Source of the DNA: Bacillota bacterium
GTDB taxonomy: Bacteria > Armatimonadota > HRBIN16
Length of the DNA: 57,791 nt
Direction: 5' to 3'
Assembly (NCBI GenBank): GCA_023511455.1
Contig: JAIMBJ010000020.1
Span: forward strand, 1-57,791
In this document: positions 1 to 57,791 of the stretch, one piece after another
How positions within the stretch are numbered: position 1 is the first letter of the stretch
Layout of the letters: every line of letters begins with the position of its first letter
Made by a program: the position numbers and the translations under genes
Notes under the pieces: model-generated
Seen by the model: the letters and a program-made list of their open reading frames with translations, nothing else
What the model was told of the DNA's origin: nothing
Databases searched by the model: none

Positions 1-50
1 GTAGTCTAAATCATCGCATTTGGGCGGGTTCATTTTCTGCATCGCTCCCC

Positions 51-79
51 TTGACTGGCTTCCGTTTTCATGTTATCCA
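51..79 (+). promoter_or_regulatory. Candidate sigma70-type promoter
   Basis: A -35 box TTGACT (51-56) and a weaker -10 TATCCA (74-79) are 17 bases apart. They lie about 75 bases upstream of the small secreted protein gene at 155 and point towards it. Prediction by eye only. Confidence 0.4.
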
Positions 80-154
80 TGTTATCATAGTATTGTCGAT
101 AGGGGTTCGCGGTCAACTGCGTAACTCCTACTCCGGAGAAGGAAGAGGTTCACG

Positions 155-544
155 ATGCGCAAGGTACTGGTATGGACAGCGGTGGCGCTGTTCGTGGCAA
201 ACGTGTTCGCTCTGCCCCGCACGCTCGCCGCACTCGGACTGCGTGGGGGGGCGGCTCCATGTCTTCCCATAGTCAATGATGGATGTGTAGATTGCGTGGA
301 AGGTCTACCCGCGTCTGTTCCCAGTCAGCAGCGACCAGCGAAGAAAGGCGAACTTAAACCCCTTCGAGCAGGGTGCATTGATGTCTATTCACAATGCTTC
401 CCTATGAGTGGAGACTTTCAATACCGTTGCATAGACGTGTTTTGGCCTTGCGACCTGTTTGGCGGTTGGCACGAAAGGCAGCGGCGCGAGCGAGCAATAT
501 GGTTTTGTCAGATGCCAAATGGGGGGGAATGCTTCTTTACCTGA
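155..544 (+). CDS. Small cysteine-rich secreted protein, unknown function, possibly truncated by a frameshift
   Basis: I do not recognise this 129-residue protein. The start has a good GGAAGAGG ribosome binding site. The N-terminus is a signal-peptide-like stretch (MRK, then a hydrophobic segment to about residue 25). The mature part has about nine cysteines, suggesting an exported disulfide-bonded or metal-binding protein. The 3' end contains seven consecutive G (521-527). Removing one G opens a reading frame that runs on through a plausible protein sequence to a TAG at 618-620. The present stop at 542-544 may therefore be an artefact or a real frameshift. Function unknown. Confidence 0.55.
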   Translation: MRKVLVWTAVALFVANVFALPRTLAALGLRGGAAPCLPIVNDGCVDCVEGLPASVPSQQRPAKKGELKPLRAGCIDVYSQCFPMSGDFQYRCIDVFWPCDLFGGWHERQRRERAIWFCQMPNGGECFFT

Positions 545-620
545 CTACCGCCCGTTCACGGATTTGTATCGGCACATCATGGAACGGGCAGAGCCAAACC
601 ACGGGATCGCGGTGTGTTAG

Positions 621-881
621 TTGCACGGCAGAAGGCGCCCGATGCCTCCGGCATCCAAAGCGGATGTAGACTACGTGGGGAAGGTCTTACGTCTGCGCCT
701 GGATGGTTCAGTCTCCAGCGCCTATGCGGAGATTCTCTGTTTTAGAGAAAGCCCTGAACGACATTACCCTTCAGAGATGCGCCACCCGTGGTACCTGTAT
801 ACCGATATTCCCCCCATCCCGCAGGAGGTTATCGATACCGACCCCTATTTGCGCGGAAAGGAGTACTGGCCGTGTGAGTGA
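621..881 (+). pseudogene. Probable detached 3' part of the upstream secreted-protein gene
   Basis: This 86-codon open frame begins at a TTG with no convincing ribosome binding site, directly after the TAG at 618-620. It is in the frame reached by deleting one G from the run at 521-527. Its residues (for example the segment WYLYTDIPPIPQEVIDTDPY) look like real protein rather than random translation. One frameshift plus one stop codon would join 155-881 into a single protein of about 240 residues. It could instead be a separate small gene. Confidence 0.35.
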
Positions 882-1064
882 GGGGAAGTGGGCTGGATGA
901 ATCGTGCCGGTACACCGCAAAAAGCAGCCACATGGGTATCTCCATGATATGTTCAAGTGGGTGGAACCATCCCGCTGCTGCCCCGCCTTTCGCTCGCTCG
1001 GTAGGAACTTTCCTCCTTCTGCAGAATTAGAACAAAAGGAATCCGCCCTCGCTTTTCAAAACGT

Positions 1065-1099
1065 TATAATCGATTTGTGTAAGCGTTATATAGCGGAGG
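1065..1099 (+). promoter_or_regulatory. -10 box and ribosome binding site upstream of the DUF6785-type gene
   Basis: A consensus TATAAT lies at 1065-1070 and GGAGG at 1095-1099, 13 bases before the ATG at 1113. No good -35 element is visible. The stretch 882-1064 holds no gene that I can support. Confidence 0.45.
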
Positions 1100-1112
1100 T
1101 TTATTCCCATCG

Positions 1113-3116
1113 ATGCAAAAGGCAGCGGCTAAGGTTCCCTCGGAGACGTCGCAAAGGGTGGGTGAGACTCTTTCGGTGACCTTGCCCGTGCGTCCGCGTG
1201 CGCTGGTGGTGGGGTTCGTCGGGATTGTGGTGCTGTGCGTGATTGTGTCTGCAGGAGAGCTGATTGCCAAGAACATCCAGATAGGCATGATGCAGCTCGC
1301 GCCCGCGCTGGTGGGCGTGCTGTTCGTGATAGTGGTCGTTAATCAGCTGCTGGCGCGATTCGCTCCCCGCTGGAAGCTGACGCCTGCGGAGCTGGCAGTG
1401 GCGTTTGTGTTGATGATACCCGCGCCGATGATCACCTCCCGTGGACTGATGGAGCGGTGGCTGCCGCTGCTGGTGGGCGTCAACTATTACGCGCCCGGCA
1501 ACCGCTGGGATGTACTGTTCTTTCCGCACATCCCTCCGCAGCTCGTGCCGTGGGACCCCGCGAAGGGCGCACGGCAGGATGTTGCCGTGTGGTTCTATGA
1601 GCGGTTGCCCGGCGGCGTTGCCCTGCCCTATGCGCAGTGGGTCGTACCTTTGCTGGTGTGGCTTATCCTGATACTCGCCGTGTACGCCGCGTTCTTTTGT
1701 ATGACCGTCATCCTGCGCAAGCACTGGGTGGAGGGGGAAAAACTCTCCTTCCCGCTGGTGCAACTGCCGTTGGAGATGATGTTGCAGCCGCAGTCCTTCC
1801 TGCGAAACAAGCTCATGTGGGCAGGGTTCGTGGTCTCGTTTGGCTTATTTCTGGTCAACGGCTTGCATCAGTGGGTTCCATCGGTTCCCGAAGTGCGATT
1901 GTCCATCCAGTTGAACCCGCTTTTCACCGAGCGTCCGTGGAACCAGGTGAGTTACTGGGCTATCTGGATTTCACCTGCCGCTATCGGCTTTTTCTATCTG
2001 ATGCCCACCGACCTGCTGTTCAGCTTCTGGTTCTTCTACCTGCTGGGCAAGTTACAGGAAGCGGCAGTGGGTTTGTATGGGGAGAACACGCCGTTTGAAC
2101 ACGCGGCGTTTGCGGCGCATGTCGCCTATCAGGGAGCGGGTGCGTTCTTCATGCTGGCGATACTCACCCTTTACAGCGCGCGCCATCACCTGCGTCACGT
2201 GTGGCGTCGGGCGATTGGCGCTGTGCCCCCTGACGAGGCGGAAAGCAGGGAAATGTTCTCGTACCGCGTGGCGGTGTGGGGGCTTGTCGTAAGCTTGCTT
2301 GTCATCTTACTGTGGGCAACCTATTTCGGGATGACGTGGCAGGTGGCGCTGTTCCATTTTGGGGTGTATCTTTTTGTGCAGGCGATTATCATGGCGCGGT
2401 GTACCGCCGAGGGCGGCTTGCTGATTACTGAAGGCTGTTTCACGCCGATGGACATTTATACCTTTGGTGAGCGGCAGATGCTCGGTGCGCGCCAATTGAC
2501 TTTACTCTCCTTTCTGGACGGCATGCATACCCGTGACCTGCGCGGGATGTTGCTGACGGGCTTACTGGACGCGCAGAAGGTGGCAGAGCAGGCACGCCTG
2601 CGGGCGCGGCGCGTGCTGTGGCTGCTGGTAGGAGGGATACTGTTAGCCATTGTGGTGGCGCTGGTGATACAGATGTGGCTGCCCTACAAGTACGGCGCCA
2701 TGAACCTTTACAGCTACGTGTACAGCGGGGCAAGCATCCAGTTCTTCCGCGAGAACGCGCCGTTTATGGGGGGCGTGCCAACACAGCGTGAGTATCCGAA
2801 CGGGCCGCTGTTTACCCTGATCGGCGCTCTGGTGTGTGCATTGCTGAGCTATTTTCGGTGGCGCATTTCGGGGTTTCCCCTGCATCCGCTCGGCTATGCG
2901 ATGGCGCCGTCGTGGGGGATTGTGGTGTTCTGGTTCTCGATGCTGGTGGCATGGTTGATCAAACTGCCCATCGTGCGCTACGGGGGGATGCGCACCTTTC
3001 GCCTGCTGCGCCCCTTCTTCCTGGGCTTAATCTTCGGCGAGTTTCTGGCAGCGTGCATGTGGTCGTTGATTGCGTGGTTCTGGCAGCTGCCCACGCCCAC
3101 CTTCCCGTGGCCCTGA
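1113..3116 (+). CDS. DUF6785/DUF6784-type polytopic membrane protein
   Basis: A 667-residue integral membrane protein with many hydrophobic helices from about residue 30 to the C-terminus. Its composition and layout match the DUF6785 (N-terminal) plus DUF6784 (C-terminal) proteins that are abundant in Armatimonadota and Planctomycetota. These have no established function; a transport role is sometimes suspected from their topology. Conserved-looking loops include MITSRGLMERWLPLLVGVNY and EGGLLITEGCFTPMDIYTFG. It appears monocistronic and ends one base before the stop of the converging gene at 3117. Family assignment is from memory of the family. Confidence 0.7.
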   Translation: MQKAAAKVPSETSQRVGETLSVTLPVRPRALVVGFVGIVVLCVIVSAGELIAKNIQIGMMQLAPALVGVLFVIVVVNQLLARFAPRWKLTPAELAVAFVLMIPAPMITSRGLMERWLPLLVGVNYYAPGNRWDVLFFPHIPPQLVPWDPAKGARQDVAVWFYERLPGGVALPYAQWVVPLLVWLILILAVYAAFFCMTVILRKHWVEGEKLSFPLVQLPLEMMLQPQSFLRNKLMWAGFVVSFGLFLVNGLHQWVPSVPEVRLSIQLNPLFTERPWNQVSYWAIWISPAAIGFFYLMPTDLLFSFWFFYLLGKLQEAAVGLYGENTPFEHAAFAAHVAYQGAGAFFMLAILTLYSARHHLRHVWRRAIGAVPPDEAESREMFSYRVAVWGLVVSLLVILLWATYFGMTWQVALFHFGVYLFVQAIIMARCTAEGGLLITEGCFTPMDIYTFGERQMLGARQLTLLSFLDGMHTRDLRGMLLTGLLDAQKVAEQARLRARRVLWLLVGGILLAIVVALVIQMWLPYKYGAMNLYSYVYSGASIQFFRENAPFMGGVPTQREYPNGPLFTLIGALVCALLSYFRWRISGFPLHPLGYAMAPSWGIVVFWFSMLVAWLIKLPIVRYGGMRTFRLLRPFFLGLIFGEFLAACMWSLIAWFWQLPTPTFPWP

Positions 3117-3629
3117 TTACAGCAGCCCGCCCGTGACACAGCTGAAAAAGCCCAGCACGGCATTGAGCAGGAACACTTCGTACCAGTCCATTTCGAGGAA
3201 GTAGCGCAGGATGAACAGGTCGATGAACCACGCCACAATGAGTATCAACCAGACCTGCGTGAGCAGTGCCACGAGGAGGGTAACGCTGGAGTTCAACACC
3301 ATGAGCATGGTAATAGGGAGCATCGTGCGGTAGCCTTCCCAGAAGCCCACATGGAACGGTTCGCCAGCGATGCTGCCCGTGATGCGCACCGCAATCCAGA
3401 GGATGAAGGTATCGAACAGCCACTTGAAGCCGGTAACCACAGGTATCCACAGGATTGCCAGTCTGCGGATGCTCGCAAGTAATTCAAGGGGAGCAGGCAA
3501 GCTTTCTTGCGCCGCCTGCAACGCGCGTGCAAGCACGAATCCCAGTATCACCCCGCAGAACAATACGGTCAGCCCTACCGTCCACAGCGGCAGGTTCAGC
3601 ACTCGTTCTCGCCAATCGGGAGTGTCCAC
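3117..3629 (-). CDS. Small integral membrane protein, unknown function, coupled to ppk
   Basis: A 170-residue protein with about four hydrophobic helices and short polar ends. The overall pattern recalls Yip1-like membrane proteins, but I cannot assign it. The ATG at 3629 lies inside the 3' end of ppk1 (34-base overlap), so translation is probably coupled to polyphosphate kinase and the product may work with it. The gene converges tail to tail with the DUF6785-type gene with no intergenic space. Confidence 0.65.
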   Translation of the reverse strand: MDTPDWRERVLNLPLWTVGLTVLFCGVILGFVLARALQAAQESLPAPLELLASIRRLAILWIPVVTGFKWLFDTFILWIAVRITGSIAGEPFHVGFWEGYRTMLPITMLMVLNSSVTLLVALLTQVWLILIVAWFIDLFILRYFLEMDWYEVFLLNAVLGFFSCVTGGLL

Positions 3630-5722
3630 GGTCGTTGCACCAGCATGGTCTGCACATCGATCTCAGGCTGCCCCTGCGGGGGGTAGAGCCGCTGATAGGT
3701 ACCGTCCGGTTGCATAATTCGGGCGCGACGGTTGTCCTGCAGGTAGCACTCCAGCACCCGGTCTCGCAGATAGCGGATATGTTCCGGGCTTTCCACAGGG
3801 AAAAGCACCTCCACCCGATGGTCGAGGTTGCGTGGCATCAGGTCTGCGCTGCCGAGGTAGATTTGCTCGTCGCCGTTGTTCCAGAAGTAGTAGATTCGGC
3901 TGTGCTCGAGGTAGCGTCCCAGCACGCTGATGACGCGGATGTTTTCGCTCAGTTTGGGCACTCCGGGGCGCAAACAGCAGATGCCCCGCACAATCAGGTC
4001 TACCTGAACGCCCGCGCACGAGGCTTCATACAGCAGGTCTATCATTTGCTTGTCCACCAGCGCGTTCATCTTGAAGATGAGGCGTGCGGGCAGCCCCTGT
4101 TGCGCGTGGGCGATTTCGCGCCGAATCAGCGCCATCAATCTCTGCCGCAAGTTCACCGGCGCAACCAGCAGCTTGCGGTAGTCGTGCTTTCTGGAGTAGC
4201 CGGTGAGATAGTTGAACAGGTCGGTGGCGTCTGCGCCAATCTCCTCGTCGCAGGTGAGCATGCCGATATCTTCATAAACCTGGGCGGTGGTGGCGTTGTA
4301 ATTGCCGGTGGAGAGGTGGACATAGCGCCGAATGCGGTCGCCTTCCTGACGCACCACCAGCGCGACTTTGCAGTGGGTTTTCAGCCCCACGAAACCATAT
4401 ACCACGTGAACACCCGCCTGCTCCAGCCTCTGCGCCCAGCCGATGTTGCTCTCCTCGTCGAATCGCGCTTTCAGCTCCACCAGCACCGCCACCTGCTTAC
4501 CCGCTTCTGCCGCTTCCAGTAGTGCCTGCACCACCGGCGCGTTTTTCCCAACGCGGTAAATAGTCTGCTTGATAGCTAGCACGTGCGGGTCACGTGCTGC
4601 GGTGCGCAGGAACTCGATAACTGGCTCGAACGAGTCGTAGGGATGGTGTAACAGGATGTTGCCCTGTTGAATCGCCTGAAAGACCTGGAATCTGTCTGTG
4701 CTCTGCTGCAAGGGCGGCGGAGTGGATGGATGATACGGCGGGAACTTCAGGTCAGGGCGCGGAATCTCGGCGTACACCTGCATCAGACTGCTCAGCCCCA
4801 GGGGGTGCGGCAGCACGTACACATCTTGCGGATAGACCTCCAGATTCTGCATCAGCAGGTTGCGCACCCGGCGGGGCATCTCGGGACCAATCGCCAGCTG
4901 CACGACGGAACCGAACTTGCGCCGATGGATGGTCTGGCGGATGGTTTCGAGCAGGTCGTCCGCCTCCAGCTCGCGGATTTCAAAGTCGGCGTCCCTCACG
5001 ACTCGAAACGGGTAGGCAGCTATCACGCGCATCTCGGGGAACAGCTCGTGCAGGTTGGCGGTAACGATGTCCTCTATCCATGTAAAGTATAGTTGCGCGC
5101 CTGTGTTTGCCGGCCCGTCGTGATTGGCACGGTGCAGGGGAACCAGACGCGGCAGGGTATTGGGCACCTTCACCCGCGCGAACCGTTCATTGCCGTCCTC
5201 GTCGGCCACCACCACCGCCAGATTCAGGCTCAGGTTGGAGATGTGCGGGAAGGGGTGCCCCGGATCGAAGGCGAGGGGCGTCAGCACGGGGAAGACGAAC
5301 TCGTGGAAGTACTGGTTTGCCCTGCGCTGCTGTGCTGCCGTCAGCCGGGAGTAGGGCACGATATGGATGCCCGCTTTGCGCAGCTGGGGGATAATCTGGC
5401 GGTGCAGGCACGCCACCGACCGCCGGTAGAGCTGAAGCGATTTGCGACGGATGCGCTCGATCTCTTCTTTCAAACTCATACCGTCGGGTGGGAGCTGGGT
5501 GACCTGCGCCTCGATTTGCTCACGGATGCCGGAGACGCGCACCATGAAAAACTCATCCATGTTCGAGCCGAAGATGGCAAGGAACTTCAGCCGCTCCAGC
5601 AAGGGGTTGCGTTCATCCTCTGCCTCCTCCAGCACCCGTTGCTGAAAATCGAGCAGGCTCAGCTCACGATTGAAGTAGCGAATATACTGCTTTCCTTCTG
5701 ATTTCGTTTTGGGCATAGCCAC
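3596..5722 (-). CDS. ppk1: Polyphosphate kinase 1
   Basis: Reversibly transfers the ATP gamma-phosphate onto inorganic polyphosphate. At 708 residues it is full length for PPK1. The N-terminal domain opens with YFNRELSLLDFQQRVLEEA, typical of the family. The two conserved catalytic histidines are visible: His450 in VGLKTHCKVALVV (the autophosphorylated residue in E. coli PPK1) and His607 in LEHSRIYYF. The upstream genes on the same strand encode SixA, a CHAD protein and a Ppx/GppA phosphatase, forming a polyphosphate cluster. A 186-base gap with two inverted-repeat elements separates it from sixA, so it may have its own promoter. Confidence 0.95.
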   Translation of the reverse strand: MAMPKTKSEGKQYIRYFNRELSLLDFQQRVLEEAEDERNPLLERLKFLAIFGSNMDEFFMVRVSGIREQIEAQVTQLPPDGMSLKEEIERIRRKSLQLYRRSVACLHRQIIPQLRKAGIHIVPYSRLTAAQQRRANQYFHEFVFPVLTPLAFDPGHPFPHISNLSLNLAVVVADEDGNERFARVKVPNTLPRLVPLHRANHDGPANTGAQLYFTWIEDIVTANLHELFPEMRVIAAYPFRVVRDADFEIRELEADDLLETIRQTIHRRKFGSVVQLAIGPEMPRRVRNLLMQNLEVYPQDVYVLPHPLGLSSLMQVYAEIPRPDLKFPPYHPSTPPPLQQSTDRFQVFQAIQQGNILLHHPYDSFEPVIEFLRTAARDPHVLAIKQTIYRVGKNAPVVQALLEAAEAGKQVAVLVELKARFDEESNIGWAQRLEQAGVHVVYGFVGLKTHCKVALVVRQEGDRIRRYVHLSTGNYNATTAQVYEDIGMLTCDEEIGADATDLFNYLTGYSRKHDYRKLLVAPVNLRQRLMALIRREIAHAQQGLPARLIFKMNALVDKQMIDLLYEASCAGVQVDLIVRGICCLRPGVPKLSENIRVISVLGRYLEHSRIYYFWNNGDEQIYLGSADLMPRNLDHRVEVLFPVESPEHIRYLRDRVLECYLQDNRRARIMQPDGTYQRLYPPQGQPEIDVQTMLVQRPWTLPIGENEC

Positions 5723-5755
5723 GCACTTGAGACTGAAGTATCATTCTGCGCGAAA

Positions 5756-5813
5756 TGTCACCCTGAGCGAAGCGAGGAAACGCCGAGATGCTTCGCTAAT
5801 GCTCAGCATGACA
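5756..5813. repeat. Interspersed inverted-repeat element, copy 1
   Basis: About 58 bases starting TGTCACCCTGAGC and ending GCTCAGCATGACA, so the ends are near-perfect inverted repeats. A second related copy lies 28 bases downstream. GAGCGAAGCGA is shared by both copies. It is a REP/MITE-like palindromic unit in the sixA-ppk1 gap. Confidence 0.7.
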
Positions 5814-5841
5814 GTGCATGTCCTTCATCATGCCAACATCA

Positions 5842-5898
5842 TGTCACTCTGAGCGAAGCGAAGAGTCTCCAAGATGCTTCACTCCGTTCAGCATGACA
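5842..5898. repeat. Interspersed inverted-repeat element, copy 2
   Basis: About 57 bases in the same orientation as the copy at 5756, starting TGTCACTCTGAGC and ending GTTCAGCATGACA. It shares GAGCGAAGCGA and AGATGCTTC with copy 1. It ends 10 bases from the sixA stop codon and could act as a processing or termination hairpin. Confidence 0.7.
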
Positions 5899-5908
5899 AA
5901 GAGTGCAT

Positions 5909-6415
5909 CTACTTCTTATTGCCAATCGCAATCATCTGCTTCGGCGTAAGCAGCCACTGCAGCACCGCCGCTGGTGCGCCACTCAGGTCGTCCACCGTCA
6001 TGTGGCAGACGCCGCCCTTCTTGAAGACAATCTGCAGGCGCGTTACACCCAGCAGCAGGTTCGCCAGCGCGCTCATGTTGGGTTCGTGCCCGACGAGGGC
6101 CATCGAGTCGACACCACTGTATTGCTTCAGTTCTTCCCACATGTGGTCGGGATGGGCAAGGGGCAAAAGGTTCTCCGTGAAAACGATGGGGTTTTGCACA
6201 TCCAGACCCTCCCGCAGGATTTCCGCGGTTTGGCGCGCGCGGACGTAAGGGCTGGAGAGAATAATCTGCGGAGCTACCCCCAGTGCCTTTAGCCCCCGCG
6301 TGATGTCGCGCATCTTCGCCCGCCCCTTGTCCGTCAGCGGACGCTGGCTATCGTCTTCGTAGTCCGGCGTGAAGTGTGGAACCGCAATCGCGTGGCGCAC
6401 CAGATAAAGCTTCAC
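5909..6415 (-). CDS. sixA: SixA-like phosphohistidine phosphatase
   Basis: A 168-residue histidine phosphatase (phosphoglycerate mutase superfamily). The catalytic motif LVRHA lies at residues 5-9 with His8 as the probable phospho-acceptor. The second catalytic histidine is in ALVGHEPNM. SSPYVRARQTAEIL is the usual family block. SixA proteins remove phosphate from phosphohistidine, for example on Hpt domains or PTS proteins; the substrate here is unknown. The start codon overlaps the stop of the CHAD gene as ATGA. Its place between CHAD/Ppx and Ppk1 suggests a link to phosphate or polyphosphate metabolism. Confidence 0.85.
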   Translation of the reverse strand: MKLYLVRHAIAVPHFTPDYEDDSQRPLTDKGRAKMRDITRGLKALGVAPQIILSSPYVRARQTAEILREGLDVQNPIVFTENLLPLAHPDHMWEELKQYSGVDSMALVGHEPNMSALANLLLGVTRLQIVFKKGGVCHMTVDDLSGAPAAVLQWLLTPKQMIAIGNKK

Positions 6416-7512
6416 GACCTGTCCTCCTCCTCTTGCGATGTTGCAGACGCAAGTCCATCCCCGTCACCGGGTGTCTGTGCTGTTTCCGGCGTCTCTGCGT
6501 CTGGTTGCAGTGCCTCAGACTCTGCTAGGACATCTGCATCAGGTTGTCCGGGTGTTGCTACCTCTTCCAATGCGTCACCAGACACCACCGGCTGCTCGGC
6601 GATCGCTGGTTCCTCGCACAAGATGTCGGTTTCTTCCAGCGTTTCCTCCACGCTCGCCAGGGGCGCACCAGCCTCTTCCTGCCACGGGAACAGTGCGTCT
6701 GGAGCGGCGCGCCAGAAAGAGTGTACCCTGTCCATGTTCTGAAGGTAAACGTCTACTCGCTCGCGGTGGAGCTGCTCGTAAAACTGGCGTACCGGAGTAA
6801 GGTCTGCGCCATCCTTGCGCGGGCGGCTGGTGTACTCTTCCAGCGTGCGCAGGAGTACCTCGGCGTCCTGAATCTCGCCCATCAACGTCTGGTAGCTGTG
6901 CATCTGTGCGGGCAGGTCTTCGGGCATATCGTTCAGCAGCGGCTGTACAATCTCGAAGCTGTAGCGGAAGCGTTTGAAGGCGATGCGCACGCGATGGATG
7001 GTGGCCACATTTGCCGCATCAACCATCGCCAGCCGGCTCAGCACCGTGTGATAGGCATCGTCCACAGGAGAAAACACGTCGACGGGCATTTCCTCTACCG
7101 ATTTTAATGCAGCTCGGATGGGCTTTGAGTAGGTGTTATCGACATCCTCAATATCCTTCTGGGCGCGGCGCAGCAATCGCTTCTCCGTCTTTTGCAGGTA
7201 GCAGTGGAAAGGCTCGATCTCCGGCAGCTGCGCCAGTCGCTGTCCTGTTTCCAGCAGCATCACCTGGGTATCGCGCAAGGCGTCAAAGGCGTCCAGGTGA
7301 GATTTGAGGCTGCGCCGCACTTTTCGCAGGGCTGGTGACGCCGCGAAGAAGTTGAGAAAGTCCACCAGCGCCAGCAATCGGCGCATCGCCACCCGCAGGT
7401 CATGCACTGCCTCTTCGCTGAACTGTTTGCGGCACAGCTTCGCTTGGGCACGCAGGGTGCGCAAGCGTGTTTTGGCGGTTTTTGTCAAAAGAGAGAGCGC
7501 AGTAACATCCAT
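6412..7512 (-). CDS. CHAD domain protein with acidic tail
   Basis: CHAD domains are helical bundles with conserved histidines and basic residues that bind inorganic polyphosphate. This 366-residue protein has the typical EAVHDLRVAMRRLLALVDFL block near residues 34-53 and a second VHRVRIAFKRFRYSFE-type block near residue 180 (read as ATIHRVRIAFKRFRYSFEIV), consistent with a duplicated CHAD fold. From about residue 280 it carries a long acidic, low-complexity tail rich in Glu, Asp, Pro and Ala. It starts 11 bases after the Ppx/GppA gene and overlaps sixA by four bases, so the three are one operon. A polyphosphate-binding or regulatory role is inferred. Confidence 0.88.
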   Translation of the reverse strand: MDVTALSLLTKTAKTRLRTLRAQAKLCRKQFSEEAVHDLRVAMRRLLALVDFLNFFAASPALRKVRRSLKSHLDAFDALRDTQVMLLETGQRLAQLPEIEPFHCYLQKTEKRLLRRAQKDIEDVDNTYSKPIRAALKSVEEMPVDVFSPVDDAYHTVLSRLAMVDAANVATIHRVRIAFKRFRYSFEIVQPLLNDMPEDLPAQMHSYQTLMGEIQDAEVLLRTLEEYTSRPRKDGADLTPVRQFYEQLHRERVDVYLQNMDRVHSFWRAAPDALFPWQEEAGAPLASVEETLEETDILCEEPAIAEQPVVSGDALEEVATPGQPDADVLAESEALQPDAETPETAQTPGDGDGLASATSQEEEDRS

Positions 7513-7523
7513 CGTGTCACCTC

Positions 7524-9026
7524 CTATGCGATTTCCAGGGAGACTCCAAATACTTCCTCAAAGAGGCTCTTGCGCTTGCGAATCTGCCACTTCTCCAGCA
7601 GCATATCCCTTTCACCGGTGAGCAACAGTCTCCACCGGTTCTTGTCCATCGGAACCAGTGTCAGGTCTTGTACGGCGCGGCTGCGGCTGGTGTCCAGTCC
7701 GTCGGCTAGTCGGAGGATGGCAGTCAACTTGGTCACGATGAGCCTGTCGCCCTGAGACAGGGTACGGAACTCCTCATCCTTGGGCGAAGGCGGCTCGCGG
7801 CGGTGGTAGCGGATAATCTGAGCCACAATCTCCTGCTGTCTGGGCGTCATGCCGAGGAGGGGGCTGTGCTTGACGATGTAATACCCATGCTTTTCGTGGT
7901 CCACCGGCTGGATGAACTGCCCGATGTCGTGTAACAGCGCCGCCACCTCCAGCAGGAGTCTCTCTTCTGGGCCCATGTGGTGCAACGGCTCGGACTGCTC
8001 GAACAGGCGCAAAGCCATCTGGGACACGTGCCTGCCGTGTTGCACATCCATCCGGTACTTCTGCGCCAGCCTCATCGCTGACGCCCGCACTTGCTGCTCG
8101 ACGGGAGGGCGTTGTACGATTGCAGCGGGCAGCATGTCCCACAAGATGCCGTCCTTGAGACCCACGTGCGGGATGCGTATCTCCCGTAGCCCGCTTTCCC
8201 GCGCCAGCATGTGCAGCACGATGCCTGCCGGAATGATGACGTCCGCACGGTCAGGACGCAAGCCCAGTTTCTCGATGCGTTCCTGAATCGTCATCTTGCC
8301 GATGGTTTCGATAAGCGTTTCGAGCTCGTACAGGGTGATGAAGGTGTTACTGCGCCTGCGCAGTAATCGGCAGCGCAGGTCGCCCAATGCTTCGACGTTA
8401 CCCCCGGTGCCGATGCACAGGTTGATGCGTTGCGCCCCAATCTCGCGATCGATGCGCTGACGCGCCAGCTCGGCGTACTCTCTCACCAGGCGGCTGAAGG
8501 AGAGCAGGTCATCGGTCACACACCCGAATTTCTGTAGCAGGCGCACAGTGCCCAGCCGATAACTTTCACTCGACAGAATGGTCTCACCCTCGCTGAGAAC
8601 GACCTCCACGCTGCCTCCCCCGATTTCGATGAGCATCGCGTACTTGCCGTGCAGGTCCATGGCTTTGGTCACCGCCAGATGAACCAGTCGCGCCTCCTCT
8701 TCGCCCGAGATGACCTCCACCTGAATGCCCGTTTGCTGGGCGATGCGGTCGACGAAGATATCACGGTTTTCTGCCTCTCGCACTGCGCTGCTCGCGACGG
8801 CACGCATTCGCGGCACGCCCAAGTGCTCGATGATGTCGCGAAACCGCTGCAACGCCTGAATCGCCGCCTGGATGTTCTGCTCGGAGATAAAGCCTTGCGA
8901 AAAGGTATCCTCTCCGAGGCGCACAGGGGCACGTTGATAATCTACCAGTTCGAATCGGGTGGTGTCGATGAGTCGTACCACCTGCATTCGAACGCCGTTT
9001 GAACCAATGTCAATGGCTGCCAGCAT
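7524..9026 (-). CDS. ppx: Ppx/GppA phosphatase with HD domain
   Basis: Exopolyphosphatase or guanosine pentaphosphate phosphatase of the ASKHA fold. At 500 residues it has two parts. The N-terminal Ppx/GppA domain opens with MLAAIDIGSNGVRMQVVRL and contains the phosphate-binding IEIGGGSVEV segment near residue 135. The C-terminal HD-like domain has VAALLHDIG near residue 365. It would degrade polyphosphate or pppGpp and so oppose Ppk1, encoded downstream. Sequence alone does not separate the two activities. First gene of the ppx-CHAD-sixA unit. Confidence 0.9.
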   Translation of the reverse strand: MLAAIDIGSNGVRMQVVRLIDTTRFELVDYQRAPVRLGEDTFSQGFISEQNIQAAIQALQRFRDIIEHLGVPRMRAVASSAVREAENRDIFVDRIAQQTGIQVEVISGEEEARLVHLAVTKAMDLHGKYAMLIEIGGGSVEVVLSEGETILSSESYRLGTVRLLQKFGCVTDDLLSFSRLVREYAELARQRIDREIGAQRINLCIGTGGNVEALGDLRCRLLRRRSNTFITLYELETLIETIGKMTIQERIEKLGLRPDRADVIIPAGIVLHMLARESGLREIRIPHVGLKDGILWDMLPAAIVQRPPVEQQVRASAMRLAQKYRMDVQHGRHVSQMALRLFEQSEPLHHMGPEERLLLEVAALLHDIGQFIQPVDHEKHGYYIVKHSPLLGMTPRQQEIVAQIIRYHRREPPSPKDEEFRTLSQGDRLIVTKLTAILRLADGLDTSRSRAVQDLTLVPMDKNRWRLLLTGERDMLLEKWQIRKRKSLFEEVFGVSLEIA

Positions 9027-9064
9027 TGTCCTTCTCTATTACCTGCGTTATTGGCACAAGGTAA

Positions 9065-9619
9065 TTACCCGCGTCTGTGTCCTTTTCCTTTTTGCACCAG
9101 TGGTTGCAATGGTAAGCCATCCTGCTGCCACTGCGTGATGTTGCGCCAAACCACGTGCCCGTCCAGGTACGCCACGTTGCCGCCATCCTCGTGGTTGCCC
9201 ACCCAGTTAGAGTACATCACATCGCCGAACAAGGGCACCGAGCCCTCGTCGCCTGAGGAGCGGGGGGGAGTGTACCAGTAGGATACAGCCACCTCAGCGC
9301 GCTCGCGTCGGGGGCGAGGGCGGTCGTCCGACGGGCAGAAGAACACGTTCAGGTTGTCAGTGTAAGCCGAGACAAGGCGCACCCAGCGGGCCTGCGTGGG
9401 ATAATGGTCATCATAGTCTTGAGCGTACAGGTGCAGTGCCTGAGCCAGGTGGCGCAGATTAGCCCGGCAGACGGTGCGGTTGGCGGCTTCACTGCCCGTG
9501 CCGTAGAGATGAAGCACCATGCCCATCACAATCAGCATAATCAGGAACACCACGAAGGCTTCAAAGTGGCGACGGTGCAGGGCACGGTCCAGCCAGCGTT
9601 CTTTGAATTTGTATGGCAT
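9065..9619 (-). CDS. H-X9-DG (DUF1559-like) membrane-anchored protein
   Basis: 184 residues from the ATG at 9619, chosen because AAGGAGGGG lies just upstream; the frame stays open to a GTG at 9679. One N-terminal hydrophobic helix (about residues 24-41) follows a short basic segment. The body carries CRANLRHLAQALHLYAQDYDD and CPSDD, and the C-terminus has HEDGGNVAYLDGHV, the H-X9-DG motif. These are hallmarks of the pseudopilin-derived proteins found in large numbers in Planctomycetota and Armatimonadota. The usual GFxxxE prepilin cleavage site is not seen. Probably a surface or envelope protein of unknown role. Confidence 0.75.
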   Translation of the reverse strand: MPYKFKERWLDRALHRRHFEAFVVFLIMLIVMGMVLHLYGTGSEAANRTVCRANLRHLAQALHLYAQDYDDHYPTQARWVRLVSAYTDNLNVFFCPSDDRPRPRRERAEVAVSYWYTPPRSSGDEGSVPLFGDVMYSNWVGNHEDGGNVAYLDGHVVWRNITQWQQDGLPLQPLVQKGKGHRRG

Positions 9620-9698
9620 GCTCGACCCCTCCTTTGTGTCTGCAGGAGGCGCAGGATGTTCCCACCCATATTGTAGCACAAAGTGGGAGCGTTGAGGA

Positions 9699-10394
9699 TC
9701 AGAAAATTCCCTGTGCTTTGAGGCTGACCCACCTGCCGTCGCCGAGGATGACGTGGTCGAGCAAATCGATGCCCAGCAACTGCCCCGCCTGGTGGATGCG
9801 CTTCGTCATCTGGATGTCCTCACTGCTGGGGGTGGGGTCGCCGCTGGGATGGTTGTGCGCAAGGATGATAGAGGACGCGCTGTGGCGGATGGCTTCGCGA
9901 AATACCTCGCGCGGATGGAGCAGACTCGAGTCCAGCGTGCCTTTGGTCACGGTGCTTTGCTGTATCACACGGTTTTTGGTGTTGAGCAGAAGCAGGATGA
10001 CGTGTTCCTGCTTCTCGTCGCGCAGCTGGTGGTGGAGCAGGGCATACACATCTTCGGGGCGGGTGATGGCAGGTTGTTCGCCCATCGCTTCCAGGGCAAT
10101 GCGTCTGCCCAGCTCCACCGCCGCCAGCAGCTGTGCTGCCTTTGCCAGTCCGATACCCTTCACCTGCGCCAGTTCGGAAGGCTTTGCACTCGCGATGGCA
10201 CGCAGGCTACCCATGCTGGTCAACAGATGCTGCGCCAGCTGCACCGCCGTCATCTCCGGGGTTCCAGTGCGCAGCAGGATGGCGAGCAGCTCTGCACTGG
10301 AGAGCGCGTTCGCTCCGAACTGCACGAGCCGCTCGCGTGGTCGCTCATCCTCGGGCAGCTCCTTGATGGTGTATTTGACGGGAAGCTCGGGCAT
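9699..10394 (-). CDS. radC: RadC-family JAB-domain protein
   Basis: 231 residues. The N-terminal helix-hairpin-helix-type region contains ERLVQFGANALSSAELLAIL. The C-terminal JAB/MPN domain has the metal-binding motif LAHNHPSGDPTPSSEDIQMT, with the HxH and downstream Asp intact. RadC was named for DNA repair, but its biochemical role is unsettled. It follows the oxidoreductase gene by nine bases on the same strand, so the two are probably co-transcribed, without an obvious functional link. Confidence 0.92.
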   Translation of the reverse strand: MPELPVKYTIKELPEDERPRERLVQFGANALSSAELLAILLRTGTPEMTAVQLAQHLLTSMGSLRAIASAKPSELAQVKGIGLAKAAQLLAAVELGRRIALEAMGEQPAITRPEDVYALLHHQLRDEKQEHVILLLLNTKNRVIQQSTVTKGTLDSSLLHPREVFREAIRHSASSIILAHNHPSGDPTPSSEDIQMTKRIHQAGQLLGIDLLDHVILGDGRWVSLKAQGIF

Positions 10395-10403
10395 TTGGTA
10401 GTC

Positions 10404-11459
10404 CTATACGCGTACGAGCTCTGCCGTCTCCGCAGAACGGTAGATACCGTCCAGAATGCGCATCACTGCCACGCCATGCTCAATGGGTGCGATACATGGC
10501 TTGCGCTTCAGGATGCACTCCACGAAGTGTTCGATCTCCGCCAGGTGTCCGGGGATGTTGGGCGCATGAGGCACGTAGTCCTCCGGCACGCCGTGGCGGT
10601 CGGTGAAGATACGCAGGGGCTCCAGTGTCGCACCGCCCTTCGTGCCCATCAACTGCGAGTAGAACACGTCTCGCTCGATATGCGATGCCCACGAGGCATC
10701 CAGTTGACACACCGCACCGTTCTTGAAGCGGATGAGCGCGGTCGCCAAATCTTCCACATCGAAGGTACCGCCCTTCTGCGGGGTTCCCCAGCCGCCCTGT
10801 CCGCGTCCGTAGGGACCGAACTTGGCGAAAGTAGCACCGAACACCGCTTCTGGCTCCGGACAACCCATGAGCCACCACGTCAGGTCAAGCACGTGTACGC
10901 CGATGTCGATGAGCGGTCCACCGCCCGACAGTGCTCTGGTAGTGAACCAGCCGCCGAAGCCCGGGATGCCGTGCCTGCGCAGCCATCCGCACTTGGCGTA
11001 GTAGATGTCGCCCAGGTCACCCGCGTCGATATGGCGCTTCAGCGTCTGGCTTTCGCCGCGGAAGCGGTTGTTCATGCCCATCATGAACAGCACACCCGTC
11101 TTCTGTGCTACCTGAAGCATCCGTTCGGCATCCTGCGGATTGTGCGCCAGCGGTTTCTCGCACAGGATATGGCAACCCGCTTCCATGGCAGCGATGGCAA
11201 CGGGGGCGTGCAGCGCGTTGGGGGTGCACACCGACACCGCATCCAGTTCGACCTTCTCCAGCATCTGCTGGTAGTCGGTGAACACGTGTGGTACGCCGTA
11301 CTCGTCCGCGACCTGCTGTGCCCGCTTTTCATCGATGTCGCAGACCGCAACGACCTCTGCCTGCGGAAGGCGTTGATAGCCCTGAATATGCAAACTGCCG
11401 ATACCGACACCGACAACGCCGACTCGCACTTTCTTTTTACCGGAACGCGTTGCTGGCAC
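10404..11459 (-). CDS. Gfo/Idh/MocA family oxidoreductase
   Basis: A 351-residue NAD(P)-dependent dehydrogenase. The N-terminal Rossmann fold is visible as VGVVGVGIGSLHIQGYQRLP (GxGxxG-type loop). EKPLAHNPQDAERML carries the family's EKP catalytic lysine. The C-terminal half is the usual alpha/beta substrate domain, with DIGVHVLDLTWWLMG. Such enzymes oxidise or reduce sugars, inositols or their derivatives; the substrate cannot be read from sequence. The start is a GTG with CGAGGT upstream. Its promoter at 11494-11521 diverges from that of prfB. Confidence 0.88.
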   Translation of the reverse strand: MPATRSGKKKVRVGVVGVGIGSLHIQGYQRLPQAEVVAVCDIDEKRAQQVADEYGVPHVFTDYQQMLEKVELDAVSVCTPNALHAPVAIAAMEAGCHILCEKPLAHNPQDAERMLQVAQKTGVLFMMGMNNRFRGESQTLKRHIDAGDLGDIYYAKCGWLRRHGIPGFGGWFTTRALSGGGPLIDIGVHVLDLTWWLMGCPEPEAVFGATFAKFGPYGRGQGGWGTPQKGGTFDVEDLATALIRFKNGAVCQLDASWASHIERDVFYSQLMGTKGGATLEPLRIFTDRHGVPEDYVPHAPNIPGHLAEIEHFVECILKRKPCIAPIEHGVAVMRILDGIYRSAETAELVRV

Positions 11460-11493
11460 TGTGGATTACCTCGCTCTTCACACGAAATGGAGT

Positions 11494-11521
11494 AGTATAC
11501 AATTGGGCAAGAGAGAAGCAA
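11494..11521 (-). promoter_or_regulatory. Candidate promoter for the oxidoreductase-radC unit
   Basis: On the minus strand TTGCTT (11521-11516) and TATACT (11499-11494) are separated by 16 bases, about 35 bases upstream of the GTG at 11459. Confidence 0.5.
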
Positions 11522-11629
11522 TATCCTGCGCTTGAGCCGACCTTGCGGTTTTCGACGGGGTTACTGCTGTAGGGGAGAGGCACCGTGCGCAGGTTGTCGC
11601 GGCACGGAATGCGTGGGACGGTCGCTTTA

Positions 11630-11638
11630 TGGTACAAT
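11630..11638 (+). promoter_or_regulatory. Extended -10 promoter element upstream of prfB
   Basis: TGGTACAAT is an extended -10 (TGn plus TACAAT at 11633-11638), 35 bases before the prfB GTG. No clear -35 is visible, as expected for extended -10 promoters. Confidence 0.4.
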
Positions 11639-11672
11639 ACCCTTTGTGAGACCATGAGGAGGGAGGGAGCCT

Positions 11673-12801
11673 GTGTTAGAGGTTTTGAGCCGCGAGCTGC
11701 AGGCGTATGGCGAGCGTCTGCGCGCGCTGGGCGAACACCTTTGACGTTGTCCATGTAAAGCAACAGATTGCCCGGCTGGAAGAGGAGACCACCCGCCCCG
11801 GTTTCTGGGACGAGCCGCGCGAGGCGCAGGAGACCATTCAACAGCTGAACGCGCTGCGCCAGCGTATCGCCGGTTGGGAGGAGCTGGAACGGCAATGGCA
11901 GGAGCTGCAGGCGATGTCCGAACTGCTGCAGGAAGAGGAGGACACGGAACTGCTCGAAGAGCTGCAGCAGGGCTTGCAGGAGCTGGCGAAGCGACTGGAC
12001 ACGCTGGAGATGGAGACCCTGCTTAGCGGCGAACACGATGCCAATAACGCCATCCTGGAAATCAACGCCGGCGCGGGCGGCACCGAATCGTGTGACTGGG
12101 TGCAGATGTTGTTAAGGATGTATTTACGCTGGGCGCAGGAACACGGCTTCCGCACCGAGATTTTAGACGAAACTCCGGGCGAAGTTGCCGGTCTAAAAAG
12201 TGTAACGGTACGCATCGAGGGTCGCAATGCCTATGGCTTGCTGGAGTCCGAGCGGGGCGTGCACCGACTGGTGCGGATTTCACCGTTTGACGCCAACAAG
12301 CGAAGGCATACCTCTTTCGCCTCGGTGGACGTGATACCGGAACTTTCCGAGAGCGAAGAGATTCAAATCAACCCGGACGACCTGCGTATCGAGACCTTCC
12401 GCGCGGGTAGCGCGGGCGGTCAACACATGCAGAAGAACGAGACGGCGGTGCGCATCACGCACATCCCGACGGGCATCGTGGTCACGTGCCAGAACGAGCG
12501 TTCGCAACAGCGTAACCGCGACATGGCGATGCGCGTCTTAATGGCGCGGCTGGCGGAGCGCGAGCGTCGTGCCAATGCAGAGCGTATTGCCGCTTTGCGT
12601 GGCGAGCCTCCGCCGATTGAATGGGGACATCAGATACGTTCCTATGTGTTTCAACCGTATTATATGGTGAAGGACCACCGGACAGAAGCGGAGACGGGGG
12701 ATGTGCCTCGGGTGATGGATGGCGACATTGACCTGTTCATCCACGCCTATCTCCGATGGAAGGGGGCACGCAGAAATGAAGACAATCCGCCGAGCAGTTA
12801 A
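11673..12801 (+). CDS. prfB: Peptide chain release factor 2, programmed +1 frameshift
   Basis: Terminates translation at UGA and UAA. The first 23 codons run from GTG 11673 (GGAGGGAG upstream) to CTT then TGA at 11742-11744. Translation must skip one base (T11742) and continue as GAC at 11743, giving about 375 residues. The CTTTGAC slip site is the classical RF2 autoregulatory frameshift. After the shift the protein carries LEEETTRPGFW, the ISPFDANKRRHTSF region with the SPF stop-recognition tripeptide, and GSAGGQHMQKNETAVRI with the catalytic GGQ. Coding segments: 11673-11741 and 11743-12801. The next gene starts inside its 3' end. Confidence 0.95.
11739..11745 (+). promoter_or_regulatory. 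RF2 programmed +1 frameshift site
   Basis: CTTTGAC: the in-frame TGA is read slowly when RF2 is scarce, allowing the tRNA on CTT to slip forward one base. The preceding GCTGGGCG may act as the weak internal Shine-Dalgarno that stimulates the shift. Confidence 0.9.
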
Positions 12802-13429
12802 CAGCATCCTGTGGGCAGTGGTTCTCCTGCTGATAACAGGTGTGGCCGGTTGGGCGCAGGAGCTGAGCACCAAAAACGTACGCACAGAGGAGAGCGACCT
12901 GGCGAACGTGGTGGTGGATGCCCTGCGCGATGCGAGCGGAGCGGATATCGGCTGGCTTCCGGCGGCAGCGTTCAACGAAGTCACCTTGAGCAAAGACACC
13001 CCACCCGCCGAGGTCGTGAGCAGGTTACTGCCCTATCGCGACGACCGCGTGGTGGTGCTGAAGCTCACCGGCGCGCAGATTCAGCAGGCTCTGGAGCGTG
13101 CGCTTACGCTGTATCCACAACCCAACGCCGGCTTCCTGCAGGTGAGCGGATTGCAGGTAACGTTCGACCCCGCGAAGCCGGCAGGCGAGCGGGTGGTGCG
13201 CGTTCAGGTGGGAACCGAGAACAAGCAGGATTTGAACCCTCAGCGTGAGTACCGTGTGGCGACTTCGGCTACGCTCGCTTACGGTGCGCTGGGCTACTTC
13301 AAGGTATGGGAGCGTTCGGCGATAGAGCGCGAAACCGAAAAAACGGTCGGCGATGCGGTGCGGGCATACCTGGAAGCAGGCAAACCGATTGCTGGAGTCT
13401 CCGAGCGCATCGTGGCAGTGAAACCGTAA
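12776..13429 (+). CDS. Exported 5'-nucleotidase C-terminal-domain protein
   Basis: 217 residues from ATG 12776 (GGAAGGGGG upstream), overlapping the prfB 3' end by 26 bases. A signal peptide (KTIRRAV then a hydrophobic stretch ending GVAGWAQ) directs export. The mature part matches the C-terminal substrate-binding domain of 5'-nucleotidases: ESDLANVVVDALRDASGADIG, VVVLKLTGAQIQQALERAL, YRVATSATLAYGALGY. The N-terminal metallophosphatase domain of full enzymes is absent, so catalysis on its own is doubtful. It may bind nucleosides or work with a partner. Confidence 0.8.
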   Translation: MKTIRRAVNSILWAVVLLLITGVAGWAQELSTKNVRTEESDLANVVVDALRDASGADIGWLPAAAFNEVTLSKDTPPAEVVSRLLPYRDDRVVVLKLTGAQIQQALERALTLYPQPNAGFLQVSGLQVTFDPAKPAGERVVRVQVGTENKQDLNPQREYRVATSATLAYGALGYFKVWERSAIERETEKTVGDAVRAYLEAGKPIAGVSERIVAVKP

Positions 13430-13448
13430 CGAGAAAGGAGATGCTTTT

Positions 13449-14375
13449 TTGCGCCTGGCTGAAAGATTACTGAGTTTTTTATCCCTCTTTGGGCTGTTCC
13501 TTCTCTGGGGCTGTGCGCCAGGGGCGGTGCAGGCAGAGCGTCCCGCCTTTGACGGTAAACGGGCGTTCGCCGACCTCGAAAAGCAGGTGTCCTTCGGTCC
13601 GCGCGTGCCTGGCACACAGGCTCACCTGCAGTGCCGCGACTGGCTGATGACGGAGCTGGAGAAGGTTGCCGACCGGGTGGAAGTGCAAACCTTCACTCGG
13701 GTGGTCAATGGCAAAAGCCTGCGCCTGTACAACATCTTCGCGATTTTCAACGAGAACGCCAGCAAACGGGTGATGCTCTGCGCGCACTGGGATACCCGCC
13801 CCACTGCGGACGAAGAGTTAGACCCCGCCAATCGCAAAAAGCCGATTCTGGGTGCAAACGACGGCGCGTCCGGTGTGGCGGTGTTGCTGGAGCTGGCACG
13901 GCAGTTCAAACTCAAGCGTCCTGAGGTGGGTGTCATCATCGCGCTTTGGGATGGTGAGGACTATGGACCCACAGTGGACAACATGTTGCTGGGTTCGCGC
14001 TATTTTGCGAAGAACATGGGCAAACTGCGCCCCACGTACGGCATCCTGCTGGACATGGTGGGCGATAAGGATTTGCAGATATACAAAGAGGTCAACTCCG
14101 TATATGCTGCCCCGCAACTGGTGGAAAAGGTTTGGCGCACAGCGGGCGAACTGGGCTACCGCAAGTATTTCCCTGACGCCCAGAAGTATGCGATTATCGA
14201 TGACCACATCCCGCTGATCGAGGCGGGTGTGCCCTGCATCGACCTGATTGACTTCGATTACCCTTACTGGCACACGCTGCAGGATACAGTGGACAAATGC
14301 AGTCCCCAGTCCCTGCAGATAGTGGGTGAAGTGGTGGCGGCGGTGGTCTACTCGGAACGCGAATCCAAGCCATAA
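13449..14375 (+). CDS. M28-family lipoprotein resembling glutaminyl-peptide cyclotransferase
   Basis: 308 residues from TTG 13449 with GAAAGGAG upstream. The N-terminal hydrophobic segment ends LLWGC, a lipobox-like site with an unusual Trp at -2 and Cys22 as the probable lipid anchor. The M28 fold shows HWDTR (residues 113-117), GANDGASG with zinc ligand Asp138, WDGED with Glu170, and YWHTLQDTVD with His275. This pattern fits single-zinc glutaminyl cyclases better than two-zinc aminopeptidases. It would cyclise N-terminal Gln to pyroglutamate, or act as a peptidase, outside the cytoplasmic membrane. The exact activity is an inference. Confidence 0.78.
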   Translation: MRLAERLLSFLSLFGLFLLWGCAPGAVQAERPAFDGKRAFADLEKQVSFGPRVPGTQAHLQCRDWLMTELEKVADRVEVQTFTRVVNGKSLRLYNIFAIFNENASKRVMLCAHWDTRPTADEELDPANRKKPILGANDGASGVAVLLELARQFKLKRPEVGVIIALWDGEDYGPTVDNMLLGSRYFAKNMGKLRPTYGILLDMVGDKDLQIYKEVNSVYAAPQLVEKVWRTAGELGYRKYFPDAQKYAIIDDHIPLIEAGVPCIDLIDFDYPYWHTLQDTVDKCSPQSLQIVGEVVAAVVYSERESKP

Positions 14376-14414
14376 TACTGGTAGTGGAGCATAAACGGAT
14401 ATGCAGGTGCTGTC

Positions 14415-14687
14415 ATGGACGAGGTACGCCTCAAAATCTGCGACCTGTGTGGTGCTTTGAACCTGATGGAGAACACCGAGTGCCACGTGTGCGGCTGGCG
14501 CGGGCACTTCAGCACCGAACCCGCAAAGGTGCGTTCGGTCATCGAGGTCACCCGCAAACTGCAACTGCACGGCACGGCACAGGCGCGCAGCCTCTTCTGT
14601 TTACTCCACCAGAAAGTAGAAGACATCGGTTGGAGCCTGCGCAGCTGGCTGAGCCGCCGCAGACGGTCGCCCCATTTTCCTTTGTAA
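14415..14687 (+). CDS. Small zinc-ribbon protein, unknown function
   Basis: 90 residues. Two CxxC knuckles (CDLC at 9-12 and CHVC at 23-26) form a predicted zinc ribbon, followed by a basic helical region ending in an Arg-rich segment. I do not recognise the family. The ribosome binding site is weak. Its stop codon (14685-14687) abuts the stop of the minus-strand membrane protein gene at 14688. Confidence 0.6.
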   Translation: MDEVRLKICDLCGALNLMENTECHVCGWRGHFSTEPAKVRSVIEVTRKLQLHGTAQARSLFCLLHQKVEDIGWSLRSWLSRRRRSPHFPL

Positions 14688-14867
14688 CTACTTTTGAGGC
14701 TGGTTTTGCCCGAAAACCAGCAGCAACCCCAGCACTGCCCCGTAGATGGCGGCAATGACAGGGTTGCAGAGAATGCCTCAAGTGCTGCCCATCTTGCGGG
14801 ACAGCGCGGACAGTATCACACCCGCCACTGCCCCGCCGGCGATGGCAAGAATAGCTTTGAGCGGCAT
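14688..14867 (-). CDS. Candidate selenoprotein: small DUF6132-like membrane protein with in-frame TGA
   Basis: Read through one TGA (14780-14778), this is a 59-residue protein. The first helix (AILAIAGGAVAGVILSAL) is followed by MGST, the TGA codon at position 30, then GILCNPVIAAIYGAVLGLLL and a short polar tail. The ATG at 14867 has a perfect AGGAGG eight bases upstream that overlaps the thioredoxin stop codon, so both are co-transcribed. In DUF6132-type proteins as I remember them, a Cys precedes xxx[S/C]NP at the same place as the TGA, so selenocysteine or a lost Cys is likely. The RNA after the UGA can form CCCUGU/ACGGGG 14 bases downstream, a possible SECIS stem. A nonsense mutation or sequencing error is the alternative. 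Confidence 0.6.
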
Positions 14868-14879
14868 GAGCAATTCCTC

Positions 14880-15290
14880 CTACACGGTCTCTGTGTTGCC
14901 TGCTGTTGCAGGTGCCTCTGCTGGCAGGTGCGGCAGTATCTTCGCCATGATATGCTGTTTGGGCATCAGCCCCACCAGCCGCTCGCGGGCGAAACCGCGT
15001 GTGAACAGGATGAGCGTCGGGATGCCCTGAATGCCGTAGGCATTGGCCGTAATCGGGTTCTCATCGGTGTTCAGCTTCACCACCTTTAGCCGCCCCTGAT
15101 ACTCGCGGGCTATATCTTCCAGAATAGGCGCGAGCATCCGGCAGGGTCCGCACCACGGCGCCCAGAAGTCCACCAGCACCGGAATGTCCGACTCCAGTAC
15201 CTCTTGCTTGAACGTGCTGGCGTTGACATGCTTGATCAACCCGCTTTCGGAGTGGTCAGTTGCCTGTCTTCGCCCGAACAGTCCGAACAT
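14880..15290 (-). CDS. trx: Thioredoxin
   Basis: A 136-residue thioredoxin with the canonical active site WAPWCGPCRM (Cys47 and Cys50) and the cis-proline region GIQGIPTLILF. The start ATG 15290 is preceded by AAGGAGG at a longish 14-base spacing; the frame stays open upstream to 15371. A short N-terminal extension (FGLFGRRQ) precedes the fold. It reduces disulfides in the cytoplasm. The small membrane protein translated directly after it may be a redox partner. Confidence 0.92.
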   Translation of the reverse strand: MFGLFGRRQATDHSESGLIKHVNASTFKQEVLESDIPVLVDFWAPWCGPCRMLAPILEDIAREYQGRLKVVKLNTDENPITANAYGIQGIPTLILFTRGFARERLVGLMPKQHIMAKILPHLPAEAPATAGNTETV

Positions 15291-15410
15291 ACTGGTATTT
15301 TCAACCTCCTTACGTTGTACTTTGGTGTTATTCCGAAACATTAGATACCCTTTCGGCAGCGGAAGATTCACGGTAGAATAGAGAAGGCTGCTTCACATTC
15401 GGGGGTGAAC

Positions 15411-16118
15411 ATGCGTTTAACACAGAAAAAAGGGGGTCTTATCGTCTCCTGCCAGGCGCCGGAAAACACGCCGTTGGGAAAACCGGTTGTGCTGGCGGCA
15501 CTGGCAGAGGCGGCCGTGCGCGGCGGGGCAGCAGGCATTCGCGCCAACCTTCCGCAAAACATCCGTGCCATTCGGGAGCTGGTTCAGGTGCCGATAATCG
15601 GCATCTACAAGCACACTCTGCCAGACTACCCGGTGTACATTACTCCCACTTTTGAGCACGCCCGTGCGGTAGTAGAGGCTGGTGCGGACGTTGTGGCGAT
15701 AGATGCGACCGACCGCGACCGCCCTGAGCCATTGCAGGAGTTGATACAGCGCATTCATGAGGAACTCGGCGTGCCGGTGATGGCGGACATCTCGACGCTG
15801 GAGGAAGGCGTTGCTGCAGCGGAGATGGGGGCGGACCTGGTCGCCACCACGATGTCGGGCTATACTCCGTACACCCAGCACCGCCGCACGATGGGGGCAG
15901 ATATCGCACTGGTTGGGCAGCTGGCGCAGAAGGTCACCGTGCCTGTTATCTGCGAAGGGCGCATTTCGTCGCCAGAGGAAGCCCGTCTCGCGCTGGAGGC
16001 GGGAGCATGGGCGGTGGTGGTCGGCACTGCGATTACCGCCATCGATCAGGTGACTGCCCGTTTTGTGGAGAGGATGCGACAGCGCACCGCCGGTAATGGC
16101 AACGAGCACAATAGCTGA
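15411..16118 (+). CDS. nanE: N-acetylmannosamine-6-phosphate 2-epimerase
   Basis: Interconverts ManNAc-6-phosphate and GlcNAc-6-phosphate. TIM-barrel protein of about 235 residues with GLIVSCQAPENTPLGKP at the N-terminus, PIIGIYKHTLPDYPVYITP (catalytic Lys region) and the C-terminal phosphate-binding ICEGRISSPEEARLALEAGA. The ATG at 15411 is preferred; a GTG at 15405 is in frame and GGGGG lies just before it. No other sialic-acid genes are nearby, so it may serve amino-sugar recycling together with the nearby glmU pathway. Confidence 0.92.
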   Translation: MRLTQKKGGLIVSCQAPENTPLGKPVVLAALAEAAVRGGAAGIRANLPQNIRAIRELVQVPIIGIYKHTLPDYPVYITPTFEHARAVVEAGADVVAIDATDRDRPEPLQELIQRIHEELGVPVMADISTLEEGVAAAEMGADLVATTMSGYTPYTQHRRTMGADIALVGQLAQKVTVPVICEGRISSPEEARLALEAGAWAVVVGTAITAIDQVTARFVERMRQRTAGNGNEHNS

Positions 16119-16129
16119 CCAACAAGCGT

Positions 16130-16756
16130 TTATGTTTCCCCGGAGCCTGCGGCAGTGTTCTGTGCGTTGAAGCGGTTCATCGCCGCCTGCACCCCTTCGG
16201 CGATAATCGCTTCGACTGCGTCGGCGGCGCGTTGTAGAGCCTCGTCGATAATCGGTTGCTCTGGAGGGGCAAAGCGGGAGAGCACATACTCCACCATCTG
16301 CCCCGGTGGGGGACTGCCAATGCCCACGCGCACGCGCGGAAACGCCTGCGTGCCCACGCACTGGATGATAGACTCCAGGCCGTTGTGCCCGCCATCAGAG
16401 CCAGAAGGGCGAATGCGGATCCTGCCCAGAGGCAGCGCTACATCATCCACCACCACCAGCAAATGAGAAACGTCTCTCGGATAGCGTTGTAGCAGTGCTC
16501 GTGCCGCTTCGCCACTGCGATTCATGTAGGTCATCGGCTTCGCCAGCAGCACAGGTACCTCGGCAATCATTCCCAGTCCGTAGCGGGCATGGTCGCGGCT
16601 CAGGTTCAGGCGAATGCGATGGCGGCTGGCGAGGATGTCTACCACGTCAAAACCGATATTGTGCCGGGTATGGGCATACTCCGCACCCGGATTGCCCAAC
16701 CCCAGCACAATCCACTCCGGATGTACCTCTTGAGTTCTTCCAAACCATATCCGCAT
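16130..16756 (-). CDS. pth: Peptidyl-tRNA hydrolase
   Basis: Cleaves peptidyl-tRNA released during aborted translation. At 208 residues it has the family signature LGLGNPGAEYAHTRHNIGFD near residues 18-37, including the catalytic His in RHNIG, plus MTYMNRSGEA and DDVALPLGRIRIRPSGSDGG with the conserved catalytic Asp. It lies four bases downstream of prs; glmU, prs and pth form one minus-strand unit, an order common in bacteria. Confidence 0.95.
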   Translation of the reverse strand: MRIWFGRTQEVHPEWIVLGLGNPGAEYAHTRHNIGFDVVDILASRHRIRLNLSRDHARYGLGMIAEVPVLLAKPMTYMNRSGEAARALLQRYPRDVSHLLVVVDDVALPLGRIRIRPSGSDGGHNGLESIIQCVGTQAFPRVRVGIGSPPPGQMVEYVLSRFAPPEQPIIDEALQRAADAVEAIIAEGVQAAMNRFNAQNTAAGSGET

Positions 16757-16760
16757 GGGT

Positions 16761-17774
16761 TCAGGAGTTCCGCATCCGTACCTCTTCGCTCTGCTGTTCG
16801 AATAACTTACTGACAGAGTGGTCGAGGTGAATGCGCAGGATGGCGTCTGCCAGAAGCCGGGATACCGTCAGGACGGTAATTTTTTCGTTCCTTTTGTCCG
16901 GTGGTAAGGGAATGGTGTCCGTGACAACAAGCTGCTGGATGGGCGAGCGGCGGATCCGCTCGGGGGCGTCGCCGGAAAGCACCGCGTGGGTGCAACAGGC
17001 AATCACGTCCGTCGCACCCCGCTCGATCAGCGCTTCTGCTCCCTGCACCAGCGAACCGCCTGTGTCCACCATGTCATCGATCATGATGGCGGTCTTGCCT
17101 TCCACGTTACCCACCACTTCCATCACTTCCACTTTGTTGGGCTCCGGACGTCGCTTGGCAATGATGGCGAAGGGCACATCCAGCATCTCCGCCAGCGCCT
17201 TGGCGCGAGGAGTACCGGCTACGTCAGGCGAGACCACCACGCAGTTTTTATGCACCAGTCCCTGTTCGATCAGATACTTGCCAATGATGGGACCGGCATA
17301 AAGGTGATCGACGGGCAGGTTGAAGAAGCCCTGAATCTGCTGGGCGTGCAGGTCTACGGTCAGAATGCGGTTTGCACCTGCCACCTCCAGAAGATTAGCC
17401 ACGAGGCGGGCGGTTATCGGCTCACGGGGTTTCACCTTCTTATCCTGCCTCGCGTAGCCGTAATAGGGGATAACGCACGTGATACGTCTTGCTGAGGCAC
17501 GCCGGAAGGCGTCCAGCATAATCAATAACTCCATCAGATTCTCATTGACCGGAGCGCAGGTTGGCTGCACAATGAACACGTCCAGTCCCCGTGCGTTCTC
17601 TCCAACCTGTACGCGAATCTCCCCGTCTGAGAAGCGGGACACCAGTATCTGCCCCAGCTGCTTCTTGAGGCATTCTGCGATTTTCTGAGCCAGCGCGGGG
17701 TTGGCGTTGCCGGTGAAGATGCGCATGCGGTCTTCGTTTGCTCTGTCTTTGTTGTTATTCAAGTCGTCATCCAT
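16761..17774 (-). CDS. prs: Ribose-phosphate pyrophosphokinase
   Basis: Makes PRPP from ribose-5-phosphate and ATP. 337 residues from ATG 17774; a later ATG at 17726 (MRIFTGNANP) would match the usual family length better. Class I features are present: SRFSDGEIRVQVGENARG, VIPYYGYARQDKK, and the PRPP-binding loop AIMIDDMVDTGGSL. The start at 17774 is four bases from the glmU stop with GAGGGA upstream, suggesting translational coupling. Confidence 0.94.
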   Translation of the reverse strand: MDDDLNNNKDRANEDRMRIFTGNANPALAQKIAECLKKQLGQILVSRFSDGEIRVQVGENARGLDVFIVQPTCAPVNENLMELLIMLDAFRRASARRITCVIPYYGYARQDKKVKPREPITARLVANLLEVAGANRILTVDLHAQQIQGFFNLPVDHLYAGPIIGKYLIEQGLVHKNCVVVSPDVAGTPRAKALAEMLDVPFAIIAKRRPEPNKVEVMEVVGNVEGKTAIMIDDMVDTGGSLVQGAEALIERGATDVIACCTHAVLSGDAPERIRRSPIQQLVVTDTIPLPPDKRNEKITVLTVSRLLADAILRIHLDHSVSKLFEQQSEEVRMRNS

Positions 17775-17777
17775 AGG

Positions 17778-19172
17778 CTATCCCTCAGAAGAAGATTGTT
17801 CCCGACGTCGTTTTGCCCACTCCTCTTTGACTACCTGTCGGCAGCGGGCGATTGCCAGCGAATCCGGTGGCACGTCATCGGTTATCGCCGAGGCGGCGGC
17901 GACATACGCACCATCGCCTATCTGTAGCGGGGCAATTAACGTGGCGTGCGAGCCGATGAAGCATCCCCTGCCGATGATAGTGCGATGCTTGCGCTTGCCG
18001 TCGTAGTTGCAGGTGATGGTGCCGGCACCGATGTTGGTATTCGCCCCGACCTGCGCATCGCCCACGTAGGTCAGATGCGCCATGCTGACGTTTTCTTCGA
18101 TAATGGAGTTCTTCACCTCCACGAAGTCGCCAATCTTCGTGCCGTTGCCCACGACAGTGCCCGGACGCAGGTTGGCAAACGGGCCCACGCGCACGCTGTC
18201 ACCCAGCCGACTCTCCACCACCTGCGACGCCAGCACCGTGGTGCGATTGCCTATCTGGCTGTTCTCGATTCGCGCCATAGGTCCGATTTCGCACTCTTCT
18301 CCAATAACGGTGTTGCCCAGAATGTAGGTGTTCGGGTGGACGACGGTATCCTGCCCGATTTGCACGTCAGCGTCGATGTAGGTGTTCGTTGGGTCTACGA
18401 TGGTAACCCCCGATAGCATCAGGTTTTCCATGATGCGCCGACGCAGGCGCGCCGCGACGTCCGCCAGCTCCACGCGGGTGTTTACCCCCAGTGTTACCTG
18501 CCAGTCGTCGGCAATGACAGCTTCCACCCGGTCGCCTTTGCGGGTGAACAGCCCAATGACATCGGTCAGATAGTACTCGCCCTGTGCGTTGTCGGGACGG
18601 ATTTCCCCCAGCGCGCCAAACAGGGCAGGCGCGTTGAAGCAGTAGATGGATGTGTTGATTTCTCGCACAGCCAGCTGCTGGTGGGAGGCGTCCTTTGCTT
18701 CTACTATGCCTGTTACTTTGCCGTTGGGGTCGCGCAGCACGCGCCCATACATCCCTGCATCGTGGGGCAGTACTGCAGTCAACAGGGTGGCAACCGCGCC
18801 GCTGCTGTGGTGATGTTCCGCCAGTTTGCGCAGGGTTTCGCCGTCTATGAGCGGGGTATCGCCCGGAAGCACCAGCAGGTCACCTGCGTAGTCGTTCAGC
18901 AGCGGCCTTGCGCTCATCACGGCGTGTCCTGTGCCCAGCTGCTCCTCCTGAAGGACAAACTCGCACTGTCCGCGAAAAGCCTCCTGCACACGCTCCGCTT
19001 CGTGACCCACCACCACAATGGTGCGGGCGACTCCTGCCGACCGGCAGGCATCCAGAAGGTATGAAAGCAAGGGTTTTCCGCACAAGAGATGAAGCGGTTT
19101 GGGCAAACGGGATTTCATTCGGGTGCTTTTGCCCGCCGCCATGATGACGGCAGTCAGTGAAGGTTTACTCAC
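17778..19172 (-). CDS. glmU: Bifunctional GlmU uridyltransferase/acetyltransferase
   Basis: Makes UDP-GlcNAc for peptidoglycan. The N-terminal pyrophosphorylase domain opens with LTAVIMAAGKSTRMKSRLPK. The C-terminal left-handed beta-helix has hexapeptide repeats (for example GVTIVDPTNTYIDADVQIGQ) and the acetyltransferase segment TYVGDAQVGANTNIGAGTIT. I chose GTG 19172 because GGAGG lies six bases upstream; ATG 19178 is also in frame but too close to that site. About 464 residues, full length. Confidence 0.94.
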   Translation of the reverse strand: MSKPSLTAVIMAAGKSTRMKSRLPKPLHLLCGKPLLSYLLDACRSAGVARTIVVVGHEAERVQEAFRGQCEFVLQEEQLGTGHAVMSARPLLNDYAGDLLVLPGDTPLIDGETLRKLAEHHHSSGAVATLLTAVLPHDAGMYGRVLRDPNGKVTGIVEAKDASHQQLAVREINTSIYCFNAPALFGALGEIRPDNAQGEYYLTDVIGLFTRKGDRVEAVIADDWQVTLGVNTRVELADVAARLRRRIMENLMLSGVTIVDPTNTYIDADVQIGQDTVVHPNTYILGNTVIGEECEIGPMARIENSQIGNRTTVLASQVVESRLGDSVRVGPFANLRPGTVVGNGTKIGDFVEVKNSIIEENVSMAHLTYVGDAQVGANTNIGAGTITCNYDGKRKHRTIIGRGCFIGSHATLIAPLQIGDGAYVAAASAITDDVPPDSLAIARCRQVVKEEWAKRRREQSSSEG

Positions 19173-19235
19173 GCCCATCCTCCATGAAAGAAGCAACGCC
19201 CTTCCGGGTGTCCTTCAGTGCTCTTTAGCGATAAC

Positions 19236-19265
19236 ATGGTATCAAACCCACGCCGAAAATGTCAA
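19236..19265 (-). promoter_or_regulatory. Candidate promoter for glmU-prs-pth
   Basis: On the minus strand TTGACA (19265-19260) and TACCAT (19241-19236) are 18 bases apart, about 65 bases upstream of glmU. The rest of 19173-19332 contains a GC-rich imperfect inverted repeat (about 19300-19328) that may end the DUF2961 region. Confidence 0.5.
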
Positions 19266-19332
19266 ACGCGCCAACACCCTCATTTGGTCAAGGGGACGGG
19301 GCGTGGGTCAGCCTCGCCCACACCCCTGTCGT

Positions 19333-20388
19333 TTACCGCGACCATCGCTCGTGCATCGGAGGCAAGGTGGGGAAGGGCGCGTGCGGCTCTGCCTGATACC
19401 AGTATGCCACCGATGCGATGTCGTCGGTGAGCGGCTGGAACTTGCCGTTGGGCCACCAGCCCAATGCCTGGATGGTTACCTTCAGGCTTTGCTTGAAGCG
19501 GATGGGGTCGTAGATGTGCCAGCGGTACAGTCCGTGCCGGGGCACCTCGCCGGGTTCCTTGCGCCACAGGGGATAGCCTGTAAAGGGCGCGTTGAAGGTT
19601 TCACCAAAGCACCATGCGCCGCAGAAGTAGTCTTCCGTGCCCGTACCGCAGATGGTGGGATACTCGGTATCGCCATCCATGTAGAACTTGATTTCGCCTT
19701 CGCCCCACCAGCCATTGGAGAGCTGCGTCCACGCCAGAAACGTGCCGACGTAGTGTCCCTGCCCCTTGACCCCGTCCACGATGACGTGTTCAGGGCATTC
19801 ACGCGAGGTCATGGAACGTCGCCACTGCGCATGAAGATAAGCTGCGTTGTCGGGGATGTCCGTCAGCGCGTAGGTAATCTGGTAGAAGAAGCCGTGAATG
19901 GGCTCCCACCGCTGATTCTCAATAGTGATTCGCGCTCGCTTGCGGAAGGGCATCGGCAGGTAACAGTTGAAACCGCCCGACGGGTTAACTGCGACAGGGA
20001 TGGATACCACGTTATAGCGCAATCCATGCCCGTTGCAGAAAAAGTCTCCCAGAGGCACTTCTACCGACGGCGTGCTTTCGTCATCCCAGTACATGCGCAA
20101 TATGGTATCGCGGTAGGCTTTCACGTCAACGGTAATCCAGATATGCTGGATGATGCCCGGTCCCTGAATGTCTGCCAGCGTGGTAGTGGTTCCGGGTTCA
20201 AGGGTGATGCAGGGACGAACCTTCCAGCCTCTGCCCAGCATGGAAGCGGCGTTATGTTCGTCGGGTTCCGCTTTCGCGCCGCCGCCTCGCTCGCCGTTGG
20301 GGTTTTCGGCGGAAATGGAGCGTGTTTCCGCGCTGGACAACAGCGGAAGGCTACCCAATCCCAGGTTCAGCAGGTGCAACTCGTTCAT
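19333..20388 (-). CDS. DUF2961 (GH172-like) glycoside hydrolase-family protein
   Basis: 351 residues from ATG 20388, which has CGGAGGA six bases upstream. The double jelly-roll DUF2961 family now includes GH172 difructose-anhydride and arabinofuranosidase enzymes. Family-like blocks seen are LADIQGPGIIQHIWITVD, WGEGEIKFYMDGDTEYPTIC, GTGTEDYFCGAWCFGE and GLYRWHIYDPIRF. There is no signal peptide, so it is probably cytoplasmic. The substrate is not predictable, and no transporter or regulator is adjacent. Confidence 0.85.
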   Translation of the reverse strand: MNELHLLNLGLGSLPLLSSAETRSISAENPNGERGGGAKAEPDEHNAASMLGRGWKVRPCITLEPGTTTTLADIQGPGIIQHIWITVDVKAYRDTILRMYWDDESTPSVEVPLGDFFCNGHGLRYNVVSIPVAVNPSGGFNCYLPMPFRKRARITIENQRWEPIHGFFYQITYALTDIPDNAAYLHAQWRRSMTSRECPEHVIVDGVKGQGHYVGTFLAWTQLSNGWWGEGEIKFYMDGDTEYPTICGTGTEDYFCGAWCFGETFNAPFTGYPLWRKEPGEVPRHGLYRWHIYDPIRFKQSLKVTIQALGWWPNGKFQPLTDDIASVAYWYQAEPHAPFPTLPPMHERWSR

Positions 20389-20452
20389 CCAAATCCTCCG
20401 TGCAGGGTTTGTCACCGGATAGCATAAAACCTTTTTCGCAGTTCAGTACGGG

Positions 20453-21340
20453 CTATCCTTCCGCAGACGACTTTTCCCGTGCGGTCTGGACATCGCCCAG
20501 TAGCCACCGCGATAGCACGATAAACTCCTCCAGGGTCAGCGTTTCGCCGCGCCGCTGTGGGTCAATGCCAGCGTTTCGCAGTCCGGCTTCCACCTGCTCG
20601 CGCGGCAGACCCAGCCCGCCACTGAGGGCGTTGAGCAGGGTTTTTCGCCGCTGCCCGAATGCCGCGCGCACCACGCGGAAAAGCCTCTTTTCCTCGTCGG
20701 GCGGCAGACGCTTGGGAAGAGGAGTGAAACGCACAATCGCGCTGTCCACTTCTGGCGGTGGATAGAATACCGTGCGCGAGACCCTCTGCACGATTTCCAC
20801 TCTGGAATGGTACTGGGCGAAGACGCTGATGGCGCTGTATTCGGGAGTACCCGGCTCCGCGATCAACCGTTCGGCGACCTCGCGCTGCATCATCAGCACC
20901 GCGCGATCCCAGCCGCTGGCAACGCCGAAGAGCCGGTCCAGGATGGGGCTGGTGATACCGTAGGGGATGTTCGCCACCACTTTGAAAGGCGTATCTCCAA
21001 AGGTGTCCTGTATCAGCTGCGGCAGGTTCTGGCGGAGAAAGTCGCCGTGTATCAGGCGGACATTTTGCAATCCGCGCAGATGGTGCTGGATGATGGGTAT
21101 CAGTTTGGTATCCACTTCAAAGGTGAGAACCTGTTTGGCGTGTTGCGCCAGCGCACGGGTCAGCGTGCCGATACCGCTGCCGATTTCCATCGCCCCCTCT
21201 TCCGGCGAGAGGTCGGCGGCTTGAAGGATTTTCTCCAGGATGTTGTGGTCACCCAGAAAGTGCTGTCCCTTGCGTTTGTCGGGTGTCAGCCCAAATTGCA
21301 GCAGCACGAGACGTATCTGAGATGGCGAGGTGAGCTTCAC
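20453..21340 (-). CDS. rsmA: 16S rRNA dimethyladenosine transferase
   Basis: Dimethylates two adjacent adenines near the 3' end of 16S rRNA (KsgA). 295 residues. GQHFLGDHNILEKI near the N-terminus and the SAM loop MEIGSGIGTLTRALAQHA are typical. VANIPYGITSPIL contains the catalytic NIPY motif. The C-terminal helical domain runs from about residue 200. It stands between the G5/3D gene upstream and the DUF2961 gene downstream on the same strand. Confidence 0.95.
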   Translation of the reverse strand: MKLTSPSQIRLVLLQFGLTPDKRKGQHFLGDHNILEKILQAADLSPEEGAMEIGSGIGTLTRALAQHAKQVLTFEVDTKLIPIIQHHLRGLQNVRLIHGDFLRQNLPQLIQDTFGDTPFKVVANIPYGITSPILDRLFGVASGWDRAVLMMQREVAERLIAEPGTPEYSAISVFAQYHSRVEIVQRVSRTVFYPPPEVDSAIVRFTPLPKRLPPDEEKRLFRVVRAAFGQRRKTLLNALSGGLGLPREQVEAGLRNAGIDPQRRGETLTLEEFIVLSRWLLGDVQTAREKSSAEG

Positions 21341-21405
21341 GCCATGCCCTCCGCAGTCAGGGAATGGAAAAGGCGGAGCACAAAGGCTCCGCCCATGTTC
21401 AGGTG

Positions 21406-22218
21406 TTAGTCCAAGATGTATACTTTGACCTTGCGCATACCGACTCGCTTCGCTTGGTGATAAGTGTCGTGCCCAAGGTCGATGCGATTGCCTTTAATGT
21501 CTCCGCCGGTATCTGCAGCAATCGCATAGCCATAACCTTCGATATACAGGCGCGTGCCAAGCGGGATGTAGCGCGGGTCTACGGCAACCGTGCCGTAGCC
21601 GGCTTTAATCCCGGTCGCGGTGCGTCCCGTACGGCTGCCGCCACAGGCATAAGGTGCGTAGCCCGTAGCGATCATGGTAAGCACACGCCGTCCGCTGAAG
21701 AAACCTCGCGCGGGCAGCGAGCCGCCCGCCCCGTACCGCTCGATGCGCGGCTTGGGTTGCGAGATTACTTTGGACGCTAACACCTTTCGGGACACCTCCT
21801 GCCCGTCCACGGTGGTGACGAGCCACTGGATGCGCTTCCTCCCATCCTGTCCCTCCTCTACCACCCGCTTGACGCCCGGACGCAGTGCCGGGTCCGCAAA
21901 TCGCTTCACAGGTGCCGGGATTCTCTGCTCCTCGGTAACCATCTGCTGGCGCACCCGGGTCACCACCACTTCCATGCCATCGGCAAGAGGCGTTGCCGGA
22001 GGCGGTTGGACGCGGTCCAACTTCTCCAGGCGTATCTCCGCTTCGCGCAAGAGTTCTGCGACGGTTGCGGCTTGTGTGTCCAATGTACGCACCGTGCCAC
22101 TTTCGCGCAGGCGCACCGAGAATCGGCGTCCTGCGTCTGCGGTCACGAACGCACACAGGGTTGCAGCTATCAGCAGAGACGCGAACAGCGCTCTGCCGTA
22201 CGCTTCACGCAAGTGCAC
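21406..22218 (-). CDS. Exported G5/3D-domain cell-wall protein (YabE-like)
   Basis: 270 residues from GTG 22218 with AAAGGAGG upstream. An N-terminal signal or anchor helix is followed by a DUF348-like segment, a G5-like domain (about residues 90-145) and a C-terminal 3D domain with MIATGYAPYACGG, TATGIKAGYGTVAVDP and the catalytic-type AADTGGDIKGNRIDL. Proteins of this build are peptidoglycan lytic enzymes (RpfB/YabE type), probably transglycosylases. The gene has its own strong promoter and a roughly 100-base structured leader, suggesting post-transcriptional control. Confidence 0.85.
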   Translation of the reverse strand: MHLREAYGRALFASLLIAATLCAFVTADAGRRFSVRLRESGTVRTLDTQAATVAELLREAEIRLEKLDRVQPPPATPLADGMEVVVTRVRQQMVTEEQRIPAPVKRFADPALRPGVKRVVEEGQDGRKRIQWLVTTVDGQEVSRKVLASKVISQPKPRIERYGAGGSLPARGFFSGRRVLTMIATGYAPYACGGSRTGRTATGIKAGYGTVAVDPRYIPLGTRLYIEGYGYAIAADTGGDIKGNRIDLGHDTYHQAKRVGMRKVKVYILD

Positions 22219-22318
22219 GTCGGTACCTCCTTTCGGGCACCCCCCGAGGGGGCTTTTTCGGTGCCGTCGGGACGCAGGTTGTCAAGTTACCCCCGCCTTT
22301 GAACAGGCGTTGTAACGC
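22219..22318 (-). promoter_or_regulatory. Structured 5' leader of the G5/3D gene
   Basis: The predicted transcript begins near 22318. It contains GGCACC/GGUGCC enclosing a C-run/G-run hairpin directly before the ribosome binding site, and a 5' UGCACG complementary to the start region CGUGCA. This could hide the GUG start. I cannot match it to a known riboswitch class, though genes of this type are frequent c-di-AMP riboswitch targets. Confidence 0.4.
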
Positions 22319-22324
22319 TCGTGC

Positions 22325-22354
22325 ATTTTACCACGAAACAACCGCGGGTGTCAA
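22325..22354 (-). promoter_or_regulatory. Promoter of the G5/3D gene
   Basis: On the minus strand a consensus TTGACA (22354-22349) and TAAAAT (22330-22325) are separated by 18 bases. TGG before the -10 makes it also an extended -10. Confidence 0.65.
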
Positions 22355-22381
22355 CCGATACGCGGCGAAAATACCCAAAAT

Positions 22382-22403
22382 GTAGCCGCAGGCTTTAGCC
22401 TGC
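22382..22403. repeat. Short palindromic repeat GTAGCCGCAGGCT-type, copy 1
   Basis: 22 bases beginning GTAGCC and containing the perfect inverted repeat GCAGGCT-TT-AGCCTGC. A near-identical copy with one extra G lies at 31541-31563. It sits in the divergent intergenic region upstream of the sulfur operon. Confidence 0.6.
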
Positions 22404-22439
22404 ACTTTTTCCTTTTTGAATGTTTTGCTTTTGGAAACC

Positions 22440-22469
22440 TTGCATATACTATACCCCGTATGGTATACT
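22440..22469 (+). promoter_or_regulatory. Promoter of the sulfur operon with overlapping CsoR/CstR-type operator
   Basis: TTGCAT (22440-22445) and TATACT (22464-22469) are 18 bases apart. A perfect inverted repeat TATACC-N6-GGTATA (22450-22467) fills the spacer and overlaps the -10. C-rich/G-rich palindromes of this form are typical operators of CsoR-family repressors, and such a repressor is the last gene of this operon. Repressor binding would block RNA polymerase. A very strong AAAGGAGGTG ribosome binding site follows before the ATG at 22510. Confidence 0.7.
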
Positions 22470-22509
22470 GCTAGCGACAATAAATAGATGAGCTAAAGGA
22501 GGTGTCATC

Positions 22510-23721
22510 ATGGCAAGCCTGACCGCTACCAAAACCGAGTGGACGGCGCAAGAGCTGAAAGAGCGACTCGACCGAGAGGAGCCGTTCTACATTCTGGATG
22601 TGCGCAACCGCGACGAGTTCGATGCGTGGAAAGTGGAGGGACGCCGTCCTATCCCGACGCACAACGTACCCTATTTCGAGATTCTGGAGCAGGGTGGGGC
22701 GGATGACGTGGTGGAGTCGGTCATTGCCTACGCAAAGCAGGAGCTTGCAGGGTGGCTTCCCAAGGACCAGCCCATCCTCGTGGTCTGCGCGAAGGGTGGC
22801 ACCTCTGCCTTGGTGGCTGAGGGGCTTCGTGCGCTGGGCTACGAGGCAATCAATCTGGCAGGGGGAACGCTGGCATGGGGTAACTTCTACGATGTCAAAG
22901 CCGTCGTGGAGCAGCCTGCATTGAGCATCTATCAGGTGAGCCGACCGGCGCGCGGTTGTCTCAGCTACATCATTGCTTCCAATGGCGAAGCAGCGATTGT
23001 CGACCCACTGCGGCATACGGAACACTACCTGCGCTTCGCGGAGGAGAAGGGGCTAAGCATTCGCCTGATTCTGGATACGCACGCCCATGCTGACCACATC
23101 AGCGGCGGCTCGTATCTCTCCAGGCAGCTGGGTGTGCCATACTACATGCATCCCTACGATGGTATCCACCCGATCGATGTGTTGCCTCCGCGCCTCGAAT
23201 ACCAGCCGCTGTGGGATGGTCAACAGTTCCGCGTGGGCGAGGCGACCATCGAGACCATCCACATTCCCGGCCATACGCTGGGCAACGTGGTGTATCTGGT
23301 CAACGGGCAGTACCTCTTGACCGGCGACAGCATCTTCATCGAGTCTATCGCTCGTCCCGACCTCGGCGGTCGCGGCGACACCTGGGCACCCATTCACTAC
23401 CATTCGCTGCGCAAGCTGCTGAGCCTGCCCGATGAGGTGGTGGTGTTTCCCGGACATTTCAGCTCGCTGCGAGAAGCGGACGCAAACGGCGTGTTTGCAA
23501 TGACCCTGGCCGAGCTGAAGCAGAGGAACGAGGGGCTGGTCATGGCACAGCGCAGTGAGAAAGAGTTCGTGGAGTATATCCTGAGCAGCCTGCCCGTCTT
23601 CCCGCCCCAGTATGTGGATATCAAGCGGGTCAACGCGGGGCTGCTCATCCCGGACGAGGAGAAGGCATCTGAGCTGGAGCTGGGCAAGAACATCTGCGCG
23701 CTGGCGCAGGCATACCAGTAA
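22510..23721 (+). CDS. Rhodanese-persulfide dioxygenase fusion
   Basis: 403 residues. Residues 1-130 are a rhodanese domain with active-site loop VVCAKGGTS (Cys93). Residues from about 137 form a metallo-beta-lactamase-fold persulfide dioxygenase (ETHE1/CstB type) with THAHADHISGG (His191, His193, Asp195, His196), IPGHTLGN, LTGDSIF and FPGHFS. It would oxidise glutathione- or low-molecular-weight persulfide to sulfite, with the rhodanese handling sulfane-sulfur transfer. The domain order is rhodanese first, unlike CstB, where the dioxygenase domain is N-terminal. First gene of the operon, so probably induced by persulfide. Confidence 0.88.
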   Translation: MASLTATKTEWTAQELKERLDREEPFYILDVRNRDEFDAWKVEGRRPIPTHNVPYFEILEQGGADDVVESVIAYAKQELAGWLPKDQPILVVCAKGGTSALVAEGLRALGYEAINLAGGTLAWGNFYDVKAVVEQPALSIYQVSRPARGCLSYIIASNGEAAIVDPLRHTEHYLRFAEEKGLSIRLILDTHAHADHISGGSYLSRQLGVPYYMHPYDGIHPIDVLPPRLEYQPLWDGQQFRVGEATIETIHIPGHTLGNVVYLVNGQYLLTGDSIFIESIARPDLGGRGDTWAPIHYHSLRKLLSLPDEVVVFPGHFSSLREADANGVFAMTLAELKQRNEGLVMAQRSEKEFVEYILSSLPVFPPQYVDIKRVNAGLLIPDEEKASELELGKNICALAQAYQ

Positions 23722-23731
23722 GACCGTGACA

Positions 23732-23761
23732 GGTTGGGCTGGCGCAAGCGCCAGCCCAACC
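23732..23761 (+). repeat. Perfect 14-bp hairpin between the dioxygenase and tusA genes
   Basis: GGTTGGGCTGGCGC, two bases, then its exact complement. No T-run follows, so it is not a classical intrinsic terminator. It could be an mRNA processing or stabilising hairpin, or a palindromic repeat element, setting different levels of the first gene and the rest of the operon. Confidence 0.6.
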
Positions 23762-23800
23762 GCCCATCCCTTCTAAAGAACAACGACAAAGGAGGTAACG

Positions 23801-24049
23801 ATGATGAACTTCGACAAGATGCTGGACGTTCGTGGACTATCGTGCCCCATGCCGATTGTCAAGGCACGGCAAGAGGTAAACACGCTGCAGCCCGGTCAGG
23901 TGCTGAAGGTATTGAGCACTGACCGCGGCTCGGTGAAGGACTTCCAGGGCTGGGCGCAGGCAGCGAAAAACATCGAGCTGCTGGCTCAGGAGACGGAGCA
24001 GTTAGACGGCAAGGAAGTGTATGTCCATTACGTCAGGCGAGTGAGCTAG
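23801..24049 (+). CDS. tusA: TusA-family sulfur carrier
   Basis: 82 residues with the family motif LDVRGLSCPMPIVKA; Cys15 of CPMP is the persulfide-carrying residue. AAAGGAGG precedes the start. TusA proteins shuttle sulfane sulfur between rhodanese, DsrE-type proteins and end users. Here it lies between the rhodanese-dioxygenase and the DsrE2-like protein, which suggests delivery of persulfide to or from these partners rather than tRNA thiolation. Confidence 0.9.
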   Translation: MMNFDKMLDVRGLSCPMPIVKARQEVNTLQPGQVLKVLSTDRGSVKDFQGWAQAAKNIELLAQETEQLDGKEVYVHYVRRVS

Positions 24050-24063
24050 AAGGAGGTGCGAGC

Positions 24064-24645
24064 ATGAATCCGCAGACAGAGGTGTTGCAGCACGACGTAT
24101 CGTCCAACGGGCACGCCGTGTACGAGCGTCTGCAGGCGCTCGAGGCGCGTGTGCAGGAGCTGGAGAGCCGTCTCCCCGATGACCGCGTGTCCATCGTGGT
24201 GTTCTCGGGTGAGTTGGACCGGGTGCTGGCAGCGTTCGTGATTGCGACTGGCGCGGCAGCGTTGGGACAGAACGTCTCGATGTTCTTCACGTTCTGGGGT
24301 CTCAACGCGCTGCGCCGCAAGAAGCAGCTATCGGGCAAGAAGTTCGGGGAGAAGCTGATGGCGCTGATGTCACCATCCGGTTCGCGCGACCTGCCGCTGT
24401 CGCGGATGAACTTCTTCGGCATCGGCGCGAAGATGATGCGGGCCATGATGCATGAGAAGAAGGTGAGTTCACTGGAGGAGCTGATGCAGCTGGCAGACGA
24501 CCTGGGCGTGCGCACCATCGCCTGCGAGATGTCGCGCGATGTGATGGGCGTCACCGACGAAGAAATCCGCGACGGGGTCGAGCTCGGTGGCGTTGCCACC
24601 TTTTTGGGCGAGGCACTGCGCTCGCGCGTGACTCTGTTCATCTGA
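24064..24645 (+). CDS. DsrE/DsrF/DrsH-like (DsrE2-type) sulfur-transfer protein
   Basis: 193 residues. An N-terminal coiled-coil-like helix (about residues 20-38) precedes a DsrE fold with VSIVVFSGELDRVLAAFVIA and NVSMFFTFWGLNAL. A cysteine in GVRTIACEMSRDVMGV lies at the position of the sulfur-binding cysteine of DsrE2 proteins. Found with TusA and rhodanese in sulfur-oxidising gene sets. A hydrophobic stretch in the middle is compatible with membrane association. It probably relays sulfane sulfur. Confidence 0.88.
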   Translation: MNPQTEVLQHDVSSNGHAVYERLQALEARVQELESRLPDDRVSIVVFSGELDRVLAAFVIATGAAALGQNVSMFFTFWGLNALRRKKQLSGKKFGEKLMALMSPSGSRDLPLSRMNFFGIGAKMMRAMMHEKKVSSLEELMQLADDLGVRTIACEMSRDVMGVTDEEIRDGVELGGVATFLGEALRSRVTLFI

Positions 24646-24656
24646 GGAGGTGACCT

Positions 24657-25844
24657 ATGACCACGAACGTTGTCAATAATCGCCTCGCGTATGCGCTGTT
24701 TGGGGTCGGTCGTTTCAGCGAGGTGCGTCAGCTGCTGCCGGGTGTGGCAGTGGCGGCAGGCATCATGCTGGTGTCCCTGTGGCTGGCGGACGTCATCGGC
24801 ATCGCTCTGCTCCGGGCGCAGGGCATCGACCCCACGGGCAAAAGCGCGCCTCTATCCGGGGTGTTGGTGGCGATACTGGTGGGCATCTTGCTGCGCAATG
24901 TGTTGCCCCTGCCCCAGAGTTTACAGCCCGGTATCCATTTCGCCGTCACCAAGCTGCTGCGGCTGGGCATCATTCTGGTGGGCATCAAGCTCAGCCTGCT
25001 GGATGTGCTGAAACTGGGTGCCTGGGGCATTCCCATTGTCGTGGTGGCGATTGCCAGCGGTCTGGTGCTTATCAGCTGGTTCAACCGGATGCTGAAACTG
25101 CCGGAGCGGTTAGGCACTCTCATTGCGGCGGGCACAGGCATCTGTGGTGTGACCGCGATTGTGTCTACCGCTCCTGCCATCAAGGCAGAACAGCGAGAGG
25201 TGGCATACGCCGTAGCGAACGTAACCCTGTTCGGGCTGTTGGGCATGTTCCTGTATCCCTATCTGGCACATTCCCTGCTGTCTACTTCCGAGCAGGTGGG
25301 GCTGTTCCTCGGCATCGCGGTTCACGAAACCGCTCAGGTGGTGGGTGCCGCGCTGGCATACAAGGAGATGTTCCATGACGATGTCGCGTTTCAGGCGGCA
25401 ACCGTGACCAAGCTCACCCGCAACCTGTTCCTGGCGGTGGTCGTGCCACTGATGGCTTTCTACTACTTGCGCCAGCTGCGTGCGTCGGGGCAGGACGGGG
25501 GCGATTCGCGCGTGAGCATCCTGAAGCTGTTCCCCGCTTTCGTGCTGGGCTTTCTGGCGATGGCGCTGGTGCGCTCGGCTGGGGATGCGACGCTGGCGAA
25601 CGGTGCCGCCTTCGGCGTGTGGAGTGCGGAGCAGTGGAAAGCGATGACCACCCTGATCGGCGAGCAGTGGGGCTCGCGCTATCTGCTCGGCACGGCGATG
25701 GCAGCGGTGGGACTGGGTACCAGCTTCTCGGTGTTCAAGGGGCTGGGCATGAAGCCTTTTGCGGTTGGCTTCGTGGGCGCCCTGCTCGTCGGGGCGATTG
25801 GGCTGGTGCTGTCCCTGCTGCTGGGGCAGTTCGTGAAACTTTAA
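24657..25844 (+). CDS. yeiH: YeiH/UPF0324-family exporter (putative sulfate/sulfite exporter)
   Basis: 395 residues with about ten membrane helices. Family blocks are ILVGIKLSLLDVLKLGAWG, GTGICGVTAIVSTAPAIKA and HETAQVVGAALAY. Members of this family are annotated as putative sulfate exporters and are often near sulfur genes. Here it would export the sulfite made by the persulfide dioxygenase; that is inference from context. AGGAGGTG lies directly upstream, with only 11 bases from the previous gene. Confidence 0.88.
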   Translation: MTTNVVNNRLAYALFGVGRFSEVRQLLPGVAVAAGIMLVSLWLADVIGIALLRAQGIDPTGKSAPLSGVLVAILVGILLRNVLPLPQSLQPGIHFAVTKLLRLGIILVGIKLSLLDVLKLGAWGIPIVVVAIASGLVLISWFNRMLKLPERLGTLIAAGTGICGVTAIVSTAPAIKAEQREVAYAVANVTLFGLLGMFLYPYLAHSLLSTSEQVGLFLGIAVHETAQVVGAALAYKEMFHDDVAFQAATVTKLTRNLFLAVVVPLMAFYYLRQLRASGQDGGDSRVSILKLFPAFVLGFLAMALVRSAGDATLANGAAFGVWSAEQWKAMTTLIGEQWGSRYLLGTAMAAVGLGTSFSVFKGLGMKPFAVGFVGALLVGAIGLVLSLLLGQFVKL

Positions 25845-25859
25845 TCGCGGAGGGATACC

Positions 25860-26435
25860 ATGACGACTGTATCGCAGACCAAGCAAACTTCCACGACTAC
25901 CCGCGCCAGCTGGGTCTCCGTACCCGGCTGGCTGCGGTGGGGCGCGCTGATTGGTGTGGTGCAGATACTGGCTATGCTCTCCTACGCGCCCCTTGGCGTA
26001 TCGACCGCTTACCCCCAACTGGTGGGATATGTTCTTGACCGGCTATCGCCGGGGTTTGCTGAACGGCAGCCTTACCTGCAAGAGGTAGGCGCCAGAATCG
26101 GCTGGGAGGTGATGCTGGTTCTGGGCATGTTTCTCGGGGCGATGCTCGCTCACTGGCTCTCCCGTCGGGCGAACGCCCAACCCGCGGCTGCGCCAGTGGT
26201 GGTGATCCGCGGCTTTGAAGGTAGCCCCGTCCGCAGATGGCTGCGCGCCTTCATGGGGGGCTTTCTCATCTTGTTTGGCGCGCGGCTGGCGAACGGTTGT
26301 ACCACTGGACATATGCTCAGCGGTATCGCACAGATGGCGGTGAGCGGGTTCCTGTTCGGGGCGGTCGCCTTCGCCACCGGACTGCTCGTCGCCAAACTGC
26401 TTTTCCGAGAACCAACAGGAGGTGCAACACCATGA
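25860..26435 (+). CDS. YeeE/YedE-family protein, half 1
   Basis: 191 residues with about four helices. The second part (GGFLILFGARLANGCTTGHMLSG) carries the YeeE/YedE signature with the conserved Cys in GCTTGH. This family includes thiosulfate transporters in which cysteines relay the substrate. It overlaps the next YeeE/YedE gene by four bases, and the two short proteins probably form one transporter equal to a full-length YeeE. Confidence 0.88.
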   Translation: MTTVSQTKQTSTTTRASWVSVPGWLRWGALIGVVQILAMLSYAPLGVSTAYPQLVGYVLDRLSPGFAERQPYLQEVGARIGWEVMLVLGMFLGAMLAHWLSRRANAQPAAAPVVVIRGFEGSPVRRWLRAFMGGFLILFGARLANGCTTGHMLSGIAQMAVSGFLFGAVAFATGLLVAKLLFREPTGGATP

Positions 26436-26989
26436 ACGAGAAATGGCTGGGCTTGATGTTCGGTCTGGCTTTCGGTTACGCGCTGTATCGAGCGGGGTTC
26501 TCCCGATGCAATATCGTGCATCGAGGGTTGTGGCTACGCGACTTCACGATGCTGAAGGTGATGCTTACTGCCATCGCTGTGGGGCTGGTCGGCAGCGCGG
26601 TGCTGGACGTGCTGATGCCGGGTGCGATACACTTTAAGGTGAAGTCTTTGCACCTGTGGGGTATCCTCGCAGGCGCGGCAGTGTTCGGCGTTGGCATGGC
26701 GTTAGGCGGCTACTGTCCTGGCACGGCGCTTGTAGGCGCAGCCAGCGGAATACGAGAAGGCATAGCCACCCTATTTGGGGCACTAGCGGGGACGGTGGCG
26801 TTTATCTTTGCTTACCCATTGCTGAAGCCAGTCTTCTTTGAGGTGGCAAACTTCGGGAAGGTCACCCTGCCATCGCTGACAGGACTACCTGCGGTGGTTC
26901 TGGCATTGGGCATCGGGGCGTTGCTGATGTTTTTGGTGGCGGTGCTATCTCGCATGGAGCGTGCGCATCGCGAAAGGTCAGGCGCGTAG
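26432..26989 (+). CDS. YeeE/YedE-family protein, half 2
   Basis: 185 residues from ATG 26432 (AGGAGGTG upstream, overlapping the previous stop). Several helices with RAGFSRCNIVHRGLWLRDF near the N-terminus and ALGGYCPGTALVGAASG in the middle; the Cys in SRCN and GYCPGT are the conserved family positions. With the previous gene it forms a split thiosulfate or sulfur-compound transporter. Confidence 0.88.
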   Translation: MNEKWLGLMFGLAFGYALYRAGFSRCNIVHRGLWLRDFTMLKVMLTAIAVGLVGSAVLDVLMPGAIHFKVKSLHLWGILAGAAVFGVGMALGGYCPGTALVGAASGIREGIATLFGALAGTVAFIFAYPLLKPVFFEVANFGKVTLPSLTGLPAVVLALGIGALLMFLVAVLSRMERAHRERSGA

Positions 26990-27027
26990 TGAAACCATGA
27001 GAACGGAGAAAGAGGAGGCATCATCAC

Positions 27028-27324
27028 GTGCAAACAACCGCGAATGAACTGAAGCTGGTGAGACGGGAAGATAAGAAGGAGCTGCAGGACCGCCTGGCGC
27101 GCATTGAAGGGCAAATCCGCGGCATCCGTGAGATGATCGAGCGCGAGGAGAGCTGCGAACTGGTGGCTCAGCAGCTAGCGGCGGTACGTGAGGCATTGAA
27201 TAAAGCCTTCGCCCACATGGTCGCCAGCACCATCCAGCACAACTGCTCGGGTGGTCAGATGGCAGACCCGGCGGCACAGGCGAAACTGCTCTCCCTTGTG
27301 CGCATCCTGATGCGGTATTCATAG
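27028..27324 (+). CDS. CsoR/FrmR-family repressor, CstR-like
   Basis: 98 residues from GTG 27028 with AGGAGG upstream. All-helical CsoR fold: LQDRLARIEGQIRGIREMIE, Cys43 in EESCELV, ALNKAFAHMVASTIQHNC with Cys73. Copper and formaldehyde sensors of this family have a His about 25 residues after the first Cys; here that position is Thr. A two-cysteine site without this His is the arrangement of persulfide-sensing CstR, so reversible di- or trisulfide formation between Cys43 and Cys73 is the inferred signal. It probably represses its own operon at the palindrome at 22450. Confidence 0.85.
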   Translation: MQTTANELKLVRREDKKELQDRLARIEGQIRGIREMIEREESCELVAQQLAAVREALNKAFAHMVASTIQHNCSGGQMADPAAQAKLLSLVRILMRYS

Positions 27325-27499
27325 GCGCGATGGCTCCGCACTGACGCCTGTGTTCTCGTCGGTCGCAGCATAGGGGCGACTGCCCCGCTGGCGTAGTCTA
27401 AGCGCAAGAGACGGCTGTGGTGTGGGCAGTGCCAATCCGCACAGGTCGATTACCGATGTCTGCTCGCGCACCTGAAAGCAAACGGGAGCAACCCGGTCT

Positions 27500-29761
27500 T
27501 CAGCCTAAACCGCTCGCCCCTACGATTTGCCCCAGCGCGATTCCCCCGTCGTTGGGAGGGACGCGCTGATGCCAGTAGGGGCGAAACCCTTCCTCACGCA
27601 GGCGTTGCACTGCTCGCCCCGTCAGGTAGGCGTTCTGGAAACAGCCGCCGCTCAGCGCGATGCACTCCACACCCGCCCGCTTCAACACTGCGACCATCAT
27701 CTCGACAAGCATGTTGTGGAACCTGGCGGAAATCCAGCCGACAGGCACGCCAGCGGCTACATCCAGCAGCAGTTCAGGTAGCATCGGACGCCAGTCGAGG
27801 ATGACTGGCGCGTCGGACGAGGTCTGGTCTACCGCGAAGGGGTAACTCTCATCCGTCGTCACGCCGTGCAGACGGAACTCCAGCTCCATCGCTGCCTGCC
27901 CTTCATAGTTCACCACCTGCCGTAAGCCGACGAGGCAAGCCACCGCGTCGAACAACCTGCCTGCGCTGGTGGTGATAGGGGCGTTGATGCCACGTCGGAG
28001 CATTTGGCTCAAGGCGGCGAGTTCTTGTTCCGTAAATACGCCCCGTAGCGTCTGGAAAGCCTGTTCGCCATAGCGCTCGTAAAGCACTCCCAGCGCAGAG
28101 CGGCGCGGCTCCTTGATGGCGCGGTCGCCGCCAGGCAGGCGGAAAGGACGCAGATGGGCAACCCTTTGCCAGCCACCCTCGTGGATAAGCAGGAACTCGC
28201 CGCCCCAGATGGTGCCGTCGGTACCGTAGCCCGTGCCGTCCCACGAGATGCCCAGCACTGGCGGTTCCAGCTCGTTTTCCGCCATGCACGACAGGATGTG
28301 CGCTACGTGGTGCTGAACGGGCACAACAGGAATGCCCATCCTGTGCGCCGCCTGCGTGGAGAGATAGTCGGGGTGCATGTCGCAAGCGACCGCCTGTGGC
28401 TGGTGCTCCCACAACTCTTTCACATCCCTGATGACGCGATGGAACGCCTCCAGTGCCTGCGGTGTCTCCAAATCGCCGATGTGCTGACTGATGAACACCT
28501 GATTGCCCACGCTCAGGGCGACGGTGTTTTTCAGATGCGCCCCCACCGCCAACAAAGGGGGAAGGGGCTGTTTCACCAGAACGGGCAGGGGGGCATAGCC
28601 GCGCGCCCGCCGGAGTACCAGTTCGCGTCCTAACAGCACCCGCACCACCGAATCGTCCACATGGCGGGCGATGGGACGATTGTGAACCAAAAACAGGTCG
28701 GCGATGCCCGCGAGGCGATGCAAGGCTTCGCGCTCGTCGGTGCAAATCGGCTCGTCCGAGAGGTTGCCGCTGGTGGCAACCACAGGGAAACCCAGCTCGT
28801 GCATCAGCAGATGGTGCAGGGGAGTGTAAGGCAGCATCACTCCCAGATAGGGGTTGTTCGGGGCGACGGATGGGGCAACCGCCTCTATCTCCCTCCTGCG
28901 CAACAACACAATGGGCGATTCGGGCGACCGGAGTACACGCTCTTCCGCTTCGTTCACCTCGCAGTGCGCTATCACCTGCTCCAGTGACGGGTACATCAGC
29001 GCAAAGGGCTTCTCTTCCCGCCGTTTGCGCTCGCGCAGGCGTCGAATGGCGGCATCGTTGCGGGCATCCACTATCAGGTGAAAGCCTCCCAGCCCCTTGA
29101 CCGCGACAATACGCCCCTCACGGATTGACTCCGCCGCCTGAAGCAACGCCTCATGGTGTCGGGCAAGGCAGCTGCCCTGCTCATCCCACAACTCGAGATG
29201 GGGTCCGCATTCGGGGCAGGCGTTAGGCTGTGCATGGAATCGGCGGTCGGCAGGGTTTTCGTACTCCTCCCGACACATGGGGCACATGGTGAACGCCTTC
29301 ATGGTGGTGTTCGGGCGGTCGTAGGGCAACGCCTCCATGATGCTGTAGCGCGGACCGCAGTTGGTGCAGTTAGTGAAGGGATAACGGTAACGGCGGTCGG
29401 CGGGGTCGAAGATTTCGTGCAGGCAGTCGGGGCAGGTGGCGATGTCGGGCAGGATGAGTGCAACCTTCTCGCCGCTCTCCTCGCTGTGGCGGATTTCGAA
29501 AGCGGTGTAGCCTATCGGGTCGAGTATCGACTGCTCGAGGCTCTGGATGAAAGCGCGCGGGGGCCTGTCGCTTTCCACGCGCCGCACGAACTGCTGCAGG
29601 GTTTCCACTGGTCCCTCGACCTCGATGAACACGCCCTGCGCAGAGTTGAGTACCCAGCCTTTTAAGCCGAGCTCGGTCGCAAGGCGGTAGATAAACGGGC
29701 GAAAGCCCACCCCCTGTACCGCCCCACGAATGACCAGACGTATCCGAACCGTGCTGTGCAT
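27500..29761 (-). CDS. hypF: Carbamoyltransferase HypF
   Basis: Makes the cyanide ligands of the NiFe centre from carbamoyl phosphate, together with HypE. 753 residues from ATG 29761, where the acylphosphatase domain begins (GAVQGVGFRPFIYRLA); an open frame extends to 29923 but lacks family sequence. Zinc-finger blocks CPDCLHEIFDPADRRYRYPF and CPMCREEYENPADRRFHAQP follow, then a YrdC-like domain (KGLGGFHLIVDA) and a Kae1-like C-terminal domain (PVVPVQHHVAHILSCM, SGGCFQNAYL). The ribosome binding site is weak. hypB, hypA and a maturation protease are nearby. Confidence 0.94.
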   Translation of the reverse strand: MHSTVRIRLVIRGAVQGVGFRPFIYRLATELGLKGWVLNSAQGVFIEVEGPVETLQQFVRRVESDRPPRAFIQSLEQSILDPIGYTAFEIRHSEESGEKVALILPDIATCPDCLHEIFDPADRRYRYPFTNCTNCGPRYSIMEALPYDRPNTTMKAFTMCPMCREEYENPADRRFHAQPNACPECGPHLELWDEQGSCLARHHEALLQAAESIREGRIVAVKGLGGFHLIVDARNDAAIRRLRERKRREEKPFALMYPSLEQVIAHCEVNEAEERVLRSPESPIVLLRRREIEAVAPSVAPNNPYLGVMLPYTPLHHLLMHELGFPVVATSGNLSDEPICTDEREALHRLAGIADLFLVHNRPIARHVDDSVVRVLLGRELVLRRARGYAPLPVLVKQPLPPLLAVGAHLKNTVALSVGNQVFISQHIGDLETPQALEAFHRVIRDVKELWEHQPQAVACDMHPDYLSTQAAHRMGIPVVPVQHHVAHILSCMAENELEPPVLGISWDGTGYGTDGTIWGGEFLLIHEGGWQRVAHLRPFRLPGGDRAIKEPRRSALGVLYERYGEQAFQTLRGVFTEQELAALSQMLRRGINAPITTSAGRLFDAVACLVGLRQVVNYEGQAAMELEFRLHGVTTDESYPFAVDQTSSDAPVILDWRPMLPELLLDVAAGVPVGWISARFHNMLVEMMVAVLKRAGVECIALSGGCFQNAYLTGRAVQRLREEGFRPYWHQRVPPNDGGIALGQIVGASGLG

Positions 29762-29917
29762 CGTCGAATGAAGGCGCGCACCAGGTCGTGCTGTCGAAGT
29801 ATAGCAGAATCTACAAGCCTGTTTCAAACTGACTGCACACCCTCTCAGGTTGTCGAGATACCTGTCCGATAATTCAGTAGGTACTGACGCCACAGGGGCT
29901 ATTTCTGGGAGATGACC

Positions 29918-30403
29918 ATGCACACGGCTGGGGTAACAGGTTTAAGCGGGATTGTCACGGCAGATGATGTGGAGCGTTTTCTTCGAGCAAGCGACGAGAT
30001 GCAACCCGAATCGTTTCGCGCTTACAAACGCGACGACAACGCATTCACTCTGCACCTCGCGTTCAAAAAGTTCGCTGTTCACCGGCGGCTCATCGTTCCG
30101 GATATTCAGGTGCGTGGCGATGCCAACGGCTGGACGATAGAGAGTGCCCCTGTGTACAATGCCTTTTGGCGGGCTGGCGGTCAGTCTTTGACCTCAGTTC
30201 TGTATGCGATTATTCAGGTGACAGCGCAGCACTTGCGCCACGACACGCTCTGGGGTGCCCATTTATCGCCTAAAGCGCAACTGCCCCCCGCGCCCCTGCC
30301 GAGCCCCGCGTGGTTTTCAACGAAAGTGATATCATCGATATTCAGAACCTCGCGCGCTGGTACAGGCAGGCACAACTTCTTTTGGAGGGAAGGAAGATTT
30401 TGA
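29918..30403 (+). CDS. Hypothetical protein, probably frameshifted at its 3' end
   Basis: I do not recognise this protein. From ATG 29918 (GGGAG upstream) it has about 125 residues of plausible globular sequence (for example RFLRASDEMQPESFRAYKRD and DANGWTIESAPVYNAFWRAG). From about 30300 it reads out of frame across the start of the methyltransferase remnant, giving a non-protein-like tail. A C-run at 30281-30286 is a likely slip point. It may be the N-terminal part of the same decayed gene. It is divergent from hypF. Confidence 0.45.
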   Translation: MHTAGVTGLSGIVTADDVERFLRASDEMQPESFRAYKRDDNAFTLHLAFKKFAVHRRLIVPDIQVRGDANGWTIESAPVYNAFWRAGGQSLTSVLYAIIQVTAQHLRHDTLWGAHLSPKAQLPPAPLPSPAWFSTKVISSIFRTSRAGTGRHNFFWREGRF

Positions 30404-31509
30404 ATGTGGCTGGGGGCGGAGGCATCGGTGCGAAACTATTATCCTCATGGGCAAGCCAGTGCCTGAACGTGGACTGGGACGCCACCAGTTTGCAAATCGG
30501 CTTTGAAACTTTTGACGCGCCCAACCTGCACCACTACTGGTTGGAATCCCCACTGTCGCTACCCAGTGTCATGGAAGACTATCAGCCTGATGTGGTCTGC
30601 TGGTTTCAGGGCACGGATGTTGCCCTTCTCGGGGTCATCGCCGCGGGCATGAAGGAAGGCACAACGCTGGTTTGTCCCGCGCTCCAGATGTTACACCGTG
30701 AGACGACGGAGTGGTTTGACCGATGTGAAATAACTGGAGACCTTCTGGTGTGCAGTCGCCCCAAACGGCGGACGTCCCCGGATGACCGCGTGTCCTTGAA
30801 TCTCCAAGCCAATCGCTGGACGAATGGGAACTGGCAAATGCTACTTTCTCGTAACACCCTGCCTATCACCGTCAACGGGGTGCTGGGATATGCTGTGCCT
30901 GCGGATATTCAGACCCTCTACGACTCTGTGAGATATATTCGGTCAGAACATGCGGTCGTCGTGGAAATCGGCAGCTTTTGTGGGCTGTCCGCGTGCATCT
31001 TCGCGCACAGTTTGAGACGGCATGGTCTGACCGGGCAGGTCTTCTGTATCGACCTGTAGGACACCTACGTCGAGATGAACCCAAGTGCGAAAGAGACGGG
31101 CTTTTTCGCTTACAAAAGTGGACAGCTTCGCCAGCTGTTTGACCATTATACCAAGACGGCGGCGGCAACGGGCATTATCCCGATATGCGAAGGCAGCGCG
31201 CAGGCGTGGAGACGGTTCTCCGATGAAACCATCGACCTGCTGTTCGTCGATGGTGACCACTCGTACGAGTGATGCCTGAACGACCTGCGGAACTGGTATC
31301 CGAAAATGAAGCCGCAGGGCATCATCGTAGGGCATGACTACGATTGGGACACTGTGCGGGCAGCTGCCCAGCAGTTCGCCCGCGAAAAGGGATTGCGGTT
31401 TTTACCGTCTTCGACGCAAACCATGTTTTTGCTGCCGATGCCGCAGGCATCACCCCAGCCTGAACGTCCCTCCGCGCCCGTAGACCTGTTCGTTGCCTCG
31501 TGCGTGTAG
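30310..31509 (+). pseudogene. Decayed class I SAM-methyltransferase-like gene with two in-frame stops
   Basis: One reading frame from GTG 30310 to TAG 31509 is interrupted by TAG at 31057-31059 and TGA at 31270-31272. Both sides of each stop continue the same protein: VVEIGSFCGLSACIFAHSL and FCIDL before the first stop, DTYVEMNPSAKETGFF after it, DLLFVDGDHSYE before the second, and CLNDLRNWYPKMKPQGIIVG after it. These are methyltransferase-24-type blocks (SAM loop, DGDHSY, GGIIVGHDY-like). The N-terminal half (ILNVAGGGGIGAKLL onwards) is a second Rossmann-like region. Single-base changes from Trp or Gly codons explain both stops. Probably non-functional unless recoded. Confidence 0.75.
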
Positions 31510-31540
31510 GTGAACTGGGGGTGCTGGAAACCACGGGATC

Positions 31541-31563
31541 GTAGCCGCAGGGCTTTAGCCTGC
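31541..31563. repeat. Short palindromic repeat GTAGCCGCAGGCT-type, copy 2
   Basis: 23 bases, identical to the copy at 22382 except for one extra G. The element contains the TAA stop codon and last codons of hypB (minus strand), so its insertion may have reshaped the end of that gene. Confidence 0.6.
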
Positions 31564-32235
31564 GCCACCGAGTGCTCCGGACATAACGGTGCTGCCGGTC
31601 TGGTTCAACAGCCAGCCTGTCCACTCCGTCAAACCCTCACCCGTGCGGCACGAGACGCGCAGGATGGGCATCTCCGGGTTCAGCCGCCGCACGTCCCGCG
31701 TGAACTGCGCCTCGTCGAAATCCAGATACGGGATCAGGTCTACCTTGTTCAGCACAGTAACCTGCGCGGTGCGGAACAGGGCGGGGTACTTGGCGGGTTT
31801 ATCGTGTCCTTCTGCCGCGCTCACCACTGCCACCCGTCGTGTCTCGCCGAGGTCGAACACGACCGGGCAGACCAGATTGCCCACGTTTTCGATAAACAGC
31901 AATTGCACGCCGTCCAGGTCGATTTGCTCCAGCGCACGCAGCACCATGGTCGCATCGAGGTGACAGCCGCCTTCCGTGTTAATCTGCACCACCGGCACGC
32001 CCAGTTTGGCGATGCGCTCGGCGTCGCGGGTGGTGTCGGGGTCGCCCTCGATGACGGCGATGTGGACTTTATCTTTCAGTTCGCGGATAGCGCACTCGAT
32101 CAGGGAGGTCTTGCCCGAGCCGGGCGCACTGATGAGATTGAGCGCGACGACCCCAGCCTCTTGCAACTGCTGGCGCACCACCTGCGCGTGCTGTTCGCTT
32201 GCCTCCATAATTCGCCTGATCACTTTAATCTCCAT
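31555..32235 (-). CDS. hypB: Hydrogenase nickel incorporation GTPase HypB
   Basis: 226 residues. P-loop SAPGSGKTSLI near residues 37-47, then VAVIEGDPDTTRDAERI, INTEGGCHLDA (nickel/zinc-site and switch region) and NKVDLIPYL as the GTPase NKxD motif. It drives nickel insertion into the hydrogenase large subunit with HypA. There is no His-rich N-terminus, so it does not store nickel. The start overlaps the hypA stop by 11 bases. The final residues (GALGGAG) are encoded at the edge of a palindromic repeat that supplies the stop codon. Confidence 0.95.
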   Translation of the reverse strand: MEIKVIRRIMEASEQHAQVVRQQLQEAGVVALNLISAPGSGKTSLIECAIRELKDKVHIAVIEGDPDTTRDAERIAKLGVPVVQINTEGGCHLDATMVLRALEQIDLDGVQLLFIENVGNLVCPVVFDLGETRRVAVVSAAEGHDKPAKYPALFRTAQVTVLNKVDLIPYLDFDEAQFTRDVRRLNPEMPILRVSCRTGEGLTEWTGWLLNQTGSTVMSGALGGAG

Positions 32236-32584
32236 CGGATCCCTCCATCAGTGTAATGGCGACTATCTCCAGCTCCTCGCCTGCCACCACCTCCGCACCC
32301 ATCGCGCCGCAGGACGGACACTCCCAGAAAACGTCTTTCGGGCGATACTCGTTGCCGCAGACTTTGCACCGCACCTGCGCGGGAACCGTTTCCCACTGCA
32401 GGGAAGCCTCCGACAGGGGGGTATCCTGCTTCAGGATGTCAAAGGCGAAAAGGAGGGCGTCGGGCACGACCTGGCGCAGCTCACCGATGCGAAGATGTAT
32501 CTGGTTGACCTTTCCGCCTCCGTTCGTCTGGACAACCTCCTGTGTGGCGCGCACGATGGCGTCGGCTATCGAAAACTCATGCAT
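32225..32584 (-). CDS. hypA: Hydrogenase nickel metallochaperone HypA
   Basis: 119 residues. N-terminal MHEFSIA with the nickel-binding His2, then a zinc domain with CKVCG and CPSCG pairs. It delivers nickel with HypB. It overlaps the maturation protease gene by eight bases upstream and hypB downstream, so the three are translationally coupled. Confidence 0.95.
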   Translation of the reverse strand: MHEFSIADAIVRATQEVVQTNGGGKVNQIHLRIGELRQVVPDALLFAFDILKQDTPLSEASLQWETVPAQVRCKVCGNEYRPKDVFWECPSCGAMGAEVVAGEELEIVAITLMEGSDGD

Positions 32585-33044
32585 CCTCTTCGCCTTTCTG
32601 CAAGTCTAGCAAGATATAGCGTACCACATCCTCTACGGCTTTTGCGACCTCTTCGGACAAGCCTTCGCCCTCGCCAAAATCGCTGCCCTCGATGCCATAG
32701 ATGACCAGTTTCTGGGGGAGCCGGTTCAGCGCATGTGCCAGGGCAAGGATTTCGTTCAAGCCCATCGCGTGTGTTGAAGAGAAGCGCATGTTTGCGGGAA
32801 GGGTTTGCGTTGAGGCGTCAAAGCGCATCACCTCGCCAGCTGCCCGCCCCGAGCGCATGGCGTCAACCACGATGACCCGGCCAAAGCCCTGCCAGATGTC
32901 CAGTACCATCGTCAGGTCGCCGGGGCACTCTATAACCTCCACATCTCGGGGTGCAAGCAGGCGGATGCGGCGAACAACAGCTATCCCCGCGCCGTCATCC
33001 CGACGATACGGGTTGCCAATACCGATGACGATGGCTTTGTGCAT
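32577..33044 (-). CDS. NiFe hydrogenase maturation protease
   Basis: 155 residues of the HyaD/HycI/HybD family: IGIGNPYRRDDGAGIAVVRR with the nickel-sensing Asp in RDDG, VVDAMRSG with the second acidic residue, and the C-terminal IEGSDFGEG. It removes the C-terminal peptide of the large subunit after nickel is inserted. The large subunit encoded at 38993 still has a nine-residue tail beyond its last metal-site His, a fitting substrate. First gene of the hyp operon. Confidence 0.9.
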   Translation of the reverse strand: MHKAIVIGIGNPYRRDDGAGIAVVRRIRLLAPRDVEVIECPGDLTMVLDIWQGFGRVIVVDAMRSGRAAGEVMRFDASTQTLPANMRFSSTHAMGLNEILALAHALNRLPQKLVIYGIEGSDFGEGEGLSEEVAKAVEDVVRYILLDLQKGEEDA

Positions 33045-33157
33045 GGTGAGTGTCTCCCGCGTTGAGTGGCAGATGCGGTGGAACGTCTCTCCATTTGTTC
33101 ACCACGCCAGCGCCTGAGACCTCTATCTGTCCAGCGTGTCGGTGGCTGGAGCAGGGG

Positions 33158-33186
33158 TTGGATGGGAGGAGCGCAAAGGATAGAAT
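33158..33186 (+). promoter_or_regulatory. Candidate promoter of the HlyD/ABC exporter operon
   Basis: TTGGAT (33158-33163) and TAGAAT (33181-33186) are 17 bases apart, 37 bases before the TTG start at 33223. Confidence 0.5.
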
Positions 33187-33222
33187 AGGGTTCGTCTCAT
33201 TCTTCGCTGGAGGAACAAAGCG

Positions 33223-34656
33223 TTGAAAGGGCACCGAAGAGCGAAGGTTGTAATCGGGGTCGTGTTGCTGGCGCTGGCAGCGGGGATGGCATGGCGCTGG
33301 TGGGGGATGGGGTCTTCCCATCTGCGAAACGTGGTGTTTGCCAGCGGCACCATTGAGGCTACAGAGGTGGATGTCAGCGCAAAGGTATCCGGTAGAATCC
33401 TCAAACTGCTGCTCGATGAGGGAGATGCAGTGCTCGCGGGGCAGGTTATCGCCCTGATAGACGCCAGGGAGATTCGGGCGCAGGTTGCGCAGGCGCGGGG
33501 AGCTTATGAGGCAGCGCAGGCGCGACTGAGGGAGCTGTTGAGCGGAGCACGCGAAGAAGAGATACGCCAGGCACAGGCGAACCTCGCACAGGCGCAAGCG
33601 GCTGCAGAGGGCGCACGCCGGACTCTGGAAACTGTTCAGGAGATGTTTGCGAAGGCAACGGAGTTGAGAGCCCAGCTGGTGGGTGCCCAGACCGCTTACG
33701 AGTCCGCCGAAAAAGCCTATCGACAGGCAAGGGCGAAGCTGGAGCTGGTCGAAGCAGGGACGCGCCACGAGCAGATAGAACAGGCACGCGCCGCGGTGGA
33801 ACAGGCTAAAGCACAGGCAATGAACGCCCGGCAAGATGCCGAACGTGCAGAGAACCTGTATGCCGCCGGTGCCATCTCCAGGCAGCAGCTGGATGCCGCT
33901 ATCGCCCGGCGCGACAGTGCGCAGGCGACGGTCGCTGCTGCAGAGGCAAGACTGGCGGAGCTGCTTGCCGGAGCGCGAACGGAAGAGCGTGAAGAGGCTC
34001 GCGCGGCGGAGGCGCAGGCGAAGGCACAGCTGGAAGGTGCGAGGCGCAACCTGCAGGTGGTCAGGGAGCTGTACGCCGACCGCCTGCCAGCGAAGCAGCA
34101 GCTGGAGCTAGCCCGTACACAGTATCGCACTGCGCTGGAGCAGGTTGCTGCAGCAAGGGCGCGTTTAGACCTGCTGCTTGCCGGTGCACGGGAGGAAACC
34201 ATTCAGGCGGCGCGAGCACAGGTGGAGCAGGCTCGCGGTGCACTGGAAGCTGCGAAGGCAATGACCGATTACTTGACCATTAAGGCGCCCTTATCCGGCA
34301 GGGTGATACTGAAGGTTGCCGAGCAGGGTGAACTGGTCACGCCGGGGATGCCCATTGTGCGCATTGCCAATCTGGATACTGTATGGCTGAAGGTGTATGT
34401 GCCCGAGCCGAATATGCGTGTCAAACTGGGCGACCGGGCGGAGGTAGCGGTAGATGCCTATCCCGGCAGGCGTTTCGTGGGCAGGGTCACCGAGATCGCG
34501 GACAAACCCGAGTTCACCCCCAGGAATGTGCAGACGAAAGAGGAGCGGGTGAAGCTGGTTTTCGGGGTGAAAATCACGCTGGAAAACCCGCGGGGGGAGC
34601 TCAAACCCGGGATGCCAGCAGACGCCACCATTTTCCTGTCCGGGGCTTCGCCATGA
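33223..34656 (+). CDS. HlyD-family membrane fusion protein with a repeated coiled coil
   Basis: 477 residues from TTG 33223 (GGAGG nine bases upstream). One N-terminal helix (residues 8-23) anchors the protein. A biotinyl-lipoyl half-motif (SGTIEATEVDVSAKVSGRIL, 41-60) precedes a very long Ala/Arg/Glu-rich coiled coil. The matching half (KAPLSGRVILKVAEQGELV) follows near residue 355, then a beta-barrel domain. The coiled coil holds four copies of a LLAGAREE-type motif at about 105, 176, 248 and 318, a 70-72 residue period. It is the periplasmic adaptor of the following ABC-2 exporter, YhbG/YbhGFSR-like. Confidence 0.88.
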   Translation: MKGHRRAKVVIGVVLLALAAGMAWRWWGMGSSHLRNVVFASGTIEATEVDVSAKVSGRILKLLLDEGDAVLAGQVIALIDAREIRAQVAQARGAYEAAQARLRELLSGAREEEIRQAQANLAQAQAAAEGARRTLETVQEMFAKATELRAQLVGAQTAYESAEKAYRQARAKLELVEAGTRHEQIEQARAAVEQAKAQAMNARQDAERAENLYAAGAISRQQLDAAIARRDSAQATVAAAEARLAELLAGARTEEREEARAAEAQAKAQLEGARRNLQVVRELYADRLPAKQQLELARTQYRTALEQVAAARARLDLLLAGAREETIQAARAQVEQARGALEAAKAMTDYLTIKAPLSGRVILKVAEQGELVTPGMPIVRIANLDTVWLKVYVPEPNMRVKLGDRAEVAVDAYPGRRFVGRVTEIADKPEFTPRNVQTKEERVKLVFGVKITLENPRGELKPGMPADATIFLSGASP

Positions 34657-35591
34657 GCGAGTGGGCGATAGAAGCACGGGGTCTTCGCAAGACCTTCGGG
34701 CATATCGTGGCGGTAGACTCGTTGCATTTACAGGTGCGCCCGGGAGAAGTATTCGGCATCGTCGGTCCCGATGGCGCGGGCAAAACCACCACTTTCCGCA
34801 TGCTGGTGGGCGCCATCGAACCCGATGCCGGGGAAGCCTTTGTTGCCGGGTTTAATGTATGCACACATCCCGAGGAAGTCAAGCGGCGCATTGGCTATAT
34901 GTCGCAGCGATTCAGCCTCTACGGTGACCTGACGGTGCAGGAGAACCTGGACTTCTTCGCCGATGTCTATCAGGTGCCCAGGGAAGAGCGTCTTGCCCGG
35001 CAGAAGGAGCTGCTGGAGTTCAGCCGACTGGCTCCGTTCACAAAACGTCTGGCTCAAAACCTGTCGGGTGGGATGAAGCAGAAGCTTGCGCTGGCGTGCA
35101 CGCTGATACATACGCCAGAAATCCTCTTTCTCGACGAGCCGACAACGGGGGTAGACCCCGTGTCGCGCCGCGATTTCTGGAGGATACTCTACACGCTGGT
35201 GGGCAGGGGCATGACGCTGGTGGTGAGCACGCCCTATATGGACGAAGCCGAACGGTGCAGCCGCATCGCTTTCATGTACAACGGTCGTATCATCGAGTGC
35301 GACACCCCCGATAACCTGCGCAGTCGGATGAGTGGTAATCTCTGGGAGATGATCTGCCATCCGCAGCGGCGGGCAAGGGAAATCCTTGCGCAACTGCCCG
35401 AGGTGAAGAGTGTACAGGTGTATGGAGAGCGTCTGCATGTCTGGCTGGAAGGTATCCGTACCGGGTTCCAGCCCCTGCAGGAGATTCTGACGCAATCCGG
35501 CATTCAGGTGGAGCATATTCGGCAGGTTGTAGCCGGGCTGGAGGATGTCTTTGTGTCCATTATCGAGAAGCAGCGGCAGGAAACGCGATGA
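34653..35591 (+). CDS. ABC transporter ATP-binding protein 1
   Basis: 312 residues from ATG 34653, overlapping the adaptor stop as ATGA. Walker A is GPDGAGKTTT, the signature is LSGGMKQKLALA and Walker B is ILFLDEPTTGVDP. It has a C-terminal extension typical of the NatA/YbhF exporter ATPases. It powers the ABC-2 permeases downstream. Walker A has Asp in place of the usual Asn/Ser (GPDG). Confidence 0.93.
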   Translation: MSEWAIEARGLRKTFGHIVAVDSLHLQVRPGEVFGIVGPDGAGKTTTFRMLVGAIEPDAGEAFVAGFNVCTHPEEVKRRIGYMSQRFSLYGDLTVQENLDFFADVYQVPREERLARQKELLEFSRLAPFTKRLAQNLSGGMKQKLALACTLIHTPEILFLDEPTTGVDPVSRRDFWRILYTLVGRGMTLVVSTPYMDEAERCSRIAFMYNGRIIECDTPDNLRSRMSGNLWEMICHPQRRAREILAQLPEVKSVQVYGERLHVWLEGIRTGFQPLQEILTQSGIQVEHIRQVVAGLEDVFVSIIEKQRQETR

Positions 35592-36541
35592 GCGAGTGGG
35601 CTGTTGAGGTTCACGGGCTGACCAAACGCTTCGGAAGTTTTACGGCGGTGGATGGTATCACCTTCGCGGTGAAGCGCGGCGAGGTTTTCGGGTTTCTGGG
35701 TCCCAATGGCGCGGGGAAGTCCACCACCATCCGGATGCTGTGCGGTATTATCTCGCCGACCTCCGGCACAGGAACCGTTGCCGGGCTGGATATCCGCACA
35801 CAGTCCGAACAGATTAAAGCGCGCATCGGTTACATGTCCCAGAAGTTCTCGCTGTATGAAGACCTGACCGTTTCGGAAAATATCGATTTTTACGCAGGGG
35901 TCTACGGGGTGTCTGCCGAGCGGCTGGCGAAACGGAAACGGTGGGTGCTGCAGATGGCTGGTCTGGAAGGGCGTGAACAGAGCCTGACCGGTGAACTGCC
36001 AATGGGCTGGAAGCAAAGGCTGGCTCTGGGATGCGCCATTGTGCATGAGCCGGAGATACTTTTTCTGGACGAACCCACATCAGGAGTAGACCCCATCTCC
36101 CGACGGCAGTTCTGGGACCTGATTGACGTGCTGGCAGGAGAGGGCGTTACCGTGTTTGTCACCACGCACTATATGGATGAGGCGGAACATTGCAACAGGC
36201 TCTGCCTTATCTATCGGGGCAGGATCGTGGCGATGGGCACGCCCGCCGAGCTGAAGACGCACTACTCGTCGGGAAAGCTGATGGAGGTTGAGGTAGAACC
36301 GCAGATGGCTGCACTGGAGAGCCTGCTGAACGACCCGGCGGTATACGATGCAGCGGTTTTCGGCAGGCGACTGCACGTGGTTCTGCCAGCGGATGTGGAT
36401 GCCGCAGGGCATGTCAGACAGCAGCTGGAGAAGGAAGGCTTCCGCATTATCTATCTGGATGCGGTAGTGCCCTCTCTGGAAGATGTGTTCGTTTCGCTGG
36501 TGGAGCAAACCGATAGAGGACTGGGAGAGGACGGCGTGTAG
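35588..36541 (+). CDS. ABC transporter ATP-binding protein 2
   Basis: 317 residues overlapping the previous gene by four bases. Walker A is GPNGAGKSTT and Walker B is ILFLDEPTSGVDP. The signature region reads LTGELPMGWKQRLALG, where the usual LSGG is replaced, so one ATP site may be degenerate. Together with protein 1 it equals the two halves of the fused YbhF ATPase. Confidence 0.92.
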   Translation: MSEWAVEVHGLTKRFGSFTAVDGITFAVKRGEVFGFLGPNGAGKSTTIRMLCGIISPTSGTGTVAGLDIRTQSEQIKARIGYMSQKFSLYEDLTVSENIDFYAGVYGVSAERLAKRKRWVLQMAGLEGREQSLTGELPMGWKQRLALGCAIVHEPEILFLDEPTSGVDPISRRQFWDLIDVLAGEGVTVFVTTHYMDEAEHCNRLCLIYRGRIVAMGTPAELKTHYSSGKLMEVEVEPQMAALESLLNDPAVYDAAVFGRRLHVVLPADVDAAGHVRQQLEKEGFRIIYLDAVVPSLEDVFVSLVEQTDRGLGEDGV

Positions 36542-36543
36542 AC

Positions 36544-37677
36544 ATGTGGACGCGAATTCGCGCAGTGATGCGCAAAGAGTTCATTCATGTCCTCCGTGAC
36601 ATACGCACGCTGGCGGTGGTTATCGTGCTACCGGTGCTCATGCTGATTCTTTACGGTTACGCGATCAATCTGGATGTGCGTCATCTGCGCACGGCGATTC
36701 TGGACGAAGACAGAACTTCCGCTTCACGCGAGTTCATTCGCTCTCTTCAGCACAACGAGTACTTCGACATCGTGCTGTATCTGGACAGGCCGGAGCAGGC
36801 AGATATGGTGCTTGCACGTGGCGGAGCGAGGCTGGTTTTCGTGATTCCACGAGGGTTCGGACGTGATGTGGCTTCGGGCAAGCCGCCGCAGGTGCAGGCG
36901 CTGATTGACGGCTCCGATTCCACCACCGCCACGATTGCCCAGAGCTACGTATCGGGATTCCTCCAGACAATCTCCGTCGGTTACGCACGGCGACAGGCTG
37001 CTCGTGCCGGGTTGCCTGTGGAGCGACTGGCAATGCCCTTCGATTTACAGCCGCGCGTGTGGTACAACCCCGAAATGAAGAGCACCTATTTCATCGTGCC
37101 GGGGTTGATTGCCGTCATCTTGATGCAGATTTCCGCACTGCTGACATCGCTGACCATTGTGCGCGAGCGCGAGCGGGGGACGATTGAGCGGCTGGTAGTT
37201 TCGCCCATCATGCCCCACGAACTGATGATAGGCAAAATCGTACCGTATGTTATCATTGCTTTCGCGGACGTGTTGCTGGTGCTGGCAGCAGGGCGGCTGC
37301 TGTTCGGTGTGCCATTAAGGGGTAGCGTCGTGTTGTTGCTGGTGCACTCGGCAGTTTTTCTGTTCGCATCGATGGGTATCGGCTTGCTGATTTCGGTGAT
37401 AGCGCGCACGCAGCTGGTAGCGTTTATCGCTGCGATGCTGGGCACAATGTTGCCATCGGTGCTGCTTTCCGGTTTCATGTTCCCTATCAGTGCAATGCCG
37501 CAGGTTCTGCAATATCTCACCTATCTGATACCGGCTCGCTATTTCATCGTGATTCTGCGCGGCATTTTCCTCAAGGGAGTGGGACCCGAGGTGCTATGGA
37601 AGCCCGCCCTGTCGCTGATTGCCTTTGGGCTGATTGCTATCGCTGTGAGCGTGCGCCGATTCCAGAAGAGGTTGTGA
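36544..37677 (+). CDS. ABC-2 type permease 1
   Basis: 377 residues. N-terminal helix after RKEFIHVLRDIRTL, a large extracytoplasmic domain (about residues 45-175) and five C-terminal helices with VRERERGTIERLVVSP, LLSGFMFPISAMP and YLIPARYFI, as in YbhS/YbhR and DrrB-type permeases. The substrate is probably a drug, lipid or other amphiphile. Confidence 0.92.
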   Translation: MWTRIRAVMRKEFIHVLRDIRTLAVVIVLPVLMLILYGYAINLDVRHLRTAILDEDRTSASREFIRSLQHNEYFDIVLYLDRPEQADMVLARGGARLVFVIPRGFGRDVASGKPPQVQALIDGSDSTTATIAQSYVSGFLQTISVGYARRQAARAGLPVERLAMPFDLQPRVWYNPEMKSTYFIVPGLIAVILMQISALLTSLTIVRERERGTIERLVVSPIMPHELMIGKIVPYVIIAFADVLLVLAAGRLLFGVPLRGSVVLLLVHSAVFLFASMGIGLLISVIARTQLVAFIAAMLGTMLPSVLLSGFMFPISAMPQVLQYLTYLIPARYFIVILRGIFLKGVGPEVLWKPALSLIAFGLIAIAVSVRRFQKRL

Positions 37678-37686
37678 GGTAAGGGT

Positions 37687-38820
37687 ATGTCCTGGCAGCG
37701 GATTCGGCATCTGATACGTAAGGAGTTCATCCAGCTGCGGCGCGACCCGAGGATGTTGCGGCTGGTCATAATTGCGCCCGTTGTCCAGCTTATCATTTTC
37801 GGCTACGCGGTCAACACCGATATCAAACATATCCCCACCGCTGTCATCGACGCCGATAGAAGCCGTGAGAGCAGGGAGCTGGTCGCTCGCTTTAGCAACA
37901 CCGGCTATTTCGAAGTGGTTGCCGTGCTGGATCGCCCTCAGGACCTTGTGGCTCTCATGGACAGCGGCAGGGTGCAGGCAGGCGTACACATCCCCCGGGG
38001 CTTTGCAAGGAGACTGGTGCGTGGCGAGAGCGCACCGCTGCAGGTTATTATGGACGGCACGGATTCTACAACTGCAGGCGTGGTACTGGGTTATGCGTCT
38101 GGCGTGCTGAAGAAGTACTCGGAAGAGGTGCTGAGCGAGAGATTGCAGAGGCTGAGCACGCAATGGATACGCCTGTCCATCATTGAAGAGCGTACGCGCG
38201 TGTGGTTCAATCCCGAGCTCAGAAGTGTGAACTATATGGTGCCGGGTGTGCTGTGTACCATCCTGCTGGTGGTCACCATGGTGTTGACCTCCATGGCGAT
38301 TGTGCGGGAGCGCGAAGTCGGCACGCTGGAGCAGATTATCGTCACCCCCGTTCGGTCAACGGAGTTGATGGCAGGTAAAACTATCCCTTTTGTGCTGATT
38401 GGGTTTGTGGATATCGTGCTGATTCTGCTGGTAGCCATGTTCTGGTTCCGCGTGCCTTTACGGGGAAGCCTGTTGCTGCTTTTTGCGCTGGCGCTCGTCT
38501 TCTTGCTCACCACACTGGGACTGGGGCTATTTATCTCCACAGTATCCCACACACAACAACAGGCGATGATGACTGCTTTCTTTATTATGCTGCCTTCCAT
38601 CTTGTTGTCGGGCTTTATGTTTCCCATCGAGAACATGCCGCGAGTTATCCAGTGGGTAACGTATCTTATCCCCCTGCGTTATTTCCTGAACATCGTTCGC
38701 GGCATCTTCCTCAAAGGGGTCGGGATAGAGGTTCTGTGGGGTGACGCATTGATGCTGCTGGTGCTGGGGCTGATACTGTTTGCCATGGCAAGTTTACGCT
38801 TTACAAAGAGGCTGGAGTAG
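37687..38820 (+). CDS. ABC-2 type permease 2
   Basis: 377 residues, a paralogue of the preceding gene of the same length with the same topology: RKEFIQLRRDPRML, then VREREVGTLEQIIVTP, LLSGFMFPIENMP and YLIPLRYFL. The two permeases form the heterodimeric channel of the exporter. Last gene of the operon. Confidence 0.92.
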   Translation: MSWQRIRHLIRKEFIQLRRDPRMLRLVIIAPVVQLIIFGYAVNTDIKHIPTAVIDADRSRESRELVARFSNTGYFEVVAVLDRPQDLVALMDSGRVQAGVHIPRGFARRLVRGESAPLQVIMDGTDSTTAGVVLGYASGVLKKYSEEVLSERLQRLSTQWIRLSIIEERTRVWFNPELRSVNYMVPGVLCTILLVVTMVLTSMAIVREREVGTLEQIIVTPVRSTELMAGKTIPFVLIGFVDIVLILLVAMFWFRVPLRGSLLLLFALALVFLLTTLGLGLFISTVSHTQQQAMMTAFFIMLPSILLSGFMFPIENMPRVIQWVTYLIPLRYFLNIVRGIFLKGVGIEVLWGDALMLLVLGLILFAMASLRFTKRLE

Positions 38821-38935
38821 GGTAGTGTACCGGGTTCCGTCGGTGCGCTTCGTGGTGACCATCATCTGGAATGTGAGCATCCTCGTCAGCGGAGTCCCAC
38901 CTGAGCTCACCGCACGCGGGAAGGGGAGACAGTTC

Positions 38936-38956
38936 GGCGGGAGCCTCGCCCCCGCC
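38936..38956. terminator. GC hairpin between converging operons
   Basis: GGCGGG-N9-CCCGCC lies in the 172-base gap between the permease gene and the hydrogenase large-subunit gene. It may stop transcription in both directions, but no T-run follows on either strand. Confidence 0.35.
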
Positions 38957-38992
38957 GGAAGTAACGAGATGCACGTTTAGTGTCCGCTGGTG

Positions 38993-40282
38993 CTATTCCC
39001 TGACCACCTGCATCTTGAGGAAATGCGTGGCGCAGGAGATACACGGGTCGTAATTGCGTATTGCCTGTTCGCATCGCCACTGCAGCTGCTCCAGAGGCAG
39101 GTCCGCGTTTGCCTTCACCAGACTCCAAAGGTCCGCCTCGATGCTTTTCTGGTTCTGGGCGGTAGGTGGTACGATTCTCGCATCCAGAATGGTGCCGTAT
39201 TCGTCGACGCGGTATCGATGGTAGAGGATGCCTCGTGGAGCCTCGGTGCAGCCGTGACCTGTCGCCGCGTAAGGACGCACCTCCACGGCGGGCTTATCGG
39301 GCATGGTGTAGTTGGCGATAATGCGCAACGCTTCATCGCAGGCGTAGAGGGTTTCAATAGCACGTACCACGATGCTTTGGAAGGGGTTTCGACACGGCGC
39401 GACGACCCCTACCTCCTTCGCCACATCCTGCGCCAACGGTGAGAGCCTGTCGAAGTTCAGATTGAACCGCGCCAGCGGCCCCACCATGTATGCACCGCGA
39501 CGGGCGATGCGTGCGTGCAGGGCGTTGGAGTAGGGCACGTGCTCTTCCACAATGTGCGCCTCAAACTCATCGATAGCGATATCCAGCCCTTTGTTCGAAA
39601 CCAGTCTCCCTTCGTTCAACGGATATTCCGCCGGGCGGCGCAGAGCGACAAATTCGTAGTCCTGCTCGAACTCGGGGGTGGGCAGGCTTGCCGTCCACTT
39701 CACCAGTTGGATGGAGGCGTCGCGCGCCCATTTCAGGCGTTCCTCTATCTCCTGCAAGTCACGTCGGCGGGGCACCTTGTAGAAGCCTCCCACCCTGACG
39801 TTAATCGGGTGAACCTCCCTGCCGCCGATAAGGGTCACCAGGTCGTTTCCCACCTTTTTCAGCTTCAGTGCGGTTTCCACTATCTGGGGATGGTCACGTG
39901 CCATCTGGATGGCGTCTTCGTAGCCCAGAAAATCGGGGGCGTGTAGCATCGCGACATGCAGGACATGGCTTTCAATCCACTCGCCGCAGTATATCAGTCG
40001 TCGCAGGTCGCGGATGGGGCCCTCGATCTTGATGCCGAAGGCATCTTCCATTGCGTGCGCCGCGCTCATCTGGTAGGCGATGGGGCATATCCCGCAGATG
40101 CGAGCGGTGATGTCAGGCGCTTCACGGTAGCTTCGCCCGCGAAGAAAGGCTTCGAAGAAGCGGGGAGGTTCGAATATCTTAAAGCGCACCTCCGCTGGCT
40201 GTCCGCCCTTGAAGCGGACATATAGGGCGCCTTCACCTTCTACCCGCGCCAGGTAGTCTACCTTAATCGTGTTACCTTTCAT
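38993..40282 (-). CDS. hydA: NiFe hydrogenase large (alpha) subunit, group-3b-like
   Basis: 429 residues from ATG 40282; an upstream GTG at 40339 has no ribosome binding site. It carries the NiFe active site: RICGICP (Cys63, Cys66) and DPCISCATH (Cys414, Cys417) near the C-terminus, followed by a nine-residue tail removed on maturation. Gene order and subunit types match the cytoplasmic bidirectional NADP-linked hydrogenases (sulfhydrogenase HydBGDA of Pyrococcus). It oxidises or evolves H2, and related enzymes also reduce sulfur. It overlaps the small-subunit gene by 11 bases and is the last gene of the operon. Confidence 0.94.
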
Positions 40283-41054
40283 GGCTTTCACTCTCTCTTC
40301 GGAAGGCTTCGGAATAGGCGTTGAATCCTCGGTAGGCACGGATCAGGTCTTCCTCTTTAACGCCCAGCTGCTTCCATCGCTTGCTGAGCGATTGCGTGTT
40401 CGGTGTCTCTTTCGGGCCGAAGCAGCCATAGCATCCACGGGAATACGATGGGCATATCGCGCCACATCCCGCGTGGGTGACGGGTCCCAGACAGGGCGTG
40501 CCTTTGGCTACCATGACGCACACAATGCCCCGCCGCTTGCACTCGGAGCAGACGCTATGGGGAGCGATGTTCGGCTTGCGCCCGTTGAGGTAAGCGTTGA
40601 TGACTTCCAGCAGCTGGTATTTGTTCACCGGGCAACCGCGCAGCTCGAAGTCCACGAACACATGGTCATGCACCGGCGTGGATCTGCTCAGCGTCTGGAT
40701 GTACTGCGGCGTCGCGTACACGAGAGAGATGAATTCACGCACATCTTTGAAGTTGCGCAGTGCCTGAATACCGCCGGCGGTCGCACACGCGCCGATGGTA
40801 ATCAGGAAGCGCGACACACGACGTACCTGATGGATGCGTTCCGCGTCGTGCGGCGTGGTGATGGAACCCTCCACGAGCGAGATGTCGTACGGCCCCTTGA
40901 CCGTCGCACGGCTGGCTTCCAGAAAGTACGCTATCTCTACTGTCCCCGCGACTTCCAGCAGTTCGTCTTCGCAGTCGAGCAGACTCAGTTGACATCCATC
41001 GCAGGAGGCGAACTTCCATACAGCCAGTTTGGGTTTGGTGGTGCGCGCCATCAC
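40272..41054 (-). CDS. hydD: NiFe hydrogenase small (delta) subunit
   Basis: 260 residues. The proximal Fe-S cluster motif [16 protein letters not shown] (Cys18, Cys21) starts the protein. Later cysteines in [49 protein letters not shown] and RGCYGCFG coordinate further clusters. There is no Tat signal, so the enzyme is cytoplasmic. It wires the large subunit to the FAD subunit. It abuts the gamma-subunit gene (sharing base 41054). Confidence 0.93.
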
Positions 41055-41869
41055 TATATCTCCCGTCTCTCAAACAGATGTTGTACCCTGTCGTAGCGGA
41101 ACACGGGTCCGTCCTTGCAGACGAAGTAAGGACCGAACTGGCAGTGTCCGCAGATGCCTGTTCCGCACTTCATGTTGCGTTCCATCGAAATGTAGATTTG
41201 CGAGGGCGGAACGCCTCGTCGTTGCAGTTCCAGCACGGTGAACCGCATCATGATTTCCGGGCCGCATACCAGCGCGATCGAGTTGCGGGCGTCAAAGGGC
41301 GCGCGAGGTATCAGCGAAGTGACCACCCCCACGTTGCTTCGCCAGCCACCCATCGCGCGGTCGACGGTGATATGTACTTCCAAATCGAACTGTGAGCGCC
41401 ATCTTTGCAGTTCGCGCCTGTAGAGGATGTCGTTGGGTGTGCGTGTTCCATACAGCAGGACGATTTTCTCGTAACGGTCGCGGTTGGCGAGCATCTGATA
41501 CAGCGCGGAGCGCAGGGGCGCAAGCCCGATGCCACCAGCTACAATCACCACGTCTGCGCCCTCCGCCTGCTCAACGGGCCACGGAGTACCGAAGGGACCT
41601 CGCACCCCGATGACATCTCCCCGTCTGAGCTTCCCCATCGCCTTCGTCACAGTGCCCACCTCGCGCGTGGTGTGCATGAGGATGCGCGGGTTGGTCGGGT
41701 CGCTGCTGATAGAGATGGGTATCTCGCCAACGCCGAACACGTAGAGCATGTTGAACTGCCCCGCCTGAAAAGCGAAGCTATCCGACCCCTTTACCGGCTC
41801 GAGCTCAAGGGTAAAGGTATCGTGAGTCTCGTGTCTCACTTGCTGAACTCGAAAAGGACTCGGAACCAT
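41054..41869 (-). CDS. hydG: Hydrogenase gamma subunit, FAD/NAD(P)-binding
   Basis: 271 residues from ATG 41869; a GTG at 41875 with better spacing to GAGGGGG is also possible. Ferredoxin-reductase-like: FAD-binding barrel ([20 protein letters not shown]), [10 protein letters not shown], nucleotide-binding [20 protein letters not shown], and a C-terminal 2Fe-2S site ([20 protein letters not shown]). It exchanges electrons with NAD(P)H. Same family as HydG of sulfhydrogenase and SudA/NfnA-type subunits. Confidence 0.92.
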
Positions 41870-41888
41870 CGTCACAGAAAAGCCCCCT

Positions 41889-42348
41889 CTACGTGGTGTG
41901 CCTCTCTTTGGTGCTGTAAACGTCCAGCAGCTGCAGGCGCGTTGCCTGAAGCCTCTGAGTAATAACCTCCGCAAAGCGTTTCAGCAGCTCATAGCCCAGG
42001 TCGTGGTCTTGCTCGCACTTGCGGCGCAGACACTCGCCGTCCATCGCGATAGCCCGGGTGGCCTCTATCGCTCGTGCGTCGAAGTGCCACCGATAAGGTG
42101 GAACCAGCCACGACCACCCTAAGATGTCTCCTGAGTTCAATGTTTGGATGGTAATCGTTCCCATGCCTGCGGCATGTATCTCGAGGGCTACTTTACCTTC
42201 GCGGATGAGGTAGAATGTATTTGCCTCTTCTCCCTCGCGGAAGATGATGTGCCCTTCCTGGAAAACCACATTCGATGCGCAGCCGGTGAGGACTTCCAGA
42301 TGTCGTTTGTCCAACCCAGCAAAGAAGGGATGTTCGGCAAGGATGGGT

Positions 42349-42362
<14 letters not shown>
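41889..42362 (-). CDS. Cyclic nucleotide-binding domain protein without HTH
   Basis: 157 residues, a single Crp-type cNMP-binding domain: [20 protein letters not shown], then [20 protein letters not shown] and a phosphate-binding-cassette region. There is no DNA-binding domain, so it is not a classical transcription factor. It overlaps the 3' end of the beta-subunit gene by 14 bases and precedes the gamma-subunit gene, so it is made with the hydrogenase. Allosteric control of the enzyme by a small ligand, or a structural role, is inferred. Confidence 0.85.
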
Positions 42363-43533
<1,171 letters not shown>

Positions 43534-43584
43534 GGAAGATTTCCTCCAGCAGAATAAAATCCTTGTCCGAAAGAATGGACTATC

Positions 43585-43604
43585 AGTGAGATAGTTTCCT
43601 CACT
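43585..43604 (-). promoter_or_regulatory. Inverted repeat in the hydrogenase operon leader
   Basis: AGTGAG-N8-CTCACT, a perfect 6-base palindrome about 12-31 bases after the predicted transcription start. It could be a repressor operator or an RNA hairpin. Confidence 0.4.
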
Positions 43605-43622
43605 CCAATTACTTCAACAAAT

Positions 43623-43651
43623 AGAATATCATATCCTTTATGGTTAAGCAA
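43623..43651 (-). promoter_or_regulatory. Promoter of the hydrogenase operon
   Basis: On the minus strand TTGCTT (43651-43646) and TATTCT (43628-43623) are 17 bases apart, with TGA before the -10 as an extended element. The start codon is about 90 bases downstream. Confidence 0.6.
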
Positions 43652-43674
43652 GCTGTGCAGAGTCCTTTTTCGGG

Positions 43675-43704
43675 TTGCTCCATACAAAACATGCATGTTA
43701 AAAT
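43675..43704 (+). promoter_or_regulatory. Promoter of the MFS gene, apparently leaderless
   Basis: TTGCTC (43675-43680) and TAAAAT (43699-43704) are 18 bases apart. The ATG of the MFS gene begins only eight bases after the -10, and no ribosome binding site is present, so transcription probably starts at or next to the ATG. Confidence 0.5.
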
Positions 43705-43712
43705 GATAACGT

Positions 43713-44960
43713 ATGAAACGACACGGGGAACATAGCTCCGAGCTTTCGCCTCCTTCTGCTGTGGCGCTCTGGCACAATAGCGTTTATCGCTCCTACTGGA
43801 TTGGGGCGTTTGTCTCTTTTCTCGGAAGCTGGATGCAAACAGTCGCTCAGGGATGGGTAGTGTACGAAATCACCAACAGCAAACTGCTTCTTGGTCTTTT
43901 GGGTTTTGTCGGTTCGCTGCCGACGACGTTGTTCAGCCTGTTTGGTGGAGTGGTCGCCGACCGCATGGAAAAGCGGAGGCTGGTTATCACCACGCAAGCA
44001 CTGTTTGCCGTCAATGCTTTCGTGCTGGCAGTGTTGATTCTGACCGGACGGGTGGAGTTCTGGCACATTGCACTCATCGCTGCGCTGAACGGGCTTGTGA
44101 CCGCAGTGGATGCCCCTGCCCGGCAGGCAATGGTCATGGACCTGGTCGGCGCGCAGTTTGTGACCGTAGGGGTGGCGATGAACTCTGCTGCGTTCAACAC
44201 CGCGCGTATTCTGGGTCCTGCCATTGCGGGTAAACTCATCGAGATGGTCAACGCGGGATGGTGTTTCATGCTCAATGCGGTGAGCTACCTGGGCATCATC
44301 ATTGCTCTTTTGCGGATACCGGCGACGCCCAGCCGGGGCCCTGTGGACCGCCTCTCCATGTGGTCGGAGCTGAAAGAAGGGTTGATATACGTCTATCGCG
44401 ACGGCTTATTGAGAAGCCTGGTGCTTCTGGACTGCGTGTTAAGCATCTTTGCCATGTCATACACCACGTTGATGCCTGTGTTTGCTCGCGATGTTTTACA
44501 GGTGGGCAAACAGGGACTGGGCAATCTCTTTTCGGCGACGGGTTTTGGCGCGTTGATGGGTGCGCTAACCCTAGCGAGGGTAGCGGGCAGTGTTCCGCGG
44601 GGAAAGGTGGTCATTACAGCGGCAACAGGGCTGTGTATGGGCTTGACGCTGTTTGCGCTGTCGCGCAGCTATCTGCTGTCGCTTGCCTGTCTGGTGCTGG
44701 TTGGCGGGTCGGCAGTGAGCACTCTGGGTTCCATCAATGCACTATTGCAGTCTCTAAGCCCAGAGCATCTGCGGGGTCGCACGATGTCGCTGCATGTGTT
44801 TGCGCTGATGGGGCTGGCTCCATTTGGCAACCTGCTCATGGGCTGGATAGCCTCGCAATGGACAGCCACCTCTGCGCTGGTGACGGGTGCTGTCGTTTGT
44901 GCGCTGGCAGTGGGCTTCACCGCGGCACGCCGCGACGTGCGGCAGCTACCAGCGGTGTGA
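43713..44960 (+). CDS. Major facilitator superfamily transporter (MFS_3/EntS-like)
   Basis: 415 residues and about twelve membrane helices. FLGSWMQTVAQGWVVYEITN and the loop FGGVVADRMEKRRLVITTQ fit the MFS_3 group, which exports siderophores, drugs or other small molecules. The start ATG 43713 has no Shine-Dalgarno; the message is probably leaderless. Substrate unknown. Divergent from the hydrogenase operon, with 179 bases shared. Confidence 0.88.
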   Translation: MKRHGEHSSELSPPSAVALWHNSVYRSYWIGAFVSFLGSWMQTVAQGWVVYEITNSKLLLGLLGFVGSLPTTLFSLFGGVVADRMEKRRLVITTQALFAVNAFVLAVLILTGRVEFWHIALIAALNGLVTAVDAPARQAMVMDLVGAQFVTVGVAMNSAAFNTARILGPAIAGKLIEMVNAGWCFMLNAVSYLGIIIALLRIPATPSRGPVDRLSMWSELKEGLIYVYRDGLLRSLVLLDCVLSIFAMSYTTLMPVFARDVLQVGKQGLGNLFSATGFGALMGALTLARVAGSVPRGKVVITAATGLCMGLTLFALSRSYLLSLACLVLVGGSAVSTLGSINALLQSLSPEHLRGRTMSLHVFALMGLAPFGNLLMGWIASQWTATSALVTGAVVCALAVGFTAARRDVRQLPAV

Positions 44961-44993
44961 TATCGAAATCTGGCAAGCAGGGAAGGAGGCGAA

Positions 44994-46397
44994 ATGGACT
45001 ACTCGCGTGCAGTCATGTATATGCAGGGATTAAAACGCTTCGGCATCAAGCTGGGCAACGAACGGTTCGAAGCCTTGCTGGAGCGTTTGGGCAATCCTCA
45101 CCATCAGCTGCGTGTTATCCACGTGGCGGGCACGAACGGTAAGGGGTCTACCTGCACGTTCATCGCCACTATTTTACAGGCGGCAGGGTATAAGGTGGGG
45201 TTGTACCTCTCGCCGTATGTGTTCAACCTGCGCGAACGCATTCAGGTCAACGGCTATATGATCCCCGAGGCGGACTTCGCGAGGCTGGTGACATGGATAA
45301 AACCGCACATCGAAGAGCTGGCGCAGACGCCGCTGGGGCAAGTGACAGAGTTCGAGCTGAAGACGGCGGTTGGCTTCAGCTGTTTCGCCGAACAGAGGGT
45401 AGACTTTGCTGTGATCGAAGTGGGTCTGGGGGGCAGGCTGGATGCCACCAATGTAGTGCGTCCGCTGGTGAGCGTGATTACGTCCATCGGCTGGGACCAC
45501 ATGGACAGGCTGGGAGACACCCTGGGTAAAATCGCGGCGGAGAAAGCGGGCATCATCAAGCCCTGTGCGCCAGCGGTTACCGGCGTTACCGAGCAAGAGC
45601 CACTGGAGGTCATTCGTGAACATGCGCAGCGAGCCGGCGTGCCTCTGACGGAGGTGAAGCCGGAACGCATGGTTGTTCCGCCGCCGGTGCGTACCGTGCA
45701 CTGGCAGGATGAGGGAGTGCATCGGGCGCGACAGAGGGTATCGGTGCGTACCACAGATGGGGTGTATCGCCACCTGAGCCTGCGTCTGCTGGGCAAGCAT
45801 CAATGTTCCAACGCCGCGGTCGCCATCGCGGCTATCGAGGCACTGCGGCACGCCTGTCGTGTGGAGATACCTGAAAGCGCAATCCGCATGGGGCTGGAAC
45901 ATGCGACTTTACCTGGCAGGATGCAGATAGTCAGGCGTTCACCGACGCTGTTGCTGGACGGGGCGCATAACGTGAGCGCTGTCGAGTGCCTGGTTCAAGC
46001 CATTCAGGATACCTTCCGCTACCGCAGGTTGATACTGGTCATGGGGATGACCAAAGGGCACGACGCGCAGGCGGTGGTCGATACGCTGGCGCCTCTGGCT
46101 TCACACATCATCTTTACGCAACCCAGCGAGCCGCGCGGACGTCCCGCAACAGACCTGCCGAAAGCTGCTACGGTGACCTTGCCCCCGTACGACATCGTTC
46201 CGTCGGTGCCAGAGGCGGTGGAGCGCGCAATGAGTATGGCGCAGGCAGATGACCTTGTGTGCGTAACAGGCAGTTTTTACGTGATAGGAGAAGTACCGGT
46301 GGAGAAGTGGCAAACCGCTTCTCGCCAAACAGCCCACATAGAGGAGGGAACCATCCATGCAGTTTCAGGAGAAAACGCTGGCGATGTATCGCACTGA
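44994..46397 (+). CDS. folC: Folylpolyglutamate/dihydrofolate synthase
   Basis: Adds glutamate to folates (and to dihydropteroate if bifunctional). 467 residues with AAGGAGG five bases before the ATG. Mur-ligase fold: IHVAGTNGKGSTCTFIATIL (P-loop), GLYLSPYVFNLRERI, IEVGLGGRLDATNVV and LLDGAHNVSAVECLV. The 3' end overlaps the protease gene by 41 bases. Confidence 0.95.
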   Translation: MDYSRAVMYMQGLKRFGIKLGNERFEALLERLGNPHHQLRVIHVAGTNGKGSTCTFIATILQAAGYKVGLYLSPYVFNLRERIQVNGYMIPEADFARLVTWIKPHIEELAQTPLGQVTEFELKTAVGFSCFAEQRVDFAVIEVGLGGRLDATNVVRPLVSVITSIGWDHMDRLGDTLGKIAAEKAGIIKPCAPAVTGVTEQEPLEVIREHAQRAGVPLTEVKPERMVVPPPVRTVHWQDEGVHRARQRVSVRTTDGVYRHLSLRLLGKHQCSNAAVAIAAIEALRHACRVEIPESAIRMGLEHATLPGRMQIVRRSPTLLLDGAHNVSAVECLVQAIQDTFRYRRLILVMGMTKGHDAQAVVDTLAPLASHIIFTQPSEPRGRPATDLPKAATVTLPPYDIVPSVPEAVERAMSMAQADDLVCVTGSFYVIGEVPVEKWQTASRQTAHIEEGTIHAVSGENAGDVSH

Positions 46398-47541
46398 AAA
46401 GCATTTCACAGGAGTGGTGGTGCTGCTGGTGGCGCTTGCGCTGCTCGCTGGCTGGTGGCTGGGCACGCGGTCGCGCACTGCACCTGTCCCCACCGAGCCC
46501 AAACTGCCCACCTTCGAACAGGCTTCCACTCAGCTGAAGACGAGCTCGGAGGCGTTCGCGGCAGTGGCGAGGCAGGCAACCCCTGCAGTGGTGAACATCA
46601 GCGCAGCGACTATCATCCCGGGCAGAAGGTCGCCCCTGTTCGATGACCCGCTGTTCCGCTACTTCTTTGGCGATGAAGACATCCCGTTTCGTCAGCCGGA
46701 GCGCGTCGTGCGCAGCCTCGGGTCCGGCGTCATTGTGAGCCGCGACGGTTTGATACTTACCAATAACCATGTCGTGGCGGGAGCCAGCCGCATCACGGTG
46801 ACGCTGGCGGATGGGCGCAAGTTTTCGGATGCCCAGATAGTGGGTACCGACCCGGCGACCGACCTGGCTCTGCTGCGTATTCGCGCCAGTAACCTCCCCG
46901 CCATCAAATGGGGCGACTCGCGTGCGCTGGAGGTCGGTGAATGGGTGCTTGCCATCGGCAACCCGTACGGGCTGAGTCAGACGGTGACCGCCGGTATCGT
47001 CAGTGCGAAGGGGCGGCGCGATGTCGGCATCTCGGTTTACGAGGACTTCATCCAGACCGACGCGGCGATTAACCCCGGCAACTCGGGTGGCGCGCTGGTA
47101 AACATTCGCGGCGAGCTGGTGGGCATCAACACCGCCATCCTGTCGCAGAGTGGGGGCAACGTGGGCATCGGGTTCGCCGTACCCAGTCATGAGGCGCGCC
47201 GGGTGATGGAGTTGCTCCTGCGCGACGGCAAGGTGTCGCGTGGATGGCTGGGGATTATCCCCGCCCGAGTGGAAGACGAGACGGTGCAGGGCGTCATTGT
47301 CGCCAACCTGTTCCGCAACAGCCCTGCCGACCTTGCCGGACTGGACATTGACGATGTCATCCTGGAGTGTAATGGGAAGAGAGTGTCCTCTCCGGGCGAA
47401 TTGAAGAACATGATTGCCTCCATGCCCGCTGGTGCAGAGGTTACCCTGCTGATACAGCGCGGCAGCGAGCGGGGAAGGGTTCGCCTGCGCGTCGCCGACC
47501 ATCCTTTCGACCGCTTCGGGCGACCCGTGCCGGGGATTTAG
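46357..47541 (+). CDS. degP: HtrA/DegP-type serine protease with one PDZ domain
   Basis: 394 residues; AGGAGGG eight bases before the ATG. An N-terminal anchor helix (about residues 18-36) places the rest outside the membrane. Trypsin-like triad: His138 (LTNNHVV), Asp169 (DPATDLALL), Ser243 (NPGNSGGALV). One PDZ domain from about residue 290 (LGIIPARVEDETVQGVIVAN, LDIDDVILECNGKRV). It degrades or refolds damaged envelope proteins. Confidence 0.95.
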   Translation: MQFQEKTLAMYRTEKHFTGVVVLLVALALLAGWWLGTRSRTAPVPTEPKLPTFEQASTQLKTSSEAFAAVARQATPAVVNISAATIIPGRRSPLFDDPLFRYFFGDEDIPFRQPERVVRSLGSGVIVSRDGLILTNNHVVAGASRITVTLADGRKFSDAQIVGTDPATDLALLRIRASNLPAIKWGDSRALEVGEWVLAIGNPYGLSQTVTAGIVSAKGRRDVGISVYEDFIQTDAAINPGNSGGALVNIRGELVGINTAILSQSGGNVGIGFAVPSHEARRVMELLLRDGKVSRGWLGIIPARVEDETVQGVIVANLFRNSPADLAGLDIDDVILECNGKRVSSPGELKNMIASMPAGAEVTLLIQRGSERGRVRLRVADHPFDRFGRPVPGI

Positions 47542-47651
47542 AAAAAATCCTGTTCGAAATACCGATTCGGGTGAAACCTGCAGGCTGCGCCAATCGTCTG
47601 AGTATTTTGCCAGTGCCCAGCCGCTGCTGGCTGAAAGGAGGTTGGGATGCG

Positions 47652-47867
47652 ATGGCAGAGACGCTGGCGCGTAACAGGCGGCTCCGACACGCAGAGCCAT
47701 CCCAGCCCCGGATGGTAGAGAGCCCGAACTGGCTGTTTACCTGTCTGGTGTGTGGAGAGCCGATAACGTTTGACGAGCCGCTGATGACATGGACGCAGGG
47801 AAACGAGGTCAAGGTAGCGCACTGTCGCTGTATGCCTCGCCCACCCGGGCGTGCAAAGGAGCAATAA
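47652..47867 (+). CDS. Small putative zinc-binding protein, unknown function
   Basis: 71 residues from ATG 47652, with AGGAGG ten bases upstream. The second half has LFTCLVCGEPITF and VAHCRCMPRPPG, four cysteines and a His that could bind zinc. The N-terminal half is basic and probably disordered. It ends one base before the next gene, so the two are likely co-translated. I do not recognise the family. Confidence 0.6.
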   Translation: MAETLARNRRLRHAEPSQPRMVESPNWLFTCLVCGEPITFDEPLMTWTQGNEVKVAHCRCMPRPPGRAKEQ

Positions 47868-47868
47868 A

Positions 47869-48234
47869 ATGCGAGTGACCGATCAGCACCCGGAAGTTCG
47901 TCGGGTTTTGCGTGCGCTTGTCGAGGACGTTCAGGCAGGGGTGCCCATCCTGCTCGAACGGCGTGAACGCTATGGCGCGATTCTCGGCGACTTCCGGGTG
48001 CAGTTCGAGGGTGAGGACGACCTCCTGCATCTATCCATCACGCGCGTGGATGGCGGGCGCGTTTCCCACGAGGACGCGCAGCATATCGCCGACCTCTTCT
48101 TTCACGCCGTACCCAAAGGGCTTATCTACTCACGCCCGGCAGAGTATTCTGTACATTATTACGTTGCCCACGACCTGCTGGTCAGGTACCTGATTGAGCC
48201 TGCTGAGGCGGATCGCCCCAATCGGGAACCTTGA
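47869..48234 (+). CDS. Hypothetical protein
   Basis: 121 residues from ATG 47869 (AAGGAGC upstream). Mixed alpha/beta composition with HPEVRRVLRALVEDVQAGVP and a C-terminal YSVHYYVAHDLLVRYLI. No signal peptide or membrane helix. Function unknown. It follows the small zinc-binding protein directly and converges with the oxidoreductase gene, overlapping it by 53 bases. Confidence 0.6.
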   Translation: MRVTDQHPEVRRVLRALVEDVQAGVPILLERRERYGAILGDFRVQFEGEDDLLHLSITRVDGGRVSHEDAQHIADLFFHAVPKGLIYSRPAEYSVHYYVAHDLLVRYLIEPAEADRPNREP

Positions 48235-49306
48235 GCAGTTCTCCATCGCGCAGGGCGGACATGTGCGCTACCACGCCGGGCGCAAGATACCGCACCGCTT
48301 CCCAAACGTGAATGCGCGGCAACCGTCCCCTGTTGCAGGCATCCACAAACTCGTGTACGAGATAGGCGTGATAGCCTCCATGCCCTCCTTTGTCGGCTGC
48401 CAGCGGCTCGGGCAGGAGCTCGCCGACCATGCTCAGGTCTACCGGCTCCCAGCCGCTTTTGGTGACCCACTTCGCTCCGGAAACGTCGTTCTCGAAGCTC
48501 GCTTCCGTGCCGTAGATGCGGAACCCTTCCCGTCCCACATGACCGACACGGCGGAACTCGCAAATGCGAGCGGTCGCGCCGTTGCTCATGCGAAAGAGAG
48601 CCACCTCGTTGCAGAAGGGGTTACCCCAGATGGTGTCCAGACGGTGCCACTCGTCATCGGGATAGATGTATCCCTGCGCGGAGACCTCGGTCATGTGTGC
48701 GCCCATGACACTAATCACCCCGCTGGTGGAGTGGGTGGGGTAGTACATGGGCGGATCGCCGGTCTTATCCCTGCCGAACTGCTCGCCCCAGCGGTTGCGC
48801 AGCACCTCATATAGTCCGTGCGAAATGTCATGGAAGTATTCGCCCTCAGCGTAAACAAAGTGCCCGAACGCCCCTTCCTGCGCCTTCTGCCGGCAGAAGA
48901 TGGTTTCTGGTCGGAAGAAGGTGGTTTCACCCAGCATGTAGAGTTGCCCGGTGCGTCGGACGGTTTCCACCAGACGGTCACACAGTTCCAGGGTCTGCTC
49001 GGGTTCACGCGCGTACGCTGGGGGCACCGCGCTGTATACATGCTTGCCCGACTCCATCGCCTGTATCGCCTGTTCCGCGTGCAGCCAGTGCTGTGTGATG
49101 ATGGCGAGGGCGTCCAGGTCGCTGCGGCAGATTTCGTCCAGCGAGGAGTAGGTTTCGGTGACGCCAAACTCGCTGGCAGCGTGCGCCAGACGCTCGGCGT
49201 TCAGGTCGCAGAGAGCGATGCGGTGTACGTCGGGATGGTCACGGAACAACCGGATGAAATGCCTGCCGAACTGTCCTACGCCCACAATGCCAACGCTGAT
49301 GCTCAT
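48182..49306 (-). CDS. Gfo/Idh/MocA family oxidoreductase
   Basis: 374 residues. Rossmann loop VGIVGVGQFGRHFIRLFRDH at the N-terminus, then a domain boundary near residue 120. The usual EKP motif is replaced: the corresponding region reads SGKHVYSAVPPAYAREP, which occurs in some family branches and may change catalysis. A His-rich middle (YFHDISHGLYEVL, YYPTHSTSGVISVMGAHMTE) could be a metal or substrate site. Divergent from the aldolase gene, so the two may act on one sugar-acid pathway. Confidence 0.85.
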   Translation of the reverse strand: MSISVGIVGVGQFGRHFIRLFRDHPDVHRIALCDLNAERLAHAASEFGVTETYSSLDEICRSDLDALAIITQHWLHAEQAIQAMESGKHVYSAVPPAYAREPEQTLELCDRLVETVRRTGQLYMLGETTFFRPETIFCRQKAQEGAFGHFVYAEGEYFHDISHGLYEVLRNRWGEQFGRDKTGDPPMYYPTHSTSGVISVMGAHMTEVSAQGYIYPDDEWHRLDTIWGNPFCNEVALFRMSNGATARICEFRRVGHVGREGFRIYGTEASFENDVSGAKWVTKSGWEPVDLSMVGELLPEPLAADKGGHGGYHAYLVHEFVDACNRGRLPRIHVWEAVRYLAPGVVAHMSALRDGELLKVPDWGDPPQQAQSGT

Positions 49307-49421
49307 CGTGTTCCTCCTGACGGGTGGTTATGGCTAGTTTCGGTTGTGGGCACGGATTCCCTGCCCGACAGGAACCGATGGGCGTGGGCGCGAAAGAGAA
49401 CTCCACATACAGGAGGCGAAA

Positions 49422-50201
49422 GTGAAGATGCACGTCAACAAGGTGCTTCAGAAGTTGCGCGAGGGTAAACCGGTGCTGGTGGGCATCGTCTGGACGGTAC
49501 CGCACTGGAAGATTGTGGAGATGATGGGTATTGCAGGCTACGACTGCGTGTGGATCGAGATGGAACATTCGGATTTCACGCTCGAACAGGTATCGCAGAT
49601 GATTCTGGCGGCGCGGGCGAAAGGCATCGAGACGCTGGTGCGTATTCCGCGTGGCAGTTACAACGATGTTATCCGTCCGCTGGAGGCGGGGGCAACGGGG
49701 CTGCTTTTGCCTCACTGCACAGGCGGAGAAGATGCACGGGAGTTTGTACGAATGGCGCGGTTTGCCCCGCTGGGCTGGCGCGGCATCGGTGGCAGTGTGG
49801 ATATCGCCTACGGGACAGAGTTCTCGGACGAGTACTACAGGTGGGCGAACCGCGAAATCCTGCTGGGCGTGATGATCGAGCGTAAGGAAGCCATAGAAGA
49901 CATCGATGCCATCGCGGGCACCGAGGGGTTGGACCTGTTGCTGGTAGGTCCCGCCGACCTGTCGCAGAGTTTGGGTGTGCGTGGTGACTTCACACATCCT
50001 CTCCTGCAGGAGGCAATGGCGCGACTAGCCGATGCTTGCGCCCGACACGGCAAGGCATGGGGAATCGCGGGCAACGTGCCGCCTCCCAAAGAGCAGTATG
50101 CTATGGGTGCGCGCTTTTTCACCGTGGCGCATGAAATGGGTCTGCTGATGGATGGGTTCCGCCAAGCGAAGGAGACGTTTGAGAAAGAGTTGGCAGGGTA
50201 G
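49422..50201 (+). CDS. HpcH/HpaI-family aldolase
   Basis: 259 residues from GTG 49422 (AGGAGG five bases upstream; an ATG at 49428 is also possible). Class II TIM-barrel aldolase: GYDCVWIEMEHSDFTLEQV with a metal-ligand Glu, VRIPRGSYNDVIRPLEAGATG with the catalytic Arg, and LLLVGPADLSQSLGV. Members cleave 2-keto-3-deoxy sugar acids to pyruvate plus an aldehyde. No further pathway gene is next to it except the divergent oxidoreductase. Confidence 0.88.
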   Translation: MKMHVNKVLQKLREGKPVLVGIVWTVPHWKIVEMMGIAGYDCVWIEMEHSDFTLEQVSQMILAARAKGIETLVRIPRGSYNDVIRPLEAGATGLLLPHCTGGEDAREFVRMARFAPLGWRGIGGSVDIAYGTEFSDEYYRWANREILLGVMIERKEAIEDIDAIAGTEGLDLLLVGPADLSQSLGVRGDFTHPLLQEAMARLADACARHGKAWGIAGNVPPPKEQYAMGARFFTVAHEMGLLMDGFRQAKETFEKELAG

Positions 50202-50208
50202 GGCAGCG

Positions 50209-51228
50209 GTGGACTGCCAGCCTTCACGTGTGTTCGTCTTCATGCGCGAGCATATCGGCGATGTGGTGAACAGCACGGCGGCGTTGTACTGCCTGCGTCG
50301 GCGGTTTGCGGAGGCTTATCTCTGCGTGGAGGTGGGCGAGCGAGCGGCAGAGGTGCTGCGGAACTTCCCGGGTATCGACGAACTCTGGCTACGTCCCACC
50401 CATCAGGGGCTGTGGGGCAAACTGCAGTTTATCCGCCGGCTTCGCAAGGGGCGGTTTGACCTTGCGGTGATACTTGACGACAGTGCGGACATGGTGCTGC
50501 ACGCATGGCTTGGAGGCATTCCGTTGCGAGTGGGGGTCAGACGCAAAAGCAGGTTCCAGCGGCTGTATACGGCTTGCGTACCTCACCATCCTTCGCGCCA
50601 CGAAACACTGGAGCACTTCCGCGATGTGGTGAAGCTGCTCGGTTGTGACACCTCCGATTACCGTCCCCTCCTTTATCCTTCCTCAGAGGACGTGCAAACC
50701 GCCGGGCGCGAGCTCCGTCAGGCGGGGTGGAACGGTGAAACGCCTCTCGTGGGTATTCATCCGGGCGCGAGCCGCGAACACCGGCAGTGGTTTGCCGACC
50801 GTTTTGCCCAGGTGTGTGACATGCTGGCTGAAAGGGGTGTGCAGTGCGTCGTGATTGGAGGCAAGCGAGACTTACCTTTAGCCCAGCAGATACTCACGAA
50901 CTGCCGCACCCATCCCCTGATGTTGACTGGTCGATTGACGATACTGCAGACCGCTGCACTGATGCCCTTGCTCCGTCTGTTAATTACCGCTGATAGTGGC
51001 CCCATGCACATCGCGGCAGCGATGGGCACGAAGGTAGTTGCCCTCTATGGAGTCAGTGACCCTGTGTACACCGGTGCCTTCGGCGAGGGACACGTTATCA
51101 TCCGCCATAACGAGCCATGCGTCGGATGCACTGCCGAACGGTGCGTGCACGACAGGGAGTGCATGAAGAGAATCCGTGCGGAGGAGGTGCTGGAGGCTAC
51201 GGCTGGCATCCTTCAACTCTCGCTCTGA
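50209..51228 (+). CDS. Glycosyltransferase family 9 (heptosyltransferase-like)
   Basis: 339 residues from GTG 50209, the likely start just after the aldolase stop; an ATG at 50152 overlaps that gene. GT-B fold: REHIGDVVNSTAALYCLRRR at the N-terminus, VGIHPGASREHRQWFADRFA, and the donor site ITADSGPMHIAAAMGTKVVA. The C-terminal PCVGCTAERCVHDRECMKRI cysteine cluster is frequent in this family. It probably adds heptose or a related sugar to a lipopolysaccharide-like or surface glycan, implying a diderm envelope. Confidence 0.86.
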   Translation: MDCQPSRVFVFMREHIGDVVNSTAALYCLRRRFAEAYLCVEVGERAAEVLRNFPGIDELWLRPTHQGLWGKLQFIRRLRKGRFDLAVILDDSADMVLHAWLGGIPLRVGVRRKSRFQRLYTACVPHHPSRHETLEHFRDVVKLLGCDTSDYRPLLYPSSEDVQTAGRELRQAGWNGETPLVGIHPGASREHRQWFADRFAQVCDMLAERGVQCVVIGGKRDLPLAQQILTNCRTHPLMLTGRLTILQTAALMPLLRLLITADSGPMHIAAAMGTKVVALYGVSDPVYTGAFGEGHVIIRHNEPCVGCTAERCVHDRECMKRIRAEEVLEATAGILQLSL

Positions 51229-51680
51229 GCATTCTGCCCGGCGGACAACAGTACCCAGTGCCGGATAATCCACAGGATGGTCGCACATGTGACCGCCGTA
51301 TCCGCCACGTTAAACACCGGGAACACGCGGAAGTCAATAAAATCTACGACATGTCCCAGCCGTATCCTGTCCAGCACGTTCCCCAGCGCGCCGCCCACCA
51401 AAAGGCTGGCGATGGCGGTTGTCCATGCGCAGGCATCGCGCAGGCGCAGGTAGTATATCAGCACGGCTACCACCAGCACCAGCGAGATCCACAAAAAGGC
51501 GCGCCCATACTGCGGAAACAGCCCGAACGCAATGCCCGAGTTGAACGAAAGTGTGAACTGCAACACGCCCGGCACAACCGGCACCGATTGGCCGGGCGCA
51601 AGGTTCCATTGTATCCACCACTTGCTGACCTGATCCAGGGTGATAACCAGCAGAGTGGCTGCGAAGAACCATATCTTCAT
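51213..51680 (-). CDS. lspA: Lipoprotein signal peptidase
   Basis: 155 residues from ATG 51680, which overlaps the ileS stop as ATGA. Four membrane helices. LDQVSKWWIQ, FNSGIAFGLFPQ, GGALGNVLDRIRLGHVVDFI and FNVADTAVT carry the two catalytic aspartates (in NVLDR and NVADT). It cleaves prolipoproteins such as the M28 lipoprotein in this window. The ileS-lspA pair is a common arrangement. Confidence 0.94.
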   Translation of the reverse strand: MKIWFFAATLLVITLDQVSKWWIQWNLAPGQSVPVVPGVLQFTLSFNSGIAFGLFPQYGRAFLWISLVLVVAVLIYYLRLRDACAWTTAIASLLVGGALGNVLDRIRLGHVVDFIDFRVFPVFNVADTAVTCATILWIIRHWVLLSAGQNAQSES

Positions 51681-54442
51681 GCGATGGCTCTCACCGCAGT
51701 GGCACAGCGCGCGCACAGGTCGGGATACTCTGCGTCCACACCGATATCGGTGCGAATCTGCCAGCAGCGCGGACACTTCTCGCCCTCCGCTTTGTGTACC
51801 GTCACTAACACCTCTTCTTCGTCCCATTGCTCTACCTCTACCGACGATACCATGTACAGCGTCGGCAGGTCGACAAAGAAGGGTTTGAGTGCGCTCCAGG
51901 TCTCGTCGTCCAGCTTGATGTGCAGAGCGGCCTCCTGCGAGCGGCGAATCATCTCCGACTGCCGCGCCTGTTCGATCGCCTTGTTCACCGTTTCGCGCAT
52001 CGCCAGCACCGGCTCCCACCGCTCCAGCATCGCCGCATCGTGCACCGAGAAGGGGTCCTCAGGCAGCTGCGAGAGCAACACGCTCAGCGGTTTGTTCTCG
52101 CCAGGCAGGGATTGCCAAACCTCCTCCGCGGTGTGCGTGATGATGGGCGCGAGCAGCTGCGCCAGCGTCTGCGCGATAAAGTGCAACGCGGTCTGCGCCG
52201 AACGGCGTTCGTGCGAAGTGGGCGGCGAGCAGTACAGGCGGTCTTTCAGCACGTCCAGATAGAACGCGCTCATGTCTACCACGCAGAAGTTATGCACGTT
52301 CTGGTACACTCGGTGGAACTCGTAAACCTCGTAGGCTGCCACGCAGTCCGCGAGCAATTTGCGGGTGCGCGCCATCGCCCACTGATCCAGCGGCAACATC
52401 TGGCTCTCCACCACGCGGTGCTGGGCGGGATCGTAGTCGTACAGGTTGCCCAGCAGGAAGCGCATGGTGTTGCGGATGCGCCGGTATGCCTCGGCGGTGC
52501 GGTCCAGAATCTCGAAGGATAGTCGCACGTCCTCGAAGTAGTTGCAGCTGGACACCCACAACCTCAGCACGTCCGCGCCGTATTTGTGAATGACCTCCAG
52601 CGGGCTGATGACATTGCCCCAGGACTTGTGCATGGCGCGTCCTTCGCCGTCCAGCATCCAGCCGTTGGTGATGACCGCGCGGTAAGGGGCATCGCCTTTC
52701 GTGGCGACGGCAATCATCAGGCTGGAGTTGAACCAGCCGCGGTGCTGGTCGGAACCTTCCAGATACACGTCGGAGGGCCAGCGCAGTTCCGGGCGGTGCT
52801 CCAGCACGGCGCGGTGCGTGCAGCCGCTGTCGAACCACACGTCCAGAATATCATCCTCTTTATCGAAGGTGGTGTTGCCACACTTCGGGCACCTGATGCC
52901 TTCGGGCAGGAAGAACTCCGCAGGTTTCTCGAACCACACGTCGCTGCCTGCCTTCTCTACCTCGTCGGCGATGCGGGCGATGATGGCAGGGTCCAGCAGC
53001 ACCTCGCCGCATGCCCTGCAGTAGAAAGCGGGGATACCCACGCCCCACGCCCGCTGGCGGCTGAGGCACCAGTCAGGGCGTGCCTGCACCATGCTGCGGA
53101 TGCGGTTGATGCTCTGCGGCGGGAACCACTTCACGCGGTCAATCGCTTCCAGACACCGCTGACGGTGATTGTGGTGGTCGATGTTCATGAACCACTGCAC
53201 CGTCGCACGGAACAGCAGGGGGGAGTGACAGCGCCAGCAGTAGGGGTACTGATGTTCGTAAGGCTCGTATGCCAGTAACGCGCTCTGCTCCCGCAGCCAC
53301 TCGATAATCTCCGCATCGGCATCGCGCACGTATTTGCCAGCGATGCGCTCGCCCACCTCGCTGGTGAACTTACCCTGCACGTCCACCGGACACAGCACCT
53401 GCAAGCCGTATTCCTGACCGGTGTGGAAGTCCTCTTCGCCATGCCCGGGGGCGATGTGCACCACGCCAGTGCCTTCGGTCATGGTCACGTAGTCCGCGAA
53501 CACCACCGGCGACTCGCGCCCGTACAGGGGATGCTGGAACAACAGCCCCGAAAGCTGATTGCCCGGCACCGTGCGCACCACGCGGTACTCCTTCGCGCCG
53601 ATGCGGGACATGGTGCTTTCCACCAGCGCCTCTGCCAGCAGGTATTGCACACCGTCCGTTTCCACGATGGCATACGGCTCCGCGGGGTGTACCGCCACCG
53701 CCAGGTTGGACGGGATGGTCCAGGGGGTGGTCGTCCATATCAGGATGTATGCCCGCTTCCCGTCTTCGTCGGGAAAGACGCCGTTGGGGTCTTCCTTCAG
53801 GGCAAAGCGCACGGTGATGGATGGCGAGGTATGCGTATGGTATTCGATTTCGGCATCCGCCAGCGCGGTTTCGCACACCGGACACCACAGCACCGGCTTC
53901 AGACCGCGATAGATGTAGCCCCGCTCCACCAGCTCCCCGAACACGCGCACCAGCGTGGCTTCAAATTCGCAGGACATGGTGAGGTAGGGGTTCTCCCAGT
54001 CGCCGATACAGCCCAGTCGCTGGAACTGCTCGCGCTGCCGGTTGACGAAGTGCGCGGCGTACTCGCGGCAACGCTTGCGCAGGGTGACCTTGTCGGGCTT
54101 TTCGCCTTTGCGTCGGAACTCTTTGGTGACCTCGTTTTCGATGGGCATGCCGTGATTGTCCCACCCGGGCACGAACGGCGACCGATAGCCCTGCAACATG
54201 CGGAACTTGACGATGATGTCCTTCAGGGTTTTGTTGAGCGCGTGCCCCATGTGAATGTCCCCGTTGGAATACGGGGGACCGTCGTGCAGGATAAACAGAC
54301 CGCGCGGAGCGGGTTTCTCCAGTGCCTTATGGTAGATGTCCTGTTCCTGCCAGAACCGCTGAAACTGCGGCTCTCGCTTTACCAGGTCCGCCTTCATCGG
54401 GAAGGAGGTTTTCGGCAGATTCAATGTGTGATCCCAGTCCAT
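51677..54442 (-). CDS. ileS: Isoleucyl-tRNA synthetase
   Basis: 921 residues, full length for a bacterial-type IleRS. The class I HIGH motif is read as GDIHMGHALNKTL, the tRNA/editing domain lies in the middle (WTTTPWTIPSNLAVAV), and the KMSKS equivalent is GRAMHKSWGN. A C-terminal zinc finger has CPRCWQIRTDIG and LCARC. Co-transcribed with lspA downstream; the rmlD-like gene lies eight bases upstream on the same strand. Confidence 0.96.
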   Translation of the reverse strand: MDWDHTLNLPKTSFPMKADLVKREPQFQRFWQEQDIYHKALEKPAPRGLFILHDGPPYSNGDIHMGHALNKTLKDIIVKFRMLQGYRSPFVPGWDNHGMPIENEVTKEFRRKGEKPDKVTLRKRCREYAAHFVNRQREQFQRLGCIGDWENPYLTMSCEFEATLVRVFGELVERGYIYRGLKPVLWCPVCETALADAEIEYHTHTSPSITVRFALKEDPNGVFPDEDGKRAYILIWTTTPWTIPSNLAVAVHPAEPYAIVETDGVQYLLAEALVESTMSRIGAKEYRVVRTVPGNQLSGLLFQHPLYGRESPVVFADYVTMTEGTGVVHIAPGHGEEDFHTGQEYGLQVLCPVDVQGKFTSEVGERIAGKYVRDADAEIIEWLREQSALLAYEPYEHQYPYCWRCHSPLLFRATVQWFMNIDHHNHRQRCLEAIDRVKWFPPQSINRIRSMVQARPDWCLSRQRAWGVGIPAFYCRACGEVLLDPAIIARIADEVEKAGSDVWFEKPAEFFLPEGIRCPKCGNTTFDKEDDILDVWFDSGCTHRAVLEHRPELRWPSDVYLEGSDQHRGWFNSSLMIAVATKGDAPYRAVITNGWMLDGEGRAMHKSWGNVISPLEVIHKYGADVLRLWVSSCNYFEDVRLSFEILDRTAEAYRRIRNTMRFLLGNLYDYDPAQHRVVESQMLPLDQWAMARTRKLLADCVAAYEVYEFHRVYQNVHNFCVVDMSAFYLDVLKDRLYCSPPTSHERRSAQTALHFIAQTLAQLLAPIITHTAEEVWQSLPGENKPLSVLLSQLPEDPFSVHDAAMLERWEPVLAMRETVNKAIEQARQSEMIRRSQEAALHIKLDDETWSALKPFFVDLPTLYMVSSVEVEQWDEEEVLVTVHKAEGEKCPRCWQIRTDIGVDAEYPDLCARCATAVRAIA

Positions 54443-54450
54443 TGCTCACC

Positions 54451-55356
54451 TCATCCGTTCAAACGATACATGAAATCTCTCAACGCCTCTTTCCAGTGTC
54501 GGGGCAGGGGGATACCTGCCCAGCGCAACCGTTCCATCGCCAGCACTGAATACGCAGGACGCTGCGTTGGCGACAGCCACTCGCGGCTGCTAATCGGTGT
54601 GATAGGCACCTCCGCCTCAAGCCATCCGCGTTCTCGCGCCAGCCTCAATGTTTCACACGCCAGTTCGTACCATGTGGCGGAGCCGCTGTTCACAGCGTGA
54701 TACGTGCCGTACGGAACCGCCCTTTGCACCATCTGCAGCAGCACTTCCGCCAAATCCCAGGTGAACGTGGGCGAACCCACCTGGTCATTCACCACGCGCA
54801 GCGGCTTGCCCTTTTGCGCCGCGTTCAGGATGGTACGCGGGAAGCACTTTCCCGCCGTGCCGTACAGCCACGCGGTGCGCACAATCCAGTGGCGCGGGCA
54901 GGACTGGCGTATCCATTCTTCTCCTGCCAGCTTGCTGGCGCCGTACACGTTCAGCGGGCGGGGAGGGTCCCACTCGGTATAGCCGCTGCGCTTGCTGCCG
55001 TCGAACACGAAATCGGTGCTGATGAACAGCAGCCGCGCTCCCACATCTGCGCAGGCGGACGCCACGTTCGCCGCTCCAAAAGCGTTGGTGCGGTATGCCT
55101 CTTCGGGATGGCGTTCGCAGCCCTCCACGTCCGTGTGTGCCGCACAGAGTATCACCACGTTCGGGGCAGCCTGCTCGACCACGCGCTGCACGACGGCGGT
55201 ATCGGTGATGTCCAGCGTGAAATCTCCCGCACGCCGCGCTGCGGTGAGCAGATGGAAGTGGGGCGCAAAGCGGGCGCAGATATCCTGCCCCAGCATTCCA
55301 CTTGCCCCGATGACCAGAACCGTGTCCCTCACCGCCCCATAAACGCCTCTCTGCAC
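54451..55356 (-). CDS. rmlD: dTDP-4-dehydrorhamnose reductase (RmlD-like)
   Basis: 301 residues. Extended short-chain dehydrogenase: NAD(P) loop VLVIGASGMLGQDI, LCAAHTDVEGCE, and the catalytic YGASKLAGEEW (YxxxK). It completes dTDP-L-rhamnose synthesis or a related reduction. rmlA-C are not in the window. The frame starts at GTG 55356; GTG 55332 (just before RDTVLVIGASG) is an alternative start. An extended -10 lies directly upstream. Confidence 0.88.
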   Translation of the reverse strand: MQRGVYGAVRDTVLVIGASGMLGQDICARFAPHFHLLTAARRAGDFTLDITDTAVVQRVVEQAAPNVVILCAAHTDVEGCERHPEEAYRTNAFGAANVASACADVGARLLFISTDFVFDGSKRSGYTEWDPPRPLNVYGASKLAGEEWIRQSCPRHWIVRTAWLYGTAGKCFPRTILNAAQKGKPLRVVNDQVGSPTFTWDLAEVLLQMVQRAVPYGTYHAVNSGSATWYELACETLRLARERGWLEAEVPITPISSREWLSPTQRPAYSVLAMERLRWAGIPLPRHWKEALRDFMYRLNG

Positions 55357-55359
55357 AAG

Positions 55360-55368
55360 ATTATACCA
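55360..55368 (-). promoter_or_regulatory. Extended -10 promoter of rmlD-ileS-lspA
   Basis: On the minus strand TGGTATAAT (55368-55360). Transcription would begin near 55353, at the GTG 55356 or shortly before GTG 55332, so the message has a very short leader or none. Confidence 0.5.
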
Positions 55369-55423
55369 GAATCTGAAAGTTGGGGAGAGGTAACGGAAAT
55401 CGCTTGCCGGGTCTGAGAAAACC

Positions 55424-55453
55424 TTGACAAATCACCAATACGTGGTGTATATT
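55424..55453 (+). promoter_or_regulatory. Promoter of the dockerin-like secreted protein gene with a palindrome
   Basis: Consensus TTGACA (55424-55429) and TATATT (55448-55453), 18 bases apart. A perfect inverted repeat CACCA-N5-TGGTG (55433-55447) fills the spacer and could be a regulator site. Confidence 0.6.
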
Positions 55454-55479
55454 CTAACCAAACCCGTGTTGTCGGGCGA

Positions 55480-57642
55480 GTGCGAAGGGAGGCTTATCAA
55501 GGTGTCTTGCAATCTGCGCTTTTCTGCCCCCCCCTTATCGCGTGGGCAGCGGTGAGCGTGTGTTTACTGGTCTCTCCCCTGCAAGCCCAAGACCTCCACA
55601 TCACCCTGCTCAACGGCGACTGCGACGGCGATAACGAAGTCACCCTCCTGGATTTCGGGATTGTGGTCAGCGCGATGGGAAGCGTGCCCGGCGACCCCAA
55701 CTGGGAGCCGCGTGCTGACTTGGACGGCGACGGCGAAGTGACCCTGTTTGACTTCGGCATTGTGGAGCGCAACTTTGGACAGGTGGGTGCGGAGCCGTTT
55801 GACCCCACGCTGCCCCGCATGCCTGCGGCGAGTGAGGGATATGCTCTGCAAGGGAGTGTCGAACTGCAGGACTGGGTTGGCGCGCCTCAGCCCGTGCGCA
55901 TTGAGGCTTTGCGCGAGGACGACCCTGACCAGATAGTGTACTGGATGGAGGTTCAGAGTGGGGAGCCATTTACCCTGCATCTACCGCGATCCGGCTTGTG
56001 GTGGGTGAAGGTGAGCGGGGCACCGCAAGGCCAGGCTCGCCATTTGACCGGGCAATCCGCCGCTAAGCGGTACTATCTGCCCGGAGACCCCATTCAAGCG
56101 TTTTTCATTACTCCGAGAGAGGGAGAGGCATTTGCAGACGCCGCCCTCGAGGACGCCCCAATCGGGGTCTCCGTGTATGCGCAGGACTATGATGACGTGT
56201 TTTCCCAATCGGCAGATGGCAGCAGAACCCTGTCCAACCGCGAGCGAACGACCTATGCTTTCGACTTCCAGTGGAGCACGCCCAGTTTGCTGTTCCAATG
56301 GGAGATTGTATCTGGTGGCGGTTCTATCGCTCCCATTGCTCCGTATGCACCCTCGGCGCTGTATTTCCCTCCGGTACTGGAACCCTATGAGTACGAACGT
56401 ACAGTTACCGTACGCTGCACCATCATAGATTTTTCACCTGACCTGTCAAGGATGGATTCGAGGAAGCAGATTACGCGCAGTTTCAGAATCGTTAAACGTC
56501 CTACCGTACACTTGGGTGTTGAAGCGGTAGACCCTTGGGGGAATTTACTTTCCACAACGCCTATTCCCTCAGGGCAAGGGGCTTCTCGGCTGAGTTTCAC
56601 GGCAAACAAGCGAGGGCGTGCATGGAAGCTCGAAAGCGTCACTTTCACCACGCCGTGGGGAACCCAAACAGTACAGAACCCCGACCCCGATGGGCAGGTG
56701 TCCGTTTCCTTCACGACGGAGCCTATCTCGCCAGACGAACCCCATCGTCGTTTCCAGTTCGGCGCGTCGGCAGTGTTCAGCATGACATTACCGCCACCCG
56801 TTGGACGGATTGAGCAGCGAGATGAGAAGACCGGTGAGCGCTTGCTGGGATTTGATATTCACTACGTCGAGCCGTACGACCGCCTCTATACGAACGAGCT
56901 GATAGACGACTCGCGCGGACAATCTGTCTTCGGTACCTGGCCGGTACCCAATTGGTTCCACAACCGGCCCGGGCACTGGGGAGCGGTCGTCCCGCGCTTC
57001 AACGAAGAGTACGGTCTTCGTTATCCCATCGTCCATTGGCTTCCTATGACCTTAGAGGAAATCCTTGAGGATATTGATATCGACGAGGAGACATCCGAAT
57101 TGCTGCGACGGATCGGTGCCATCGAAGTTCTCGGTATCTTCGACTTCATGGGGGCACTGGGACCAGAGCCGTTTGCCGAACAATACAGAGGGCGGATTTA
57201 CATCTTGCCTGCTGCGGTTTCTCCCTTAAAGGTAGAAGACCCCTACGCGCTTACTGCGGACGGTATCGATCTGCTTGCGAGGGTTGTTACCCACGAGTTT
57301 GCACATAGAGACCAATTCCTCCGAGCATGGGGAGGCTTCAGCGACGAGTATATCCGGCCGCGTGGCGTATTTCTACCGGGGAACCGAAAAGAGGGGTCGG
57401 ATGATGACGGGGACGGTCTGTCGAACGATTACGAAGAGAGTGCAGAAGGCCAGTGGTACCAATTTAACAAACAAATATGGGACGCTCTGTACCAGTGGTG
57501 GATGGGGCAACAAGGCTGCCAGTCAGGCACAGGGCTGCCCGACGCCGAAATGTATGCCCGCCTCTTCGGGGAGTGGAACCACTACTGGATTGGCTCGTTG
57601 GACGAACAGGACTACTCTGTCGGAGGACGGTTAGATTACTGA
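55480..57642 (+). CDS. Large secreted protein with dockerin-like Ca repeats and HExxH motif
   Basis: 720 residues. A signal peptide ends near SPLQAQ. Because AGGGAGG (55486-55492) lies just inside the frame, TTG 55507 may be the true start. Residues about 42-105 hold two EF-hand-like dockerin-I repeats (GDCDGDNEVTLLDFGIVV and ADLDGDGEVTLFDFGIVE). A central beta-rich region (Ig-like by appearance) follows. Near the C-terminus VVTHEFAHRDQF gives an HExxH zinc-peptidase-like motif, and GSDDDGDGLSNDYEES is a further Ca-binding repeat. Enzyme activity is possible but not shown. A similar exported protein gene starts 18 bases later. Confidence 0.75.
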   Translation: MRREAYQGVLQSALFCPPLIAWAAVSVCLLVSPLQAQDLHITLLNGDCDGDNEVTLLDFGIVVSAMGSVPGDPNWEPRADLDGDGEVTLFDFGIVERNFGQVGAEPFDPTLPRMPAASEGYALQGSVELQDWVGAPQPVRIEALREDDPDQIVYWMEVQSGEPFTLHLPRSGLWWVKVSGAPQGQARHLTGQSAAKRYYLPGDPIQAFFITPREGEAFADAALEDAPIGVSVYAQDYDDVFSQSADGSRTLSNRERTTYAFDFQWSTPSLLFQWEIVSGGGSIAPIAPYAPSALYFPPVLEPYEYERTVTVRCTIIDFSPDLSRMDSRKQITRSFRIVKRPTVHLGVEAVDPWGNLLSTTPIPSGQGASRLSFTANKRGRAWKLESVTFTTPWGTQTVQNPDPDGQVSVSFTTEPISPDEPHRRFQFGASAVFSMTLPPPVGRIEQRDEKTGERLLGFDIHYVEPYDRLYTNELIDDSRGQSVFGTWPVPNWFHNRPGHWGAVVPRFNEEYGLRYPIVHWLPMTLEEILEDIDIDEETSELLRRIGAIEVLGIFDFMGALGPEPFAEQYRGRIYILPAAVSPLKVEDPYALTADGIDLLARVVTHEFAHRDQFLRAWGGFSDEYIRPRGVFLPGNRKEGSDDDGDGLSNDYEESAEGQWYQFNKQIWDALYQWWMGQQGCQSGTGLPDAEMYARLFGEWNHYWIGSLDEQDYSVGGRLDY

Positions 57643-57660
57643 CGACAAGGAGGAAAGCCA

Positions 57661-57791
57661 GTGAAAACCGCGTTTTCGGTATTGCTCATCGTGGCGACTG
57701 CAGTTTCGGTCTGTGCCGACCTGCCTGCGCCCAAAGACCCGCTGGTGATGCCTGCCATCGCGATGCGCCAGACGCCTGAGCTGTGGGTGCG
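57661..57791 (+). CDS. Start of an exported protein gene, cut by the window end
   Basis: GTG 57661 follows AAGGAGG by seven bases. The visible 43 codons begin KTAFSVLLIVATAVSVCADL, a signal peptide, then a Pro-rich mature start (PAPKDPLVMPAIAMRQTPEL). It is in an apparent operon with the dockerin-like protein. Function unreadable. Confidence 0.6.
   Translation, partial: MKTAFSVLLIVATAVSVCADLPAPKDPLVMPAIAMRQTPELWV

Follow-up and report, generated by a model that had tools for sequence, protein, structure and literature searches.

A small two-helix membrane protein encoded behind thioredoxin in Armatimonadota is a probable selenoprotein related to DUF6132

A reading frame of 59 codons that follows a thioredoxin gene very probably encodes a selenoprotein, with actual insertion of selenocysteine (Sec) at an in-frame TGA, codon 30. 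This assignment comes from comparative sequence analysis: the TGA is conserved, some homologues carry Cys in its place, the genome has the sel genes, and a hairpin is predicted 3′ of the UGA. The frame lies on the minus strand of the window, by which we mean the whole stretch of 57,791 nucleotides analyzed here, and its features are as follows.

14867..14688, minus strand: ORF proposed to encode Sec; 59 residues, then TAG, with membrane helices predicted at residues 3-25 and 36-54
14867-14865, minus strand: start ATG (terminal stop TAG at 14690-14688)
14780..14778, minus strand: in-frame TGA, codon 30, proposed selenocysteine, at the invariant Sec/Cys position of the family
14766..14768, minus strand: Cys34 codon (TGC), proposed partner of Sec30 (U+4)
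14881-14876, minus strand: AGGAGG ribosome binding site, 8 nt 5′ of the ATG, overlapping the thioredoxin TAG (14882-14880)
14723..14767, minus strand: hairpin resembling a SECIS, spanning +14 to +58 relative to the UGA, with fold z of –3.3 and silent-site covariation
14880..15290, minus strand: upstream thioredoxin gene (WCGPC), separated by 12 nt from the ATG that starts the selenoprotein frame; Pfam Thioredoxin, 106 bits

The first-pass annotation had described a 59-codon frame with a ribosome binding site, broken by one TGA, and this is what we find: the product reads MPLKAILAIAGGAVAGVILSALSRKMGST-U-GILCNPVIAAIYGAVLGLLLVFGQNQPQK, then TAG, and the TGA is the sole interruption. The two-helix membrane protein that it saw spanning the TGA is also recovered by AlphaFold, which places helices at residues 3-25 and 36-54 with Sec at the turn, at modest confidence (pLDDT 70, pTM 0.36). 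Members of the family are unusually small, each a membrane hairpin of about 53–63 aa. Because gene callers stop at UGA, the gene is likely missing from protein databases.

To assess conservation, we compared the frame within and beyond its genus. The gene is present in 9 of the 10 genomes of the genus, and all nine carry the identical TGA; no match was found in G001, of the same genus (93% complete), despite the presence of selA and selB. The nucleotide sequences of these nine members are 76% identical before the TGA, 100% at it and 84% after it, compared to 30% past the end of the frame, with dN/dS values of 0.18 before the TGA and 0.11 after. In three relatives (L025, L028 and L102) the ORF's own terminator is TGA, indicating that at another position of this gene TGA continues to act as a stop.

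Across the phylum of the window, 28 of 291 genomes gave matches, one of them a chance match to a sugar-isomerase-like frame (L047) that was set aside. Most of these matches, in families f1, f5, f8, f16, f26 and f32-f35, have TGA at the same place, and others have Cys there instead (L029, L033, L041 and L043); Cys is also found in L048. Homologues occur in both forms and do not end at the TGA. A search with the DUF6132 HMM added TGA forms in f41 (G253, G254 and G256) and more Cys forms; its matches at L051, L052, L054, L055, L057 and L059-L062 were judged chance or unrelated, from the frames themselves or as partial matches within longer frames. Family assignment is weakest for the f16 members L045 and L046, small frames of low score with UxxC motifs (GSS-U-INCRQP and NTG-U-LSCHQP) and possibly another branch of the family. 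Beyond the phylum, scanning GTDB contigs revealed the TGA-bearing family in Syntrophaceae and other deltaproteobacterial metagenome-assembled genomes. Within the phylum of one of these (L102), 26 of 395 sampled genomes match, at 28 places, every one with a single in-frame TGA. A consensus-protein scan of genome contigs gave no match (a later scan with alignment A6 did find members), nor did tblastn against plasmids. Two genomes, G380 and G409, have two copies of the gene each.

The nearest Pfam family to the window protein is DUF6132 (PF19628), small membrane proteins without known function, for which the gathering cut-off is 23.2 bits. By itself the window protein scores 13.9 bits, below this cut-off, and the deltaproteobacterial form falls just short at 22.0 bits; G253 and G254 exceed it in the genome search (24.1 and 24.2 bits). 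When the residue at the U position of the G254 form was varied, the score was 30.8 bits with Cys, 26.1 with Ser, 25.6 with X and 24.2 with Trp. Swapping out Cys thus costs 5–7 bits, indicating that the conserved Cys of DUF6132 lies exactly where the TGA falls. The earlier annotation, which named such a Cys, was right about its position (Cys adds about 5 bits), and its DUF6132 lead holds by way of the relatives, though not for the window protein taken alone. Length, two-helix layout and a Cys-bearing motif followed by xxxNP are shared with DUF6132. The two differ in having Cys there versus Sec here, and in that DUF6132 prefers Ser at +4, where the partner Cys (CNP) is usual here. On these sequence grounds we call the group a putative DUF6132-related selenoprotein family, as opposed to a strict DUF6132 member.

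Reading UGA as Sec depends on dedicated machinery, and the annotation had named absence of sel genes as evidence against its proposal. The host genome (G000, 99% complete) encodes tRNA-Sec with anticodon TCA, together with selA (597 bits), selB (414 bits) and selD (385 bits), each scoring higher than its curated cut-off. Host selD (L017:1501-2424, C10) itself contains one in-frame TGA, in the motif RCAG-U-ASKLG, which we take to be the catalytic Sec/Cys place of the SelD family; it is hence a second, textbook selenoprotein gene in this genome. Sec/Cys exchange tracks the presence of sel genes. Among Armatimonadota, selA or selB is present in each of the 26 genomes with the Sec form (selA in 24; in G009 and G254, selB was found without selA), compared to one of six with the Cys form (G192, which has both). 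The Fisher test gives P = 3e-5, a value in which neither relatedness nor the incomplete state of G230, G213 and G108 is taken into account. The contrast is visible within a single genus, g127, where G231 has Sec, selA and selB, whereas in G232 (97% complete) and G230 the residue is Cys and no selA or selB was found. In all eight genomes found outside the search of the window's phylum, selB is present.

Folding of the RNA 3′ of the UGA predicts a stable hairpin that starts 10 nt downstream and pairs positions +14 to +22 (the UGCAACCCUG region) with +50 to +58 (the GGGGUUGC region), with an inner stem of +24 to +30 and +42 to +48. Its fold energy is –30.3 kcal/mol (z = –3.3), and a similar fold is seen in most relatives. 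The 6-bp CCCUGU/ACGGGG stem proposed earlier is not the favored fold; the larger, covarying hairpin replaces it. Across 21 Sec sequences, 82% of cells are paired, compared to only 33–58% in slid controls, and both sides are changed in 29 cells versus 14 in shuffles; no shuffle reached the observed covariation score. With the strands in this register, third codon positions lie opposite each other, so pairing can be assessed at mostly silent sites. At such sites, 69 of 100 pairs were formed among 20 clade representatives, compared to 51 expected, and none of 5000 shuffles (which keep relatedness) reached this value. The deltaproteobacterial set alone shows weak silent-site covariation, and hence the covariation claim rests on the 20 clade representatives. 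The hairpin differs from the textbook SECIS of E. coli, and an Rfam scan of the locus returned nothing above chance. A conserved guanosine has been described in bacterial SECIS elements (PMC1088965). The G at +31, at the start of the apical loop, would fit this guanosine if the two innermost pairs open, as only then does it open the loop; a few relatives have A in that column.

Could the TGA be something other than a Sec codon? TGA normally means stop, and a good ribosome binding site precedes the 29-codon frame, which would then encode a single-helix peptide of 29 residues with the downstream frame untranslated. Yet it is the codons after the TGA that are under stronger purifying selection (dN/dS 0.11), identity falls to 30% only past the second stop, and the homologues that have Cys at this codon come mostly from genomes without sel genes. 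These data make a true stop very improbable. Slightly less credible still is decoding as another residue, through code reassignment, a suppressor tRNA or plain readthrough, for which nothing speaks beyond the open frame; TGA terminates the same ORF at L025, L028 and L102, the residue exchanged for it is Cys, sel genes occur alongside, and a conserved hairpin is predicted at the site. A sequencing error or a decaying pseudogene would account for a single-site interruption of one frame. However, the identical TGA recurs in assemblies that are independent of one another and represent two or more phyla, and dN/dS is low; this conservation already refutes that reading, and we give it almost no weight. 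The Sec assignment of the first-pass annotation has thus survived each of the three findings that it had named against itself.

If the TGA does encode Sec, what might the protein do? In the 60 tabulated members, which are related and so do not represent 60 independent events, exactly one Cys lies within 8 residues of the Sec/Cys position in every case: at +4 in 49, at +3 in 2 and at –5 in 9. The –5 form was found in Armatimonadota (f41, f5 and f16) and in the second phylum. A partner Cys that switches sides and is never missing is as a selenenylsulfide/disulfide pair predicts, pointing to such a pair here. At L135 and L137-L139, the –5 Cys occurs in the arrangement KC-x4-U-xxTAxP.

Gene neighbors provide additional clues. 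In the nine genus members, trxA lies 7–14 nt upstream of the gene. In f34 the distance is 24–31 nt, and the cluster runs CsoR/CstR-type repressor, thioredoxin, DUF6132(Sec), OsmC. Seven deltaproteobacterial genomes have trxA upstream, usually with an FmdB-like zinc ribbon (named from sequence reading) after the gene. Cys forms in f21 have trxA and a TrxB-like reductase downstream; at L134 and L136 the order, by sequence reading, is ECF sigma factor, anti-sigma factor (CxxC), DUF6132(Sec), TrxB-like reductase. No thioredoxin neighbor was seen in the clade L119-L130, and several lineages lack one. The thioredoxin link drawn in the earlier annotation is nevertheless conserved, as trxA or trxB adjoins the gene in several unrelated lineages.

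Taken as a whole, the best explanation, to which we assign a probability of roughly three in four, is that Sec insertion yields a membrane redox pair reduced by thioredoxin. SelA, SelB, SelD and tRNA-Sec of the host, acting with the hairpin 3′ of the UGA, would decode codon 30 as selenocysteine, giving a two-helix membrane protein of 59 residues with Sec30 between the helices. Sec30 and the nearby Cys (Cys34 here) would form a selenol/selenenylsulfide pair, kept reduced by the thioredoxin encoded upstream. The protein may then serve as a membrane-anchored thiol-selenol reductase or electron relay, acting for example on peroxides, persulfides or disulfides at the membrane. That the redox pair and its reduction by thioredoxin both hold, making this a thioredoxin-linked membrane redox protein, seems somewhat favored, although less firmly than Sec insertion itself.

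One competing idea accepts the selenoprotein and changes its role, from electron transfer to transport or binding of selenium, of sulfur species or of a soft metal, for instance mercury, which would make it comparable to small membrane proteins with a Cys pair such as MerF/MerT. The protein's small size, its two membrane helices and the chalcogen pair where they turn would suit this function; PMC13188914 lists a MerT-type selenoprotein family, and a CsoR/CstR-type repressor adjoins the gene in G228/G229. Against this, no mer genes were recognized among the neighbors seen, the recurrent ones being trxA, trxB and OsmC, and there is no Pfam match to MerT. We consider a transport or binding role a minority prospect.

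More speculative, and a little less likely again, is an extension of the redox reading in which thioredoxin in the cytoplasm passes reducing equivalents to the Sec-Cys pair of this minimal transmembrane selenoprotein, which carries them into or across the membrane. The two-helix hairpin would need to form oligomers, and the protein would be a tiny, selenium-based functional counterpart of DsbD/CcdA. Like those relays, it would have a membrane-embedded chalcogen pair working with thioredoxin; unlike them, it has two helices instead of six to eight, and Pfam searches found no similarity to DsbD/CcdA.

The family is apparently unlisted. An inventory of 119 prokaryotic selenoprotein families and subfamilies (PMC13188914, 2026) contains none with a U-x-x-x-C-N-P motif or DUF6132, and NCBIfam release 20 has no matching model. 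A literature text search for DUF6132 returned only a plant paper on nucleotide sugar transporters, judged unrelated. Overlap with an unnamed earlier candidate among some old hypothetical families (e.g. GOS_A) is possible. The family resembles inventoried bacterial selenoproteins (PMC13188914) in its in-frame UGA, sel genes, downstream hairpin, Cys homologues and Cys near Sec, and departs from them in being an unusually small membrane hairpin. It would add a selenoprotein family, in two bacterial phyla, to a kind with mostly soluble, larger members. Sec/Cys exchange, the side-switching Cys and the Trx/TrxB neighbors make the function of DUF6132-like proteins directly testable.

Several further features of gene context were observed. 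At L074 and L076, a CsoR/CstR-type repressor, thioredoxin, the selenoprotein and OsmC lie in one cluster, suggesting a persulfide or peroxide response, and the row at L134/L136 may be a redox-controlled regulon. The order trxA, selenoprotein, FmdB-like zinc ribbon is kept at L102, L103, L105 and L108, and a zinc ribbon of similar look lies just upstream of the selenoprotein at L072 (G231). In the window itself, a NanE-type N-acetylmannosamine-6-phosphate epimerase (15405-16118, plus strand) is divergent from the adjoining thioredoxin gene, and a peptidyl-tRNA hydrolase is encoded at 16130-16756 on the minus strand.
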